Source: Kiloniella sp. EL199
GTDB lineage: Bacteria > Pseudomonadota > Alphaproteobacteria > Kiloniellales > Kiloniellaceae
Direction of reading: 5' to 3'
Length of the DNA stretch: 64,000 nucleotides
Assembly (NCBI RefSeq): GCF_900313065.1
Contig: NZ_OMPU01000013.1
Location: forward strand, 62,001-126,000
This document shows, one piece after another, positions 1 through 64,000 of the stretch (position 1 is the first letter of the stretch; each line of letters begins with the position of its first letter). The notes below the pieces were generated by a model. It ran no database searches, was not told the origin of the DNA, and saw only the letters and a list, made by a program, of their open reading frames with translations. Both the position numbers and the translations under genes were made by a program.

Positions 1-43
1 CGAATTCCCGCCAATTATGGAGAATCCGGGCGACTCCATACAA

Positions 44-75
44 AAAAAGTCGCACTCAAAAGAGTACGACTTTTT
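44..75 (-). terminator. Bidirectional intrinsic terminator of rpsT
   Basis: An inverted repeat of about 14 bp with one internal mismatch closes on a four-A loop and is flanked by A and T runs. Read on the minus strand it is a stem ending in seven Ts, 31 bases after the rpsT stop. It would also stop transcription arriving from the left on the plus strand. Confidence 0.8.
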
Positions 76-106
76 ACCAACCCATCCTGTATATGGGGTG
101 GGTAAC

Positions 107-370
107 TTAACCCAGAGCTTTAATGCGTCCACTCAAACGGGACAGCTTACGAGCCACTGTATTTTTGCGCAGAATGCCGGCACGAACGCCGCGATGCATT
201 TCAGGCTGGGCAGCCTTGAAAGCTTCCTGAGCAGTAGCTTTGTCGCCTTCGCCAATCGCAGCTTCAACACTCTTAACAAAAGTGCGAATGCGGCCGAGAC
301 GTGATGCGTTCAGTTCGTAACGACGTGCGTTACGACGGATCCGGGTTTTCGCAGAAAGATGATTAGCCAT
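107..370 (-). CDS. rpsT: 30S ribosomal protein S20
   Basis: This 87-residue protein is a primary 16S rRNA-binding component of the small ribosomal subunit, acting in the cytoplasm. The sequence starts [14 protein letters not shown] and is rich in Arg, Lys and Ala throughout, as expected for the three-helix S20 fold; the length is typical. It is a single-gene unit with its own promoter (418-446) and terminator (44-75). In Alphaproteobacteria rpsT commonly lies directly beside dnaA, with mutM and an enoyl-CoA hydratase on the other side. The second half of that arrangement is visible here, so dnaA may lie just left of the window. That last point is inference. Confidence 0.97.
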
Positions 371-417
371 CGATAGGCGCCTATTCTTCAGTAATAATGA
401 ATCTCGAAAGTTGCGGC

Positions 418-446
418 GTTATAACGGTGCCTTGTGTGTTCGTCAA
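418..446 (-). promoter_or_regulatory. Sigma-70 type promoter for rpsT
   Basis: On the minus strand a TTGACG -35 element (441-446) is separated by exactly 17 bases from a TATAAC -10 element (418-423). It lies about 50 bases upstream of the rpsT start codon. This is a near-consensus vegetative promoter, fitting a highly expressed ribosomal gene. Confidence 0.7.
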
Positions 447-595
447 GCATGATGAGTCAGTTTTATGAACATACAACGAACTAGGACATCACTTTTACAT
501 CCCTATTCGCCTATTGATCATCCAATTATCAACAATACAACCGATAGACAGATCCAGCAGCAAACACAGCTAAATCAGCTTAATCACGAGCTTTA

Positions 596-1372
596 TCAAC
601 GATGCTTCCACTCAGGTTTACGTTTTTCAACAAAAGCTATCATTCCTTCGCGCCTGTCATCCAAAGCAAAGGTTGAATGGAAAACCCGTCTCTCAAAACG
701 GAGTCCTTCTGTCAGGCTCGTTTCATAGGCTCTATCAACGGATTCTTTAGCAATCATGGTCACAGGTAAAGAGAAGCCCGCAATCTTTTTTGCTGCGGTC
801 AATGCCTCCTCCATTAAATCAGCAGCCGGAACAACACGGCTCACCAGACCACTACGCTCTGCTTCATCAGCATCCATCATACGACCGGTTAAACACATAT
901 CCATTGCTTTCGCCTTGCCAATCAAATGCGTAAGACGTTGCGTGCCACCGGCACCTGGAATCGTTCCAATGGTGATTTCCGGCTGCCCAAACTTTGCCGT
1001 ATCCGCGGCAATGATAAAATCACACATCATAGCAACCTCACAGCCGCCCCCTAATGCATACCCAGCTACAGCTGCGATCACCGGCTTTCTTGTTTTGGCC
1101 AAAACTTCCCAGTCATCGGTGATAAAATCTTCCCGATAAGCCGCTTGAAAATCTTTCCCCACCATCTCCTTAATATCAGCACCAGCAGCAAAAGCTTTTT
1201 CAGATCCTGTAATCACCATACATCCGATTGTATCATCAGCCTCAAATTCTGAAACAGCCTGACCCAACTCATCAATCAACCCAACACACAAAGCATTCAA
1301 AGCTTCCGGGCGATCAAGCTTGATAAGGCCAACGCGGTCATGTCTTTCCACGGCGATATATTCGTATGTCAT
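596..1372 (-). CDS. Enoyl-CoA hydratase (crotonase family)
   Basis: This 258-residue crotonase-fold enzyme is predicted to hydrate 2-trans-enoyl-CoA to 3-hydroxyacyl-CoA in fatty-acid or amino-acid breakdown. The oxyanion-hole motif [10 protein letters not shown] is at residues 61-70. Two glutamates match the paired catalytic acids of classical short-chain enoyl-CoA hydratase: E112 in [12 protein letters not shown] and E132 in [19 protein letters not shown]. Length is normal for a monofunctional hydratase, with no dehydrogenase domain. It sits between rpsT and mutM, a conserved alphaproteobacterial position with no obvious functional link. The exact acyl-CoA substrate cannot be read from sequence. 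Confidence 0.92.
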
Positions 1373-1444
1373 TTTAGGTCGCTCCTGATTTCACTTTTGC
1401 GATACGCAATATCGAATATTCTTTAGCAATTCTATCTCTATATA

Positions 1445-1467
1445 CTCGGGATTACAGATATCCCGAG
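1445..1467 (-). other. Hairpin between the small exported protein gene and ech
   Basis: A perfect 8-bp inverted repeat (CTCGGGAT / ATCCCGAG) with a 7-base loop lies 35 bases beyond the end of the preceding minus-strand gene and 73 bases before ech. No T-run follows on the minus strand. It may be a weak terminator or a leader hairpin of ech. Confidence 0.4.
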
Positions 1468-1501
1468 CCACACATATTTCAGGACAGAGAGTGCCGTATG
1501 T

Positions 1502-1918
1502 TCATTGTGAGGGCGCGAGAATAATTCGCAGAATCGATCTGCTGTTTTCCACACCTTCCAGGATCTCTATCTTCAAAACTTCACCTTCACGCACAAACAA
1601 ACCCTCGCCAATTACTTCCCAACCCAGTTGTGGTAATGCACGCCCGTAAAACTCTCTCACATCAGCTTGTGACAAGGGGCCAGAGGCAAAAGCTTCCACA
1701 ATTCGCCCCTCTGGCTTGTCAAAAACAACCCCAAGCTCGTCCATCTCTTCCATACCGGGAACAATTGGCACGCCACCACTGCCCGTAAAAAAGCCCCCTT
1801 CGGACGCCAAAGCCGAACTAGATACCAAGAGAGCACCACCCAGGAGTGAACCACAAAGAAACAATGCATTTAGTATACGGCTAAAAATCAGAAATGTTCG
1901 TTTCATAAAATCAATCAT
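1502..1918 (-). CDS. Small predicted exported protein, function unknown
   Basis: This is a 138-residue protein of no family I recognise. Residues 5-35 form a Sec-type signal peptide: FMKRTFL, then a hydrophobic stretch, then an SSSALAS-like cleavage region. The mature part, about 100 residues, contains an acidic middle, a segment resembling a small regulatory fold (ADVREFYGRALPQLGWEVIG) and a hydrophobic C-terminus. The reading frame is open far upstream but overlaps mutM. The ATG at 1918, just after the mutM stop and 11 bases after an AAGG, is preferred; an ATG at 1906 is an alternative. It is probably co-transcribed with mutM and acts in the periplasm. Confidence 0.6.
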   Translation of the reverse strand: MIDFMKRTFLIFSRILNALFLCGSLLGGALLVSSSALASEGGFFTGSGGVPIVPGMEEMDELGVVFDKPEGRIVEAFASGPLSQADVREFYGRALPQLGWEVIGEGLFVREGEVLKIEILEGVENSRSILRIILAPSQ

Positions 1919-1931
1919 TATTATCGCGACC

Positions 1932-2777
1932 TTAGCGCTGACAGACAGGACAGTAAAAAGTAGAGCGCCCGTTCTGTTGAATACGTTCAATAAGGAATTG
2001 TGTGTCATCTTTATCAGCACACCTTCGACAGGGGTCTCCTTCACGACCATAAACCGACCAAGAATGCTGAAAATAGCCCAATTCTCCAGATGCCTGAACA
2101 TAATCACGCAAGCTGGATCCACCGGCTTCAATCGCTTTATTCAAAACATCACGAATGGTTACCACTAAAAGATCAGCCTCTGCCATTGTCAGGCTTTGAG
2201 CTTGTCTTTGAGGAGAAACTCCTGATAAGTGTAACGCTTCACAGGCATAGATATTCCCGATCCCGGCGACAACACGCTGATCCAGTATTGTTGCTTTGAT
2301 ATTGGTTTTCTTGCTCTTTATCCGGGCGTAAAAATCCGGCCCGTTAAAAGCATTCCCCAAAGGTTCCGGCCCCAGATTTTTAAAAGCCTTATGATTTTCC
2401 AAATCATTGACATGGACAAGATCCATCATGCCAAAACGACGCGGGTCACAATATCTGATCTCGTCACCATCATCTGTTTCAAAGATAATATGATCATGCG
2501 CCCCCAGTGGAGGCCGCTGATCACCCTGTAAAATTGTCACGCGACCAGACATGCCAAGGTGAAAAAACAACACCATCTCATCATCAAGATGCACAAGAAC
2601 ATACTTTGCTCGACGCTTGAGCTGCTCGACTTTGCGGCCAGTCAATCTCTCAGCCATATTTTCAGGCAAAGGAAAGCGGAGATCTTTCCTCCTTTGTGTG
2701 ACTTTTTTGAGAATACTCCCTTCAAGACTAGGGCGTAAGCCACGCATAACAGTCTCGACCTCGGGCAGTTCTGGCAT
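1932..2777 (-). CDS. mutM: Formamidopyrimidine-DNA glycosylase (Fpg/MutM)
   Basis: This bifunctional base-excision repair enzyme removes 8-oxoguanine and formamidopyrimidines and then cleaves the abasic strand. The start is set at 2777 because the protein must begin MPELPEVE: Pro2 is the catalytic nucleophile once Met is removed and Glu3 assists. An upstream in-frame ATG would add nine residues and bury it. A conserved Lys lies at about 58 (KRRAKYVL). The C-terminus holds the zinc finger, CRRC and CPVC separated by about 20 residues, ending GRSTFYCPVCQR. At 281 residues the length is typical. It diverges from ubiE across about 120 bases. Confidence 0.96.
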   Translation of the reverse strand: MPELPEVETVMRGLRPSLEGSILKKVTQRRKDLRFPLPENMAERLTGRKVEQLKRRAKYVLVHLDDEMVLFFHLGMSGRVTILQGDQRPPLGAHDHIIFETDDGDEIRYCDPRRFGMMDLVHVNDLENHKAFKNLGPEPLGNAFNGPDFYARIKSKKTNIKATILDQRVVAGIGNIYACEALHLSGVSPQRQAQSLTMAEADLLVVTIRDVLNKAIEAGGSSLRDYVQASGELGYFQHSWSVYGREGDPCRRCADKDDTQFLIERIQQNGRSTFYCPVCQR

Positions 2778-2900
2778 ATCCTTGTTTTCCTTTGCGTTCG
2801 ACAAGCAGCAGTACTATATCATTCAAGCAGAAACACTAAAGTGCTTTACACAAGCCACAGCAATATAACTGCTCCAGAGCTTCGCAGTTGGAACTTTCTA

Positions 2901-3677
2901 ATGGCAAATAGAACAGACAAACAATCTTCGGCAGATACAACTCACTTCGGGTTCGAAGAGGTTTCCGTAAATGACAAGAGACACCGTGTGCGTGGTGTTT
3001 TTGAAAGTGTCGCAAGCAAATACGACATCATGAATGACCTCATGAGTGGGGGCGTTCATCGCCTGTGGAAAGCATCCCTTATCGATTGGGTTAATCCGCA
3101 ACCGGGTGAAACTCATCTGGATGTTGCGGGTGGAACCGGTGACATTGCGATGCGGATTATTGACCGTGTGGGACGTGACAAAGCCGGGCCAGTTACTGTT
3201 TGCGATTTGACACCGGATATGATGCTGGTTGGCAGAGACAGAGCCATTGACCACGGCATCCTGAAAGGACTCAGCTGGACCTGTGGCAATGCAGAAAATC
3301 TTCCTTTTCCAAGCCGGAGTATGGATTCCTATACCATAGCCTTTGGCCTTAGAAACGTGACTCACATTGACCGCGCTTTGGCCGAAGCAAAACGTGTTCT
3401 AAAGCCTGGCGGGCGTTTCTTCTGTCTTGAATTCAGTCAAGTAGTTCTGCCAATCCTGGATCAGATTTATGACCAGTATTCTTTTAAAATCCTGCCGAAC
3501 ATGGGACAACTGGTCGCAAATGATCGCGAATCATACCAATATCTGGCGGAATCAATTCGCCGCTTCCCCCCACAGGACAATTTGATTTCCATGATGCGAT
3601 CCGCTGGTTTCGAGCAATGCAGCTACAGAAACCATACCGGCGGGGTCGCCGCTATACATTGCGGATGGCGTATCTAA
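2901..3677 (+). CDS. ubiE: Demethylmenaquinone/2-methoxy-6-polyprenyl-benzoquinol methyltransferase
   Basis: UbiE is an S-adenosylmethionine-dependent C-methyltransferase of ubiquinone (and menaquinone, where made) biosynthesis. Family signatures are clear: VASKYDIMNDLMSGG near residue 42, the SAM-binding loop LDVAGGTGDIAMRI, and the C-terminal HTGGVAAIHCGWR. The ATG at 2901 gives 258 residues, the normal length; an earlier in-frame ATG at 2841 adds 20 unconserved residues. Its downstream neighbour is ubiB, so the two ubiquinone genes form a unit. Confidence 0.95.
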   Translation: MANRTDKQSSADTTHFGFEEVSVNDKRHRVRGVFESVASKYDIMNDLMSGGVHRLWKASLIDWVNPQPGETHLDVAGGTGDIAMRIIDRVGRDKAGPVTVCDLTPDMMLVGRDRAIDHGILKGLSWTCGNAENLPFPSRSMDSYTIAFGLRNVTHIDRALAEAKRVLKPGGRFFCLEFSQVVLPILDQIYDQYSFKILPNMGQLVANDRESYQYLAESIRRFPPQDNLISMMRSAGFEQCSYRNHTGGVAAIHCGWRI

Positions 3678-3700
3678 AATATTTCAATGAAGCACATTTG

Positions 3701-5269
3701 ATGTTCAAAAACATAGCGACTCTTCTACGTCTTTTCCAAATTGCCCACGTCTTTGCTCGTCACGATGCCTTGGCTGTTCTTGAAGAAAGACGCCTTGTAC
3801 CCGGTAAACTTGCTGCCGTAGCTGTATGGCTTGCGCGCAAGGCATCCAGAAAAAATACCGACCTTCGTCCCGGACAAAAACTTGCTGCTGCATTAACTGA
3901 GCTTGGCCCCAGTCATATCAAACTTGGTCAATTTCTCTCTACTCGCGCAGATATTCTTGGCGACCAATTTACGGAAGACCTTGCCCACTTACAGGATCAA
4001 CTACCTGCCTTTGACGGCAAGCGTGCAATTACAATTATCGAAAAGGAGCTACAGGGCAAGATCGATGATTTTTTCCTTTCCTTTGACGAAACCCCGGTTT
4101 CAGCTGCATCCATTGCCCAAGTGCACTTTGCAGAAACTGTGAATGGCGACCCAGTTGCCGTTAAAGTTTTAAGACCCGGTGTCGAAGAAGATTTCAAAAA
4201 AGACCTGACTCTCTTTTACAGTCTTGCCGGATTACTGGAAAAAGCCCGTCCAAGCCTAAAGCGTTTCAAAATCACAGAAGTGGTCGAAACATTTCACGAA
4301 ACGGTACGTCTTGAGATGGATCTGCGTATGGAGGCTGCTGCTGCTTGTGAACTCAGCGATAACTTTGCCAACGATTACACCTATGACACGCCCGAGATAG
4401 ATTGGGACAGAACAGCCCGTCGCGTTCTGACAATGAGCAGAATAGAAGGCATTCCCCTTGATGATCGTCAGGCTCTTCTTGATGCCGGACACGACTTGGA
4501 AGAAGTCCTGACGACTGCTGCTGCAATATTCTTTAATCAGGTATTCCGCGACGGCTTTTTCCACGGAGACCAACATCCCGGCAATATGTTTGTTGGCGAT
4601 GACGGTCGAATCGTTGCTGTTGACTTTGGCATCATGGGCAGAATAGACAAACCCACACGCCACTTTCTTGCCGACATGCTTATCGCTCTTTTGAAACAGG
4701 ATTACCTACAGCTGGCAAAAGCACATGTCACAGCAGGAATGATCCCACCGAATCAAAAGATAGAGACCTTTGCCCAAGCCCTCAGGTCAGTTTGCCAACC
4801 AATAATGGGGAAAGATCTTAGTGATTTCTCTTTTGCCAGACTTCTCGGACAAATGCTTCATCTGGCCGAATCCTTTGATATGACCATTCAACCACATTTG
4901 CTTTTGCTGCAAAAAAATATGGTTATGGCAGAAGGCGTCAGTAGAGGACTCGAAAAAAACCTGAACCTTTGGAGCATTTCTCAACCACTCGTCGAAGAGT
5001 GGATTATTGAAAACAGGGGTCCGGAAGCAATTGTAAAAGAAAGCGTTACGACGCTATCTGACAGCCTAAGAACACTTCCCAAACTGGTTCACAACCTTGA
5101 GGTTGCATCAAGGATCTTCTCTCAACAAGGGTTACGATTACACAACAAAACCATTCAGGATTTCCACAATGAAAGTAGTGGAACTGCAAAGTGGGCTTTC
5201 ATCATTGCGATAGCCAGTTTTACATTCTCCATTGGGTTTGCTGTAAATTTTATATTTTTTAATAGTTAA
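3701..5269 (+). CDS. ubiB: Ubiquinone biosynthesis kinase-like protein UbiB
   Basis: UbiB is an atypical ABC1/ADCK-family kinase-like ATPase needed for ubiquinone synthesis at the inner membrane. Visible motifs are the family KxGQ segment (SHIKLGQFLSTRADIL), the Ala-rich nucleotide loop (SAASIAQVHFA), the invariant Lys in VAVKVLRPGV, the catalytic-loop equivalent FFHGDQHPGNMF and the metal-binding VDFGIMG. A hydrophobic C-terminal segment of about 25 residues fits membrane anchoring. The start at 3701 (MFKNIATLLRLFQIA) gives 522 residues, close to family length. An ATG at 3665 overlapping the ubiE stop is also possible. Confidence 0.94.
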   Translation: MFKNIATLLRLFQIAHVFARHDALAVLEERRLVPGKLAAVAVWLARKASRKNTDLRPGQKLAAALTELGPSHIKLGQFLSTRADILGDQFTEDLAHLQDQLPAFDGKRAITIIEKELQGKIDDFFLSFDETPVSAASIAQVHFAETVNGDPVAVKVLRPGVEEDFKKDLTLFYSLAGLLEKARPSLKRFKITEVVETFHETVRLEMDLRMEAAAACELSDNFANDYTYDTPEIDWDRTARRVLTMSRIEGIPLDDRQALLDAGHDLEEVLTTAAAIFFNQVFRDGFFHGDQHPGNMFVGDDGRIVAVDFGIMGRIDKPTRHFLADMLIALLKQDYLQLAKAHVTAGMIPPNQKIETFAQALRSVCQPIMGKDLSDFSFARLLGQMLHLAESFDMTIQPHLLLLQKNMVMAEGVSRGLEKNLNLWSISQPLVEEWIIENRGPEAIVKESVTTLSDSLRTLPKLVHNLEVASRIFSQQGLRLHNKTIQDFHNESSGTAKWAFIIAIASFTFSIGFAVNFIFFNS

Positions 5270-5364
5270 CATTTATTAACATCTACTGTTGACAACTGAG
5301 TGATTTATCCAAAAAATTAATATGTTAATTTACGCAATTTTACAGTGAAATAGTACGTTTAATA

Positions 5365-6579
5365 ATGATATCTGGCAAAAGCATTCTACTGGTGGTTACT
5401 GGTGGCATTGCAGCATACAAGTCTCTGGAGTTAATTCGCCGCCTTAAAGAGCGCGATGTCTCTGTGCGTGCAATCCTTACCAAATCCGGATCAGAGTTTG
5501 TGACGCCACTCTCCGTTTCGGCACTGACTGGCGAAAAGACCTTTGTTGACCTCTTCTCGCTCACAGATGAAACCGAAATTGGACATATCCAACTCTCACG
5601 ACAATCCGATCTGATTGTTGTCGTCCCCGCAAGTGCTGACTTTATGGCCAAGATGGCTCAAGGACGCGCAGATGATTTAGCATCCACTGTTCTGCTAGCG
5701 ACGGACAAAGATACTCTTGTTGCACCCGCCATGAATGTACGCATGTGGGAACATCCTGCGACACAGGAAAATCTAAAAACACTCGTTAATCGCGGCGTAA
5801 AGATCATTGGCCCCAACGAAGGTTCTATGGCCTGCGGAGAGTTTGGTCCCGGGCGTATGGCGGAACCAGCAGAAATTCTTGATGCAATCGAAGATTATTT
5901 TTCTGCCCCTTCTGAAAAACCACTCGCCGGAATCAAAACCCTTGTCACAGCAGGTCCAACCCATGAAGCACTGGACCCTGTCAGGTACATCGCGAATCAT
6001 TCATCCGGGAAGCAAGGCTATGCCATCGCACAGGCCATGCAACAATTGGGTGCTGAGGTCACTTTAGTATCGGGACCAACACAACTCTCCCCTCCTCAAG
6101 GCGTAAAATTTATCTCTATTACCAGCGCCGAAGAGATGTTGGCAGCCTGTCAGGAAACTCTGCCCGCGGATATTGCCATCTGCGCCGCAGCTGTCGCGGA
6201 TTGGCGTGTTGCTGAGCAAAGCAGTCAAAAAATCAAGAAGAAAGACAACGACGAAACTCCAACACTTAACTTTGTCCAAAACCCCGATATTTTGGCAACG
6301 CTGTCGCAATCAGGACCAAAACGCCCGGGCCTTGTCATTGGCTTTGCAGCTGAAACTGAACAGCTCACTGAAAATGCGGTCTCAAAACGAGAGAGAAAAG
6401 GGTGTGACTGGATTTTGGCGAACGATGTATCACCCGCAACAGGAACTTTTGGTGGAGATGAAAATACACTGTTTTTGATTGATAAAAACGGCGTGGATCA
6501 ATGGCATAAAATGACAAAAGACGCTGCGGCAAAAAAGCTGTCCAAGCGTATCGCAGATCACTTAACTCTCAACGTTTAA
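5365..6579 (+). CDS. coaBC: Bifunctional phosphopantothenoylcysteine decarboxylase/synthetase
   Basis: CoaBC joins 4'-phosphopantothenate to cysteine (CoaB) and decarboxylates the product with FMN (CoaC), giving 4'-phosphopantetheine for coenzyme A. The N-terminal flavoprotein half, residues 1-180, has the catalytic His74 (EIGHIQLSR), a [13 protein letters not shown] motif, the PAMNVRMW motif (N124) and Cys157 in the substrate flap [11 protein letters not shown]. The C-terminal half, from about 185, starts with the CoaB signature [15 protein letters not shown]. At 404 residues it is a normal full-length fusion. Its place between ubiB and dut is standard in many Proteobacteria. Confidence 0.96.
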
Positions 6580-6608
6580 CATTTAACAAGTATGTCAGGA
6601 AGAACTGT

Positions 6609-7067
6609 ATGAACGTAGAAATATCGATCGTTCAACTCTCTCACGGAGAAGGCTTACCTCTTCCGTCCTATGCCACGCCGCAATCAGCAGGCATGGATCT
6701 TCTTGCTGCAATTGAGAACTCTATTGAATTAACCCCCGGTGATCGCCTGCTGGTTCCCACCGGACTTAAAATTGCGCTGCCCAGTGGGTATGAAGCTCAA
6801 ATCAGACCAAAATCAGGTCTTGCACTAAAACACGGAATAACCCTGGTCAACACACCGGGGACAATCGATGCCGACTATCGCGGAGAAATCGGCGTTATAA
6901 TAATGAACCTTGGCAAGGAAACTTTCACCATCGAAAGAGGCGCAAAAATAGCTCAGATGGTGATAGCCCCTTGTATTCAGGCTAGCTGGTCCACAGTCAC
7001 GTCACTTGACAGCACATCACGTGGCGAAGGTGGTTTTGGATCAACAGGCGTCTTTGCTCAGGAATAA
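6609..7067 (+). CDS. dut: Deoxyuridine 5'-triphosphate nucleotidohydrolase
   Basis: The trimeric dUTPase converts dUTP to dUMP and pyrophosphate, keeping uracil out of DNA and supplying dUMP for thymidylate. All five conserved motifs are present in order: [36 protein letters not shown] and the flexible C-terminal [10 protein letters not shown]. At 152 residues it is full length. It follows coaBC by 29 bases and precedes an Rrf2 regulator by 21 bases, so all may share a transcript. Confidence 0.97.
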
Positions 7068-7088
7068 AAGGGACTGGGAAACAAAAAA

Positions 7089-7547
7089 ATGCTTCGGCTA
7101 TCAAAAAAGCTACTCTTTGCAATAGAGGCGGTTGTAGATATTGCTTATCACGCAGGCTCAGCGCCTGTAAGATCAACTGAAATATCACGTCGGGAAGGTA
7201 TTCCCAGACGTTATCTTGAACAGGTACTCCAACAACTGGTTCACAATGGCGTTCTTGCCGGGCAACGTGGACCTCGGGGCGGATATCGCTTGGCGAAGGA
7301 ACGACGGCGCATAACAGTTGGCGAAATTATTCGTGTTGTCAGAGACTTGGAAGGCGCATCAGATCCTGCCCGTGACAATGAAGGATCTGACATTGGCATC
7401 AATGTCGTTCGACCTATCTGGGTTGACATGCAAAGGGAAATAATGGAGCGTTTCGACAAAATAACCATTGAGCAACTTTGCGACGAAGCAAGAAAACAAA
7501 ACATTCCCAGCGAGGCCACAGCCGCAATGCCTGATTTCAGTATTTAA
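7089..7547 (+). CDS. Rrf2-family transcriptional regulator next to cysK
   Basis: This 152-residue Rrf2-family winged-helix repressor opens with MLRLSKKLLFAIEAVVDIA and carries the recognition region EISRREGIPRRYLEQVLQQL followed by the wing GQRGPRGGYRLAK. IscR and similar members ligate an Fe-S cluster with three clustered cysteines; here the central region has none, and the only Cys is in EQLCDEA near the C-terminus. This resembles CymR, the cysteine regulator that acts with CysK, and cysK is the next gene, 35 bases on. A role in cysteine or sulfur control is inferred from these two facts. Confidence 0.85.
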   Translation: MLRLSKKLLFAIEAVVDIAYHAGSAPVRSTEISRREGIPRRYLEQVLQQLVHNGVLAGQRGPRGGYRLAKERRRITVGEIIRVVRDLEGASDPARDNEGSDIGINVVRPIWVDMQREIMERFDKITIEQLCDEARKQNIPSEATAAMPDFSI

Positions 7548-7582
7548 TCAGGCGGTCTCTTGGGGTCGTATAGCGAGAAACC

Positions 7583-8554
7583 ATGAAGACCAAAAACAAC
7601 ACCTTATCTTCCTCTTTCCGGGGCAAAATATACGATTCTATCCTTGATACGATCGGTGCGACGCCGCTTGTGCGTCTGCAAAAACTTGCCGACGCACATG
7701 GATCTGGAGCGGAAATTCTCGGAAAGTGTGAGTTCTTTAATCCACTGGCATCGATCAAAGATCGTATTGGCTTTGCGATGATTGAAGCGCTGGAAGAATC
7801 CGGTGAACTCGATAAAGATACCGTCATTATTGAACCAACCAGTGGCAATACAGGTATCGCACTTGCCTTCGTTTGCGCGGCAAAAGGATACAGACTGATC
7901 CTGACAATGCCAAAAACCATGTCTGCTGAACGACGTAAAATGTTGCGATACCTCGGGGCAGAATTGGTCCTTACAGATGGTGCACTGGGCATTAGTGGCG
8001 CAGTTACCCGTGCAGAAGCGCTGGTCAAGGAATTGCCCAAAGCAGTTATGCCTCAACAATTTATGAACAAAGCCAACCCGGCAATCCATAGAATCACAAC
8101 CGCAGAAGAAATCTGGCACGATACCGCTGGTCAGGTTGATATGGTTGTTTGCGGCGTCGGCACAGGCGGCACCCTGACGGGTGTGGGGGCAGTTCTCAAG
8201 GAACTAAACCCAGATATCAGAATAGTCGCTGTCGAGCCAGAAGACAGCCCGGTTCTTTCCGGTGGACAGCCTGGACCTCATAAAATCCAGGGTATCGGCG
8301 CGGGTTTCATTCCAAGTATTCTGGATACCGGACTGATAGATGAAATTATTCGGATCGGAAATGACACCGCCTTCAGAACAGCCCGTGAAGTGGCAGCCTT
8401 GGAAGGCTTACCTATCGGGATCTCTTCCGGCGCAGCTCTGGCTGCCACTTTGGAAATTGGCGCCAGACCAAAGATGATAAACAAAAAAATTGTCACCATC
8501 CTGCCTTCCTTTGCCGAACGATATCTCAGTACAGACCTTTTCGAAAACGGGTGA
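7583..8554 (+). CDS. cysK: Cysteine synthase A (O-acetylserine sulfhydrylase)
   Basis: This PLP enzyme makes cysteine from O-acetylserine and sulfide. Lys59 in [11 protein letters not shown] is the Schiff-base lysine. The substrate loop [11 protein letters not shown], the phosphate-binding [10 protein letters not shown] and the CysK signature [23 protein letters not shown] are present. The protein is 323 residues, slightly longer than typical because of an N-terminal stretch of about 15 residues. It lies between an Rrf2 regulator and a MoeB-like E1 enzyme; possible cooperation in sulfur metabolism is inference. The alternative CysM is less likely given the [13 protein letters not shown] motif. 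Confidence 0.93.
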
Positions 8555-8619
8555 TGCTCTGAAAATTCTATCAGACTAAGTCGTGATAAAAGTGCACGTA
8601 AAGAAAACGGGATAATGAC

Positions 8620-9396
8620 GTGAATAAACAATTGGAAGACGAGCTAACTGATGATCAGATTGATCGCTATGCCCGACATCTTGTCCTTCCAGAGGTAGGT
8701 GAAGAAGGACAATTAAAACTTCTTTGTTCCAAAGTTCTCGTTATCGGTGCCGGAGGCCTCGGCTCCCCGCTTCTGCTCTATCTCGCTGCCGCAGGCATTG
8801 GTACAATTGGCGTTGTCGACGACGACGTTGTCGATATGTCAAACCTGCAACGCCAGGTCTTGCACGACACAAATCAAATCAACCGTCCCAAAGTACAATC
8901 TGCAAAAGCCCGTCTGACCGCAATCAACCCGGATATAAATATTCAACCTCATCACTTCCGTCTGAATTCAGACAACATTGATAATCTGATTGCCAAGTAC
9001 GACTTGGTGGCCGATGGGTGTGACAACTTCAATACGCGCTATCTGGTCAATGACGCCTGTTATCGGCAAAAGGTTCCTTTAGTCTCGGCTGCAATTATGC
9101 GCTTTGATGGCCAGCTAACAACCTTCCGGGCTTTTGAAGAAGGCGACAAACCCTGCTATCGCTGTCTTTTTGGCAATGAACAGGTTGCGGAAAAAGGCAG
9201 CTGTGCAGATGTCGGTGTGCTCGGCGCGCTGGCTGGTACAATGGGAAGCCTGCAATCCGTCGAAGTTATAAAGGAACTACTGGGAATAGGCGAGAGCATG
9301 AGTAATAGCCTATTGCTCTATGATTCTTTAAGCACATCTTTCCACAAAATGAAAACCAAGCGCGACCCCGCCTGTAGCCTGTGCGGATCTGCCTAA
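8620..9396 (+). CDS. moeB: MoeB/ThiF-family adenylyltransferase (E1-like)
   Basis: This enzyme adenylates the C-terminal Gly-Gly of a ubiquitin-like sulfur carrier (MoaD in molybdopterin synthesis, ThiS in thiamine synthesis). The nucleotide-binding GAGGLGSPLL is at 43-52, Asp132 lies in ADGCDNFNTR, and the candidate catalytic Cys195 lies in EKGSCADVGVLG. Two CxxC pairs (C179/C182 and C252/C255) form the structural zinc site. There is no C-terminal rhodanese domain. The start is GTG at 8620, since the nearby ATG at 8614 runs into a stop after two codons. MoeB and ThiF cannot be separated safely without a carrier-protein neighbour. Confidence 0.9.
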   Translation: MNKQLEDELTDDQIDRYARHLVLPEVGEEGQLKLLCSKVLVIGAGGLGSPLLLYLAAAGIGTIGVVDDDVVDMSNLQRQVLHDTNQINRPKVQSAKARLTAINPDINIQPHHFRLNSDNIDNLIAKYDLVADGCDNFNTRYLVNDACYRQKVPLVSAAIMRFDGQLTTFRAFEEGDKPCYRCLFGNEQVAEKGSCADVGVLGALAGTMGSLQSVEVIKELLGIGESMSNSLLLYDSLSTSFHKMKTKRDPACSLCGSA

Positions 9397-9430
9397 ATCA
9401 ACCAGACACAGTCATCTGATTAAGATCTTT

Positions 9431-9919
9431 TTATAGAAGCTTTTCGATTGGATAGCCGGAAAAGTGCTTGGATGTATTCAGTACAACATGGCTGCTAATG
9501 TTCATCACACCCGGTGTATCTGTCGCATCCAACAAATAATCATTTATTTCATTATACCGCCCCATATCCGGGGCCACGATCCGTAAGCAAAAATCAAAAG
9601 ATCCGCTGACCATATAACATTCAACTACTTCGGGGATCTTTTGCACGTAGTCCTGAAAGGCTTTGAATTGATCCCGGCTATGGTCCTTAAGCGTCACAGT
9701 CGCAATCACCATGACGGACCGGCACACCCGTTCCAGATCAATCATTCCAAAATAAGGGCCAATGAATCCGCGTTCTTCCAGTTTGCGTACCCTGTTCAAA
9801 CAAGAGCTTGGCGATAAATTCACTCTGTCAGACAAATCCTGATTGGTTATACGAGCTTCTTGCTGAAGAATCGAAAGAATCTTTTGATCTATCCGATCCA
9901 GCTGCTGACTAAACGACAT
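9431..9919 (-). CDS. Lrp/AsnC-family transcriptional regulator
   Basis: This 162-residue feast/famine regulator has an N-terminal HTH at about residues 8-55 (LDRIDQKILSILQQEARITNQDLSDRVNLSPSS, read in parts) and a C-terminal RAM ligand-binding domain from about 70. The latter contains the typical segment VVECYMVSGSFDFCLRIVAPD. It is transcribed divergently from the AST operon across 371 bases, the classic position of a local regulator. Control of arginine catabolism by an amino-acid effector is therefore the best guess, though it is not demonstrated by the sequence. Confidence 0.92.
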   Translation of the reverse strand: MSFSQQLDRIDQKILSILQQEARITNQDLSDRVNLSPSSCLNRVRKLEERGFIGPYFGMIDLERVCRSVMVIATVTLKDHSRDQFKAFQDYVQKIPEVVECYMVSGSFDFCLRIVAPDMGRYNEINDYLLDATDTPGVMNISSHVVLNTSKHFSGYPIEKLL

Positions 9920-10290
9920 ATTGAGACCTTACCTTAACCAAACTCAGCTTTACAGAATGTGAGTTTTTGCCTGTTGAGTTATAAATTCTGCGCCATAAAT
10001 CCTTATTTTCTCTATATATCAGAAGTGAGCGTTAATCAAAACCATAACAATAGCGGTAAATATCTATTGCAAAGAACGAAACAAAATATAATTCGGTATG
10101 GCACGCCAAAACCGCATTATCTGCAATTAAAGAAAGCGACTTCGATAAGACCTTCGGCAGATTCTGCGATAAGCTTATTTAGCTAAGCGAAACAAAGGCG
10201 AAAAAACTCGCCAAACAATGCGTAATACACAGGCAAATATACTGGGATACCTGATTTAAATCAGATCTAGATCCACCAAAGGAGCACATA
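9920..10290 (+). promoter_or_regulatory. Divergent intergenic region upstream of the AST operon
   Basis: This is a 371-base AT-rich gap between the Lrp-type gene and astC, with no convincing gene inside. It holds two small hairpins, GCTTA/TAAGC at 10172-10187 and GGCGA/TCGCC at 10198-10213, and a perfect 14-bp palindrome at 10251-10264. A strong Shine-Dalgarno AAAGGAG lies 7 bases before the astC ATG. It presumably contains both divergent promoters and Lrp-family sites. Confidence 0.6.
10251..10264. promoter_or_regulatory. Perfect 14-bp palindrome in the astC leader
   Basis: The sequence CTGATTTAAATCAG is its own reverse complement and ends 26 bases before the astC start codon. Its position near the probable transcription start makes it a candidate operator for the AST operon. 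No known consensus is matched with confidence. Confidence 0.4.
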
Positions 10291-11481
10291 ATGTCTAACG
10301 TTCTTCCTGGCCGCGAAGCCATGATGACCACCTATAACCCGCCAAACATTGCTTTTGAAAAAGGTGAAGGAACCTGGCTTTACGCAGAGGACGGTAAAAA
10401 ATATCTCGATTTTTATAGTGGAATTGCAGTTTGCGCTTTTGGTCATGCGCACCCTCATCTGGTTGCTGCACTGAAAGATCAGGCTGATAAATTCTGGCAC
10501 TGCTCGAACATGTTCCGGGTCTCTCAATCAGAAACGCTGGCAAAACGCCTGACAGATAATTCTTTTGCATCAAAAGTTTTCTTTAGTAATTCAGGTGCTG
10601 AAGCTAACGAATGTGGCCTGAAAATCCTGCGTAAATATCAAGAAGCCAAAGGCCGTCCGGAACGCAAGCGTATTATTGGCATGTCCAGCGCCTTTCATGG
10701 ACGTACACTTGGGACAATTGCTGCTGCAGGTAACCCGGCGCATACAGCTGGCTTCCTGATGGAAGATGAAGGATATGATCAGGTTCCTTTTGGTGATCTA
10801 CAAGCACTGGAAGCTGCAATCACAAACGAAACAGCTGGCGTCATTCTTGAGCCTGTTCAGGGTGAAGGCGGTATTCGCCCCGGCACAGCAGAATATCTCC
10901 AAGGTATTCGCACCCTTTGTGACAAGCACGATATTCTGATGATGGTTGACGAAATTCAGTGTGGCATGGGCCGCACAGGCAAACTATTTGCCTATGAGTG
11001 GTCTGGTATAGAGCCTGATGTGATGTCACTTGCCAAAGGCATTGGTGGCGGGTTCCCCCTTGGTGCCTGTCTTGCAAATGACAAAGCAGCAGAAGCGATG
11101 GTCTTCGGTACACACGGCAGTACCTATGGCGGTAATCCACTTGCAGGTGCTGTTGGCAATGCCGTTATGGATCTCTTGATGGAAGATGGCTTCCTCGCAT
11201 CTGTGACAGAAAAATCAAACAAGGTTCATGCCCAACTTGAAGAGCTCATCGCCAAACATCCAAAAGCACTGGTTTCCGTTCACGGTCTTGGTCTGATGAT
11301 CGGCCTTAAATGTGCAATTCCAAATGGTGATGTACTCGTTGAACTCAGAAACGAAGGTATGCTTTGCGCAAAATCGGGGGATAATCAGATCCGCTTCCTG
11401 CCACCGCTCAACGTCTCTAATGACGAGCTGGATACTGCGATCGAAATTCTTGATCGTGTTTGCACGAAACTGACAGTCTAG
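10291..11481 (+). CDS. astC: Succinylornithine/acetylornithine aminotransferase (AST pathway)
   Basis: This class-III PLP aminotransferase is predicted to convert N2-succinylornithine and 2-oxoglutarate to N-succinylglutamate semialdehyde and glutamate, the third AST step. Family features are NSGAEANECGLK near 100, Asp220 in MMVDEIQCGMGRTG and the PLP-binding Lys249 in SLAKGIGGGFPLGA. The protein is 396 residues. Sequence alone cannot separate AstC from the biosynthetic ArgD, and enzymes of this type often do both. Its place as first gene of an operon with astA, astD and astB decides the name. It may also serve arginine synthesis. Confidence 0.9.
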   Translation: MSNVLPGREAMMTTYNPPNIAFEKGEGTWLYAEDGKKYLDFYSGIAVCAFGHAHPHLVAALKDQADKFWHCSNMFRVSQSETLAKRLTDNSFASKVFFSNSGAEANECGLKILRKYQEAKGRPERKRIIGMSSAFHGRTLGTIAAAGNPAHTAGFLMEDEGYDQVPFGDLQALEAAITNETAGVILEPVQGEGGIRPGTAEYLQGIRTLCDKHDILMMVDEIQCGMGRTGKLFAYEWSGIEPDVMSLAKGIGGGFPLGACLANDKAAEAMVFGTHGSTYGGNPLAGAVGNAVMDLLMEDGFLASVTEKSNKVHAQLEELIAKHPKALVSVHGLGLMIGLKCAIPNGDVLVELRNEGMLCAKSGDNQIRFLPPLNVSNDELDTAIEILDRVCTKLTV

Positions 11482-11493
11482 GGAAAACGGTCG

Positions 11494-12723
11494 ATGACTT
11501 ATGCTCCCTTGCTCGAATGGATCGATGCGCAACAGGACAATATGCTTTCGGAAGTTTTGGCGCTGAGTGAAATCAATTCCGGAAGCGCTAATATTCCAGG
11601 GATTGAAAAGGTCATCGACCGGCTCTCTGATTTTGCATCCTCGCTAAATGCAAAAGAAGAACGCCTCGAATTACCATCTCGCACAGATGTTCTTGATAGC
11701 GGTGAAGTTGTCGAGAGCGAAAGTGGTCCTCTGCTTCGCCTCACAAAATGGCCAAACGCCAATCGCCGTATTCTTCTCGTTGGACACAGCGATACCGTCT
11801 ACCCCAAAGATCACAGTTTCCAGCACTGTACCAAACTTGATGAAAACACCATCAATGGTCCCGGTGTTGCCGATATGAAGGGCGGTATTGTTGTTATGCT
11901 CACCGCCCTACAAGCTCTTGAACGCAGCCCCTATGCAGGGAACATCGGTTGGCAGGTTATTATCAATCCGGATGAGGAAATTGGCTCTTTTGCCTCAGCA
12001 CAGCATCTGGATCAAGCCGCCAGAGCAGCCGATGTCGGCATGATTTTTGAACCTGCTCTGGCCGATGGCACATTGGCAGGCGCGCGCAAAGGCAGTGGCA
12101 ACTTTACGCTGATTGCCCGTGGGCGTGCCGCACATGCCGGGCGGGAACACCACCTTGGCAGAAATGCCATCGCAGCTCTTGCCCGGGCAATTTCACTTCT
12201 GGATGGCCTGAACGGCCAGATGGATGGCGTCACCATTAACGTTGCCAAGCTGACGGGCGGCGGACCCAACAACGTGGTTCCCGATTTTGCTCTGTGCCGC
12301 TTTAACATTCGCGTCCCCAGCCCGGAAGGGCAGAGCTGGGCCGAAAAGCAACTGCAACAGATCATTGATGAAGTCAGTCAGGCCGACGGTATTTCACTTG
12401 AGCTGCATGGCTCCTTCGGGCGGCAACCAAAAGTCATGGACGAGGCTCACCAGCAACTCTTTTCCCTGCTAAAAAGCTGCGGAGATGATCTGGGCCTTTC
12501 AACAGAAGCGAAAGCGACAGGCGGATGTTGCGATGGTAATAATCTGGCTGCGGCAGGTCTTGCCAATATAGATACCCTCGGTGTTCGCGGTGGAGCAATT
12601 CACAGCACAGATGAATTCCTGCTGATCGACAGCCTGAGTGAACGCGCCAAACTTTCTGCTCTCCTGCTCTTTAAACTGGCCGCAGGCGAAGCAAGTTGGC
12701 CCGACCGTACAACAACAGCCTAA
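11494..12723 (+). CDS. M20-family metallohydrolase in the AST operon, candidate AstE substitute
   Basis: This 409-residue di-zinc hydrolase resembles carboxypeptidase G2 and related M20 enzymes. Predicted metal ligands and base are His98 and Asp100 (HSDTVY), Asp127 (GPGVADMKGG), Glu161 and Glu162 (NPDEEIGS), Glu186 (FEPALA), and His370 (AIHSTDEF). His214 (RAAHAGREHH) begins the lid/dimerisation domain. The operon has every AST gene except astE, whose M14-type product cleaves N-succinylglutamate to succinate and glutamate. Carboxypeptidase G2 relatives cleave N-acyl-glutamates, so this gene probably performs that last step. That assignment is inference. It is 12 bases downstream of astC. Confidence 0.85.
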   Translation: MTYAPLLEWIDAQQDNMLSEVLALSEINSGSANIPGIEKVIDRLSDFASSLNAKEERLELPSRTDVLDSGEVVESESGPLLRLTKWPNANRRILLVGHSDTVYPKDHSFQHCTKLDENTINGPGVADMKGGIVVMLTALQALERSPYAGNIGWQVIINPDEEIGSFASAQHLDQAARAADVGMIFEPALADGTLAGARKGSGNFTLIARGRAAHAGREHHLGRNAIAALARAISLLDGLNGQMDGVTINVAKLTGGGPNNVVPDFALCRFNIRVPSPEGQSWAEKQLQQIIDEVSQADGISLELHGSFGRQPKVMDEAHQQLFSLLKSCGDDLGLSTEAKATGGCCDGNNLAAAGLANIDTLGVRGGAIHSTDEFLLIDSLSERAKLSALLLFKLAAGEASWPDRTTTA

Positions 12724-12754
12724 TTCGGCTAACAGACTCGGGGAAAACGTCCCA

Positions 12755-13798
12755 ATGTTAATTATCAGACCAGCTCGACAAAGTGACCTCGGCGATCTTA
12801 TGGACTTGTCCCATGCTGTGGGAAGCGGCATGACATCCATGCCAGCCAACGAGGGCGCCTGGCTTGAAAAGCTCACACGGTCAGAAGCAAGCTTCAAGAC
12901 ACCTGCAATGGGGCCACAAGGTGAAATTTATTTTATGGTTCTTGAAGATACCAAGACCCAGAAAGCAGTTGGCACCACGGCTCTTTACGCCGGGGTAGGA
13001 CTGAAACACCCCTTTTATTCTTACAAGATATCAACATTAGTCAGTGCCTCATCCGAGTTGGAAACAACACGCAAGATGAAGGTTATGCTATTGGTCAACG
13101 ACTACACAGGTGCAACCGAAATCGGGTCACTGTATCTTTCCAAAGAATATCGCCAACCCGGTATCGGCCAATTCCTGTCCAGATGTCGTTATCTAACGCT
13201 AGCAGATTTCCCGGATCGTTTTGGAGATATGGTGATGGCCGAAATGCGTGGATGGCAAGACAAAGACGGTTCATCCCCCTTCTGGAATCATCTCGGAGGA
13301 AAGTTTTTTGGCATAGCCTTTGAAAACGCTGACAAAATCTCTTCGGTCAAGGGAACCCAGATTATTTCCGATCTGATGCCAAAATATCCAATCTACATTG
13401 ATTTATTACCCGAAGAGGCCCAAGGCGTTATCGGCAAACCGCACGAATCATCCAGCCCAGCTTTGCGTCTGCTGGAAAAAGAAGGCTTCAACTTTAATGG
13501 TTATGTCGATGTTTTTGACGGCGGCCCCTCTGTCGAGGTTCCAACAAGAAACATCAAAACGCTGCAATCAAGCCGTATTGCAACTGTTAACGGAACAACG
13601 GAACAAGCTGCAGCAGAAGATCAATCAAGTCTCTATATGATCAGTAACGCCAATATTGATGCCTATCGCATGTGCCTTCAGCCAGCAGAGTTGGGCGACA
13701 CACAATCCATCAAACTTACACAAGAAACGATCGATGCACTCCGCCTGAAAGATGGCGATGAAGTACGTTATGTGAAATTCCGGGAGAACAAGTCATGA
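12755..13798 (+). CDS. astA: Arginine N-succinyltransferase
   Basis: AstA transfers succinyl from succinyl-CoA to the alpha-amino group of arginine, the first AST step. The 347-residue protein has the GNAT-like opening [19 protein letters not shown] and family segments such as [31 protein letters not shown] and [12 protein letters not shown]. The ATG at 12755 follows the upstream gene by 31 bases and gives the usual length; the frame stays open further upstream but inside the M20 gene. Its stop overlaps the astD start by 4 bases (ATGA), indicating translational coupling. Confidence 0.94.
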
Positions 13799-15282
13799 GC
13801 CTAGCACAAAAACTTTATATCAATGGCGAATGGCGCGATGGTAAAGGCTGTAGCCTTTCCTCGACCAACCCCGCAAATAACGAAGTCATCTGGCAAGCAA
13901 CCTCGGCAACAGCAGACGATGTAAACGATGCGATTATTGCAGCTAGGAACGCCTTGCGTGGATGGGCACTTGCTTCATTGGATAATCGTATTGAAATCAT
14001 CACAAAATATCGCGACCTTCTTAAAGAGCGACAAGAGGATATCGCCATTGCGATAGCAATGGAAACCGGGAAGCCGCTTTGGGAAACCCGAACAGAAGCC
14101 GCCGCGATGATTGGCAAAGTTGCCCTGTCTCTCGACGCTTTTGAAAAGCGCACAGGCGATCATGAAAATCAGATGGGCGACGGCTTGAAAGCTACTCTGC
14201 GTCACAAACCTCATGGCGTTGTTGCCGTATTTGGCCCCTACAATTTCCCCGGCCATTTACCAAACGGACACATTGTACCGTCTTTAATTGCCGGAAATAC
14301 CATTGTTTTCAAGCCCAGTGATCTGACCCCCATGGTTGCCGAGGTAATGATGCAAGCTTGGCATGACGCCGGCCTTCCTGCGGGTGTTCTCAATCTGGTA
14401 CAAGGTGCCAAGGAAACGGGTATCGCCCTTGCTGGACACGATGGCATTGATGGTCTCTTTTTCACCGGCAGCTCAACAACAGGTGAACTTCTTCATCGCC
14501 AATACGCAGGTAAAACAGGTAAAATTCTGGCTCTGGAAATGGGTGGCAACAACCCATTGGTTGTTATGGAAGCAAGCGATCACAAGGCTGCGGCTTATCA
14601 CACCATACAGTCAGCCTATGTCACCTCTGGACAGCGTTGCACTTGCTCCCGCAGATTGATCGTTCCAACAGGGACAGAAGGCGACCAGTTTATCGAAACA
14701 TTATCTTCACAAATCGATGGCATCAAAGTGGGACAGGATGATCAGGAAAACCCACCTTTCATGGGCTCCTTGATTTCCAATGCCGCAGCGGACGGTATCC
14801 TTGCCGCACAGGAAAATTTGGAGAAACTGGGTGGCAAAGTTATCAAGCGCCTGGAACGCCTTTATGACGGCAAACCATTTTTGACACCTGGCCTGATAGA
14901 CGTTACAGCCATCAAAGACCTGCCAGACGAAGAATACTTTGGCCCACTCCTACAAATCATCCGTGTTTCTGATTTTGACGAAGCCATTGATGTAGCAAAC
15001 AACACCCGCTTTGGACTTTCAGCTGGCATCCTAACGGACAATAAAGATCTTTGGGAAAAATTCTGGGTCGAAAGCCGTGCCGGTATCGTCAATTGGAACC
15101 GTCCTCTTACAGGTGCCAGTGGATCAGCACCTTTTGGCGGCGTTGGTGCCAGTGGCAATCATCGCCCAAGCGCGTTCTATGCTGCTGACTATGCCGCCTA
15201 CCCTGTTGCTTCTCTTGAGGCCGATACGCTTAACGTCCCTGCACAGCTAACACCTGGGATCACCCTACAGGATAAGGGATAA
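13795..15282 (+). CDS. astD: N-succinylglutamate 5-semialdehyde dehydrogenase
   Basis: This NAD-dependent aldehyde dehydrogenase oxidises succinylglutamate semialdehyde to succinylglutamate, the fourth AST step. In the 495 residues the ALDH hallmarks are visible: [20 protein letters not shown] in the substrate/cofactor region, [12 protein letters not shown], the general base Glu in [13 protein letters not shown] and the nucleophilic Cys in [10 protein letters not shown]. The length and the GPYNFPGH segment are characteristic of AstD. It overlaps astA by 4 bases and precedes astB by 4 bases. Confidence 0.95.
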
Positions 15283-15286
15283 GCTG

Positions 15287-16636
15287 ATGACCTATTACGA
15301 GGTTAACTTTGACGGCCTAGTCGGCCCGACACATAACTTTGCAGGCCTTTCCTATGGCAACATAGCATCAGATAAGTCAGCCAAAGGAATATCAAGCCCC
15401 AAAGGTGCTGCCTTGCAAGGGCTGGAGAAAATGAAGGCCTTGGCAGATATGGGCATGAAACAGGGGGTATTACCCCCCCAGGAACGCCCTCACCTGCCAA
15501 CCCTTCGCGGCTTGGGTTACAGTGGGAACGAAAGTGACATCCTTACGAAAGCGGCAGAGGAAAACCCGGCCCTCTTTGCAGGTACCTGCTCTGCCTCTTC
15601 AATGTGGGTTGCCAATGCGGGAACGGTATCCCCTCGTCCTGATACAAGGGACGGCAGAACACATTTCACCCCCGCCAATTTGATCTCCATGTTTCATCGC
15701 TCTATCGAGCACCCGACAACCGGGCGTACTCTACAGACGATCTTTGCTGATGACAGCCGCTTTGCCCATCACCCTGCCCTGCATGGTAGCCATCATTTCG
15801 GGGACGAAGGTGCCGCAAACCACACACGGTTTTGTGCCAACTATGGTGATCCCGGCGTAGAATTTTTCGTTTATGGCGTCGAAGCCCTACGTAAAAATGC
15901 ACTCGGTCCGAAAAAATTCCCGGCCAGACAAACACTGGAAGCTTGTCAGGCCGTTGCCCGCCTTCACGGTCTGTCCGAAGACCGGATTGTTTATGCCCAG
16001 CAAAACCCTGACGTGATTGATCAAGGCGTCTTCCACAACGACGTTATCTCCGTTGGCAACGGTCGGGTCTTATTCCATCACGAAAAAGCCTTCCTCAATA
16101 CTGATGATGTCAAAGAAGAGCTGAACAGAAAGCTCCCGAACGGTGATATGATTTTTGTCGAAGTTCCCGACAACCAAGTATCTGTTGAAGATGCTGTGCA
16201 AAGTTATCTCTTCAACAGCCAGCTGATTTCACCTTCAGGCAGTGGCAGCAATGCCATGACCTTGATAGCCCCTATTGAGTGTCAGGAAAATCCAAGGGTG
16301 AAGAAATACCTCGATGGACTTGTTCAACAGGGCGATGCTATCAGCAATGTTGAGTTCTTCAACCTTCGCCAATCCATGAAAAATGGTGGCGGTCCGGCAT
16401 GCCTTAGGCTGCGTGTTGTCCTCAGCGATGATGATTTAAGCAATCTGGGCGCACGTGTCCTGCTTGATGATGCCCTTTACGAAGACATCAAGACGTGGGT
16501 CTCAAAACACTATCGGGATGAGCTTTCACCCGATGACATCAAAGATCCAGCACTTCTGTATGAGGTTCGGGCGGCTCTACAAGAGCTGACGGATATTCTA
16601 AATCTTGGCAAACTTTACGATTTCCAGCGGGCTTAG
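15287..16636 (+). CDS. astB: N-succinylarginine dihydrolase
   Basis: AstB hydrolyses N2-succinylarginine to N2-succinylornithine, CO2 and two ammonia, the second AST step and the one that releases nitrogen. The 449-residue protein of the amidinotransferase superfamily starts [22 protein letters not shown], an AstB signature. Later it has [22 protein letters not shown] (catalytic His region) and [12 protein letters not shown] (nucleophilic Cys). It is the last gene of the operon and is followed by a strong terminator at 16669-16707. Confidence 0.96.
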
Positions 16637-16668
16637 GTCGGATTCCCGTCCTGACTTAAGCTTCTTTT

Positions 16669-16707
16669 ATCCCGGGTGATCATCGCATCACTCGGGATCT
16701 TTTTTTG
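16669..16707. terminator. Terminator after astB, shared with cfa
   Basis: A 12-bp stem (ATCCCGGGTGAT against ATCACTCGGGAT, one G-T wobble) with a short loop is followed by seven Ts on the plus strand. It lies between the convergent astB and cfa genes and could serve both, though the T-run favours astB. Confidence 0.8.
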
Positions 16708-16755
16708 TCTCTTCGAGTCATACTTAATTCCAAGATTAGTCTTTTTCTAACCGGG

Positions 16756-18060
16756 TTAATCTCGATAAAGATCAGATCGTGTTGGGGGCATACCAGAAAG
16801 CCCTTTGGTTCTCTTTGTCGCAACGGTCTGGAAAATATTCAGTGTCCCTCGCGTAAAAGCTAATGACACTCCAGTAAGATAAAGCACCCAGAGGCGATAA
16901 CGCTCTTCGCCAGCTTCTGCAATCGCTTCTTCTTTTCGCTCGGTCAAGCGACGTGCCCAGAGTTCGGTTGTTCTGGCGTAATGCTCGCGCCACGCTTCGA
17001 CGTCATGGACTTCAAAACCATGTGCTTCAAGATTTTTCGCAGTCATGCCGATATGGTCAACTTCCGCACCCGGAAAAATATATTTGAGCATAGAGTTATA
17101 TTCCGGGCGCTTTCGGTTAAACTTTGCATCACTTGTTTTGCCTCTGCGAGTAATCGCGTGATGCAGATAAATTCCACGCGGTTCCAACAGACGATTTACG
17201 GTCAGATAATATTCCCGGTGATTTTCTATCCCCACATGTTCAAACATGCCAATGGACGAAATTTTATCAAAGGTTCTCTCTAATAGACGAAAATCCTTGA
17301 GTTCAACCGATACCTTGTCTTCAAGGCCTCTCTCTTTAATACGCTGTTTTGCCAAGGCTAACTGTTCTTCAGACAAAGTAACCCCGACAGCGGTGACGCC
17401 AAAGTGTTCTGCTGCATGACAGATCAACGCGCCCCATCCACACCCGATATCCAGCAAACGATCCCCGGGTTTCAGACGTAGCTTACGACAGATCATGTCC
17501 AGCTTGTCGTGCTGTGCCTGTGCAAGATCATTGGCCCAGTCCGTAAAATACCCACAGGTATAAACCATCTCAGGATCAAGGAAGAGCTCATAAAATCTAT
17601 TCGACACGTCATAGTGATAGGCAATGTCGCCCTGCTTGCTACCCCGACCAGATGTCTCCCCCTGTCCATCCAGTTGAACAGTCTGTTGGTCAGTTCGCGC
17701 AAAGAGAAGCGGAAAGAGATTACGCAGTAACAGGCTTTTATTCAGACTTTTGATAAGTTTTTTGGTTTTGCCCTTTGGACGTCGTTCGGCCAGATCAAAA
17801 AGCGTGCCGCCGCGAATATCCAATCCTCCCGAAAGATAAAGATCAATAACCGTCTTTAACTTTGGCCGCCGGAGCAATCTAGTCAAAACCGTTTTGTCAG
17901 TAAATGCCAGACGCAGATTGTTCTTTTCATCATCAGAAGGGGGAACAAGAGAACCATCCCAAAGCTGAAAAGAGAAATCCAAACCCAGCTTTTCATGGAG
18001 ATGCGAAAGTGCTTTTGTGACACCCTCTAACGAACGGTCCTGCCCCATAACAGACATCAC
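16756..18060 (-). CDS. cfa: Cyclopropane-fatty-acyl-phospholipid synthase
   Basis: This SAM-dependent enzyme adds a methylene across the double bond of unsaturated acyl chains in membrane phospholipids, usually at stationary phase or under acid stress. The 434-residue protein has a lipid-binding N-terminal domain and the CFA core with HYDVSNRFYELFLD and MVYTCGYF. The SAM loop LDIGCGWGALICHAAE and the SSIGMFEHVG segment follow. Length is slightly above the E. coli enzyme. It is monocistronic and convergent with the AST operon. Confidence 0.94.
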   Translation of the reverse strand: MMSVMGQDRSLEGVTKALSHLHEKLGLDFSFQLWDGSLVPPSDDEKNNLRLAFTDKTVLTRLLRRPKLKTVIDLYLSGGLDIRGGTLFDLAERRPKGKTKKLIKSLNKSLLLRNLFPLLFARTDQQTVQLDGQGETSGRGSKQGDIAYHYDVSNRFYELFLDPEMVYTCGYFTDWANDLAQAQHDKLDMICRKLRLKPGDRLLDIGCGWGALICHAAEHFGVTAVGVTLSEEQLALAKQRIKERGLEDKVSVELKDFRLLERTFDKISSIGMFEHVGIENHREYYLTVNRLLEPRGIYLHHAITRRGKTSDAKFNRKRPEYNSMLKYIFPGAEVDHIGMTAKNLEAHGFEVHDVEAWREHYARTTELWARRLTERKEEAIAEAGEERYRLWVLYLTGVSLAFTRGTLNIFQTVATKRTKGLSGMPPTRSDLYRD

Positions 18061-18382
18061 TAATCCTTTGATAAATCAAACAAGATCGCACTGCACTCAA
18101 GCATCAGCTTACCCAAGCAGAATATGCAACGCAAATACTCTGTCAGGGACAGACCAATTATTTCAGGACCTGTTTCAAAGATGACACGACAAGATAGCCA
18201 AAGGCCTCCATCTACTTGTAATTTTGTTGACCCGATCCTATTTAGCTGCAAAAGAAGCGTACGATTTAACACGCAAAAAAATTCCGAGGTGATAGCTTGG
18301 CTTGAATCCCTTGGAACAGCTATGTAGTCTGTTCCTATTCAATTTTGCCAGCAACCTCCCAACCAATTGAGATGTGTTTATA
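18061..18382. other. Intergenic region between cfa and yggT
   Basis: This 322-base gap separates the divergent cfa and yggT genes. I see no gene I can support in it. It contains a 7-bp inverted repeat, GGAACAG at 18313-18319 and CTGTTCC at 18329-18335, about 50 bases before yggT. The two divergent promoters must lie here, but no clear -10/-35 pair stands out. Confidence 0.5.
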
Positions 18383-18682
18383 ATGGATATTATTCTGGGA
18401 CCTTTGATCACTGTACTTGTTATTGCACTCGATCTCTTTAAATGGGCCGTTATTATCTCGGCTATTCTAAGCTGGCTCGTTGCTTTCAACGTGATCAATA
18501 CCCATAACCAGTTTGTCAGCATGGTTGGGGAGTTTCTCTGGCGCTTGACCGAACCTGCCCTTCGTCCGATCAGAAGTATAATTCCCAGTATCGGTGGTAT
18601 GGACTTATCCCCGATTGTTCTTTTACTAGCCATCATATTCTTGCAAAATGTGTTGATTAATATCCGCATCAGTTTTGCGTAA
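18383..18682 (+). CDS. YggT family membrane protein
   Basis: This 99-residue inner-membrane protein has two hydrophobic segments, about residues 5-35 and 65-95. They flank the conserved family loop that includes FLWRLTEPALRPIRSIIP and GGMDLSPIVLLL. YggT/CcmB-like proteins of this family (Pfam YGGT) are linked to osmotic tolerance and, in plastids, to cytochrome b6 assembly; the bacterial role is not settled. The ATG at 18383 is preferred; an in-frame GTG three codons earlier is possible. It precedes pncA by 40 bases. Confidence 0.88.
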   Translation: MDIILGPLITVLVIALDLFKWAVIISAILSWLVAFNVINTHNQFVSMVGEFLWRLTEPALRPIRSIIPSIGGMDLSPIVLLLAIIFLQNVLINIRISFA

Positions 18683-18722
18683 AACGACTTAAATCTGACT
18701 TTTTAAAAGAAGGTATCGCACA

Positions 18723-19358
18723 ATGTCATATTCTCTCGATTTGAGCAGTCGCGATGCCCTCTTGATTATCGATCTTCAAAACGATTTTTGCACAGACGGG
18801 GCATTGGCCGTACCAGAAGGCGAGGCTATTGTGCCTGTTGTCAACAAATTGATTGATCGCTTTCCGCACGCGTTGGCAACACAGGACTGGCACCCCGAGG
18901 GGCATCTATCCTTTGTCTCATCCCACGAGGGTCAAACCCCATACGAAACAATAGAACTCAGTTATGGCCAGCAAGTTCTATGGCCGGATCATTGTGTTCA
19001 GGGTAAAGACGGCTCAACACTGCACAAGAATCTCAATAAAAATGCACTGGAACTGATTTTGCGCAAAGGTTTTCGCAAAGAAATCGATTCCTATTCAGCC
19101 TTTTTTGAAAATGACAAAACCACCTCAACAGGGCTTACCGGATACTTGAGAGAACGCCAGATAGAACGAGTCTTTCTCTGTGGTCTTGCAACTGACTTTT
19201 GTGTGTACTATTCAGCAATAGACGCCATCAAGCAGGGGTTCGAAACCTTTGTAATTGCCGATGCCTGTCGAGCAATTGATTTGGATGGATCATTGGCTAA
19301 AGCCATGACTCACATGAGAGAATCAGGTGTTGAAATCCTGAGTTCAGACGAGCTTTGA
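18723..19358 (+). CDS. pncA: Nicotinamidase
   Basis: PncA hydrolyses nicotinamide to nicotinate and ammonia for NAD salvage. The isochorismatase-fold protein of 211 residues has the triad Asp17 (IIDLQNDF), Lys115 (LRKGF) and Cys160 (GLATDFCVYYSA), plus the metal-binding Asp55, His57 and His61 (TQDWHPEGHLSF). Its place among one-carbon and amide-handling genes is not a recognised operon, but yggT lies just upstream on the same strand. Confidence 0.94.
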   Translation: MSYSLDLSSRDALLIIDLQNDFCTDGALAVPEGEAIVPVVNKLIDRFPHALATQDWHPEGHLSFVSSHEGQTPYETIELSYGQQVLWPDHCVQGKDGSTLHKNLNKNALELILRKGFRKEIDSYSAFFENDKTTSTGLTGYLRERQIERVFLCGLATDFCVYYSAIDAIKQGFETFVIADACRAIDLDGSLAKAMTHMRESGVEILSSDEL

Positions 19359-19564
19359 CCGGATTATCCGATCAGTCAATTCGCGATTCAAAACAGAAAG
19401 CCTATCCTGCCTTGTGATAAGTCATTGCATCACCAGACCTAAAACCATAAAACCACGAAAACAGAAGTCAGAATTGCCTATGCTTTATCCTGGTTCAAAC
19501 AGGATTTATTTGGCTTATGACCCCGATAAAAATGACATTGGGATAAAATTGACACTGGGATCAA

Positions 19565-19576
19565 TCAAGGAGACCT
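19565..19576 (+). promoter_or_regulatory. Strong ribosome binding site of folD
   Basis: An AAGGAG sequence lies four bases before the first of two consecutive ATG codons at 19577 and 19580. Either could be used; spacing to the second is closer to optimal. Confidence 0.6.
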
Positions 19577-20479
19577 ATGATGTCCACTGCGACAATTATT
19601 GATGGTAGAAAGTTTTCCGCTACCCTTCGGGGCCGTATTGCAGAAGAAGTTACCCGCCTGAAAAACGATCACGATCTGACACCCGGTCTTGCCGTTGTTC
19701 TGGTTGGTGAAGACCCTGCCAGCCAAGTTTATGTACGCAGTAAAGGCAAACAGACCCTTGAAGCAGGCATGAATTCTTACGAACACAAAATGCCTGCTGA
19801 AACAACTCAGGAAGAGCTTCTGGCAAAAGTCGAAGAGCTCAACAATGATCCTGCTGTTCACGGTATTCTTGTTCAGTTGCCTGTTCCTGATCATATTGAT
19901 GACCACGCAATCATTAATGCCATTGACCCAAACAAAGACGTTGATGGCTTCCACGTGATCAACTCTGGTCGGTTGGCAACTGGCGCACGTGGCGCAAGCG
20001 CCCCGATGATCCCTTGTACCCCACTTGGTTCTATCATGTTGTTGAAAGACCACCTTGGTGATCTCTCTAGCAAAACTGCGGTTGTTGTCGGTCGTTCCAA
20101 CATCGTTGGCAAGCCAATGGCGCAGCTTCTGCTACAGGAAAGCTGCACCGTGACCATCGCGCACAGCCGCACCAAAGACCTACCAGACGTTGTTCGTCAG
20201 GCTGACATTGTTGTTGCCGCTGTTGGACGTCCAGAAATGGTTAAAGGCGACTGGGTCAAACCTGGCGCAACCGTTATCGACGTAGGGATCAACCGTATTG
20301 AAGTTGATGGCAAAAACAAACTGGTTGGTGATGTTGCAACAGCCGAAGCAATGGAGCACGCTGGTGCAATTACACCAGTCCCAGGTGGTGTTGGCCCTAT
20401 GACAATTGCTTGCCTTCTTGCCAATACTCTGACTGCTGCGAGCCGTCAAAACGGATTGGAAGAGCCAAATCTTCTCTAA
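19577..20479 (+). CDS. folD: Methylenetetrahydrofolate dehydrogenase/cyclohydrolase
   Basis: FolD is a bifunctional enzyme interconverting 5,10-methylene-, methenyl- and 10-formyl-tetrahydrofolate with NADP. The 300-residue protein shows Tyr52 and the catalytic Lys56 in [11 protein letters not shown], the family segments [10 protein letters not shown] and DVDGFH, the Rossmann segment [17 protein letters not shown], and the C-terminal [15 protein letters not shown]. Codon use is strongly GC-balanced and suggests good expression. It ends in a strong terminator at 20502. Confidence 0.97.
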
Positions 20480-20501
20480 AATTCCGCTATAGAATAGCAA
20501 T

Positions 20502-20540
20502 AAAAAAGCCCGATCCTGAATTCACAGTCCCGGGCTTTTT
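20502..20540. terminator. Terminator after folD, first copy of an inverted pair
   Basis: A long stem, AAAAAAGCCCG against CGGGCTTTTT, encloses an interior that includes CCTGAATTCACAG. It lies 23 bases after the folD stop and serves folD and, on the other strand, the DUF3253 gene. Nearly the same 45-bp sequence recurs inverted at about 21802-21846. Confidence 0.85.
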
Positions 20541-20599
20541 GTTATTATCTTGGTTGCGCTAAAGAAATTAAGCCATGAGCAACATATTAAATTTTTCCC

Positions 20600-20884
20600 T
20601 CAAGCAATTACAAGCTTGAACAACCCCTTGATTGGTGCATTCGGGTCAGCCACTTCGCCCTTGCGAATAATGTTAATTCGACCTGTACGCGCAAGATGCA
20701 AGGCTTGTTGACGTACAGCTGGCAAATATTTGCGCCAGGCATCCGGGCGATCTTCTTTTTTTGCACGAGGCTTGTAGTAAGCGCGCGCAAGAGCATCAGG
20801 GCTAACTGCGTTCTCGGCCCCATAGAGTTCCCCAAGGATAAAAATCGCAATTGGGTCGTCTGTTTTTTTCTTCTCGTCGCTCAT
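20600..20884 (-). CDS. DUF3253 domain protein
   Basis: This 94-residue soluble protein matches the small DUF3253 family by its layout: an N-terminal helix region, a conserved PDAWRKYLPAVRQQALHLARTGRINI core and a C-terminal KGEVADPNAPIKGLFKLV hairpin. The core looks like a winged helix, but no function is known for the family. It lies between the folD terminator and tam on the minus strand and is likely co-transcribed with tam or expressed alone. Confidence 0.8.
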   Translation of the reverse strand: MSDEKKKTDDPIAIFILGELYGAENAVSPDALARAYYKPRAKKEDRPDAWRKYLPAVRQQALHLARTGRINIIRKGEVADPNAPIKGLFKLVIA

Positions 20885-21006
20885 ATCAATCTCTCTTCAT
20901 AAGAATGGCGCCTTCACTAACGTGAATCTCATCCCGGAGCAATGACAATCTGCACGGTTCATTGCCTAGCAGCTTTGAGATTAAGGCATAGGATCATGAT
21001 AGTTTA

Positions 21007-21786
21007 TCAAAGTTTCTTTTGAGCAACGATAAATAATCGCGGAAAAGTTAGAAGAACACGACCGTCTTTTAGGGGCTTATAGGCCTGTTTAATTTTGTCA
21101 AGATATTGCTCCAGATAAGCTTTTCTCTCTTGATCGTTGAGAGGATTCAGGAAAGGTCTGAGACCTGTTGATTTTACCCAATCAACGATGGCATTTGCAT
21201 CAGCAAGCACATGTTCATAACTGGTGTGCCAGATATCAATAACCTCGGATTGATCGGCAAGCCAGTTATAATAATCTGCACTGCTTCCAATGATTTCTCT
21301 CGATTTTACCGCTTCCGACAGTTTCTCTGCCCACGGCCCTTCCGATGCTGTTTCCCGCATCAAAACATGAGTTGGCTCGGATAGATTATCTGGCATCTGC
21401 ACAGCGAGAAAACCACCAACGTTCAGATGTTTCATTAAATGGGGAACCAAATCATGATGCCCCGTTACCCACTGAAGCGACGCATTGGCAAAAATAACAT
21501 CAACCTTTTTTTTGGGCTTCCAAATCGCAATATCATCAAGGGGAAAAGTTACATCAGGTAATCTCTTCTTTGCTTCCTCCAGCATTTTCGGGGAAGAATC
21601 TACGCCCGAAATAGCCGCAGATGGAAACCTTCTCTGCAAAAGCTCTGTCGAATTTCCAGGACCACAGCCAAGATCAACAACCTGTTGAGGTTCATTAATT
21701 CCTATCCTGCTCAACAATTCATAAGCAGGACGCGTCCTAAGATCTTCAAACTGCAGATATTGATCCGTGCTCCAATCGTTTTTCAT
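21007..21786 (-). CDS. tam: Trans-aconitate 2-methyltransferase
   Basis: Tam methylates trans-aconitate, a by-product that inhibits aconitase. The 259-residue class-I SAM methyltransferase starts with the family-typical DWSTDQYLQFEDLRTRPAYEL and has the SAM loop VVDLGCGPGNSTELL. Also visible are IFANASLQWV, GGFLAVQMPDN and a C-terminal FLNPLNDQERKAYLEQY segment seen in Tam. It sits between the inverted terminator pair, upstream of DUF3253 on the same strand. Confidence 0.92.
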   Translation of the reverse strand: MKNDWSTDQYLQFEDLRTRPAYELLSRIGINEPQQVVDLGCGPGNSTELLQRRFPSAAISGVDSSPKMLEEAKKRLPDVTFPLDDIAIWKPKKKVDVIFANASLQWVTGHHDLVPHLMKHLNVGGFLAVQMPDNLSEPTHVLMRETASEGPWAEKLSEAVKSREIIGSSADYYNWLADQSEVIDIWHTSYEHVLADANAIVDWVKSTGLRPFLNPLNDQERKAYLEQYLDKIKQAYKPLKDGRVLLTFPRLFIVAQKKL

Positions 21787-21803
21787 AACATCTCTCCCAA
21801 AAA

Positions 21804-21843
21804 CAAAAAGCCCGGGACTGTGAATTCAGGACCGGGCTTTTTT
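21804..21843. terminator. Terminator after argG, second inverted copy
   Basis: This hairpin is the reverse complement of the folD terminator, with one substitution in 40 bases. Read on the minus strand it follows the argG stop by about 20 bases with a T-rich tail, so it terminates argG before tam. Confidence 0.85.
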
Positions 21844-21863
21844 ATTCGAAATCAATCAAGAAA

Positions 21864-23066
21864 TCATCTTTGTTTATTCAGTAGCTTCAAACGCAAAGCA
21901 TTCAACTTAATGAAACCTTCTGCATCTCGCTGATCATAAACGCTGTCTTCTTCGAAGGTCACATGCTCAAGGCTATAAAGTGACTTTGCAGATTCACGCC
22001 CGGTCACGATTGCATTGCCTTTGTAGAGAGACAGACGCACAGTACCTTCCACATGCTCTTGAGACTTGTCGATCATAGCCTGCAGCATTTCACGTTCTGG
22101 GCTAAACCAGAAACCATTATAGATAAGCTCGGCATATTTTGGCATTAACTCATCTTTCAGATGCATCGCACCCCGGTCCAGCGTAATGGATTCGATCGCT
22201 CGGTGTGCAGCCAAAAGGATTGTGCCCCCTGGCGTTTCGTAGATACCACGAGATTTCATCCCAACAAAACGTCCTTCGACAAGATCAAGACGTCCGATGC
22301 CGTTTGCACCACCCAGTTCATTCAACTTGGTAAGGATTTCGGCAGGGGACATTTTCTGACCATTGATTCCAACCGCGTCACCCTTTTTGAATTCAATGGT
22401 GATCTCAGTGGATTCGTCAGGTGCCGCCATCGGCGAAACAATACGCTGATAAACATGCTCGCCCGGTGCAACCCACGGATCTTCCATCTCCTTACCTTCA
22501 GAAGAAGTATGCAGAAGATTGGCATCAACAGAAAACGGTGCTTCGCCTCGCTTGTCTTTGGCGATTGGAATTTGGTGCTTCTCGGCAAAATCAATCAGCT
22601 TTGTACGAGATGTCAGATCCCATTCACGCCAAGGGGCGATAACCTTGATATCCGGGTTCAACGCGTAACAGCTCAGCTCAAAACGAACCTGATCGTTTCC
22701 TTTACCCGTTGCACCATGAGCAACAGCGTCTGCACCTGTTTCTTCGGCTATCTCAATCAAACGCTTGGAAATTAGTGGACGCGCGATTGAAGTTCCGAGA
22801 AGATAAACGCCTTCGTAAACAGCGTTGGCACGAAACATCGGGAAGACAAAATCACTGACAAACTCTTCGCGGACATCTTCGATATAAATATCTTTCACAC
22901 CACAAGCCGAAGCTTTTTTGCGTGCTGGTTCCAGTTCTTCGCCCTGACCAAGATCTGCTGTGAAAGTCACAACTTCGCAATTGTAAGTTTCCTGAAGCCA
23001 TTTCAGGATTACCGAAGTATCAAGTCCGCCTGAATAGGCAAGTACGACTTTTTTGATATCGCCCAT
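21864..23066 (-). CDS. argG: Argininosuccinate synthase
   Basis: ArgG condenses citrulline and aspartate with ATP to give argininosuccinate, the penultimate arginine step. The 400-residue protein opens with the N-type ATP pyrophosphatase loop [18 protein letters not shown]. It continues with family segments such as [27 protein letters not shown] and [16 protein letters not shown]. Length is standard. It is a single-gene unit with its own promoter (23142-23169) and terminator. Confidence 0.97.
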
Positions 23067-23141
23067 AAAAGTTCACGCCTCTGCAAATAGTGGCCATGCC
23101 GCAAGAAGGCATAAGTGCCGTTTGTTGGTAAATCTGCCGGG

Positions 23142-23169
23142 AGTATAGGTAAATCCTGATCCAGAGCAA
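23142..23169 (-). promoter_or_regulatory. Putative argG promoter with overlapping repeats
   Basis: On the minus strand TTGCTC (164-169 of this block, i.e. 23164-23169) is followed after 16 bases by TATACT (23142-23147). The -10 overlaps a TAGGTAAAT copy at 23146-23154. A perfect inverted copy of that 9-mer lies upstream at 23229-23237, and degenerate copies lie at 23125-23133 and near 23206-23214. The repeats may be an operator. Confidence 0.5.
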
Positions 23170-23322
23170 GTATTGTCCGCAGGAATTACAGTGAAAAATA
23201 CAATTATTTTACCTAATCAAATTAGTCTATTTACCTAGAGATCCAACACAACCTGACTTTTGTCACAAACCAGCTATTTCGGTACACCTTGAATGTTTTA
23301 AAATGTCAGACCAAGTAGGACA

Positions 23323-24690
23323 CTAATCAGAAAAAGCCCCGGATTGACTATAGTTGTTCCAGGCAAACCAATAGGAAATATGCCCCGGCAAACGTTTCAG
23401 TTTATGACCATCGCCAGAAACCAGCGCATCCTCTGTAATCTTCCAACTGCCACTATTGCTTTCAAGATAATCTGCTGCTTCAGACAGAGAAAAAACTTCG
23501 TCATTCCCAGCGTAGGCCCGAACCGTTCTGGTCTTCTCATTCCCGATCAGAATAATTTTTTGCCCCGCGACTTTATCCTGAATAACTTGACCATCACGAA
23601 ATTCAGAAAGAGGCCAAGCCTGCTCTTTGTCCTGTATGCGCAATACAAAAACATAGGATTTTGCCGCATTTTCACTTTGGTCCACCAAAGCCGGAAACAT
23701 AAGCTCCGGTGAGGCAAAGTACTCTCTGTAAGCAACACCGGATCCATAGTCTCTTCGATAGCCCGTATTAATATCCAGAACTGTTGTTTTTGGATGATGA
23801 GCCTTCCATTGTTTCCAGCTTGTAATGGTCACAGGTCTGGTTTTAAGCTCCAGATCTGTTCCCGTTAAAGCCCCCACGACAGGGCGTCCCGTAAACTGGT
23901 TCCACAACGAATGTGTTCGTCTGTCAAACATAAGCTTGTTTGAACGATAGAGAAAACCTGACGATCCAAAAATCATCGGCTCTTTTCCATCCCCCAAATC
24001 AGTTTCATACAGAATACCCGACCCGCAAAGTGTACAGTACGCCAAGGCAACGGGAACTCCGCCAATGACATCATTGAACATTTCATGCCAATTCATAATG
24101 CGTAGCGGATAAGCTCTGGTATCACCATTAATGGAAACACCAAACACCAGATCATCATCGCGCATATAATCGGCTTTTCCAGCGGGAATCATTTCCGGAT
24201 TATCCAATGAGGGAATACCGTCCTTATGAACGCCACCCCATGCTATTTCCTCTAAACGGATAGAATGACGCACGTCCGGATAAAGAAAATCAACAAAGTT
24301 CGGATCAATTAACTGCGTCACCCGAGCTTTGAATACATCAAAACCATCAAAGGGCTTAATCTCGGGATGTTCTTCTTGCCAAAGCATCCAATCTCCCCAA
24401 CTCTGATCCGGCTGTCCCGTCAAGGAAACCAGTGTAGATCTAAGTTGAGTGCTATTGGGTTGAAAACGAAGCGCTTGTATTAAAGCAGGAACGACATCTG
24501 TCTTTCCTCGTTGTTCGAAAATCGCAAGGTTTTTATCCCGGTCTTCACGACTACCCACCAAAATCTGCAAGCTCTGTTCAACAAGAAGAGGGGGATGTTG
24601 AACACTTTGAGCCTGAAGGTGTAGTGGTAACACACAGAGGAACATAGACAACAGTAGGGCAAAAGCCCTTCGTGTAGAAATAAAGACCAT
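23323..24690 (-). CDS. DUF3179 domain exported protein
   Basis: This is a 455-residue exported protein with a signal peptide (FISTRRAFALLLSMFLCVLPLHLQAQ, read in parts) and the DUF3179 domain from about residue 155 on. Family hallmarks are GIPSLDNPEMIPAG, GVSINGDTRAYPLRIMNWHEMFND, GGVPVALAYCTLCGSG, FGSSGFLYRSNKLMFDR and LWNQFTGRPVVG. The His and Cys residues could bind a metal, but no function is established. The start at 24690 is chosen for its GAGGA ribosome site 5 bases upstream. It lies 101 bases downstream of the His-tailed MFS exporter on the same strand. Confidence 0.85.
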   Translation of the reverse strand: MVFISTRRAFALLLSMFLCVLPLHLQAQSVQHPPLLVEQSLQILVGSREDRDKNLAIFEQRGKTDVVPALIQALRFQPNSTQLRSTLVSLTGQPDQSWGDWMLWQEEHPEIKPFDGFDVFKARVTQLIDPNFVDFLYPDVRHSIRLEEIAWGGVHKDGIPSLDNPEMIPAGKADYMRDDDLVFGVSINGDTRAYPLRIMNWHEMFNDVIGGVPVALAYCTLCGSGILYETDLGDGKEPMIFGSSGFLYRSNKLMFDRRTHSLWNQFTGRPVVGALTGTDLELKTRPVTITSWKQWKAHHPKTTVLDINTGYRRDYGSGVAYREYFASPELMFPALVDQSENAAKSYVFVLRIQDKEQAWPLSEFRDGQVIQDKVAGQKIILIGNEKTRTVRAYAGNDEVFSLSEAADYLESNSGSWKITEDALVSGDGHKLKRLPGHISYWFAWNNYSQSGAFSD

Positions 24691-24756
24691 AATATCCTCG
24701 CGACCTTCGAACACTCTCAAGGTACGCAGAGATCATTACGGGGTAAAAACACAGCG

Positions 24757-24774
24757 CGTCACACTTCTGTGACG
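24757..24774. other. Perfect 7-bp hairpin between the MFS exporter and DUF3179 gene
   Basis: CGTCACA and TGTGACG enclose CTTC, an exact inverted repeat with a tetraloop about 65 bases before the DUF3179 start. It could be an attenuator, processing site or operator. No T-run follows. Confidence 0.4.
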
Positions 24775-24791
24775 TCAACTTGAGCGAATAA

Positions 24792-26168
24792 TTAATTTCT
24801 ATTTGGCCAGAGTTCATGATGACTATCAATCACAAAGGCATGTTTATGTATCTGTTTGGGATGATAATGAGGATGACGATGTGGTTCCGGCCCTTCCCAC
24901 CCTTCATGTTCGTGCTGGTGATGCTCATCATGTGTATGCAGATGTAGATGGGACACTTCGGGATGCTCGTGTGTTAACACAGCACTATCTTTTGCTGGCC
25001 ACAAGACCGTAGCAACAATCAATCCGCCAAGCACACCAGCAGCACTGACAAGAAATGTTTCTGATAGTCCAAGATACAGTCCTAACCAACCAGCCGCAGG
25101 ATAGGCTATAAGCCAACAGGCATGAGATAAGGCAAAATGACTGGCAAATAATGCAGGAAGATCTTGTTTATGTGCCGAACGCTTTAAGAGCAAACCACCC
25201 GGAGTTTGAATCAAAGAAGTTCCAGCCCCAATCAGGAACCAGATAATCAAAGCAAGACTATAGGTCAGTTCTAATGATCCACCGATAAGGGTGATTAGCA
25301 AGACCACCGCCCCCAAAAGCATTATGGATCTGGGCTCGAACTCATCAAGTATTTTCCGCAAGCTTAAAGCCACACACATTGATCCTAAACCGGCAGCACC
25401 AAGAAAAACGGCAACGTCACTCTCCCTCCCGCCAAGGAATTCACGGACGTAAACGATGGTATTTACAATCACCATGACACCAGCCGCAGAAACAGCGAAG
25501 CTCAGGGCAAGCAAACCTCGTAATCGAGGTGTTGCAAGATAAATTCTTGTTCCCCGAGATACTTTTCTGAAGGAATTTTTTTCTTCTTCCGTTGGCTCAA
25601 CGTTTGGCAAAATCACCGAAACCACAAGTAAAGCAGAGGCCAGAAAGCCAATGATCGTTCCCAAAAACAGCCAATGAAAGCTCATGACCGATAGCAACAA
25701 TCCAGCAAAAAGTGGACTTAATAAAGCTTCAAGATCATAAGCCAGACGGGAAAGAGAAAGGGCTTTTGTAAAATCGCTCTCTTTCGGCAAAACATCCGGT
25801 ATCGTTGCCTGAAAGGTCGGGGTAAAAGCCGCAGAAAATGACTGAAATAAAAACACCAATAGATAGATTTGCCAGACTTCCGTCACAAATGGCAGGAATA
25901 AAACCATCCCTGCGCGGCATAAATCCAGCGTAACCAAAAAACTTTTGCGCGGAATCCTATCGGCAAATGCCCCAACAACAGGGGCAATCCCGACATAGGC
26001 AACCATTTTAAGCGCCAAAGCAGTTCCCAAAACAGCACCAGCATTTGCCCCCGCAAGATCATAGGCCAGAAGGCCGAGCGCCACTGTCGTCAACCCGCTA
26101 CCCATTAACGACAAAATCTGAGCCGTAAACAAATTTCGATATATCTTGTTTTGTAGAACGCTGAGCAT
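24792..26168 (-). CDS. MFS exporter with His-rich C-terminal tail, NreB-like
   Basis: This is a 12-helix major facilitator protein of 458 residues. The MFS loop motif appears as GAFADRIPRKSF near residue 70. The last 60 residues form a cytoplasmic tail with about 18 histidines, e.g. HLHLHTHDEHHQHEHEG and HRHPHYHPKQIHKH. Such tails are known from the nickel exporter NreB and bind divalent metal. Export of Ni, Co or Zn is inferred; multidrug export remains possible. The ATG at 26168 is favoured, with an upstream in-frame TTG at 26207 as alternative. A C/G palindrome at 26212-26228 lies just upstream. Confidence 0.8.
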   Translation of the reverse strand: MLSVLQNKIYRNLFTAQILSLMGSGLTTVALGLLAYDLAGANAGAVLGTALALKMVAYVGIAPVVGAFADRIPRKSFLVTLDLCRAGMVLFLPFVTEVWQIYLLVFLFQSFSAAFTPTFQATIPDVLPKESDFTKALSLSRLAYDLEALLSPLFAGLLLSVMSFHWLFLGTIIGFLASALLVVSVILPNVEPTEEEKNSFRKVSRGTRIYLATPRLRGLLALSFAVSAAGVMVIVNTIVYVREFLGGRESDVAVFLGAAGLGSMCVALSLRKILDEFEPRSIMLLGAVVLLITLIGGSLELTYSLALIIWFLIGAGTSLIQTPGGLLLKRSAHKQDLPALFASHFALSHACWLIAYPAAGWLGLYLGLSETFLVSAAGVLGGLIVATVLWPAKDSAVLTHEHPEVSHLHLHTHDEHHQHEHEGWEGPEPHRHPHYHPKQIHKHAFVIDSHHELWPNRN

Positions 26169-26211
26169 CGCGAAAGTCTTATTAATAAGAAGGTTGTTCT
26201 TTTCCAAGATT

Positions 26212-26228
26212 ATCCCCCTAGGGGGGAT
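26212..26228. promoter_or_regulatory. C5-TA-G6 palindrome, candidate CsoR/RcnR-family operator
   Basis: The sequence ATCCCCCTAGGGGGGAT is an almost perfect palindrome 44 bases upstream of the exporter start. CsoR/RcnR (DUF156) metal repressors bind C/G-tract palindromes of this general shape, such as those at rcnA and dmeF. The partner gene's His-rich tail supports metal control. No DUF156 regulator gene is in the window. Confidence 0.5.
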
Positions 26229-26452
26229 TTATCAAGTATTGTCCATTCAGTGAATCATGCCCAAAACAGATTCTGATTACTGTGTTGAGTTATTTTTCAT
26301 TTAATAAAATATTGTTTTTTATAAGTTTATTTTACCATTAGACAGCAAGAACAAAAATTTTAACCATCATGACAAATTATTTACCTTTTGCCCTTTAAGC
26401 TTCTGGCCAGAATTCAACAAATATGATGATTGTGCGGTAAGGAGTTACAGGT

Positions 26453-28717
26453 ATGGACGCCCCTAGTTTAAAAAATTCCCATGAAGAGGAAACCAGAGAA
26501 ACTGAGGAAAGCAACGTACCTGAAACGGATGCTGTCGCAAGTTCCGATGAAGATATCTCAGCAAGTACTGCAGATGTAGATGACTCTCTTCCAGAGAATA
26601 CAGGACCAGTGCAAACCTTAGAAGAAGCCCCCGAGATAAAGTTCGGTATTGGTAAACGCCTGATCCTCTCTTTTGGTGTCGTTGCCATCATGACTGTATT
26701 GGTCAGCTTCATAAGTTGGTATAACCTCACCAGGCTTACGGAAACACAGGAAGCTCTTACAGAAGAAACCGTCCCCGCGATTACTTCTGCTTTGAAACTG
26801 TCTGAAGAAATATCCAGACTGGCTGCCACGGCTCCCTTGCTGGAATCCGCAGCTGACACTGCCCAAAGAGATCAACGGTTTCTGGAACTCCAAAGCTCTA
26901 TTTTATCCGCACAAGGCCACCTTTCTAATTTGGGAGAGCTGAATGTCAGTCAGGAGACCGTCAATAACATCCAAACGAGTCTGGGCGATATCGGACCGAA
27001 AATTGACGAACTTCGCGAACTCGGTAATGAAAAGCAAACCTATGCCCTGAGAAGAGTTGAACTCGGTAAAGAACTTTCATCTTACAGAGAGCTGGTCGCC
27101 AAAGAAATATCACCTCATCTTATCAAGGTACGACTAGGTGTTATCGACGGCGAAGGTGAGCCACTCCAACTCTTTCAATTACAACAGGGTCTTCTGGATT
27201 TCAAAGGATCAACGAACCTTCTAATTGGCCTTCTGGCAGAAGGTGGGCAAACAAATACACTGGAAGATATTACGCAAATCGAGCAACTTTTCCTGACATC
27301 TTTGGGATCAATGGCAACCCCCCTTTCAAAACTGGCCCAAACCCAGAAGGTAGATAAACTGTCAGAGCTGTTTCAAAGCCTGCTAACCCTCGGTAGTAAA
27401 GGGGATCTCCAGAACAATATTTTCTCTCTTCGCAAAGCTGAACTAACAGCGCAAAACAAAAGCAATGCGATTATGGAAGAAACCAGAACAATCGCAGAAA
27501 ATTTATCTGGTCAAATCAGTGAGCTGGTTACGAATACCGAAGCAGGCATCGCCGCTACCGCGCAAGAAAACAAAGCATCATCTGAACAGACTGAAATAAT
27601 TATGGTTATCATTGCAGCCGCCTCATTAATTGTCTCGATCTTGATCGGATGGCTTTATGTCGTCCGCTCCCTGCTCAGTCGCCTTATGGGGCTTGTTCAT
27701 TCTATGGAAGAAATTGCCAACGGCGACCTTACAACCCGCATCATGCGCAATGGCAATGACGAAATCAGTAAAATGGGATTTGCCTTGGCCCAATTACGGA
27801 ATGTCTCGCGAGAAGCAGAAGCTTTAAAAGCGGAACAGGAACTCAATGAAGCACGTCTGGAAGAAGAAAAACGTCTGAACGCAGAAAGTATGGCAAATGA
27901 TTTTGATGCTTCTGTCGGCTCCTCTATCGGTATTCTCTCTAGCAACGTCACTGTTATGCGTGATCAGGCCAAAGAAATGCAAAACCTTGCTGCCGGATCT
28001 CAAAGAGAAGCTCAGGAGATCAGCGGTGCCAGTGAAGCCATGTCCAATGACATCTCCACAGTTGCGGCAGCGACAGAAGAACTTTCGGCTTCTATTTCAG
28101 AAATTTCTAATCTTGTCAGTAAATCAACAGATTGTTCAAACAATGCAGTTGAACGCGCTGCCACAATGAACGGTAATATTTCCCGCCTCAATGAAGGTTC
28201 ACAGGAAATCGAAAATGTCATCAGCATGATCAGCGGCATTGCCGAGCAAACCAATCTTCTTGCCCTGAACGCAACCATCGAAGCGGCTCGTGCCGGCGAA
28301 GCTGGTAAGGGGTTTGCTGTGGTCGCTGCCGAGGTTAAAAACCTCTCAAACCAGACAACATCTGCCACCGAAGATATTCGTTCACTGATAGGTAACATTC
28401 AAAATGAAATCAGCAGTGCTGTTGATGCTGCGGAACAGATCGATAATGTTATCAAGGAAATCAATGATATTGCAGGCGGAATCTCTACAGCAGTTGAAGA
28501 GCAAGGCGGTGCAACACGAGAAATCAGTCAGACAGTCAATCAGTCAGCAAACAACTGTTCTGTTATTGCTGAGCGCGTGCAAGAGGTTTCAACAGCGTTG
28601 AATCAAACTAATCAATCTATGGGACAGGTCATAGATGGTGTCCAGAAAATCGATGAAGAAAGCTCATTGTTAACTGAAAATGTGGATCAATTCCTCAATT
28701 CGGTACGCGGGCAATAG
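26453..28717 (+). CDS. Methyl-accepting chemotaxis protein
   Basis: This 754-residue chemoreceptor has an unusual acidic, disordered cytoplasmic leader of about 65 residues. It is followed by TM1 (about 70-90), a helical periplasmic sensor domain of about 290 residues, TM2 (about 382-404), a HAMP domain and a signalling domain. The signalling domain tip is [23 protein letters not shown] (quoted here as two adjacent motifs), followed by [12 protein letters not shown]. There is no NWETF-like pentapeptide at the C-terminus, which ends NSVRGQ. The ligand is unknown. It is monocistronic and closed by a strong terminator. Confidence 0.93.
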
Positions 28718-28730
28718 CTTCGAAGCGTTT

Positions 28731-28768
28731 AAAATCCCCCAAGCAGAAAATACTTGGGGGATTTTTTG
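28731..28768. terminator. Terminator after the chemoreceptor gene
   Basis: A 13-bp perfect stem, AAAATCCCCCAAG against CTTGGGGGATTTT, with a 9-base loop and a six-T tail lies 14 bases after the stop codon. It separates the convergent chemoreceptor and lysE genes. Confidence 0.9.
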
Positions 28769-28771
28769 CAT

Positions 28772-29395
28772 TTAAGACAGAGCCTGCACAATCAATGACA
28801 AAGATATTGTCCACATAACAACACCAATAAAACTATCAAGAATGCGCCAAGCTACTGGTCGCTTAAACAACGGGGCCAACCATTGCGCCCCCAAACTCAG
28901 CGAAAAAAACCAAAAAAACGAAGAAACGACAGCACCTAAACCAAACCATATTCTGGTCTCCGCAGGATATTGACCGCCAATAGATCCAAGCAAGATCACA
29001 GTGTCCAGATAAATATGTGGGTTAAGTAAACTAACAGCCAGAGTAGTTAATACCGCTTTAATAAGCGTATCAGGCCCCCGGTCCTGTTCAGCGGTTAGAA
29101 CATCAGGGTTTAAAGCTGATCTGAACGCTTTCAATCCATATACAAAAAGAAAAAGGGCTCCGCCCCAAACAGCAAAATCAAGTAGCAATGGGTTTGAAGT
29201 AATCAATACCCCCATACCAGCGACACCAATGGTTATTAGTAATGCATCAATAAAACTGCAGAGAAATGCAATAAGATATTGATTATTACGACGAAGTCCC
29301 TGGGTAAGAACAAAGGCATTCTGCGCCCCAATGGCGATAATCAATCCAGCACCAATGCCCATTCCTTTTAAAAAGGGTGCAGCAATCCCAAACAT
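28772..29395 (-). CDS. LysE/ArgO family amino-acid exporter
   Basis: This 207-residue inner-membrane exporter of basic amino acids has about six hydrophobic segments. The family opening GMGIGAGLIIAIGAQNAFVLTQGLRR and the LNPHIYLDTVILLGS motif are diagnostic of LysE/ArgO. The matching regulator ArgP is encoded nearby at 30367-31263, with a glutathione transferase gene in between. Export of arginine or lysine to prevent toxic accumulation, for example during peptide feeding, is the likely job. A strong hairpin lies in its leader at 29416-29454. Confidence 0.93.
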   Translation of the reverse strand: MFGIAAPFLKGMGIGAGLIIAIGAQNAFVLTQGLRRNNQYLIAFLCSFIDALLITIGVAGMGVLITSNPLLLDFAVWGGALFLFVYGLKAFRSALNPDVLTAEQDRGPDTLIKAVLTTLAVSLLNPHIYLDTVILLGSIGGQYPAETRIWFGLGAVVSSFFWFFSLSLGAQWLAPLFKRPVAWRILDSFIGVVMWTISLSLIVQALS

Positions 29396-29415
29396 TAACT
29401 CATTCCTGTTAAATC

Positions 29416-29454
29416 AATTGAAGCCACTGAGTTCTGATCTCAGTAGCTTCAATT
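29416..29454 (-). other. Strong hairpin upstream of lysE
   Basis: Two 16-bp arms (AATTGAAGCCACTGAG and CTCAGTAGCTTCAATT) pair with one mismatch, a G-U when transcribed in one direction, around a 7-base loop. It lies 21 bases before the LysE-type start and 60 bases after the GST stop. It could terminate GST transcription or be a regulatory leader of the exporter. Confidence 0.55.
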
Positions 29455-29513
29455 TAAACAATCACAGAAAACAAGTAACCCTAATAATATTCATGATACA
29501 TAAGTATATCTAA

Positions 29514-30161
29514 TTATGCTTCATCTTCCTCCACAATCCAGGGTTCTGCCTTTCCCGCTTCTTCCCATTCCAGCCAGGCAGGGAGCGCTGTCATTGCAGA
29601 GGAATATTGTTGGACAACGGAATCATCACTTAACTGATACTTGGTAATACGGTTTACAACCGGGGCAAACATTGCATCGGCAATACAAAATTCCCCAAAC
29701 AGGAAAGGACCGCCGGACTTTGCTAGACAATCGCGCCAAATCTCAATAATCCGCCGCACATCTTTATGTACGCTATCTGAAACATTAATGGCCTCTTCTT
29801 TACGGCGCATGTTCATCGGGCACTCTGCTCTTAAAGACATAAACCCACCGTGCATCTCATTCGAAATAGACCGGGCTATGGCTCGATCAGACTGTTCAAC
29901 AGGCCACAAGTCGGCATCAGGGAACTTATCTGCTAGATATTCGAGTATCGCCAGAGATTCCCAAACTGTCAGTTCACCATCCTTTAAAACAGGCACTTTC
30001 TTGGTCGGTGAGAACTCTGCAAAATGCTTGTGCCCTGTCGCTTCGTCAAATTGAGAAAAAACCTCTTCAAACTCAATTCCCTTCACTTTCAGAGCGATCC
30101 AAGGACGCAAGGACCAGGACGAATAGTTTTTATTGGCAATGATCAGCTGTAATTCTGACAT
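29514..30161 (-). CDS. Glutathione S-transferase family protein
   Basis: This 215-residue protein has a thioredoxin-fold N-terminal domain starting LQLIIANKNYSSWSLRPWIALKVKGI. Ser residues at the active-site position (NYSSWSLRP) and the cis-Pro segment KKVPVLKDGELTVWESLAILEYL bind glutathione. An all-helical C-terminal domain follows. The subgroup resembles bacterial GSTs of unknown substrate. It sits between argP and the LysE exporter on the exporter's strand. The functional link to them is unclear. Confidence 0.88.
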   Translation of the reverse strand: MSELQLIIANKNYSSWSLRPWIALKVKGIEFEEVFSQFDEATGHKHFAEFSPTKKVPVLKDGELTVWESLAILEYLADKFPDADLWPVEQSDRAIARSISNEMHGGFMSLRAECPMNMRRKEEAINVSDSVHKDVRRIIEIWRDCLAKSGGPFLFGEFCIADAMFAPVVNRITKYQLSDDSVVQQYSSAMTALPAWLEWEEAGKAEPWIVEEDEA

Positions 30162-30366
30162 ACGACTTCTCCAGACGAACCTTAAAGGAAGAAAATAAAA
30201 TGATTCAGCACACTATGATCAACTAATATCTTTCTCGCCACCCACAACACAGCGATTGGCAAGACTTGCCCGGATTTTGTCATTTTTGAACAGATCTTTT
30301 CAGAGAACAATGAAAGCGCTTATACTAAATCTTATGAAATAAAATAAATATTAGCAGTGCTTATTC

Positions 30367-31263
30367 ATGTTTGATTACAGACAGCTTGCCACCCTCAACG
30401 CCATTCTAGAAGAAGGCAGTTTTGAAAAGGCAGCCCAGAAGCTCTTTATTACCCAGTCTGCAGTCTCACAGAGATTGCGACAACTCGAAGACAGTCTTGG
30501 GCAAACACTTGTTGTTCGTGGCACACTGTTAACCGCAACAACATCCGGCCAACGCCTGATAAAACACTACAAACAGGTAAGCCTGTTAGAGAATGAGTTG
30601 GATGAAGATTTAAAGAATCAGAATAACGAAGGTTTTACCAATCTCACCATCGGCCTGAACGCAGATTCCATTGGCACCTGGTTTTTTGGGGCAATTAAAA
30701 AGTTTGCAGAAACGAATAAAATACTGCTGGAACTCAAAGTTGATGATCAGGAACAAACCCACCACCTTTTACGAACCGGAGAAGTTCTTGGGTGTATCAG
30801 CGACAGTCCGCGTGCCGTTCAGGGCTGTCGATGTATCCCCTTGGGGCAGATGATTTATCAGCCTTTGGCCTCACCTGACTTTGTAAAGAAATACGCACCA
30901 ACAGGCCTGACAAAAGACAATGCCGCAAGCATTCCCGTTGCCGTCTTTAATCGCAAAGACCCACTCCAACATCGTTATCTGGAACAAAAGTTCGGCATCA
31001 CAGACTTCCCGCACCACCTTATTCCAGCCTGTGATGGCTTTGTTGATGCGCTGCTCAAAGGCTTGGCCTATGGCCTTATCCCCAACCAGCAGGGGCAACC
31101 CTATATAGATAGCGGAGATTTGGTTTCTATAGATCCTGATTACAAAATCCCTGTGCCTCTTTACTGGCATATCTGGAATCTACATACCGACATGATGAAG
31201 GGATTGACAAAAGCATTGGTTTCAGAAGCAAAGCGTGTACTTATACCTCTTCCTGATTGTTAA
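30367..31263 (+). CDS. argP: ArgP/LysG-type LysR regulator
   Basis: This 298-residue LysR-family activator has an N-terminal winged HTH (residues 1-60: FDYRQLATLNAILEEGSF, KLFITQSAVSQRLRQLED) and a periplasmic-binding-protein-like effector domain. ArgP activates the arginine/lysine exporter gene in response to these amino acids. Here the exporter lies about 1 kb upstream on the opposite strand, with a GST gene between them. The segment SDSPRAVQGCRCIPLGQMIYQPLASPDF, read in two parts, is typical of the ArgP/IciA group. Confidence 0.9.
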   Translation: MFDYRQLATLNAILEEGSFEKAAQKLFITQSAVSQRLRQLEDSLGQTLVVRGTLLTATTSGQRLIKHYKQVSLLENELDEDLKNQNNEGFTNLTIGLNADSIGTWFFGAIKKFAETNKILLELKVDDQEQTHHLLRTGEVLGCISDSPRAVQGCRCIPLGQMIYQPLASPDFVKKYAPTGLTKDNAASIPVAVFNRKDPLQHRYLEQKFGITDFPHHLIPACDGFVDALLKGLAYGLIPNQQGQPYIDSGDLVSIDPDYKIPVPLYWHIWNLHTDMMKGLTKALVSEAKRVLIPLPDC

Positions 31264-31320
31264 TCTCTTTAAATCAGTAACCAGTCTTTGTGTGATAGCC
31301 CTATCAGAGAAAAACTTAAA

Positions 31321-32154
31321 ATGACGTCCAAAGAACAAAACAAACAAGTAATGTTAAGTCGAAAGTTTTATACCGAAGCAAACCGTATTTCCTGGAACGA
31401 AGCCGCACCACGGCACGAAGAGAGAAATCAACAAACGCTATTACAAGACGTCATGCATAGCGATTTCAACGCCTTGGAGCCTGAACTTAGAGAAACATTA
31501 AATCGCCTCGATCTTCAGGGGAAACGTGTTGCCCAGGTTTGTTGCAACAACGCAAAAGACTTGCTGTCAGTTATTAAAATGGGGGCCAGCTACGGCCTGG
31601 GTGTTGATGCCGCTTCAGCCTTTATCGATCAAGGCAATGAATTGATCAAAGCCACGCACTATCAAGACAGAATGGAATTACTTGTCAGTGATGTCTATGA
31701 CATTCCAGATCAGTTCAAAGAACAGTTTGATGTTGTTCTGACCACCGTTGGCGTCATGAGCTGGATGCCTGATCTCTCTGCATTTTTTAAAGTCATTCAT
31801 AGCTTGATCAAACCCGGTGGATACTACGTTGCCGAAGAAATGCATCCCGTATTGCTTATGTACGAAACAGATGGGAAAGGCGTTTCAAGACCACTCTATT
31901 CCTATTTCAAGCAGGACCCCTGGAAAGATACCGACGGGCTGGATTATTTTGGACACGTCGAATACGAATCAAGTCCAAGCTACAGCTTTCAACACAAGAT
32001 GGATGATATTCTCATGGCCGGGATCAATCTGGATATGGACTTGAAATATATTCGGGAAATTGATCGGGATATTTCCAATTTTTGCATGGATCTGGAGCAT
32101 CAGGAAGCAAAACCACCCTTGGGCTTCAATATGATCATGCAAAAACAGAAATAA
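31321..32154 (+). CDS. Class I SAM-dependent methyltransferase
   Basis: This is a 277-residue methyltransferase of unknown substrate. The nucleotide-binding loop is degenerate: VAQVCCNNAKDLLSVIKMGA instead of a canonical GxGxG. It is followed by the acidic strand end GLGVDAAS, then DVVLTTVGVMSWMPDLSAFF and the post-loop LIKPGGYYVAEEMHPV. Start ATG 31321 is preferred over a TTG at 31288. It follows argP by 57 bases on the same strand. Confidence 0.8.
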   Translation: MTSKEQNKQVMLSRKFYTEANRISWNEAAPRHEERNQQTLLQDVMHSDFNALEPELRETLNRLDLQGKRVAQVCCNNAKDLLSVIKMGASYGLGVDAASAFIDQGNELIKATHYQDRMELLVSDVYDIPDQFKEQFDVVLTTVGVMSWMPDLSAFFKVIHSLIKPGGYYVAEEMHPVLLMYETDGKGVSRPLYSYFKQDPWKDTDGLDYFGHVEYESSPSYSFQHKMDDILMAGINLDMDLKYIREIDRDISNFCMDLEHQEAKPPLGFNMIMQKQK

Positions 32155-32181
32155 TCTTTGTTTTAACGCCTCGCCAAGAAA

Positions 32182-32222
32182 AGGTCCGCATCTGAAAAAA
32201 CCCGGACCTACGGGCCTTTTCT
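32182..32222. terminator. Possible terminator between the convergent methyltransferase gene and rlmN
   Basis: AGGTCCG (32182-32188) pairs with CGGACCT (32203-32209). A competing CCCG/CGGG hairpin with a six-T tail on the minus strand overlaps it. Both could terminate convergent transcription. The structure is imperfect. Confidence 0.4.
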
Positions 32223-32248
32223 TTGTTCAATTACTCTTCTTTATTCAA

Positions 32249-33469
32249 TTACTCTGCCGCGCAGGGCTTTTTTGTCTTGCGCTTACGCTCAGATTCAGAC
32301 TTTAGCTGACCACAAGCCGCAAGAATATCCTCACCCCTTGTCGTGCGGATCGGGGCCGACACACCCTTTTCAAAAAGATAATTCGAAAAACGACGGATCT
32401 GATTATTCGAAGAGCATTCAAAGAATGATCCCGGCCATGGGTTGAAAGGAATCAAATTAATCTTGGCCGGAATACCCTTGAGAATCTGAAGCAGTTTCTT
32501 TGCATCTTCCATAGAATCATTCACATCCTTGAGCATGACATACTCAAAAGTAATACGACGGGAATTGCTGACCCCCGGATATTCACGGCAAGCATCCAGC
32601 AAGTCTTTCAGTGGATACTTATTGTTAATTGGCATGATTTTGCTTCTGGTTTCATCGTCAACCGCATGAAGTGAAATCGCAAGGTTCACGCCAAGATCAA
32701 CACCACAACGACGGATCTCGGGCACAACACCCGATGTCGAAAGCGTAATACGTCGTCTGGAAATGGTCAGGCCTTCCCCATCCATGACAATATTCAAAGC
32801 CGCTTTCACATTCTCATAGTTATAAAGTGGTTCCCCCATTCCCATCATGACAATGTTTGTCACTCGACGCCCAGGTGCAGAGCTTGGCCACTCTGCCATG
32901 GCGTCTCTGGCATGAATAATCTGGGAAACAATTTCATTAGGGGACAAATTACGAACAAGCGGCTGCGTCCCTGTATGACAGAATTTGCAGGTCAGAGTGC
33001 ACCCAACCTGTGAGGATACACAGAGCGTTCCACGATCATCTTCAGGAATAAAAACAGTCTCAACTTCATTTCCATCGGGAAAACGAAGGAGCCACTTGCG
33101 CGTCCCATCAACCGAGATCAGGTCTTCAACAATCTCTGGTCGCCCGACGACATATCCGGCTTCCAGCTTTTCTCGAAAGGGTTTGCCCAAAGACGTCATT
33201 TCTTCAAAGGACGCAGCCCCGCGATTATAAATCCACTGCCACAGCTGTTTAGCACGAAACTTCGCTTCACCAAGACCAAGTACCTCTGCTTCCAGCTCTT
33301 CACGGGACAACCCAACCAGAATTTTCCGGCCATCAACTGAATGCGACGCAGGTGGTGCAAAAGCTTTCGCATGCCCTCGAGAGCCAGCATTACTGCCCTG
33401 CACATTCTTATCTTGCGCTTGGGCAGTACTTTCTGCCGTGGTTTCTGTGATTTTCGGTGCTGTGGTCAT
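32249..33469 (-). CDS. rlmN: 23S rRNA (A2503-C2)/tRNA (A37-C2) methyltransferase
   Basis: RlmN is a radical-SAM enzyme methylating C2 of adenosine 2503 in 23S rRNA and A37 of some tRNAs. It has the CX3CX2C cluster motif in [41 protein letters not shown] and the C-terminal catalytic Cys in [11 protein letters not shown]. The 406-residue protein has a polar N-terminal extension of about 45 residues, common in Alphaproteobacteria. A perfect 7-bp hairpin (GCAGATA/TATCTGC) lies at 33488-33504 in its leader. Confidence 0.96.
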
Positions 33470-33715
33470 AGCTCATCAATCCTTATGGCAGATATTTTAT
33501 CTGCAATTGAGGCTTAAATAAAGCGAGTCACTTCCGGGTTCAAGCGGATTCGCTTTGCAGTAACCGCATAACAGCCGCTTGCATTAGTTTAACGAAACCC
33601 AAAAGTCCTGATGACTATGAAGATATCAGATAACTTTATCAGCTATAAGTGACTGCTTTATCTCGATTAAACCAGCCACACAAAAAGTATCCCCAAGATT
33701 AAAATATTAAAGATA

Positions 33716-34261
33716 CTATTTTTTACCGCACGCCTGATTAATAGCACGATAAGCTGCTGAAAAACCACTTAAAGAATAGGTGTCTTTGGTTTTTGTACCA
33801 CGGCCAGAAACACCGCGAACAATAAGCTTCGATCCTTTGATCATCGCTTTGATAACCTTCTGGTCATCTTCCTGGTTATAGGCCCAGGCACTGTCACCAG
33901 CAGTGAAGAATTTATAGCTGCTTTTACCAACGCTAAGGGTTGCCTCAGAATCCGGACGATAGCTGTAGCCAGTCTGGATAGAAATTTCATCCCAGCGTTT
34001 TTCGCCAACCCTGTGGGATACAACCAGATAGATATCGCCACGCTTTTTGTACTTACCTTCAGCCTTCTTGGGAACCGAGTTCATAAAACACACTTTATGA
34101 CCATTTTCGGTATAGCTGTAAGAAGTCCAATCCTTGTGTTGCCCGATAGCTTTAATTCCTTGAGCGGAACTTGTCTTCGCGGTTAACGCGGATAAACCAA
34201 AGGAAACAGATACCATAAGAGCCATAGGAATGGCGGATTTCATCGACAATAGCTTGCTCAT
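33716..34261 (-). CDS. Invasion-associated locus B (IalB) family exported protein
   Basis: This 181-residue protein has a signal peptide ending near SALTAKTSSAQG and an IalB-type beta-rich domain. Visible are HKDWTSYSYTENGHKVCFMNSVPKK, a pair of cysteines (NGHKVC and INQACGKK) likely disulfide-bonded, and KAMIKGSKLIVRGVSGRGTKT. IalB proteins were named from Bartonella but are widespread in free-living Alphaproteobacteria with unknown function. The ATG at 34261, preceded by GGGAAG, is preferred to an upstream start at 34315. Confidence 0.85.
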   Translation of the reverse strand: MSKLLSMKSAIPMALMVSVSFGLSALTAKTSSAQGIKAIGQHKDWTSYSYTENGHKVCFMNSVPKKAEGKYKKRGDIYLVVSHRVGEKRWDEISIQTGYSYRPDSEATLSVGKSSYKFFTAGDSAWAYNQEDDQKVIKAMIKGSKLIVRGVSGRGTKTKDTYSLSGFSAAYRAINQACGKK

Positions 34262-34368
34262 TATCTTCCCAGTTATACTAATACTCTGCGCGGTAACTTT
34301 CTTATTTCTCACCACTAGACCATAAAATAGGTAATTCTAAGGCAGGTCTTTTAATTTCGTCCAGACGC

Positions 34369-34917
34369 TTAATCTTTTTTTGTTCGAATGATCTGAACAC
34401 CTTGAATATGCTTGGGCAAGGGAACCGCCTCGGCCCGCGGATTTACGGGGCGTCCCGGAAATCTACCCATAGAAATCAATCTATCATAAAGCACAATTGC
34501 ACCCGCAACACCAACATTCACACAGAACTTCATTGGAATCTTCACAATAAAGTCACAGCGTTCCTGCATTTCCGGTGACAAAGAACCCTTTTCAGGCCCC
34601 AATACATATGCCGCCTGCATGGGGTGACGGAAACTTGGAAGTTCAATTGATTCATCTGTAAGTTCAACCCCAACCAGCTGGACACCTTTTGGCAGTACCA
34701 TTTCTTCTACACTGTCAAAGTTATAAAGCGGTAATGTCTTTGCCGCATCTGATGTATCTGATTGTTTGACCTGTTTTGCATCGTAATGTGGCGCAACAGT
34801 AAAAAAGAAACTTGCCCCAAAGCTATGTGCCGAACGAAGCAGATTCCCCAGGTTCATGGGTTTGCTGCCGCCCTCGACCCCCATGCCAAAAAATCCTCTC
34901 ATGGTTCTCTCTGCCAT
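34369..34917 (-). CDS. SpoU/TrmH-family RNA methyltransferase
   Basis: This 182-residue SPOUT-fold RNA 2'-O-methyltransferase has motif 1 NLGNLLRSAHSFGASFFFTV, motif 2 AAYVLGPEKGSLSPEMQE and motif 3 IPMKFCVNVGVAGAIVLYDRL, which together form the knotted SAM site. The target nucleotide, in tRNA or rRNA, cannot be told from sequence. It lacks the extra N-terminal domain of TrmH-RlmB proteins. It is upstream of ialB on the minus strand and divergent from the asparaginase gene. Confidence 0.88.
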   Translation of the reverse strand: MAERTMRGFFGMGVEGGSKPMNLGNLLRSAHSFGASFFFTVAPHYDAKQVKQSDTSDAAKTLPLYNFDSVEEMVLPKGVQLVGVELTDESIELPSFRHPMQAAYVLGPEKGSLSPEMQERCDFIVKIPMKFCVNVGVAGAIVLYDRLISMGRFPGRPVNPRAEAVPLPKHIQGVQIIRTKKD

Positions 34918-35063
34918 AGTCTTAATTCAGGTCCTTCTTAAGCCTGTTAATTTTCATTACTTTGCGCCTATAATGCCAGCACAAAAATCAGTGGGTATTT
35001 GAGCCCCGCGTTTCAGAGCACTTCTGAATTGAGCCTCATGTTCTTAACATTAAGAGTTTTCTA

Positions 35064-36116
35064 GTGTCGGATTTAACAAAAAACAACAACTCATCTTCAA
35101 ATGAGAGTCAAAATAACCCGATTATGGTCGAAGTGACCCGGGGGGATATGGTCGAAAGCATTCATCGCGCGTCCTATGCGGTTGTCGATACAGATGGAAA
35201 GGTTGTTTTATCTGGTGGTAATTATGAAAAAGTAACCTATGGACGTTCGGCTATTAAATGTATGCAGGCTTTACCTCTTGTTGAAAGCGGTGCTGCAGAT
35301 GCTTTTAATCTGACTGACGCTGAGATATCCATTGCTTGTGCCAGTCACGACGGGCAACCTGAACACGTTGCGACCGTCAAGAAGTGGTTGGATAAAATTG
35401 GCTGTACAGAAGAAGATCTGGAATGCGGATCTCACCTTCCGTATCACGTTCCTTCAATGGTTGAGCTGTTAAAAAGTGGAGGTTCTGAATCACCTCTGCA
35501 CAATAACTGTTCCGGTAAACACACTGGCTTTCTGACAGTCTGTAAGCAGCTTGGATATAATCTCAAAGGCTATGTGAAATATGAGCACCCGCTGCAACAA
35601 AATATCCTTGGCGCAATGGAAACCATGTGTGGCATGGATCTTGGCGATGCACCACGCGGTGTAGATGGTTGTGGCATACCCGTTATTGGTGCCCCTCTTG
35701 CGAACATTGCTCTGGCGATGGCACGTTTTGCAGATCCTTCGGATCAACCAGAAGCTCGTCAGGAAGCTTGCCGGCGTATTAACAAAGCAATCACGGCAGA
35801 ACCTTTTATGATTGCCGGATCAGATCGCTTCTGCACAAAAATTGTCGAAGCTACCAAAGGACGTGCCTTGATCAAAACCGGGGCCGAAGGTGTTTACACA
35901 GGCATCATTCCGGAACTTGGTTTAGGCATAGCGCTAAAAGCTGATGACGGAGTTACCCGCTCGGCTGAAACTGTAGTCGGCATGATTTTAAAACACCTGA
36001 AGATCATAAACGATGCCACAGCACAGGCGATGAAAGACGTACTGGAACCTCCTTTGTTTAACCGTGCAGGCATACAGGTTGGTCAGGTTCGTGCGGCCCG
36101 AAACGTTCGCTTCTAA
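35064..36116 (+). CDS. Asparaginase (Rhizobium etli-type, Asparaginase_II family)
   Basis: This 350-residue enzyme is predicted to hydrolyse asparagine to aspartate and ammonia. It belongs to the serine-type family typified by R. etli AnsA, not the E. coli type. Visible are MVEVTRGDMVESIHRASYAVVD, the RSAIKCMQALPLVESGA motif, SIACASHDGQPEH and NNCSGKHTGFLTVCK (catalytic Ser-Lys region). Start is GTG at 35064. An N-terminal stretch of about 20 residues is Asn/Ser-rich and probably disordered. No signal peptide is seen. Confidence 0.9.
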   Translation: MSDLTKNNNSSSNESQNNPIMVEVTRGDMVESIHRASYAVVDTDGKVVLSGGNYEKVTYGRSAIKCMQALPLVESGAADAFNLTDAEISIACASHDGQPEHVATVKKWLDKIGCTEEDLECGSHLPYHVPSMVELLKSGGSESPLHNNCSGKHTGFLTVCKQLGYNLKGYVKYEHPLQQNILGAMETMCGMDLGDAPRGVDGCGIPVIGAPLANIALAMARFADPSDQPEARQEACRRINKAITAEPFMIAGSDRFCTKIVEATKGRALIKTGAEGVYTGIIPELGLGIALKADDGVTRSAETVVGMILKHLKIINDATAQAMKDVLEPPLFNRAGIQVGQVRAARNVRF

Positions 36117-36235
36117 AAAGCCTCCTCTCAAGTTATTTTCTATTAGAAAGGTTTTTTTAGGCCCATCACTACAAACACGACTATTTATAAATCTGACACA
36201 CACACTAACCTTCCAAAGGAATCGGTTTAACCACG

Positions 36236-37492
36236 ATGACCGTTCAGCCAGAAGTACAAGATCAATACGAAGCCTATCCTTATCCGTCCAGAAATCCTAC
36301 GGATGAACATAAACGCTTGATCACAGGTTCGCCGAGTAATCTCGCAGAACTCAACCACTACCTTTTTGCTGGCAAAAGAGATTTTTCCAAGTCCTTTCGT
36401 GCTTTGGTTGCGGGAGGTGGTACAGGTGATGCAACGATCATGCTGGCACAGCAGCTTGCCAATGCATCAAAGGATGGTAAAGGCCAAGCGGGGCAAGTTA
36501 CCTACCTTGATCTTTCGTCAGCATCACGAGCGATTGTCGAAGCCAGAGCAAAAGCACGCGATCTAAATAACATCACTTTCCTGAGTGGATCATTACTCGA
36601 TTTACCAAGCCTTGGTTTGGAGCCTTTTGACTACATAGACTGCTGCGGCGTGCTGCATCACCTCACCTCTCCTGAACAAGGGTTAGAAGCTCTGGCTTCT
36701 GTTCTTAAGGAAGACGGCGGTATGGGGATAATGGTTTATGGGCAATACGGGCGTGAAGGCGTCTACCCAATGCAGGATCTTCTTCGAAGTCTGGGAAAAG
36801 AGTGTTCGAGTCTCGCAGAAAAGGTAAAACTGGCCCGTCGCCTTTTGGAGAAACTCCCCCCAACCAACAGCTTTAACCGCAACCCCTTTGTCATTGATCA
36901 CAAAGCGAGTGATGCAGAGCTTGTCGACCTGCTTTTGCATAGCTGTGACAGAGCCTACACTGTTCCACAGGTTGCCGATCTTGTCGCGTCATCAGGGTTA
37001 GAGCTTACGGCTTTTGTTGAACCAATTCGCTACAAAATAGATACTTATGTAAAAGACGCCAAACTTCTTCAGCATGGACATGCATTAAACTCGATAGAAC
37101 AAGCCGCTGTCGCCGAAAAACTTGCCAGTAACATGAAGCTTCATGTGTTCTATCTGTCTCGCAAAAAAAATACCATTGCTGATTTATCACAAGCCGAAAA
37201 GGCAATCCCGGTCTTTCGCGAAATGCAGCCCGATGTCATTGCAGAAAGCCTGAAAAAAGTATCGACTCTTAAAAGCAACCTAGACGGCATTCCACTCAAT
37301 CTTCCTTTACCACGTCTTTCTGCTGCAATTGCCAAAAGATGTAATGGCCGCAATAACCTGTCAGAGATTTTTGCAGAACTAAAAGAGCTGGATGCACGAT
37401 TGGAATGGGATAAGTTCCTGCAACAGTTCAAGGAATTTTATATTGTGTTTAATGATCTGAACCATCTGCTACTCAGGTACGAAGACAATTAA
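36236..37492 (+). CDS. SAM methyltransferase with long C-terminal extension
   Basis: This 418-residue protein starts VQDQYEAYPYPSRNPTDE, a YPYP opening also seen in some peptide or lipid methyltransferases. It has the SAM loop ALVAGGGTGDATIMLAQQL at about 57-75 and DYIDCCGVLHHLTSPEQGL. After about residue 200 comes a second region of about 215 residues, ending with a winged-helix-like segment (RLSAAIAKRCNGRNNLSEIF). I do not recognise the substrate. It stands alone between asparaginase and an EamA transporter. Confidence 0.75.
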   Translation: MTVQPEVQDQYEAYPYPSRNPTDEHKRLITGSPSNLAELNHYLFAGKRDFSKSFRALVAGGGTGDATIMLAQQLANASKDGKGQAGQVTYLDLSSASRAIVEARAKARDLNNITFLSGSLLDLPSLGLEPFDYIDCCGVLHHLTSPEQGLEALASVLKEDGGMGIMVYGQYGREGVYPMQDLLRSLGKECSSLAEKVKLARRLLEKLPPTNSFNRNPFVIDHKASDAELVDLLLHSCDRAYTVPQVADLVASSGLELTAFVEPIRYKIDTYVKDAKLLQHGHALNSIEQAAVAEKLASNMKLHVFYLSRKKNTIADLSQAEKAIPVFREMQPDVIAESLKKVSTLKSNLDGIPLNLPLPRLSAAIAKRCNGRNNLSEIFAELKELDARLEWDKFLQQFKEFYIVFNDLNHLLLRYEDN

Positions 37493-37573
37493 AGTTATTT
37501 ACTTAAAACATGACAAGCTCTTTCGGGTGCAGTAGGCTTTAACTCCCCTCCAGCCGCTAAGGCATCTGAATTT

Positions 37574-38515
37574 ATGTCCCGTTTCAAAAACATACCGGCT
37601 CCTCTGCAAGGAGCTCTTTTAGTCATCCTTGCAACTTTCGGCTTCTCGGTTATGAACCTGCTCGTCCGCATTGCTGCAGAAGAATTGCCTCTGTTCGAAG
37701 TTACTTTTTTTCGCAACTTCTTTGCCTTTATTTTTATGCTTCCTTGGATGCATAAAATTGGCTTTAAAGAACTCAAAACCACGCGCCTTAAATTACACTT
37801 TTCACGCTCTGTTGTGGGTATTTTAGCAATGTTTGCCTGGTTTGCCTCTGTAAGCTGGCTTCCTATGGCGCAAGCTGTAGCTTTGAATTTTACCGTCCCC
37901 CTTTTCGCAACAATTGGTGCAGCCCTTATCCTTAAAGAAGATGTGAAACTTCGTCGTTGGGGCGCAACAATTATGGGTTTTATTGGTGTACTTGTCATTG
38001 TGCGGCCCGGCTTTGGCGACTTCAGCCTCTTATTATTTTTACCGGTTTTAGCTGCATTATTAATGGCTGGCTCTGTTATGCTTGTAAAAACCCTGACCAA
38101 AACAGAATCTTCCAGTGTCACCGTTTTTTACACAACCGTTTTTATGACCTTGCTGTCACTCGTGCCTGCAGTTTTTGTCTGGGAATGGCCAAGTGCCAAT
38201 ATCTGGTATGCCGTTATTGGCTTGGGCGTCCTCGGTGCGCTAAGCAACCTGCTTATTACCAAGGCGCTTTCCATCGCCGATGCATCAGCGGTTATGCCCT
38301 TTGACTATGCCCGCCTGCCCTTTATGGCTCTTATGGCTTTTCTGGCCTTTGGTGAAATTCCGGATATCTGGACCTGGGTCGGGGGCGGTATTATCGCAAC
38401 CTCGGCGATTTATATCGCACAGAGAGAAGCAAGTATTCGTAAAAAGGCCGAGGCACAGCTTTCAAGTCGCAATACCGCCAAACCCGCAAGCAACGCACCA
38501 CAGGGGATATTGTAG
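37574..38515 (+). CDS. EamA/DMT-family transporter
   Basis: This is a ten-helix inner-membrane transporter of 313 residues made of two EamA repeats. Visible are the conserved FFRNFFAFIFMLPW and LPMAQAVALNFTVPLFATIGAALILKED in repeat one (read in parts) and ASAVMPFDYARLPFMALMAFLAFGEIPD in repeat two. The C-terminal tail is basic and Ser-rich. Members export metabolites or amino acids. It is distinct from the second EamA gene at 50867. Confidence 0.9.
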   Translation: MSRFKNIPAPLQGALLVILATFGFSVMNLLVRIAAEELPLFEVTFFRNFFAFIFMLPWMHKIGFKELKTTRLKLHFSRSVVGILAMFAWFASVSWLPMAQAVALNFTVPLFATIGAALILKEDVKLRRWGATIMGFIGVLVIVRPGFGDFSLLLFLPVLAALLMAGSVMLVKTLTKTESSSVTVFYTTVFMTLLSLVPAVFVWEWPSANIWYAVIGLGVLGALSNLLITKALSIADASAVMPFDYARLPFMALMAFLAFGEIPDIWTWVGGGIIATSAIYIAQREASIRKKAEAQLSSRNTAKPASNAPQGIL

Positions 38516-38550
38516 GAAAAGATAAAAACTCGATAATCAGTTTAATTTTC

Positions 38551-39258
38551 TTACCGTCTCGTCTGTTGAATTTGTTCCAAAGCATTTTGCCATTTTTGAA
38601 TGGTTTCTTGAGATGTTTTCTTTGAAAAAGCAAGATACATATCATAATTACCAATAAAAGCGACTCTACTGAATTTATCTACCAAAATACCTTCTTTTTC
38701 TGCCGCGTAAGATATGAATTCTTCAGATGTTTCTAATAAATCGTACCTGTCTTTCAATAGCAAATATAACGATTGTTTGACATTTGTAATGGCATCCAGA
38801 TTTTGAAATTTCAAGTTCTTTAAAAACTCTTCACCAGCGCCATCCTGTTGAACCCCTATACCCGCAACTTTTCTTGCTATATCGAGTCTTTCAGCGTTAT
38901 TTCCCCGATATAGATCCCTTTTGCCTGCCAAAGCAAAAAGGCTGACACGAACACTAAAAAGAGGTCCGACCCAATGAAATGATTTTTCTCTTCCAGATGT
39001 CCGTACTATAGAAAAAATAGCGGCCCCAGGTATTTCTTTTGCATATTTATAGGCGCGTGACCACGGTAGTACTTTTATTGATGGCTTCTCACCAATTTTC
39101 TGGGACAACTGCTCAATAACATCAAAACCGATACCTTTGAGCTCTCCATTTTCCATATAATTATATGGTGGGAAATCTTCGGTATAAAGTTCAACAGCCC
39201 ATGCATTTACATTCGAAAGATGGAAAAAAAATATACAGAAAAATAATTTTTTAAGCAT
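38551..39258 (-). CDS. Periplasmic solute-binding protein, family 3, copy A
   Basis: This 235-residue exported protein has a signal peptide (LKKLFFCIFFFHLSNVNAWA) and a type-3 periplasmic binding fold starting ELYTEDFPPYNYMENGELKG. There are no ABC permease or ATPase genes beside it. More than half of the residues match the neighbouring gene at 39353-40081 by eye, so the two are a tandem duplication. Ligand is unknown. Confidence 0.87.
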   Translation of the reverse strand: MLKKLFFCIFFFHLSNVNAWAVELYTEDFPPYNYMENGELKGIGFDVIEQLSQKIGEKPSIKVLPWSRAYKYAKEIPGAAIFSIVRTSGREKSFHWVGPLFSVRVSLFALAGKRDLYRGNNAERLDIARKVAGIGVQQDGAGEEFLKNLKFQNLDAITNVKQSLYLLLKDRYDLLETSEEFISYAAEKEGILVDKFSRVAFIGNYDMYLAFSKKTSQETIQKWQNALEQIQQTRR

Positions 39259-39352
39259 GATCTATTTCCGATGAGATTTCTCATTAACAGAAACATACTA
39301 CAACAAATACCATAAAAATTAACCATATAGTTTCTTATAGCATGGAATTTTA

Positions 39353-40081
39353 TCAATTAATCTGTATGTCTTCAGTAGATTGTATCTTCCGCATTCTACT
39401 CAGTGCTTCTCGCCATTTCTGCACAGTCTCAATTGGTGTGCTTTTGGAAAAAGCCAGATACATCTCATAATTACCAATAAAAGCAGCTTCACTCACTGTC
39501 TCTTCAGAAACACCATCTTCCTTGGCCATATAGGCCATAAAAACATCAGATGTTTCCAACAAATCATACCGCCCCTTTAGTAACAGGAACAACGATTTAT
39601 TGATGTTCACTATCTTGTTCAAATTCTGGAATCTCAGGGTTGTCAATAATTCTTCGCCAGCACCACCCAGTTGAACAGCAATATCACCAACTTTGCGCGC
39701 CTGCTCCAGATTTTCTTCATTTGTACCCTGATAAAGATGTTTGTTTTCCTTGGCTGCATAGAGGCCTACACGCACCGTATAGAGTGGTCCGACCCACTGA
39801 AAAACATCTTCTCTCTTTGGCGTTCTGACGATTGAAAAAATGCCGACATCCGGCATTTCCTGCGCATATTTATAAGCTCTGGCCCAAGGAAGAACGGTTA
39901 TCTTGGGCTCTTCACCGACTTCTCGCGCCAATTCTCTGACAATCTTTGGTCCGATCCCTTTTAATTCATTATTTTCCAGATAATTATACGGGGGAAAGTC
40001 TTCCGTATAAAGTTCTGTCGCACTCACGTTTCCAATAGCAAGAAAGGGAAAGAACCAACATAATAAAAGCCTTTTAATCAC
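39353..40081 (-). CDS. Periplasmic solute-binding protein, family 3, copy B
   Basis: This 242-residue paralogue of the preceding protein has a signal peptide and the same motif set: ELYTEDFPPYNYLENNELKG, VLPWARAYKYAQE, FSIVRT, GRYDLLETS and FIGNYEMYLAFSK. The closest differences lie in the N-terminal lobe and the C-terminal tail. It precedes copy A by 94 bases on the same strand. These proteins may feed a distant transporter or act as sensor inputs. Confidence 0.87.
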   Translation of the reverse strand: MIKRLLLCWFFPFLAIGNVSATELYTEDFPPYNYLENNELKGIGPKIVRELAREVGEEPKITVLPWARAYKYAQEMPDVGIFSIVRTPKREDVFQWVGPLYTVRVGLYAAKENKHLYQGTNEENLEQARKVGDIAVQLGGAGEELLTTLRFQNLNKIVNINKSLFLLLKGRYDLLETSDVFMAYMAKEDGVSEETVSEAAFIGNYEMYLAFSKSTPIETVQKWREALSRMRKIQSTEDIQIN

Positions 40082-40190
40082 ACCTTTTTCCCCTAGTATT
40101 CTCAGTTTGTAATACTATTGTATGCTAAAAGGATTAGAAAACACCTAAGATTACACAAAAAAATAACGTAAAATTATCACACGGAAGACC

Positions 40191-40565
40191 TTAATCATTC
40201 GCATCAAGCCAAACTTGCGCTTTTTCTATATGTTCTTCGGTTATATGTTTTTTCACTGCATTTATTGCGGCGATAAGAACCGAGATATCATCTGCAAAGC
40301 CAAAAGCGATGATAAAATCCGGGACTAAGTCGACAGGCACGACAAAATAAGCCAAAGCCGCCATCAAAATTGCCTTAACCTTTAACGGAGTCTTACGATC
40401 AGTCGCGCAAAAATACGCAGCCATAAGCCTTTCTGAGAAAGTGATTTTTAAAGCAACTTTTTTTAACTTCCTCAAAAACCCTTTTTTAACAATCTTCTCA
40501 TCCGCGGCTAGCAGAGTTGGTTCAGAGTTTTCCGGGTTCGGTTTGCGAAGTTGAATAAATCTCAT
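40191..40565 (-). CDS. YkvA/DUF1232 family membrane-associated protein
   Basis: This 124-residue protein carries the DUF1232 core, roughly KVKAILMAALAYFVVPVDLVPDF followed by GFADDISVLIAAINAV (given here as separate motifs). The motif AYFVVPVDLVPD is diagnostic. The family has one or two short hydrophobic stretches and no known function. The ATG at 40565 after TTTGGAAC is chosen; an upstream TTG at 40586 is possible. Confidence 0.85.
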   Translation of the reverse strand: MRFIQLRKPNPENSEPTLLAADEKIVKKGFLRKLKKVALKITFSERLMAAYFCATDRKTPLKVKAILMAALAYFVVPVDLVPDFIIAFGFADDISVLIAAINAVKKHITEEHIEKAQVWLDAND

Positions 40566-40624
40566 GTTCCAAAGATGAGAGAGCAAAGAGCCAATTACAA
40601 GCCCTTGTAACCTCCATCGAATAT

Positions 40625-40936
40625 TTAAACTTTAGAAGCAAAAAGGTTCATTTTCCTGGCAAGCTCCGCATCCAGAACGGACAGCCCGTCGCAATCATGC
40701 GTGGTCAGAACAATATCCACCTTGTTATAGACATTGAACCATTCCGGGTGATGTCCCATCTTTTCAGCGACCAGAGCAACGCGGTTCATAAATCCCCAAG
40801 CCTGGTTAAAGGTTTTAAAGGTAAAAACCTTGCGAATAGCATCCCGATCACTTTCCAGAGTCCATCCTTCCAGCTCTGGAAGAAGGTCCGCACGCTCATT
40901 ATCAGACAGCTTTGTAGGAATTTTACGTCCCGACAT
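40625..40936 (-). CDS. phhB: Pterin-4a-carbinolamine dehydratase
   Basis: This 103-residue enzyme dehydrates 4a-hydroxytetrahydropterin, the product of aromatic amino-acid hydroxylation, to quinonoid dihydropterin. The active-site signature [23 protein letters not shown], split here as [11 protein letters not shown] and LTTHD, is clear. No phenylalanine hydroxylase is in the window, but PhhB orphans are common and may serve other pterin functions. Confidence 0.93.
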
Positions 40937-41121
40937 AATGAATATCCTGCTTTACTGAAATTTGTTCTTTTTTTAACAATAGCATAGAATGAATTTATAG
41001 ATGAACGGTGATTGTGCAAAAAGGATCTTGGTTTTTCCCATGATCCACAGACAAGACTTTAAGATTGACAGCGTCTTTGAATCTATGCCTATTGCCGTCC
41101 TCGGTTAACTGGATAGAGAAA

Positions 41122-41553
41122 ATGGGCCAGCTTCATAATATAGAACGTTTTACGACTCCCCCAGAGATCAGTGATATAGAATCTCTGGCGCGTGAAGCCT
41201 ATGCGCATATGCCTGATGAACTCAGAGATGTCGCCAGTCAACTAAAGATAAAAGTTCAGGACTTCCCATCAGAATACATGATGGAAGCAATGGATTGCGA
41301 AACTCCTTTCGAGATTTTAGGTCTCTATCAAGGTGTTGATCGCCGATCCATGACACAGCAAAGCCGAGAACTGAACGAAGAAAAAGATACTGTTTTTCTC
41401 TTCCGTCGTCCTATACTTGATTTTTGGTGTGAGAACGGCGAAGACCTTAGCCAAGTTGTCCGCCATGTCCTGATCCATGAAATCGGACACTATTTTGGTA
41501 TGTCAGAAGACGACATGGACAAAATGGAAAGCAGAACGGTAAGCCTTTCTTAA
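41122..41553 (+). CDS. Zincin-like metallopeptidase family protein
   Basis: This 143-residue protein has the minimal zincin motif HEIGHYFGMSEDD (HExxHxxGxxxxD). It follows a conserved MTQQSRELNEEKDTVFLFRRP and LSQVVRHVLIHE region typical of the Zincin_1 (PF06262) group. No signal peptide is visible, suggesting a cytoplasmic enzyme. The substrate is unknown. The start at 41122 follows GATAGAGAAA; an earlier start at 41065 adds 19 residues. Confidence 0.88.
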   Translation: MGQLHNIERFTTPPEISDIESLAREAYAHMPDELRDVASQLKIKVQDFPSEYMMEAMDCETPFEILGLYQGVDRRSMTQQSRELNEEKDTVFLFRRPILDFWCENGEDLSQVVRHVLIHEIGHYFGMSEDDMDKMESRTVSLS

Positions 41554-41579
41554 AAAAACCCCTTCACCAACAGAAATTT

Positions 41580-42167
41580 TCAAAGAAGTTCCAGTACGCG
41601 ATTGCGAAGCACAGGCAAGACATCATCCTCAAACCAGGGATTTTTCTTCAACCACATCGCTGAACGCCAACTCGGATGCGGCGTTACAAAGTAATCTGGT
41701 TGATATCCTCCCCAAGCTTTAACTGTCTCTGTCAGCGTTTTTTTCTTGTTCTTGCCTAAATAATATTTTTGCGCGTATTGCCCCACCAACAGAGTCACCT
41801 TCAAGTTTGGCAATACACCGAGTAATTTATCATGCCACAAAGGGGCACATTCCTGGCGTGGAGGTGCATCGCCACCTTTATCAAGCCTTCCCGGATAACA
41901 AAATCCCATTGGCATAATCGCAATTTTTTCTGGGTTATAGAACACGTCTTTCCCTATCCCCATCCACTCTCGCAACCGATCACCAGAGGGATCATTCCAG
42001 GGAATGCCGGTTTCATGCACTTTTGTTCCTGGTGCCTGCCCAATAATAAGAATTCTAGCATTTGGAGAAATTTGAACGACAGGTCGAGGCCCCAAAGGAA
42101 GGTGCTTGTCGCAATGCCGACACTCCTGCACTTCTGTTAACAAGCTTTCCAAGCCATCATTCATCAA
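41580..42167 (-). CDS. Uracil-DNA glycosylase superfamily protein
   Basis: This 195-residue protein has a UDG fold with motif 1 GQAPGTKVHETGIPWNDPSGD and motif 2 TPHPSWRS, which replaces the canonical HPS loop. Only an isolated CxxC (CRHC) is seen at the N-terminus, so the four-Cys iron-sulfur cluster of families 4 and 5 is not evident. It may be an active glycosylase or an enzyme of unknown specificity. It is convergent with the zincin gene. Confidence 0.85.
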   Translation of the reverse strand: MMNDGLESLLTEVQECRHCDKHLPLGPRPVVQISPNARILIIGQAPGTKVHETGIPWNDPSGDRLREWMGIGKDVFYNPEKIAIMPMGFCYPGRLDKGGDAPPRQECAPLWHDKLLGVLPNLKVTLLVGQYAQKYYLGKNKKKTLTETVKAWGGYQPDYFVTPHPSWRSAMWLKKNPWFEDDVLPVLRNRVLELL

Positions 42168-42297
42168 AGTTGTCTCTTAAATCATAGAAGGACTTCCAAC
42201 ATGCGTTTATTATGCACAAAAGGAAGACAACAGCTATCAACTCAGTGTGATTTATTGTGTGTCATTATTTCGTTATACAAATAAAGCAACTTTGAAA

Positions 42298-42861
42298 TCA
42301 GTTTTCGCCGTACACATAGGCCCCCATCAAAAAATCAACAGAAGTACCATCCGTTGCGAGAGGAACCACAACAGACTGAAAATTTACATGAGGTCGTCCC
42401 ACGGCTGCCATAGAACGATCAACCTCACACAGAGGTTTTCGGCTCGCAATGATAAACCGGAATGCTTCCATATCCGCCACAACAACGCCTTGTTTTTCTA
42501 AATCACTCAAAAGTTCTCCCTTAACCGGAACAGTCAAAATTTCCCGAACTTCCTGCCCGCAAATTCGAATTTTGAAATCTTTTCCCCCATCCAAAACCTC
42601 AAATAGCATGACTTTATTCAACAATGCCCTGAGATCAACAGGGTCTATATCGTCTTTACTGGGTAGTTTTGCTGAAACATTTACTCCCCTCCTTTTATCT
42701 TCCCAATATTGCAGAAAGATCCTAAGAGGAGGCTTTAGCTTGCTGATATCAGCAGATACACGATGCAAAGGCGGAGATACCAACTCTTCCAATACCTTTT
42801 TTAGTCGGGCCAAATTTATCCCGATTATGTTGATTTGGAGCAAGACAGCTTTGAGAACCAA
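42298..42861 (-). CDS. PAS_5 domain protein
   Basis: This 187-residue protein has a PAS_5 domain, a family abundant in Alphaproteobacteria. Typical residues are LPSKDDIDPVDLRALLNKVMLFEVL and GQEVREIL, then DMEAFRFIIASRKPLCEVDRSM. No effector domain is attached. No in-frame ATG exists near the N-terminus; the reading frame begins just after TAA and the start is probably TTG at 42861 or further in. Its role may be sensory or structural. Confidence 0.7.
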   Translation of the reverse strand: MVLKAVLLQINIIGINLARLKKVLEELVSPPLHRVSADISKLKPPLRIFLQYWEDKRRGVNVSAKLPSKDDIDPVDLRALLNKVMLFEVLDGGKDFKIRICGQEVREILTVPVKGELLSDLEKQGVVVADMEAFRFIIASRKPLCEVDRSMAAVGRPHVNFQSVVVPLATDGTSVDFLMGAYVYGEN

Positions 42862-42930
42862 AACTTCTGATTACAAAATCATGTACAAATTAATAAAAGA
42901 ATTCAAGAGCAATTATATGAAACATAACAG

Positions 42931-42970
42931 AAATTCACTTTCGTTATACATTCGAAACGAAAGTGAATTT
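42931..42970. terminator. Perfect 15-bp inverted repeat at the end of the dpp/VOC operon
   Basis: AAATTCACTTTCGTT (42931-42945) and AACGAAAGTGAATTT (42956-42970) are exact complements around a 10-base loop. The right arm overlaps the VOC stop codon. There is a short T stretch but no long U-tail. It probably ends the operon or separates it from the PAS_5 gene. Confidence 0.6.
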
Positions 42971-43337
42971 AGCCATTTTCCTTCTGCATAAATTCTAAAC
43001 GGTTACCGACGACATCATCCGCATAAAACCGTTTATAACCTTCCAGATTATTATCCCACTCAATTATCACATCATAAGCGGCCATTTTTTCCGCCAAAAT
43101 ATCCAGATTCTTTAAAAGGAAAGCAGGATGTGCTTTTTTTGCCGGGCGAAAATCCTTTTCCACACCGAGGTGAATACGAAAAGACTCTGTGCAAAACCAT
43201 ACTCCACCTCGCCCGGCTAAACTCTCCGGTTTAGGTACTTCTCGCCAGCCAAGGATTGTGCCATAAAAAGTTCGACACAAATCTTCACTCCCAACAGGAA
43301 TAGCTAACTGCACATGATCTAGGCTTAACCAGTTCAA
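42969..43337 (-). CDS. VOC (glyoxalase-fold) family protein
   Basis: This 122-residue vicinal-oxygen-chelate protein starts LNWLSLDHVQLAIPVGSEDLCRTFY and has the segment ILGWREVPKPESLAGRGGVWFC with the fold's ending YADDVVGNRLEFMQKE. The start is TTG at 43337, supported by a GAGGGG Shine-Dalgarno 7 bases upstream. An ATG at 43421 lies inside the dipeptidase gene. The catalytic activity of this subgroup is unknown. It closes the dpp-dipeptidase operon. Confidence 0.78.
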   Translation of the reverse strand: MNWLSLDHVQLAIPVGSEDLCRTFYGTILGWREVPKPESLAGRGGVWFCTESFRIHLGVEKDFRPAKKAHPAFLLKNLDILAEKMAAYDVIIEWDNNLEGYKRFYADDVVGNRLEFMQKENG

Positions 43338-43350
43338 AATACTTCCCCTC
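43338..43350 (-). promoter_or_regulatory. Ribosome binding site deciding the VOC start
   Basis: On the minus strand GAGGGG is followed by 7 bases and TTG at 43337. It is the only well-spaced ribosome site near the conserved N-terminus, so it fixes the TTG start. Confidence 0.65.
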
Positions 43351-43380
43351 AAATCATGGAATCCAATAAATCTAGAACTG

Positions 43381-44436
43381 TTAAATACCTGTTCGCCCAA
43401 GTACAGATAACCAGTTTTCATGGGCAATCTTATTGACCAACTGATCACCAAAGCCAGATTGACGAAGAGCTTCAAGCAATTTTGGCAATCCAGTTGCATC
43501 CTTGATAACATCCGGCACCAGACAACCGTCAAAATCGGATCCAAGCGCCACGCCATCTTCGCCTAATTTCTCGACAAGATAGGCAGCATGTCGGACCAAC
43601 ACATCCATTGGTGTATTCACATCATGGGCTCCATCATCGCGAAGAAAAGCAACATGATAATTGATGCCGACAAGCCCTTTACTTTCCCTAATCACATCCA
43701 GCTGTTTATCTGTCAGATTACGTGTCGATGGGCTCAAGGCATGGGCATTGGAGTGTGAAGCAACCAAAGGTTTGGTCGACAGCTTTGCAACATCCCAAAA
43801 CCCTTTTTCTGTAATATGCGAGAGATCAATCATAATCCCCATACGGTTACAGTTCATCACCAATTCGCGCCCAACACCCGTTAAACCAGCCCCAGTATCA
43901 GGGGAACCCGGAAAGGCCATAGGAACTCCATCAGCAAAGATGTTTTTTCGGCTCCAGACAGGGCCAATCGACCGTAATCCAGCTGCATAAAGCACCTCCA
44001 AAGCGCAGAAATCTTTATCAATAGCTTCTGCCCCTTCGATATGCATAACCATTGCCAGCTTGCCTTGGGACATCGCCGATCTTGCTTCTGCAATGGTTTT
44101 CGCTATGACAATCTCACCCTCGCTTTCTCTCTCCCAACGGCGGGCCATTGCGAACATGCGGTTGGTAAAGTTGAGGGCACCGGGCTGATCTATCGGTGCA
44201 AAGTTGGCAGGGTCTTCCGGATCAAAAGGAACACCGGACCTATCATCGTATTTTGAAGGTACGAACATGGCAAAAAGACCGCCTTGCAAACCACCTTTCC
44301 GTGCTTTTGGCAGATCAATATGTCCCTTTTTATTATCCGTAAAAAATGACACTTCCCTTGCCGTTCCTGCGTTCATAACATGCCGAAGCAGCGTATCGTT
44401 ATGCCCATCAAATACGGGGATGATTGAATCTGACAT
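43381..44436 (-). CDS. M19 membrane-dipeptidase family protein
   Basis: This 351-residue renal-dipeptidase-like enzyme has zinc-binding motifs DGHND near residue 10, HIEGAE, LSHIT and VASHSNAH. It is predicted to cleave dipeptides, including those with D-residues at the C-terminal position, though specificity is not given by sequence. It belongs to the dpp operon, 111 bases after the second ATPase gene. No signal peptide is seen, so cleavage likely follows import. Confidence 0.92.
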   Translation of the reverse strand: MSDSIIPVFDGHNDTLLRHVMNAGTAREVSFFTDNKKGHIDLPKARKGGLQGGLFAMFVPSKYDDRSGVPFDPEDPANFAPIDQPGALNFTNRMFAMARRWERESEGEIVIAKTIAEARSAMSQGKLAMVMHIEGAEAIDKDFCALEVLYAAGLRSIGPVWSRKNIFADGVPMAFPGSPDTGAGLTGVGRELVMNCNRMGIMIDLSHITEKGFWDVAKLSTKPLVASHSNAHALSPSTRNLTDKQLDVIRESKGLVGINYHVAFLRDDGAHDVNTPMDVLVRHAAYLVEKLGEDGVALGSDFDGCLVPDVIKDATGLPKLLEALRQSGFGDQLVNKIAHENWLSVLGRTGI

Positions 44437-44547
44437 TAAACTTTCCTGCTACATATAGAATATCTGCTGTTAAAGCTCTGGCCTAAGAATCCAACACATA
44501 AAAAATCACTTCCGAAAACTCACATCGACAACCCATCTTCGGCAAAC

Positions 44548-45348
44548 TTAAGCTTCCGCTTGATATCCCTCACTCGCTTCGAGAAGTTCACGGGTATATT
44601 CATGCTGAGGCTTGGAATCCCGCATTGTCTGCACATCCATGACCTCGACAATTTCACCATGACTCATAACCGCAATTTCATCACACATATGCGCTACAAC
44701 CGCGAGATCATGTGTCACGAGAATATAGGTCAATTGTCGCTTTTTTCGAATGTCTGAAAGCAGGTTGAGAATTTCAGCTTGAACCGAAACATCAAGCGCA
44801 GATGTCGGTTCATCCAAGAGTAATATTTCCGGTTCCAGCATCAAGGCACGGGCGATTGCAACACGTTGACGCTGTCCGCCAGATAATTGATGGGGGTAAC
44901 GAAAACGAAAAGACGTGCCCAGTCCGACATCCACCAGAGCCTGATTCACGCGATCATCAATATTATCAAACTTGTGAAGCCTTAAAGGTTCAGATAGCGT
45001 TCGATCAATACTATGTCTGGGATGCAAAGACGCATAAGGATCCTGAAAGACCATCTGAATTGTCCGACAATAAGACATTTCGCGCTTTTTGCTAATCGTT
45101 TCACCATTAACGGCAATTGTTCCATCCCAATTGGTTACCAAGCCACTCACAGCGCGAAGGACTGTCGATTTTCCAGATCCGGATTCACCAACAAGACCAT
45201 AAGATCCACCCGCTGCGACGGAAATGGAAACATCTTTAACGGCGCGAAACTTTTCATGCCCCTCGCCAAAATAAACATTCAAATTTTGAATATTCAGTGC
45301 AATGGGCATATCTTTTGGCATCGTATTTTCAGAGGAAGGCATCAACAC
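44548..45348 (-). CDS. Dipeptide/oligopeptide ABC transporter ATP-binding protein, DppF-type
   Basis: This 266-residue ATPase has Walker A GESGSGKSTV, signature LSGGQRQRVAIARALM and Walker B ILLLDEPTSALD. An oligopeptide-transporter C-terminal region follows. It is the second ATPase of the pair and overlaps the upstream ATPase gene by 20 bases. It energises the two permeases of the same operon. Confidence 0.93.
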   Translation of the reverse strand: MLMPSSENTMPKDMPIALNIQNLNVYFGEGHEKFRAVKDVSISVAAGGSYGLVGESGSGKSTVLRAVSGLVTNWDGTIAVNGETISKKREMSYCRTIQMVFQDPYASLHPRHSIDRTLSEPLRLHKFDNIDDRVNQALVDVGLGTSFRFRYPHQLSGGQRQRVAIARALMLEPEILLLDEPTSALDVSVQAEILNLLSDIRKKRQLTYILVTHDLAVVAHMCDEIAVMSHGEIVEVMDVQTMRDSKPQHEYTRELLEASEGYQAEA

Positions 45349-46189
45349 TGGGATCCTCTATCCATTTCGGGTCTCGTTCAAGAACCGATAACTGATCTTT
45401 GGGCTGGTGAATATCCGGCAAGGCATTCAACAAACCCCGTGTGTATGGGTGCTTCGCGTTCTGAAGCTCATCGGCCCGACAGGTTTCAACAATGCGGCCG
45501 CCATACATAATGATGACACGATCACAAAAGGACGCGACAAGGTTCAAATCATGACTGATAAAAATCAATCCCATACCGCGTTCTTGCACCAACTTATCCA
45601 TAATCTGCAAAACACGACGCTGAACCGTTACGTCCAATGCTGATGTCGGTTCATCCGCAATTAACAAGTCCGGTTCGGGAATCAGCATCATGGCAATCAT
45701 AATACGCTGTCCCATACCGCCGGAAACCTCGTGAGGGTAGCTGTCATAGACCCGTTCAGGGTTTCGAATCTGCACCGCATTCAGCATTTCGATAGATCTG
45801 CTTCTGGCTTCTGCCTTCGATGCATTTGTATGAACGCGATAAGCCTCGGAAATCTGATCGCCGACTTTCATCACAGGATTAAGCGAAAATTTAGGATCCT
45901 GCATTACCAGAGAAATCTTGTGCCCCCTGACATCTCGCATTTCCTTTTCACTTAATGCCTGTAAATCCTGGCCGTCAAAGTGAATTTTCTTTGCGTCAAC
46001 CTGCCCGGGATGGCGAACCAAGCGCAAGATTGATCGTCCTGTCATGGATTTCCCAGATCCTGATTCACCCACTATGCCAACGCGTTCGCGCCCCACAGAG
46101 AAAGATATCCCACGCACAGCCTCAACGACACGCTTCTTGGAGGCAAAGCGAACCCAGAGATCTTCGACTTCCAAAAGTGGTTTATTCAT
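45329..46189 (-). CDS. Dipeptide/oligopeptide ABC transporter ATP-binding protein, DppD-type
   Basis: This 286-residue ATPase has Walker A GESGSGKSMTG, signature VSGGMGQRIMIAMML and Walker B LLIADEPTSALD. The C-terminal part shows the PYTRGLLNALPD segment typical of OppD/DppD. It overlaps the permease gene upstream by 4 bases (ATGA) and the next ATPase gene by 20, so the operon is tightly coupled. Confidence 0.94.
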   Translation of the reverse strand: MNKPLLEVEDLWVRFASKKRVVEAVRGISFSVGRERVGIVGESGSGKSMTGRSILRLVRHPGQVDAKKIHFDGQDLQALSEKEMRDVRGHKISLVMQDPKFSLNPVMKVGDQISEAYRVHTNASKAEARSRSIEMLNAVQIRNPERVYDSYPHEVSGGMGQRIMIAMMLIPEPDLLIADEPTSALDVTVQRRVLQIMDKLVQERGMGLIFISHDLNLVASFCDRVIIMYGGRIVETCRADELQNAKHPYTRGLLNALPDIHQPKDQLSVLERDPKWIEDPSVDAFL

Positions 46190-47115
46190 GACTGTGCCTT
46201 CTTTGGATCGAGGATATCACGCAGCCCATCACCAAGCAGGTTAAAGCCAAGAGAAACAATAAAAATAGCCAGCCCCGGCATGGTCGCAATCCACCAGTGA
46301 TCATGAATAAACTGACGCCCGGATGAAATCATTGCCCCCCATTCCGGACTCGGTGGTTGCGCCCCGAGACCAAGAAAGCCAAGACCCGCAGCCGTCAAAA
46401 TAATACCCGCCATATCCAACGTCACGCGTACGATAAGCGAAGACATACACATGGGCCATATGTGCCCCAGAATGATCCGCAGTCGGCCAGCCCCTTGAAG
46501 CTGAATGGCCGCTATATAGTCACTGTTGCGAATTGTCAGTGTTTCTGCCCGGGCAATACGGGCATAGGGTGGCCAGGCGGTTAATGAAATCGCCAGAATG
46601 GCATTTTCAATGCCTGCGCCTAAAGCTGATACAAAAGCAAGGGCCAAAACAAGCCTCGGAAACGCCAGAAAAATATCTGTAATGCGCATCAGAACCGTAT
46701 CAACCCAGCCACCGAGATAGCCAGAAACTGTCCCGACCAGAAGCCCGAAAACAGGAGCGGTAAAAGCGACCAGCGCCACGATAAACAGCGTAATCCGTGA
46801 TCCGTATATAATTCGGCTCCAGATATCTCGTCCTGAATCATCCGTCCCCAGGATATGGCCGTCTGTGAACGGGGGAAGCAATGTTGCTTTCAAATCCTGA
46901 AGCGAAGGATCATGTGTCGCAAGCAGAGGAGCAAAAATAGCCACCAGAACCAGCAAAACAATGATCATGAACCCAAGAAAAGCAAGACGGTTGGCAACAA
47001 GAGACTGCCACCCTGCATAAAGCTGTACCATTTGGGCATGGAAACGTGATTCAGGAGACTCACTGGTAAGCCAGCCTTTTATCCCCTGATCATCAGATAG
47101 TGTATCAATGCTCAT
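46186..47115 (-). CDS. Dipeptide/oligopeptide ABC transporter permease, DppC-type
   Basis: This 309-residue inner-membrane permease has an N-terminal OppC_N helix near residues 40-60 and the conserved cytoplasmic loop GTDDSGRDIWSRIIYGSR. The EAA-like motif region is QLQGAGRLRIILGHIWP. About six membrane helices are expected. It follows the partner permease by 2 bases. Confidence 0.94.
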   Translation of the reverse strand: MSIDTLSDDQGIKGWLTSESPESRFHAQMVQLYAGWQSLVANRLAFLGFMIIVLLVLVAIFAPLLATHDPSLQDLKATLLPPFTDGHILGTDDSGRDIWSRIIYGSRITLFIVALVAFTAPVFGLLVGTVSGYLGGWVDTVLMRITDIFLAFPRLVLALAFVSALGAGIENAILAISLTAWPPYARIARAETLTIRNSDYIAAIQLQGAGRLRIILGHIWPMCMSSLIVRVTLDMAGIILTAAGLGFLGLGAQPPSPEWGAMISSGRQFIHDHWWIATMPGLAIFIVSLGFNLLGDGLRDILDPKKAQS

Positions 47116-47117
47116 AC

Positions 47118-48185
47118 CTAACGCGCCCTCGGATCAACAACTTTGTACAAGAAATCTGACAAAAGATTAAGACCCACGAAAATCAACCCAACAACAACGG
47201 TCCCTCCGATCACCGCATTCATATCTGCTGACAATAGAGCCGTTGTGAGATAGGAACCAAGTCCCGGCCAGGCAAAAATAATCTCTGTTAAAACAGATCC
47301 TTCAAGAAGGTTTGCATAGGAAAGCGCAATTACAGTTATCAGAGGGATCATCACATTACCCAAAGCATGTCGCCAGATAACCGCACGCTCCGAAAGGCCT
47401 TTAACCCGGGCTGTCGTAATATATTCCTGTGAAAGCTGTTCAAGCATAAAGGATCTGGTCATTCGACTGATATAAGCCAGTGAGTAATAACCCAGAATAG
47501 AAGCTGGCAAGATAATGTGCGAGAAGGCATTCCAGAAAATATCAAGATCCCCCTCAATGAGGCTATCAACCAAAATCAATCCAGTCACGACGGGAATGAC
47601 ATCTTCATAATAAACATCAAGGCGTCCCGGTCCGCCAACCCAATCCAGCAAACCGTAGAAAATGATCAACCCGACAAGACCAATCCAGAAAATGGGCATG
47701 GAATAGCCAAAAAGGCCGACAAAACGTACAACCTGATCCTGCCACTTTCCTTCGTTTACAGCCGCCATAACGCCCATGGGGACGCCAAAGAGCACACCAA
47801 AGATAGTGCCGACTGTTGCCAATTCCAAGGTCGCCGGAAAGACACGCAGAATATCTTCGGACACAGGTCGCGCGGTAAGATTGGAAATACCAAAATCACC
47901 TTGGGCAATCTGTTTTAGGAAAATGCCGAACTGAACCATAAGCGGCTTGTCCAGCCCCAAAGATTTGTATGCCGCATCATAAATATCTTGCGATGCTCGC
48001 TCGCCAACAATTGCCAGGACAGGATCGACAGGCATGACACGGCCGATAATAAAAGTAACAAACAAAAGGCCAACTAAGGTGAGCAGCACAGTTAAAAGTA
48101 CTGTGACCAAACTCTTGAGACGTTTTAGAAACGGCACGGAAGATCCGCGCCGCTTCGACGTCGCTGTATCAACAGCATTACTCAT
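47118..48185 (-). CDS. Dipeptide/oligopeptide ABC transporter permease, DppB-type
   Basis: This 355-residue permease has a polar N-terminal tail and TM1 near residues 30-55. Other features are VDPVLAIVGERASQDIYDAAYKSLGLDKP in the periplasmic loop (read in parts), GVPMGVMAAVNEG, and the EAA motif region TTARVKGLSERAVIWRHALGNVMIP. It is 6 bases downstream of the binding-protein gene. About six membrane helices are expected. Confidence 0.94.
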   Translation of the reverse strand: MSNAVDTATSKRRGSSVPFLKRLKSLVTVLLTVLLTLVGLLFVTFIIGRVMPVDPVLAIVGERASQDIYDAAYKSLGLDKPLMVQFGIFLKQIAQGDFGISNLTARPVSEDILRVFPATLELATVGTIFGVLFGVPMGVMAAVNEGKWQDQVVRFVGLFGYSMPIFWIGLVGLIIFYGLLDWVGGPGRLDVYYEDVIPVVTGLILVDSLIEGDLDIFWNAFSHIILPASILGYYSLAYISRMTRSFMLEQLSQEYITTARVKGLSERAVIWRHALGNVMIPLITVIALSYANLLEGSVLTEIIFAWPGLGSYLTTALLSADMNAVIGGTVVVGLIFVGLNLLSDFLYKVVDPRAR

Positions 48186-48191
48186 GAGATA

Positions 48192-49793
48192 CTACTTTGT
48201 AACAGTCCAGTAATAAACTCCTGTCACAGCTGATCCTGTGTAGAAGCCCTGAACATTAGCCTGACGTGCCGTTTGATCGTTCTTTTGGAACATCTCTACG
48301 AACGGAGAGTTCATCTGATGCTCTTTTTGCATATCAACGTACATTTGAGCACGTTTTTCTTTATCCGTTTCTTGAGAAGCCGCTTTTGTAATTGCACTCA
48401 ACTCAGGAATGTCCCAAGACGCACGCCATGCTAACTTACCAGCGTGCGTGCCATTGTTATCGGGATTTGATGCAAAGGTATCTGCATTTGTATGTGGATC
48501 AGGATAATCCGGTCCCCAAGTACCTACATAGATTTGAAAATCACGTGCACGATATTGCCCCAAAATTTGCTTACCGGTTCCCTGAGTCAGGCTGACATTT
48601 ATACCTGCCTGTTTAAAAGTGTTCTGCAGTGATTGTGCAATTTGAATACGCTCTTGAACATTTCGCACAATGATTTCAACATCAAAGCCATCGGCGTGGC
48701 CTGCCTCAGCTAAAAGCTTTTTCGCCTTCTCAACATTCAAGCTAAATGGCTTGTCTTTCAACTCACCCATATAAGTTAATGGTAGGAACGCCTGATGAAC
48801 AACCCATTGCCCTTTCAGAAATGAATTAACCATCCCATCATAATCAACAAGATAACGTAGAGCCAAACGCACCTTAGGCTTGGAAAGAATAGGATCTTTC
48901 TGGCTCATAGCAAAATACATGATACGGCCACGTAAATCATTATCTACAGCAAGATCAGAATTACTAGAAATACCATCTATATCAGTCGGTGTCAGGTTTC
49001 GAGCAACATCAATATCGCCTTTTTCAAGAAGAAGGCGTTGAGTAGCTGGCTCCCCAATATGGCGAACGATAACACTCTTCATCCCAGGCTTTGCACGCCA
49101 ATAATCAGCGTTCACTTTCAAACGATAGGATTCATTTGGCTTCCATTTAACCAATGAGAAGGGACCAGATCCTGCAGAATTTGTCTGTAGCCACTTATTG
49201 CCCCAATCACCATCAACTTCATGGGACTGGACCAATTTCGAATCAACGATAGATGAAACAGCCGCCGCAAAACAGTTCAGTACGAAAGACGGTGCATACT
49301 TTTCATCCGTTGTCACAACCAGTGTATAGTCATCGATCGCTTTGATTGCTGTTTCAACATTCTCAGCTTTAAATCCAAATTGAGTCAAAATAAAAGATGG
49401 CGTCTTCTGCAACATAACTACGCGGCGTAGGGAATATTCCGCATCGTGTGCTGTAATATCGTTCCCTGAATGGAACTTGCGTCCCTTGGCAATCTTAAAT
49501 GTAAAGGTTTTGCCATCATCACTGACCGTCCAGCTCTCAGCCAACCCGGGTTGATAGCCTTTTGACAGATCCTTCGGGTCAAAACTTACAAGCTTATCAT
49601 AAACGTTATTAACATAATCCGTGCCTGAAAACTCAAACAAATCGTGTGGATCAAGAGATGTCATATCGTCAATTCTATCTGCAACGACAAGGACATTATC
49701 TGGTGTTCCGGCATAAGTAGCAGTCGCCGATAATGCAGAAACAGAAACAGCCGTGGCAAAGGCCAGACCTTTCAGTAAATTCTTTATCTTCAC
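48192..49793 (-). CDS. Peptide ABC transporter substrate-binding protein, family 5
   Basis: This 533-residue periplasmic binding protein has a signal peptide, KNLLKGLAFATAVSVSALSA, and a family-5 fold. Visible are DRIDDMTSLDPHDLFEFSG, LAESWTVSDDGKTFTFKIAKG, FHSGNDITAHDAEYSLRRV and LQTNSAGSGPFSLVKWKPNE. It is the first gene of the operon and determines specificity, presumably for di- or oligopeptides; other solutes (opines, nickel chelates) are possible in this family. Confidence 0.93.
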   Translation of the reverse strand: MKIKNLLKGLAFATAVSVSALSATATYAGTPDNVLVVADRIDDMTSLDPHDLFEFSGTDYVNNVYDKLVSFDPKDLSKGYQPGLAESWTVSDDGKTFTFKIAKGRKFHSGNDITAHDAEYSLRRVVMLQKTPSFILTQFGFKAENVETAIKAIDDYTLVVTTDEKYAPSFVLNCFAAAVSSIVDSKLVQSHEVDGDWGNKWLQTNSAGSGPFSLVKWKPNESYRLKVNADYWRAKPGMKSVIVRHIGEPATQRLLLEKGDIDVARNLTPTDIDGISSNSDLAVDNDLRGRIMYFAMSQKDPILSKPKVRLALRYLVDYDGMVNSFLKGQWVVHQAFLPLTYMGELKDKPFSLNVEKAKKLLAEAGHADGFDVEIIVRNVQERIQIAQSLQNTFKQAGINVSLTQGTGKQILGQYRARDFQIYVGTWGPDYPDPHTNADTFASNPDNNGTHAGKLAWRASWDIPELSAITKAASQETDKEKRAQMYVDMQKEHQMNSPFVEMFQKNDQTARQANVQGFYTGSAVTGVYYWTVTK

Positions 49794-50354
49794 TTTGGAC
49801 TCCCTGTATTAGATGCGCCGCTTTTTGGAAAACCTGATTTGTGATTCTCAGTTCATTTTTATGCGTCGCTGCCAATAGCGTTGCCCTAATCGAAACTTTT
49901 GTCAACGCTACGAAAATAAATTAACCAGATGAAAACTATAGAAAATCGCTTAAAATCAACATTTATAGCTCAACTAAAAATTGAGAAACAAAATTAATAT
50001 TTTCTTTAAATACGACCTATACTGTTCAATATGCACCCGCAAATTATTGCTAAATATTCACGAGAATCAGAAAGTTTAGAATCTTTTCAAAATTACGCGC
50101 ATGAAGTGTTTTGCGAGAAATTGTTTGCAATGAAACTTTAATGCTTATATCTGAAAAATTGGTTGAACCAAATAATTGCTATTATTTTTTTGCTTCACCT
50201 GAAAATTGTATACAATCATATCTAGACAGTTGATCATACTTACGATCTAGTGTGAAAAAATATGATCAAAACTCATCACAAGATCCACGCCTTCTACAAG
50301 CCCAAATTAAATAATAAATTATGGGGCAAAGCCCTGAACAGGAACATTTCAGAA
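49794..50354. other. 561-base divergent intergenic region
   Basis: This AT-rich gap lies between the peptide transporter operon (minus) and the phosphatase gene (plus). I see no gene in it. It contains the 12-bp palindrome ATTGTATACAAT at 50205-50216 and A/T-rich promoter-like tracts. A short plus-strand reading frame from 50262 joins the phosphatase frame and is treated as leader. Confidence 0.5.
50205..50216. promoter_or_regulatory. ATTGTATACAAT palindrome, possible GntR-type operator
   Basis: A perfect 12-bp palindrome is located about 410 bases upstream of the peptide-binding gene and about 140 bases upstream of the phosphatase. TTGTATACAA-like sites are often used by FCD-type GntR regulators in Alphaproteobacteria. 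No such regulator is in the window. Confidence 0.4.
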
Positions 50355-50837
50355 ATGGAAAAGTACAAGGTTCTCTTTGTCTGTACCGGTAACATTTGTC
50401 GCTCTCCTGCTGCCGATCGCATCTTGCGGCACAAGCTTCGGGAAGCCGGGCTGGATGTTTATATAACAACAGATTCCGTTGGTACACACAGCTACCATAT
50501 TGGCGAGCCACCAACTGCAACGGGACTGAAGCTCGCAGCAAAAAGAGGTTATGACTATTCTGATCTCAGAGCGCGCCAACTTTCACCAACAGACTTTGAA
50601 ACCTTCGACATGATTCTCGCAATGGATCTTGGCCATCGCAACATTATTGAGGGAAAATGCCCCTTGGAGCACCAGAACAAAATAAGGATGTTTCTGGATT
50701 ACAGCCCTCTTGAGAATAAAGAGGTTCAAGATCCTTATTATGGCGGGCCACAGGATTACGAAGACATGCTTGATGTTATCGAGACAGGTGTTTCCCACCT
50801 TATAGATCACTTGAAAACGCAAATCAAAAACCATTAA
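50355..50837 (+). CDS. Low-molecular-weight protein tyrosine phosphatase
   Basis: This 160-residue phosphatase has the P-loop CTGNICRSP (Cys10, Arg16) directly at the N-terminus and the general acid loop DPYYGG near residue 126. It removes phosphate from phosphotyrosine or, in some bacteria, from arginine. The start at 50355 is preferred because the P-loop must be near the N-terminus; the frame is open back to an ATG at 50262. It is followed by an EamA gene after 29 bases. Confidence 0.93.
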   Translation: MEKYKVLFVCTGNICRSPAADRILRHKLREAGLDVYITTDSVGTHSYHIGEPPTATGLKLAAKRGYDYSDLRARQLSPTDFETFDMILAMDLGHRNIIEGKCPLEHQNKIRMFLDYSPLENKEVQDPYYGGPQDYEDMLDVIETGVSHLIDHLKTQIKNH

Positions 50838-50866
50838 AACAGGCACAAGTTGAGTACACTGGCAAA

Positions 50867-51826
50867 ATGAGCGCATCAGCAGGAACATCACAAAATACGC
50901 ACGAAGATCGCATTATCCTTGGAATAGTTCTGGCGATTCTGATGGTCTTTTGCACATCTGTTATGGATGGGATCGCCAAATGGCTAACAGCATCCTATAG
51001 CATCATCAGTATCATACTGGTCCGAAATCTGTTTAGCCTGCCCCTTGCCATTACCCTCATCGCCAAAACAGGCGGACTTTCCGCTCTTAAATCAGATCGT
51101 CCGCTCCTTTTATTGGCACGATCATCTTTGATCATTCTTGCTGCCGGATCATTTTATGCAGCCCTCCCCTTCATGCCCTTGGCAGAGGCCTTTGCCATCG
51201 CCTTTGTTGCCCCCCTGTTCACAACAGTGCTTTCGGTGATTTTCCTAAAAGAAAGAGTTGGTTTTCACCGCTGGGCCGTTGTTTTCACCGGATTTGGCGG
51301 TGTTCTCGTGATTTTGCAACCCGGAACAGATACTTTTCAGCCCGCGGCAATATTACCTGTTATTGCTGCTTTTGTGTACGCCTTGCTAATGATCATGACC
51401 CGACAGCTCCGCCATCATTGCAGTTCCTCGGGCATGACATTCTGGGGAACTGTTACAACCGTTTGCCTGGCAGCAACATCGCTTGCGCTACCTTGGGATG
51501 CTTTTACCTGGACCCTGCCCAGTAATACAGACCTGCTTATGCTTATGGGTATGGCAGCCGTGGCAACAACAGCACACTTTTTAACCGGGCAAGCCTATCG
51601 CTATGCCCCGGCAGCTGTAATCGCACCTTTTGATTATACCATGTTGATATGGGGATTAATTTTCGGCTGGGTATTTTGGGACGAAATCCCCGAAGTACAT
51701 GTCCTTCTTGGCGCAAGTATTATAATCGCCAGCGGCCTCTACATCATATATCGAGAGTCTCGGTCCAGGAATAAAACGGTTCTGGATAGTCAGCCTCCAG
51801 AAAATAGCACGCCCCCGACGGTGTAA
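50867..51826 (+). CDS. EamA/DMT-family transporter
   Basis: This 319-residue transporter with ten hydrophobic helices in two EamA repeats shows IILVRNLFSLPLAITLIAKTGG and MPLAEAFAIAFVAPLFTTVLSVIFLKE (split here for length) in the first repeat. The second repeat shows FLTGQAYRYAPAAVIAPFDY. It is next to the phosphatase gene. The 3' end overlaps the convergent thpR gene by 83 bases. The solute is unknown. Confidence 0.9.
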   Translation: MSASAGTSQNTHEDRIILGIVLAILMVFCTSVMDGIAKWLTASYSIISIILVRNLFSLPLAITLIAKTGGLSALKSDRPLLLLARSSLIILAAGSFYAALPFMPLAEAFAIAFVAPLFTTVLSVIFLKERVGFHRWAVVFTGFGGVLVILQPGTDTFQPAAILPVIAAFVYALLMIMTRQLRHHCSSSGMTFWGTVTTVCLAATSLALPWDAFTWTLPSNTDLLMLMGMAAVATTAHFLTGQAYRYAPAAVIAPFDYTMLIWGLIFGWVFWDEIPEVHVLLGASIIIASGLYIIYRESRSRNKTVLDSQPPENSTPPTV

Positions 51827-52307
51827 GCTTGCTGGAATAGAGGCCAAAACTTTCGACCGTAAATTCGGGGTGCGAAAAAAGATTATTATCCCGCAGATAA
51901 GCCCCAAAAGCAGGGCCAGGATTGCTTTTAAAACGGCAAAGCGTCACGTGTGGGGTAAATTTTTCTCGCTCAAGCTTAATGCCAATAGATTGTGCTGCGT
52001 ACTCTACTTTGCGGCGGAGATCAGAGATTTCAGGTGTTTTCTCAACCCCTGCCCATAGCATTCTCGGGCCGTTTTCTTTGCCAAAAAAACCAACTCCGCT
52101 TAACCGGACAGCAAAAGGATTAAAGTGCAATCGACTAAAAGCATCATCCAGATCTCGGGCTTGCGCCCCATCCAAGTCGCCAAAAAAACGTAGTGTAATA
52201 TGAAAATTCTCAGGGGCAACCCAACGCTGTCCGGGTAATCCATGGCAAAGTCCCAAAAGCCGTAATCTTGCTTCTTCGGGAAGAGCAATGGCACTAAACA
52301 GCCGCAT
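51744..52307 (-). CDS. thpR: RNA 2',3'-cyclic phosphodiesterase
   Basis: This 187-residue 2H phosphoesterase has two HxT motifs: HITL at His36-Thr38 and HVTL at His120-Thr122. It opens 2',3'-cyclic phosphates of RNA ends; in E. coli it was first found as a 2'-5' RNA ligase. Length is normal. Its 3' end overlaps the convergent EamA gene by 83 bases. It is monocistronic. Confidence 0.93.
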   Translation of the reverse strand: MRLFSAIALPEEARLRLLGLCHGLPGQRWVAPENFHITLRFFGDLDGAQARDLDDAFSRLHFNPFAVRLSGVGFFGKENGPRMLWAGVEKTPEISDLRRKVEYAAQSIGIKLEREKFTPHVTLCRFKSNPGPAFGAYLRDNNLFSHPEFTVESFGLYSSKLTPSGACYFLEADYPEPFYSWTETLDI

Positions 52308-52461
52308 GGTTACCTCCTGTAAACAAATACTAAAACCAAATGCTCAATCAAAATAACTTGTTGTAAAACCCCGGAGAACAAAAAACTTCTCAAGCACATG
52401 ATTTATTTTACAAATTTATATTTCAAAATTTAGAACCTGCAACGCCCTGTAAACTAAGGCC

Positions 52462-52525
52462 CCAGTAATTTAAGGATCCAGTAATTTAAGGATCCAGTAA
52501 TTTAAGGATCCAGTAATTTAAGGAC
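52462..52525. repeat. Four-copy 16-bp tandem repeat at the 3' end of the aldo-keto reductase gene
   Basis: The unit CCAGTAATTTAAGGAT occurs at 52462, 52478, 52494 and 52510, with the last copy ending in C instead of T. A partial copy precedes it. The final unit overlaps the reductase stop codon. The identity between copies indicates recent slippage. Confidence 0.92.
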
Positions 52526-53558
52526 AGGGAATTGTGTATTTACGTCCCAGTTCTTCAATCTCTTTTAAAACCTCTTCTGAAAGATCAAGTTCAGCTGATT
52601 CAATATTTACCTTCAATTGTGCCATCTTTGTGGCCCCGATAATTGGTGCCGTCACAAAGGGCCGTGAACGCACAAAAGCCAATGCCATCTGTGCGGGATC
52701 AAGACGGTACCTTTCAGCAAGATCGACATAATCCGCAATAGCCGCTTGTCCTCTTTCCCCCATATAGCGTGTGTTATCCGGGAAAAGTGTCATCCGGGCG
52801 CCTTCCGGTCGTGCTCCGCCAAGATATTTACCCGTCAAACTACCTGCCCCCAAAGGTGCATAAGGAAGCAAACCGATATCTTCTCGCATGGAAATTTCGG
52901 CAAGGCCAACTTCGAAGCTTCTATTTAAAAAGCTATAGGGATTTTGAATAGAGACCATACGTGGCCCTCGCCCTTCTTCGGCGAGTTTCAGAAACTGCAT
53001 CACCCCCCATGGGTTTTCATTGGAAAGGCCAACATGCCGAATCTTGCCAGCTTTGACCAATTCGCCGAGAACACTCAGTGTTTCTTCCGGTGGGGTAATC
53101 TGCTCCTGATCCTGGTATTCAAAACCAAGTTGACCAAAAATGTTGGTATTCCGATCTGGCCAGTGCAATTGGTAGAGATCAATATAATCTGTCTGAAGAC
53201 GTCTCAGGGAATTATCAAGTGCCTCGACAATATGCTTTCGGTTAAAGCGGGAAACTTCACCACGAATATAGGTTTGCGCAGCACTGGGACCTGCGACTTT
53301 TGATGCAAGAACAATTTTGTCCCGGTTACCCCGTTCCTGAAACCAGTTCCCGATTATTTCTTCTGTGCGGCCATAGGTCTCGGCCTTTGGCGGTACTGCA
53401 TAGATTTCAGCTGTGTCGAAAAAATTAACACCTTTCTCCAGCGCATAATCCATCTGCTCAAAGGCTTCGGCTTGTGTATTCTGTTCTCCCCAGGTCATGG
53501 TCCCCAGGCAAATTTCACTGACCTTAATATCTGTGCGGCCAAGTTTAGTATATCTCAT
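52518..53558 (-). CDS. Aldo/keto reductase, Tas-like
   Basis: This 346-residue NADPH-dependent oxidoreductase has the AKR tetrad Asp and Tyr in FFDTAEIYAVPP, Lys in VLASKVAG and His in YQLHWPD. The length and the extra segment GPSAAQTYIRGEVSRFNRKHI match E. coli Tas, a reductase with an unclear physiological substrate. It is upstream of the repeats noted above and lies 17 bases before... the FIST gene precedes it on the same strand. Confidence 0.9.
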   Translation of the reverse strand: MRYTKLGRTDIKVSEICLGTMTWGEQNTQAEAFEQMDYALEKGVNFFDTAEIYAVPPKAETYGRTEEIIGNWFQERGNRDKIVLASKVAGPSAAQTYIRGEVSRFNRKHIVEALDNSLRRLQTDYIDLYQLHWPDRNTNIFGQLGFEYQDQEQITPPEETLSVLGELVKAGKIRHVGLSNENPWGVMQFLKLAEEGRGPRMVSIQNPYSFLNRSFEVGLAEISMREDIGLLPYAPLGAGSLTGKYLGGARPEGARMTLFPDNTRYMGERGQAAIADYVDLAERYRLDPAQMALAFVRSRPFVTAPIIGATKMAQLKVNIESAELDLSEEVLKEIEELGRKYTIPCP

Positions 53559-53574
53559 AACATCCTCAATAGCT

Positions 53575-54753
53575 TTAATAAAAAAGCGTCAAAACCCCGG
53601 TATAGCCATACAATCGATCATGGGATACTTCACCATTGGCATAAAATCCTACCATCGGCATATCCCCAAATTCCTGGCGAAGGATATTGAGCTCTTCAGA
53701 ATTTGGTCCAAATAATGCTTGCCCTCTTCCCAGACATGAATAGTACAACCCGGCTTTGGGAGCGCGCGGTAAACGCGCGCGCATGTCATCCAGCAAACGA
53801 TTGAGATCTTTTCGTGCTGCCTCATTATCTCGTCTACAAAAAAAGATCGGCTGTCCCACTGAAACTTCTTCGGTAATGTTCAGGGAACCATCACTGGTAT
53901 CAATACTCATCAGATTTCGTACCAGATAGTCATTACTATCACTGCCTTCAACCGAAAAGCCGACAAAAATATAGCCACCAATCTTGCTCAGATCCCGTGA
54001 CAAAAGCTCTCCAATGTCTTCTTTGAGAACATCCAGCGCGGAACGCCCATCGATTGTATAAATCTTCTGCTCATCCGCTGAAGTAATCACTCTCTTGGGA
54101 CCGATTGGCGTGCATCCCTGCGTTAAACCTGTGATCGCTGGGATAGAATCATTGAAGAAAACACCGGATAAAGGACAATCAGTTATATGGTTTGCGATTT
54201 GCGGTAACTCGCCACGTGAAGAGCTTAAACCACCCACAAGATACGTCTCTAATCCAGCTGAAAGAGACGAGATCTGCAAAGGAAGATCATAGTGACGTGG
54301 ATCACCATGAATCAATCCAAGATAAGGCGTATTTGTCTCCAGCCATTTTTCAACGCCTTCTCCGGTTACCGCAAGTTTGATGCCTTCATCCGTTTCCATT
54401 TGCCCTGATTCAAACACCTGGAACGAACCGGATGGAAACGAACTGATCATAACGCTTACGCCCGGTTCGTCATATAGTTCTACGGCAGAAAAACGACCGA
54501 GTTGATTTGCTGCATTTGCTCCAATCCCGATCCCGACTGTTCCTGTCCAGTTATCAAGGCCTGTTTTTGTCTTTAAAAAAGTCAAAATACTCGACAAGTC
54601 ATCCGCAAAGATATCCGTGACATAGATACAACCCAAATTCGCTTCAGGTGGCAGGTCACCCAAACCATTCAGAATCTCTGCACAGGCCTTTGACCAATCC
54701 GGCGAAGAAGAAAAAGCCGCCTTAAACCTCGGAGCCTCCTGCATCATATTCAT
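53575..54753 (-). CDS. FIST-domain sensor protein
   Basis: This 392-residue soluble protein carries FIST N and FIST C domains, proposed sensors of small ligands such as amino acids in signalling proteins. Visible are GCIYVTDIFADDLSSILTFL, TGTVGIGIGANAANQ, VGGLSSSRGELPQ, LTQGCTPIGPKRVITSADE, and FYSCLGRGQALFG-like YYSCLGRGQALFGPNSEEL at the C-terminus. No output domain is attached. It overlaps the esterase gene by 4 bases, indicating coupled translation, and precedes the reductase by 16 bases. Confidence 0.88.
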   Translation of the reverse strand: MNMMQEAPRFKAAFSSSPDWSKACAEILNGLGDLPPEANLGCIYVTDIFADDLSSILTFLKTKTGLDNWTGTVGIGIGANAANQLGRFSAVELYDEPGVSVMISSFPSGSFQVFESGQMETDEGIKLAVTGEGVEKWLETNTPYLGLIHGDPRHYDLPLQISSLSAGLETYLVGGLSSSRGELPQIANHITDCPLSGVFFNDSIPAITGLTQGCTPIGPKRVITSADEQKIYTIDGRSALDVLKEDIGELLSRDLSKIGGYIFVGFSVEGSDSNDYLVRNLMSIDTSDGSLNITEEVSVGQPIFFCRRDNEAARKDLNRLLDDMRARLPRAPKAGLYYSCLGRGQALFGPNSEELNILRQEFGDMPMVGFYANGEVSHDRLYGYTGVLTLFY

Positions 54754-55400
54754 TCTTTCCCTTCCTCAAGCAAAGGCTCAAGATAGGGTAAGATATTCTG
54801 AACAATTAAATCCACACCCTGCCGATTTGGATGGATACCATCTGCCTGATTCAATGAGGCATCAAGCGCCACCCCTTCCAGAAAGAAAGGGTAAAAAGCA
54901 ACGTTATATTCCTCTGCCAACTCCGGATAAATCTTATCAAACTCGGCCACATACTCAGTGCCCAGATTTCTGGGGGCTTGCATACCCGTCAAAAGGACTT
55001 TCGCGCCTGAATCTTTGAACCCGGCAACGATCTGACTAAGGTTTTCCCGCGTTTGCGATGGTTCCAGCCCCCTCAACCCGTCATTCGCACCGAGTTCAAC
55101 AATAACAATCTGAGCTTCATCTAACAGAGCCCAATCCAGACGAGATCGACCCGATGCCGAAGTATCACCTGAGTTCCCACCGTTAATAACCGTGATATTG
55201 TATCCGGATTCGCGCAACGCAACTTGTAACCGTTCAGGGAAGGTATCGCCTGCCTCCAGGCCATAACCGTGAGTCAGACTATCACCAAAAGCCAAAAGCT
55301 TAACTGGTGTTTCTGCATAGGATAAATTTGCGGTTAAAAGAGTAATAAAAAAATATGAGGTAAGACGGAATAAGCGTCTGCAAAGAAATTTAATCATCAT
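54750..55400 (-). CDS. tesA: TesA-type SGNH arylesterase/thioesterase
   Basis: This 216-residue periplasmic lysophospholipase/thioesterase has a signal peptide (LFRLTSYFFITLLTANLSYA) and SGNH blocks: GDSLTHGYGL with nucleophile Ser, NGGNSGDT, LGANDGLRG and DGIHPNRQG with catalytic Asp and His. It is divergent from the ybbA-ybbP ABC pair, a common arrangement with tesA. Its stop overlaps the FIST gene start by 4 bases. Confidence 0.92.
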   Translation of the reverse strand: MMIKFLCRRLFRLTSYFFITLLTANLSYAETPVKLLAFGDSLTHGYGLEAGDTFPERLQVALRESGYNITVINGGNSGDTSASGRSRLDWALLDEAQIVIVELGANDGLRGLEPSQTRENLSQIVAGFKDSGAKVLLTGMQAPRNLGTEYVAEFDKIYPELAEEYNVAFYPFFLEGVALDASLNQADGIHPNRQGVDLIVQNILPYLEPLLEEGKE

Positions 55401-55476
55401 CTATAGGATCAATCATTTCCAATAAAAGCAACAACCATTACATACTATACTTTGAAATATGTTCGATATCTTAAAG

Positions 55477-55491
55477 GAACAAGTCTTGTTC
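55477..55491. promoter_or_regulatory. GAACAAGTCTTGTTC palindrome in the tesA-ybbA divergent region
   Basis: A perfect palindrome of 15 bp around a central T is flanked by two GATATC sites (55465-55470 and 55494-55499). It lies in the 288-base region shared by tesA and ybbA and could be an operator. No family consensus is matched confidently. Confidence 0.4.
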
Positions 55492-55688
55492 ACGATATCC
55501 TGACTATTTCTTCTTCAGTTTTGCTTTTTTAATTTTCATACCTGACCCTCAATTCAATCTTTTAAAGCAATTTTTTTCGTCCAAAGAAATCAACTGTCAA
55601 CTATCTCAATGATTGAAATCCTGATATCCACTACCATATAGGTTTCTGATCAACGCTTTATGACAATGCAGAGAAAGTCTTTCTTACT

Positions 55689-56423
55689 ATGACCTCGGGC
55701 TCAAAAAATCTTGTCTGTCTTTCAAATGTCAATCTGACCTTGAGCTCATTGGCCGGAAAGGTTGATATCCTCAAAGACATTAATCTGAACATAGACAAGG
55801 GCGAGACTGTTTCTGTGGTTGGACCATCCGGTGCCGGAAAATCATCCATGATGATGTTAATGGCGGGCCTCGAAGCGGTAACATCCGGCAGTGTTGAAAT
55901 TGACGGACATGACCTGGGAAAAATGGACGAAGACGCCCTCGCTCGTTTTCGCCGAGACGCCATTGGTATCGTATTTCAGGACTTCCATCTCATTCCAACA
56001 ATGACGGCTCTGGAAAACGTCGCTGTCCCTCTTGAATTTGCACGCAAGCCAGATGCATTGAAACGTGCACAGGAAAGGCTCGAAGCTGTTGGACTAGGGC
56101 ATAGACTGGATCATTTCCCTGGACAACTTTCCGGCGGTGAACAGCAAAGAGTGGCGCTTGCCCGGGCCTTTGCTGCAGAGCCCAAAATACTGCTGGCAGA
56201 TGAGCCCACCGGTAATCTTGATAGCACAACTGGGGAAATGGTCATTGAACTGCTTTTCAAACTGCAAAAAGATCATGACACCACCTTGATTCTCATCACG
56301 CATGATCCCCGTCTTGCAGCAATGTGCAATCGAACCATCACCCTTCAGGATGGACAACTGAAAGAACAAATCAGTAGTAATGCAGCTCAAGATACGTCAC
56401 CCGCTCTGGCATCGCAGGGCTAA
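55689..56423 (+). CDS. ybbA: ABC transporter ATP-binding protein, YbbA/LolD-like
   Basis: This 244-residue ATPase has Walker [12 protein letters not shown]-loop [11 protein letters not shown], signature [15 protein letters not shown] and Walker [13 protein letters not shown]. It pairs with the FtsX-like permease that begins 5 bases downstream. The YbbAP complex is divergent from tesA, as in E. coli, and may handle lipophilic substrates that TesA hydrolyses. Confidence 0.93.
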
Positions 56424-56428
56424 TCACT

Positions 56429-58963
56429 ATGTCAAAACGCTTACCTTTCTCTCTTGCTGCCAGTTATGCCTTTCGCGAACTCAGGGGTGGCATAAAAGGC
56501 TTTCGTATATTTCTGGCCTGTTTGTTTTTGGGTGTTGCCGCCATTGCCGCCGTTGGCTCAATCTCGGCGGCCATTGAACAGGGATTACGAAATGACGGCC
56601 GCAATCTCTTGGGCGGTGACATCGCGCTTAATCTGGTGCATCGCAAAGCTTCGGACGCCCAACTGAACTGGCTTCAAGAGAAGGGGAAAATTTCTCTTGT
56701 TCGCGAGATGCGTACGATGGGGAAACAAGCGGTAGAGGGTGGCAAACGCACCCTGATAGAATTGCGCGCCGTTGATAACGTTTATCCCCTTTACGGCGAT
56801 GTGATCCTTGAGCCCAATATCACGCTTTCAGATGCTCTTGCTAAAACCGACAAAGGATGGGGCACCATTCTCGCCCCAAACCTTTTACGAAAACTCAATC
56901 TAGCGGTCGGCGATCAGATCGTCGTTGGCAATGAACATTATGAAATACGAGCATCCCTCATAAAAGAGCCTGATCTTTCAACCCGCGCCTTTACCTATGG
57001 CCCCACTGTGATGGTGTTCGGAGAAAGTCTTGAAGGAACAGGCCTTATTCAACCCGGCAGCATGGTTCGATATGACTATCGTCTGGCCTTGCCCATCGAA
57101 ACAGATCTCAAAGCTTTTCAGGAAGCAATTACAACAACCTTTCCGGAAGCAGGTTGGCGAATAAGAAGTTCAGAAAAGGCTGCACCACGCATCAGCCAGT
57201 TTATTGATGTCCTGGGCATGTATCTGACACTTATCGGGCTAGCGACATTGCTCGTTGGCGGTGTTGGTATCGCAAACGCAGTGAAAAGCTTTATGGACAG
57301 CAAAGTAGGTGTGGTGGCAACACTGAAATGTCTTGGGGCTCCTTCCAGGTTAATTTTCCAGATCTATCTTATTCAAATACTTTTCCTTACTCTGATCGGC
57401 ACTATTACAGGGTTGTTTGCAGGCGCATCCGCGCCTTATATTGCCAGCGCCTTTGCCAAAGATATTTTGGGGTGGGAAATCGCTGCACAATTTTATGCTG
57501 AACCTCTTTTACTTGCAGCAGCTTTCGGCTTCCTCACCGCTTTCACCTTTTCAATCTGGTCGTTGTCCAAAGCGGGGAAAACCTCGCCTGCGCGTCTTTT
57601 CAGAGATTTAACATCCCCGATTACTGGACGTCCAACGCCAAAGGCGATGCTGGCTTTAAGTCTTAGCGCTATTCTTCTCGCGCTGACCGCAGTTACCTTT
57701 GCAAGTAATCCCAGAATTGCCGGGTTCTTTATTGTTGGCGCAATCAGTACCTTCGCCATTTATCACTGCGTTGGGTGGCTCATAACCAAACTCACCAGGT
57801 TTTTGCCACGGGCAACGCACCCAGCCCTGCGCACAGCAATTGCAAACCTTCACCGACCGGGTGCGCCAACAACAAGCGTCATCCTGTCAATGGGATTAGG
57901 ACTTACTGTCCTTGTCATTGTTGCGCTATTGGAAGGGAATGTTCGTCAGGCCGTCACACAAAGCCTGCCAGAAGAAGCCCCCGGCTTTTACTTTATCGAT
58001 ATCCAGCCTGAACAGGTTGAAGATTTTGACAAACTTGTGAAAAGCACGGCTGGCGTCAATGAATTACGGCGTGTCCCCATGATGCGCGGCAGGATTACAG
58101 CCGTAAATGGCACCCCCCCTTCCGAGTTGGAAATTCCAAGCGAAATCAAATGGGTATTTCGCAGTGATCGCGGCCTGACATGGTCCGCCGAAATGCCGGA
58201 GAACACCAAACTCGTCGATGGAAACTGGTGGCCAGAAGACTATAACGGCAAGCCTTTGGTCTCTCTTGATCAAGCCGTGGCAAAAGGACTGGGTCTTAGT
58301 ATTGGGGACAGTTTGACAATCAACCTGTTGGGACGTCCCATTGATGTCGAGATTGCAAACTTGAGAAAAATCGATTGGGGTGGTTTGGAAATCAATTTTG
58401 TTATGGTTTTCTCTCCCGGCCTGATGTCTAAAGCACCACAAACACATATTGCGACCGTCAAAGCCTTGCCTGACATAGAGGATGCGTTAGAGATCAAAGT
58501 CACCGATCAATTTTCAAATGTTTCCTCTATTCGTGTCAAAGAAGCACTGGAAGCGGCCACAGAATTACTGAGTCACGTTGCCCTTGCCCTTTCCGTTATT
58601 GCTGTTGTTGCCTTGTTGGCGGGCACCCTTGTACTGGGCGGTGCCGTCGCCGCGGGACATCGCCGCCGGGTATACGATTCGATTGTTCTGAAAGTCTTGG
58701 GCGCGAGTAGAAAATCACTCGCAGCAACCTTCTTTTTGGAATTTGGCATGTTAGGCCTGATCTCTGCCATGGTTGCAGTTGTTATTGGTGCCGCAGCTTC
58801 CTGGGCAATTACGATCTATATTTTACGCCTCGAATTCGCGTTACTTACCGAAGTTGTTCTCTTCACCCCTTTGCTGGCTTTGCTCGCAACACTGGTTTGT
58901 GGTTATGCCGGGACATGGAGTGCACTACGACAACGCCCCGCTGCATTATTACGAAATGAATAA
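56429..58963 (+). CDS. ybbP: FtsX-like ABC transporter permease, YbbP
   Basis: This 844-residue type VII ABC permease has an N-terminal helix (RGGIKGFRIFLACLFLGVAA), a large periplasmic domain and two FtsX-type membrane modules. Visible are LIGLATLLVGGVGIANAVKS followed by KVGVVATLKCLGAP, and at the C-terminus DSIVLKVLGASRKSL. It likely extracts or exports lipid-like substrates with YbbA. The full length matches the family. Confidence 0.93.
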   Translation: MSKRLPFSLAASYAFRELRGGIKGFRIFLACLFLGVAAIAAVGSISAAIEQGLRNDGRNLLGGDIALNLVHRKASDAQLNWLQEKGKISLVREMRTMGKQAVEGGKRTLIELRAVDNVYPLYGDVILEPNITLSDALAKTDKGWGTILAPNLLRKLNLAVGDQIVVGNEHYEIRASLIKEPDLSTRAFTYGPTVMVFGESLEGTGLIQPGSMVRYDYRLALPIETDLKAFQEAITTTFPEAGWRIRSSEKAAPRISQFIDVLGMYLTLIGLATLLVGGVGIANAVKSFMDSKVGVVATLKCLGAPSRLIFQIYLIQILFLTLIGTITGLFAGASAPYIASAFAKDILGWEIAAQFYAEPLLLAAAFGFLTAFTFSIWSLSKAGKTSPARLFRDLTSPITGRPTPKAMLALSLSAILLALTAVTFASNPRIAGFFIVGAISTFAIYHCVGWLITKLTRFLPRATHPALRTAIANLHRPGAPTTSVILSMGLGLTVLVIVALLEGNVRQAVTQSLPEEAPGFYFIDIQPEQVEDFDKLVKSTAGVNELRRVPMMRGRITAVNGTPPSELEIPSEIKWVFRSDRGLTWSAEMPENTKLVDGNWWPEDYNGKPLVSLDQAVAKGLGLSIGDSLTINLLGRPIDVEIANLRKIDWGGLEINFVMVFSPGLMSKAPQTHIATVKALPDIEDALEIKVTDQFSNVSSIRVKEALEAATELLSHVALALSVIAVVALLAGTLVLGGAVAAGHRRRVYDSIVLKVLGASRKSLAATFFLEFGMLGLISAMVAVVIGAAASWAITIYILRLEFALLTEVVLFTPLLALLATLVCGYAGTWSALRQRPAALLRNE

Positions 58964-59074
58964 ATTTTCAGGCAAAACCATAATATCCGACTGAAGAACC
59001 CGATTATTGTTGATTTTTAAGCAACAAGACCCAATATTAGGGACAGCTTTTATGTAAACGAGACGAGGTTTCTT

Positions 59075-59791
59075 ATGATCGACCGTTCCACACAACGCAG
59101 TGTTGGATATGGCCAGGCAACAGCAGCCGACATTGATGCTGGTCTGCGCAAATATATGCTTGGCGTATACAACTATATGTCAATTGCCCTAGTCATTACC
59201 GGACTTGCTGCTTTCGGAGTATCCCAGAGCCCTGAACTTATGTACGCAATTTTTGGCTCACCTTTAAAATGGGTAGTTATGCTTGCACCACTAGGAATGG
59301 TTTTTTTCTTAAGCGCTCGTATTAACAGCCTTCAAGCTTCAACTGCTCAAATATTATTTTGGGTTTTCTCTGTGTTGATGGGAGTTTCTATCTCTTCTAT
59401 CTTCATTGCATATGAAATGGGCTCAATCGCCCGCGTATTCTTCATCACAGCGGCCTCTTTTGCCGGTTTGAGTCTTGTCGGTTACACGACCAAAAAGAAC
59501 CTGTCAGCGATGGGATCTTTCCTGATCATCGGTCTTTTTGGTCTTATTATCGCAAGTATCGTGAACATCTTCATAGGCTCTTCTGGGCTTGAGTTTGTAA
59601 TTTCCGTTCTTGGTGTTCTGATCTTTGCAGGCCTTACCGCTTACGACACACAGCGCATCAAACTAATGTATATGGAAAGTGACCATACGGAAGTTGCCCA
59701 GAAAAAATCTATTATGGGTGCCCTTTCACTATACCTGAACTTCCTGAACATGTTCTTGTTCCTGTTACAGCTTTTTGGTAACCGCGAATAA
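59075..59791 (+). CDS. Bax inhibitor-1/YccA family protein
   Basis: This 238-residue inner-membrane protein has seven hydrophobic segments. The opening YGQATAADIDAGLRKYMLGVYNYM and the C-terminal GLTAYDTQRIKLMYMESDH, with the conserved Asp near YDTQ, are typical of this family. Members are linked to calcium-like ion leak or to FtsH regulation. It is a single gene closed by a strong terminator. Confidence 0.94.
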   Translation: MIDRSTQRSVGYGQATAADIDAGLRKYMLGVYNYMSIALVITGLAAFGVSQSPELMYAIFGSPLKWVVMLAPLGMVFFLSARINSLQASTAQILFWVFSVLMGVSISSIFIAYEMGSIARVFFITAASFAGLSLVGYTTKKNLSAMGSFLIIGLFGLIIASIVNIFIGSSGLEFVISVLGVLIFAGLTAYDTQRIKLMYMESDHTEVAQKKSIMGALSLYLNFLNMFLFLLQLFGNRE

Positions 59792-59814
59792 GCGCTGATA
59801 ACATCAAGTCATAC

Positions 59815-59847
59815 AAAAAGCCCGGTGAATTAGCATCGGGCTTTTTT
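59815..59847. terminator. Terminator after the Bax inhibitor-1 gene
   Basis: A 10-bp stem AAAAAGCCCG against CGGGCTTTTT has a 12-base loop and a final T-run. It lies between the convergent Bax inhibitor-1 and Hpt genes and can serve both. Confidence 0.85.
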
Positions 59848-59868
59848 CATCTCTGAAATTCTATTTTT

Positions 59869-60285
59869 TTAGTAAATTACTTGATTCACATTCTTCTTAA
59901 GCGATTCCGCAATAATCTGCATCAAATCAGGTCCCTCTCCATAAATCTCGTTGACAATGATCGACTTCATAGCCTTGAGATGGGCTTCAAATAACTTAGG
60001 CGTCGAAGCATGGAGAGCGTTTTGCTCAAGCTCGTGCTTTAAAAGCTTATAGAAACTATCTGCAATTGTTGTAATAAGTGGAAAACCAAAACTTGTACCC
60101 TGCCCTTTGATATTATGGACAATACCACGAGCTTGATCGATGGCTTCGAATTGGTCGTCAGGATTGTTGATTATTTTTTCGAGTATATTTTCAAGCGCAG
60201 AAAAATCATCTTGCACACCTGCTCGATAAATTTCAGCAAGTTCTGTGTCGATATGGGGTACCTGGCCTGTCTCTGACACATCCAC
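59869..60285 (-). CDS. Orphan Hpt-domain phosphotransfer protein
   Basis: This 138-residue protein has an Hpt four-helix domain with the phosphoacceptor His57 in the motif GIVHNIKGQGTSFGFPLI. No histidine kinase or response regulator is in the window. It likely relays phosphate between a hybrid kinase elsewhere and a regulator. The gene is divergent from recQ. Confidence 0.87.
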   Translation of the reverse strand: MDVSETGQVPHIDTELAEIYRAGVQDDFSALENILEKIINNPDDQFEAIDQARGIVHNIKGQGTSFGFPLITTIADSFYKLLKHELEQNALHASTPKLFEAHLKAMKSIIVNEIYGEGPDLMQIIAESLKKNVNQVIY

Positions 60286-60464
60286 ATCCTTTTCATATTA
60301 AAATGACAAGCAAAAGAAGGTATTGATATTATTAACAGCAGCTATTTCCAGATCTCGTTAGACACAAGTCGGCAACATAAAACAAGATCTCGCTATAAAA
60401 TACAATACAACCCCTTAACAAACTCTTTTTGACCGACCACGAAAGACTTGGTTATAAGCCAAGC

Positions 60465-62303
60465 ATGGATGCCTTCGCCCCCCAAATACCTTCCGCACAG
60501 GATATACTTAGCCGAATTTTTGGCTACGATAGCTTTCGTGGAGATCAAGAGGCTATCATTGACCATGTAATTGATGGTGGTGATGCTCTTGTCTTGATGC
60601 CAACGGGTGGCGGTAAATCTTTGTGTTATCAAATTCCCGCACTTTGTCGTCCCGGCCTTGCGGTTGTTGTCTCTCCTCTGATTGCCCTGATGCAGGATCA
60701 GGTTACCGCGCTTCAACAACTGGGCGTCAAAGCTGCGGCCTTGAACTCGACACTGCCCTACGGCGAAATACTCGCCACGGAACGAGGCATGCGATCCGGA
60801 GAACTCGACATGGTATATGTCGCCCCGGAGAAGCTTCTCACTGATGGCTTTCTGAATCTTTTAGAGCAGTGTGACCTATCGCTCTTTGCCATTGATGAAG
60901 CGCACTGTGTTTCACAGTGGGGGCACGATTTCAGACCGGAATACCTGCAACTCAGCCTCTTGAAAGAACGTTTTCCATGGGTTCCCAGAATTGCCCTGAC
61001 TGCGACAGCTGACGGGCCAACCAGACAAGATATCAAAGAGCGCCTTCATTTAAGTGAAGCCCGTGCCTTTGTCGCCGGATTTGATCGACCAAATATTCGT
61101 TACAAGATTGGCTTGAAGGCTGCCCCAAAAAAACAGCTAATCGACCTGCTAGAACGCGAACATGCGGGACAGTCCGGTATCATTTACTGCATGTCCAGAA
61201 ACAAGGTAGAAGAAATTGCTCAATCCCTGAGTGAAAAGGGCTTTAATGCCTTGCCCTACCATGCAGGTCTTTCCAAAGACATAAGATCAGGTAATCAGGA
61301 TCGTTTTCTCAAAGAAGATGCTGTGATCATGGTGGCCACTGTTGCTTTTGGTATGGGCATAGATAAACCCGATGTCCGCTTCGTGATCCATCTGGATCTG
61401 CCCAAAAGTCTGGAAGCTTATTATCAGGAAACAGGTCGCGCAGGGCGTGATGGTCTTCCGGCAGAGGCCTGGATGATCTACAGCATGAACGATGTCGCCC
61501 GGCTCTATCACATGGCATCACAATCCGATGCACCCGAAGCACAAAAACGGATCGAAAACAGAAAGCTGGAAGCCTTATTGGGCTTTTGCGAAACCACGCG
61601 CTGTCGACGACAGGTTCTACTGGAATATTTTGATGACAACCCAATTGAACCTTGTGGCAATTGCGATACCTGCCTGACACCTGTCGAAAGCTTTGATGGT
61701 ACAGAAGCTGCGCAAAAAGCACTCTCTACCGTATATCGAACGGGGCAAATTTTCGGTTCAGCACACGTCATTGATGTTCTCTTGGGGGCCAAGACAGAAC
61801 GCATTGAAAAACTTGGACACGATCAACTAAGCACCTTTGGCATTGGCACAGAATTCTTGAAACAGGAATGGCGATCCATTTTCCGCCAACTCGTCGCCCT
61901 TGGCTATTTGAAAGTGGATATGGAAGGCCATGGATCTTTTCAGCTTGGTGAAGATTGTCGCCCCGTTTTACGAGGTGAAAAGACGGTTCAGTTCCGCCGT
62001 GATCCGGCAAAGAAAACCCGTGCATCACTTCGCAGTCATTATAAAAAATCTTTTGGTCCTGCAGCAACAATCGACGACCCTAAAGACGAAGCACTCTTTC
62101 AGGCCTTAAGAGCAAAACGCCTTGAACTTGCGAAGGATCAGGGGGTGCCCCCATATGTGATCTTTAACGACAAAACCCTTTTGGAAATGGTTATGGCGCG
62201 CCCGGTTGATTTGGGCGACATGGCAAATGTCCCCGGTGTCGGCAAGCGCAAACTTGAACGCTATGCCGATATATTCCTCGAGATTATCAACGAAAACCGA
62301 TAA
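60465..62303 (+). CDS. recQ: ATP-dependent DNA helicase RecQ
   Basis: This 612-residue superfamily-2 helicase has Walker A MPTGGGKSLCYQIPAL, DEAHCVSQWGHDFRPEY, VATVAFGMGIDKPDVRFVIH and QETGRAGRDG. The zinc-binding RQC region is CRRQVLLEYF ... CGNCDTC, and an HRDC domain follows (KTLLEMVMARPVDLGDMANVPGVG). RecQ unwinds recombination and replication intermediates. The ATG at 60465 is chosen; an in-frame TTG at 60429 would add 12 residues. Confidence 0.95.
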   Translation: MDAFAPQIPSAQDILSRIFGYDSFRGDQEAIIDHVIDGGDALVLMPTGGGKSLCYQIPALCRPGLAVVVSPLIALMQDQVTALQQLGVKAAALNSTLPYGEILATERGMRSGELDMVYVAPEKLLTDGFLNLLEQCDLSLFAIDEAHCVSQWGHDFRPEYLQLSLLKERFPWVPRIALTATADGPTRQDIKERLHLSEARAFVAGFDRPNIRYKIGLKAAPKKQLIDLLEREHAGQSGIIYCMSRNKVEEIAQSLSEKGFNALPYHAGLSKDIRSGNQDRFLKEDAVIMVATVAFGMGIDKPDVRFVIHLDLPKSLEAYYQETGRAGRDGLPAEAWMIYSMNDVARLYHMASQSDAPEAQKRIENRKLEALLGFCETTRCRRQVLLEYFDDNPIEPCGNCDTCLTPVESFDGTEAAQKALSTVYRTGQIFGSAHVIDVLLGAKTERIEKLGHDQLSTFGIGTEFLKQEWRSIFRQLVALGYLKVDMEGHGSFQLGEDCRPVLRGEKTVQFRRDPAKKTRASLRSHYKKSFGPAATIDDPKDEALFQALRAKRLELAKDQGVPPYVIFNDKTLLEMVMARPVDLGDMANVPGVGKRKLERYADIFLEIINENR

Positions 62304-62396
62304 TAATTTTCTGGAATCATTTTCTGGGTACCCTGGCCCGTTTTTATTCCGAGCCTTCGCAACCATACCCATTGCCAACCTTCATTGGCCATAAAA

Positions 62397-63800
62397 CTAA
62401 CCGTTTTTCGCCGTATTCTCAGTTTCGGACATTTCCTCTTCTGACGGGGCTTCCTCTTCCCAAAACGCAGGACCGTCTTCCAGAGTATCTGACTCGGTTT
62501 CTTCATCCCCGATGGTTGTATCAGCGGTCTCTTCCTCTGCTTCCGCTTCGGCAATGACCTCCTCGTACCATTCTTCTCCTTCTGGTGTCATCGCGACAAC
62601 CATTGTGGATGATTCTGCAGGCACTGCGATATAATCGCCCTGTTCTGCAATTGGTACAGAGCTACGTTGTGTCATACGGAACACACCAAATGCTGTAATC
62701 AGTAACAAAGTTACTGACATACTGTATACAAAAGCATTTGGTCCCAGTTGCCCCATCAAAAATGTACTGATGATCGGCCCCACAATTGCGCCTATTCCAC
62801 CAATAACAATCAATGCACTCGTCGCACCAACAATTTCAGATGCATCCAGATAATCATTCGTATGTGCAATCGCCAATGAGTACAAAGGCAAACAAAGCGC
62901 TCCGAACAGAAAGGCACTGCCCAGAAACCATACCGTCGCTTCTGGACCTGAGAAGAAACCCATTGAAATACCAATCAGTCCTGCTAGAAGCGCCACAACA
63001 ATCAGAACTTTACGTCGATCAAAATGATCAGACACCTTGCCAATCGGCCATTGAAGTGCGACGCCGCCAATAGACATTGCCACCACAAAAAAGGAAATAT
63101 CTCTGGTTGTCATGTTCAATTCTTTGGCATAAATCGCCCCCAAACCAAAAATTTGGGCTTGAACAGCACCAACAGCAAATGCACAGACAAAACCTAATGG
63201 AGAAATATTAAAAAGTCGTTTTAAGCTAACGGGAGTAGGCGATTCAAAAGTTGGAACCTGTGCAACCGTCAGGGTTGTAGGAATAAGAGCAAGGGAAACC
63301 AGTACCGACATCAAAATGAAAGGCAAGAAGCTACCCGGGTCGGAAATATTAATCAGGAGCTGCCCCAACCCCATAGCGCCGTACACAACCACCATATAGA
63401 CAGCCAATAGCTGTCCACGGGTTTCATTGGTTGAGCTATCGTTCAGCCAACTTTCAGCGACGATATATAATCCCGCAAAACAAAATCCGGTTATAAGACG
63501 CATCGCACCCCAAGTATAGGGATCGATAAAAACCGCATGCATCAATGCTGAAGCGGAAGACAACGAGGCCAGCGCCGCAAAAACACGCACATGCCCTACA
63601 TTGGCAAGAACCTTAGGCGTCACAAATGATCCAGCAAGATACCCGATAAAATAACAGGTCATCACAGCACCGATTGATTCGGTCGAAAACCCCTCTATAG
63701 AGCCACGTACACTCAGCACAGTACTTTGTAATCCATTGCCTAACATCAGAAAGGCAATGCCGAGTAAAAGTGACCAAGAATTAGTGATCGCTGATAACAT
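62397..63800 (-). CDS. YcaD-like MFS transporter with acidic C-terminal tail
   Basis: This 467-residue protein has 12 hydrophobic segments. Family features include the first-helix segment LGNGLQSTVLSVRGSIEGFS, GAVMTCYFIGYLAGSFVTPKV and MRLITGFCFAGLYIVAESWLND. The last 75 residues are hydrophilic and very acidic, e.g. EEWYEEVIAEAEAEEE and AFWEEEAPSEEEMSE, which is not usual for the family. The substrate is unknown. It faces recQ across a 93-base convergent gap. Confidence 0.88.
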   Translation of the reverse strand: MLSAITNSWSLLLGIAFLMLGNGLQSTVLSVRGSIEGFSTESIGAVMTCYFIGYLAGSFVTPKVLANVGHVRVFAALASLSSASALMHAVFIDPYTWGAMRLITGFCFAGLYIVAESWLNDSSTNETRGQLLAVYMVVVYGAMGLGQLLINISDPGSFLPFILMSVLVSLALIPTTLTVAQVPTFESPTPVSLKRLFNISPLGFVCAFAVGAVQAQIFGLGAIYAKELNMTTRDISFFVVAMSIGGVALQWPIGKVSDHFDRRKVLIVVALLAGLIGISMGFFSGPEATVWFLGSAFLFGALCLPLYSLAIAHTNDYLDASEIVGATSALIVIGGIGAIVGPIISTFLMGQLGPNAFVYSMSVTLLLITAFGVFRMTQRSSVPIAEQGDYIAVPAESSTMVVAMTPEGEEWYEEVIAEAEAEEETADTTIGDEETESDTLEDGPAFWEEEAPSEEEMSETENTAKNG

Positions 63801-64000
63801 TTATTATTCCCCTTGGCATAAGGTACAAAGCCCCTACCAGATTCCATTCTTACCACTAGAGAATATTTATTAAGATAATTCTACCTTAGTTGCGACTTTT
63901 CGCTTCTCTATTCACTACTCTGGCAGAACAAAAGAGAAATAAGCATTAGTCTTATATATCAAATATTTGAAATTCAGAGGTAAAAATAACGGTTGATAAT

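What the first reader, a model, noticed from the sequence alone, without database searches (positions are those of the whole stretch)
10291..16636. AST arginine-catabolism operon with an M20 hydrolase in place of astE
astC, astA, astD and astB are all present and tightly spaced, but the M14-type succinylglutamate desuccinylase AstE is absent from the operon. An M20 metallohydrolase related to carboxypeptidase G2 is inserted between astC and astA with all its metal ligands intact. M20 glutamate carboxypeptidases cleave N-acyl-glutamates, which is exactly the chemistry needed for N-succinylglutamate. This is a candidate non-orthologous replacement of a known pathway step.
Basis: partly seen in the sequence, partly recalled or inferred. 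Interest (0 to 1): 0.7.

Follow-up and report, generated by a model that had tools for sequence, protein, structure and literature searches.

The report
Unrelated enzyme replaces arginine-breakdown step AstE
In a group of bacteria the last step of a well-known arginine-breakdown pathway appears to be done by an unrelated metal-dependent enzyme that a reference database still calls just 'hydrolase', which would complete a pathway that otherwise looks one step short.

Summary
Window 10291-16636 is a tight AST operon: ArgD/AstC-type aminotransferase, M20 hydrolase, astA, astD, astB. The host genome has no TIGR03242 or PF04952 (AstE) match. The M20 belongs to NCBIfam NF005602/PRK07338, named only 'hydrolase'.

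Comparative evidence is strong. Of 86 astB genomes (12 of 289 in a class sample, 82 of 349 in a phylum sample, 8 shared), 52 have AstE only, 31 NF005602 only, none both and three neither. In the class sample NF005602 exceeds its cut-off in 9 genomes, all astB-positive. It lies within 6 kb of astB in 29 of 31. Of 80 named loci, 75 carry astA, astB or astD beside it. AstE was sought in 50 of those 80 genomes and found in none; Oceanospirillales are among them. AstD is kept in nine of nine M20 genomes tested. 21 of 31 lack a PF24827 (AstE/AspA) match.

Best reading: NF005602 is a carboxypeptidase-G2-like N-succinylglutamate desuccinylase replacing AstE. Activity is untested here. Nine paper searches listed no prior description.

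The parts
9431..9919 (-). Lrp/AsnC-family regulator, divergent from the operon (role as its regulator inferred)
   Evidence: Pfam HTH_24 and AsnC_trans_reg; also beside the operon in L019 and L025
10291..11481 (+). class-III aminotransferase of ArgD/AstC type (succinylornithine aminotransferase by context)
   Evidence: NF002325 569.8 bits; TIGR03246 astC 389.8 vs cut-off 609.95; 42% identical to E. coli AstC
11494..12723 (+). M20 metallohydrolase NF005602/PRK07338: proposed N-succinylglutamate desuccinylase in place of AstE
   Evidence: NF005602 550 bits, cut-off 357; model pLDDT 95.7, best Foldseek match carboxypeptidase G2; complementary distribution with AstE
12755..13798 (+). astA, arginine N-succinyltransferase
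   Evidence: PF04958 412.6 bits; start ATG 12755 behind a GGGGAAAAC stretch
13795..15282 (+). astD, succinylglutamate-semialdehyde dehydrogenase (makes N-succinylglutamate)
   Evidence: TIGR03240 772.6 bits, cut-off 579.3
15287..16636 (+). astB, N-succinylarginine dihydrolase
   Evidence: TIGR03241 679.3 bits, cut-off 538.3; PF04996 682.5 bits

Best explanation
The M20 protein (NF005602/PRK07338) is the last enzyme of the AST arginine-catabolic pathway in this organism. It hydrolyses the amide bond of N-succinyl-L-glutamate to succinate and L-glutamate and so takes the place of the unrelated AstE. Mechanism, inferred from carboxypeptidase G2 homology: a co-catalytic di-metal site (H98, D127, E162, E186, H370) holds the hydrolytic water, E161 is the general base, and H214, N260 and R273 of the lid domain act across the dimer as in CPG2. 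R310 (CPG2 Arg324) with the family-specific K313 would hold the glutamate carboxylates, and R217 is a candidate for the succinyl carboxylate. Shown here: gene content, operon structure, family, conserved residues, complementary distribution with AstE. Inferred: substrate, catalysis and the roles of single residues.
For: (a) Complementarity: 86 astB genomes = 52 AstE only, 31 NF005602 only, 0 both, 3 neither (thresholds AstE E<=1e-10, NF005602 over its curated cut-off). Inside the window's class 29 of 32 have the M20 and none has AstE; outside it 52 of 54 have AstE and the other two (G472, G568) have the M20. The M20 side spans 9 GTDB families. Fisher p about 3e-20 without correction for relatedness. 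(b) Restriction to the pathway: in the class sample 9 of 289 genomes pass the NF005602 cut-off, all among the 12 with AstB over cut-off; the lowest of the nine scores 550 bits, the next match in the sample 255. (c) Linkage: within 6 kb of astB in 29 of 31 genomes; 75 of 80 named loci have astA, astB or astD in the flank and 68 of 80 have astA directly downstream on the same strand. (d) Named Oceanospirillales and other gammaproteobacteria carry it too; AstE (E<=1e-10) is in 0 of the 50 genomes tested out of the 80 loci, while the gammaproteobacterium E. coli in the controls has AstE. (e) Only the AstE step is missing: AstD is over its cut-off in 9 of 9 M20 genomes tested. (f) 21 of 31 M20 genomes have no PF24827 match. 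(g) The clade is one side of a 100/100 branch against 25 other M20 proteins; its distances track those of AstD and AstB (Mantel r 0.84 and 0.77). (h) The nearest solved fold is carboxypeptidase G2, which releases glutamate; PepT and DapE, a desuccinylase, follow. (i) Controls: Caulobacter vibrioides has AstB and NF005602 over cut-off and no AstE match; E. coli has AstB and AstE but no NF005602 over cut-off.
Against: No biochemical or genetic datum on any family member was found. Presence and absence largely follow lineage, so the number of independent events is far below 86 and the p-values do not correct for it. Three astB genomes (G110, G116, G220) have neither enzyme, so the step can be absent or filled otherwise. 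In G417 and G550 the M20 lies on a different contig from astB. Ten of 31 M20 genomes, the window's own included, also hold a PF24827 protein of unknown substrate, three of them with weak TIGR03242 matches of 21-32 bits. PF24827 does not catch every such protein: a 405-aa AstE-like protein beside astB in G110 has no Pfam match. The position of CPG2 Lys208 holds T193 here (read by eye).
Confidence: 0.9

Rival explanations
1. The M20 enzyme desuccinylates N2-succinylornithine directly to ornithine and succinate, short-cutting AstC and AstD.
For: M20 relatives such as ArgE act on N-acylornithine (recalled); an AstC-type gene was found upstream on the same strand in only 27 of 80 named loci; the window's aminotransferase is ArgD-like; in three genomes of family f14 AstD is not linked to the M20.
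Against: AstD is over its cut-off in 9 of 9 M20 genomes tested, and 67 of 88 loci examined hold M20, AstD and AstB together; AstD would be useless after such a short cut. The nearest solved relative is the glutamate-releasing CPG2.
Confidence: 0.04
2. The real desuccinylase is the unlinked AspA/AstE-like paralogue (L001:1024-2196 in this genome), and the M20 does something accessory.
For: The window genome has one PF24827 protein, about 61 bits, over the Pfam cut-off.
Against: No significant BLASTP similarity to E. coli AstE, no TIGR03242 match, not linked to ast; 21 of 31 M20 genomes have no PF24827 match.
Confidence: 0.03
3. The M20 is an arginine-biosynthetic acetylornithine deacetylase (ArgE) or a general peptidase that happens to sit in the operon.
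For: It is an M20 protein next to an ArgD-type aminotransferase; the mixed ArgE/DapE model TIGR01910 gives 106 bits (cut-off 218).
Against: Over-cut-off members occur only in astB genomes of the class sample (9 of 9); astA is directly downstream in 68 of 80 loci while an AstC/ArgD-type gene is upstream in 27 of 80; acetylornithine-deacetylase models shown reach at most 58 bits.
Confidence: 0.02

Closest known systems
AstE, succinylglutamate desuccinylase (TIGR03242; E. coli astE; M14-related, recalled)
   Same: proposed reaction and pathway position; gene in the ast operon
   Different: different protein family; the gene lies before astA instead of after astB
Carboxypeptidase G2 and NF004788 glutamate carboxypeptidase (M20)
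   Same: fold (Foldseek E 3e-33, TM 0.76 and 0.80); metal ligands, catalytic Glu and the equivalents of His229, Asn275, Arg288 and Arg324
   Different: 24% identity; NF004788 195 bits against cut-off 349; clade-specific R217, K313, C346, N350; proposed N-succinyl substrate instead of folates
DapE, succinyl-diaminopimelate desuccinylase (M20)
   Same: M20 enzyme that removes a succinyl group from an amino-acid nitrogen; among the nearest folds
   Different: models named succinyl-diaminopimelate desuccinylase among the 25 shown score at most 96 bits against cut-offs of 284 or more; other substrate and pathway
BT3549, candidate N-succinylcitrulline desuccinylase of Bacteroides (PMC7311316, passages read)
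   Same: a distant relative of succinyl-diaminopimelate desuccinylase assigned to a succinylated arginine-pathway intermediate
   Different: biosynthetic, another phylum and another substrate

Membership tests
AST pathway operon | AstA, AstB and AstD in one operon | tested here: met
AST pathway operon | dedicated AstC (TIGR03246 over cut-off) | tested here: not met
   389.8 bits vs 609.95; best model is ArgD-type NF002325; function by context only
AstE family | TIGR03242 or PF04952 protein in the genome | tested here: not met
   no match; one unlinked PF24827 protein over the Pfam cut-off
M20 metallopeptidase (CPG2-like) | Peptidase_M20 and M20_dimer domains, metal ligands and catalytic Glu | tested here: met
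NF005602 / PRK07338 | score above the curated cut-off 357 | tested here: met
   550 bits
NF004788 glutamate carboxypeptidase subfamily | score above cut-off 349 | tested here: not met
   194.8 bits
N-succinylglutamate desuccinylase (function) | releases succinate and glutamate from N-succinylglutamate | not testable with these tools
   needs an enzyme assay

The most novel reading that the evidence does not exclude
NF005602/PRK07338 is a dedicated N-succinylglutamate desuccinylase, a non-orthologous replacement of AstE. It is the usual form in AST-positive genomes of the window's class (29 of 32 astB genomes) and in Oceanospirillales relatives. It uses clade-specific basic residues (K313, R217) to read the carboxylates of its substrate, and at least one further lineage (family f117) has a third, still unknown solution for the same step.
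Probability: 0.8. Interest if true: 0.65.

Novelty: new variant of a known kind. Interest (0 to 1): 0.6.

Why it matters
A curated protein family that NCBI names only 'hydrolase' gets a specific, testable function. The AST arginine pathway would become complete in lineages in which no AstE was found here, such as Caulobacter vibrioides (control genome), Kordiimonas, Maricaulis, Thalassospira, Neptunomonas and Marinobacterium. It is also a clean case of one enzyme step solved by two unrelated families that do not coexist in any of the 86 astB genomes examined.

Tried and rejected
Considered and rejected: AstE elsewhere in the genome; the PF24827 paralogue as the desuccinylase; the succinylornithine short cut; ArgE or general peptidase. 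Literature: PMC9007349 (passages; main text has no 'astE' and no 'desuccinylase'); PMC7311316 (passages; only the Bacteroides biosynthetic analogue); PMC6271292 (passages; CPG2 residue roles); PMC5082436 (passages; no occurrence of 'succinyl', 'acetyl-glutamate', 'N-acyl' or 'benzoyl', so no direct support for N-acylglutamate substrates of CPG2). Other papers were seen only as search listings. Nine paper searches looked for a description of this enzyme; one search concerned CPG2 residues. In some searches only 20 of 225, 26 and 1,749 papers were listed. None of the listed titles and abstract starts describes an M20 succinylglutamate desuccinylase. Subscription papers and web databases of fitness data or subsystems could not be searched, so prior knowledge there is not excluded.

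Limits: the class count leaves out G205, whose AstB match was below the cut-off (20.6 bits, one stop inside). In one search at most 6 candidates per genome were scored, at E<=1e-60. AstE was tested in 50 of those 80 genomes, whose completeness is not told. Gene calls in the 80 loci rest on BLASTP identity thresholds set in the script. The tree used 48 M20 rows (window, 40 of the 80 named loci, 7 of the 8 other members of A1) and 25 other M20 rows. The Mantel test used the 67 of 88 loci that hold M20, AstD and AstB, plus the window.
Full report
What is there. The window holds five co-directional genes at 10291-16636: an ArgD/AstC-type aminotransferase, an M20 metallohydrolase, astA, astD and astB, with gaps of 12 and 31 bp, a 4-bp overlap and a 4-bp gap. 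A divergent Lrp/AsnC regulator precedes them (9431-9919). AstD and AstB pass their NCBIfam equivalog cut-offs; AstA passes Pfam and the subfamily cut-off, not the equivalog cut-off. The aminotransferase fits an acetylornithine-transaminase model best and falls below the AstC cut-off. E. coli has the order astC-astA-astD-astB-astE. Here no AstE follows astB. The genome (4.18 Mb, 99.88% complete) has no PF04952 or TIGR03242 match. One protein of 390 aa on another contig has a PF24827 AstE/AspA catalytic domain over the Pfam cut-off. It has no TIGR03242 match and no significant BLASTP similarity to E. coli AstE. The window's class is taken as Alphaproteobacteria because its nearest named relative is an uncultured Rhodospirillales genome (L052, 90% identity in the M20); the genome itself is unnamed.

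What the M20 is. It scores 550 bits against NF005602/PRK07338 (cut-off 357), an NCBI equivalog family named only 'hydrolase'. The other 24 families shown, of 52 matched, score below their cut-offs. The predicted structure is confident (pLDDT 95.7, pTM 0.92). Its best PDB matches are carboxypeptidase G2 (E 3e-33, TM 0.76 and 0.80), followed by PepT and DapE. From the alignment, window H98, D127, E161, E162, E186 and H370 fall on CPG2 H112, D141, E175, E176, E200 and H385, and H214, N260, R273 and R310 fall on His229, Asn275, Arg288 and Arg324. The numbering was counted by hand from that alignment, and the roles of the metal ligands and catalytic Glu are recalled. PMC6271292 (passages) says that Arg288 of one CPG2 lid interacts with His229 and Asn275 of the other, and that Arg350 of PepV, whose counterpart superimposes with CPG2 Arg324, is among residues putatively binding the substrate C-terminus or transition state. 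These ten residues are present in 81 of 81 family members. Against 25 other M20 proteins, nine of the ten are shared by all 25, R310 by 19. R217, K313, C346 and N350 are at 97% or more in the family and at 12% or less in the 25. CPG2 Lys208 is not conserved (T193 here).

Distribution. In a class sample of 289 genomes AstB is over its cut-off in 12 (a thirteenth, G205, matched below it) and NF005602 in 9, all among the 12. The next match in that sample scores 255 bits. None of the 12 has AstE over its cut-off; weak partial matches of 21-32 bits occur in three of the 14 genomes of that call, all three M20-bearing. In a phylum sample of 349 genomes AstB is over its cut-off in 82. Eight of these had been scored; the other 74 were scored. 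Together the 82 divide into 52 with AstE (45 over the curated cut-off, seven at 269-296 bits), 29 with NF005602, none with both, and one with neither (G110). Adding the four class-only genomes gives 86: 52, 31, 0 and 3. Of the 32 in the window's class, 29 have the M20, none AstE and three neither; of the 54 outside it, 52 have AstE and two (G472, G568) the M20. The genomes are related by descent, so the nominal Fisher values (6e-15 and 3e-20) overstate independence.

Named relatives. 75 of 80 have astA, astB or astD in the flank and 68 have astA directly downstream on the same strand. Of the five without (L063, L081, L083, L115, L120), L063 ends 35 bases after the M20 gene and the other four have an AstC-type gene upstream. 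The hosts include Neptunomonas, Marinobacterium, Oceanospirillum, Amphritea, Endozoicomonas, Kordiimonas, Maricaulis and Thalassospira. AstE was sought in 50 of these 80 genomes and found in none; 31 of the 50 are gammaproteobacteria by title (class of the named genera recalled). E. coli, also a gammaproteobacterium, has AstE in the controls, so the complement is not one single split between classes. On a Sphingomonas plasmid the homologue is annotated 'hydrolase', directly before arginine N-succinyltransferase and N-succinylarginine dihydrolase.

Discrimination between rivals. If the M20 removed succinate from succinylornithine, AstD would be dispensable; AstD is over its cut-off in 9 of 9 M20 genomes tested, although in the three of family f14 it is not linked to the M20. 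If an AspA-like paralogue did the job, M20 genomes should all have one; 21 of 31 have no PF24827 match. That search has blind spots: the AstE-like protein beside astB in G110 escapes it. If the M20 were a biosynthetic ArgE, confinement to astB genomes would be unexpected. The M20 clade is one side of a 100/100 branch in a tree with 25 other M20 proteins, although long branches and a midpoint root limit what can be said about its origin. Its distances follow those of AstD (r 0.84) and AstB (r 0.77) across 67 loci plus the window, as expected for parts of one unit or for shared descent.

Verdict. The protein is a member of a known superfamily and of a curated but functionally unnamed family. The new element is the function and the scale of the replacement of AstE. 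Nine paper searches listed no such description, but the listings were capped and closed-access papers and web databases were out of reach. Activity has not been shown.

Noticed in passing
L023:5149-9158 and L027:6379-10225 (genomes G116, G220, family f117): astA-astD-astB operons with neither NF005602 nor AstE over cut-off. Both have a BD-FAE alpha/beta hydrolase nearby; a class-III CoA-transferase was confirmed in L027 and read by eye in L023, with HMG-CoA-lyase-like and DsbD-like genes read by eye in both. A third solution for the desuccinylase step is possible; both assemblies are fragmented (150 and 220 contigs).
   Followed up: partly
L022:6268-8782 (genome G110): An AstB-like gene divergent from a 405-aa protein with an HGNEPAG motif, a very weak BLAST match to E. 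coli AstE (E 0.012) and no Pfam match; no AstD match in the genome.
   Followed up: partly
window 10291-11481: The operon's aminotransferase is of ArgD type (NF002325), not AstC type; it may serve both arginine synthesis and breakdown. A gene that reads like argG (by eye) lies at 21864-23066 on the other strand.
   Followed up: no
L001:1024-2196 (own genome, contig C19): 390-aa protein with an AstE/AspA catalytic domain and unknown substrate; its neighbour reads like a chloride channel (by eye, not tested).
   Followed up: partly
L053-L058, L060-L062, L064 and other gammaproteobacterial loci: Two AstA-type genes in a row follow the M20 gene in many gammaproteobacterial loci, perhaps the AruF/AruG pair (name recalled).
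   Followed up: no
G481: Three AstB matches (one with an internal stop) and two NF005602 copies in one genome.
   Followed up: no
plasmid records: Five of 72,556 plasmid records hold a relative at E<=1e-60: Novosphingobium 3, Sphingomonas 1, Legionella 1 (43-47% identity). The pathway-linked neighbourhood was checked in the Sphingomonas record only.
   Followed up: partly
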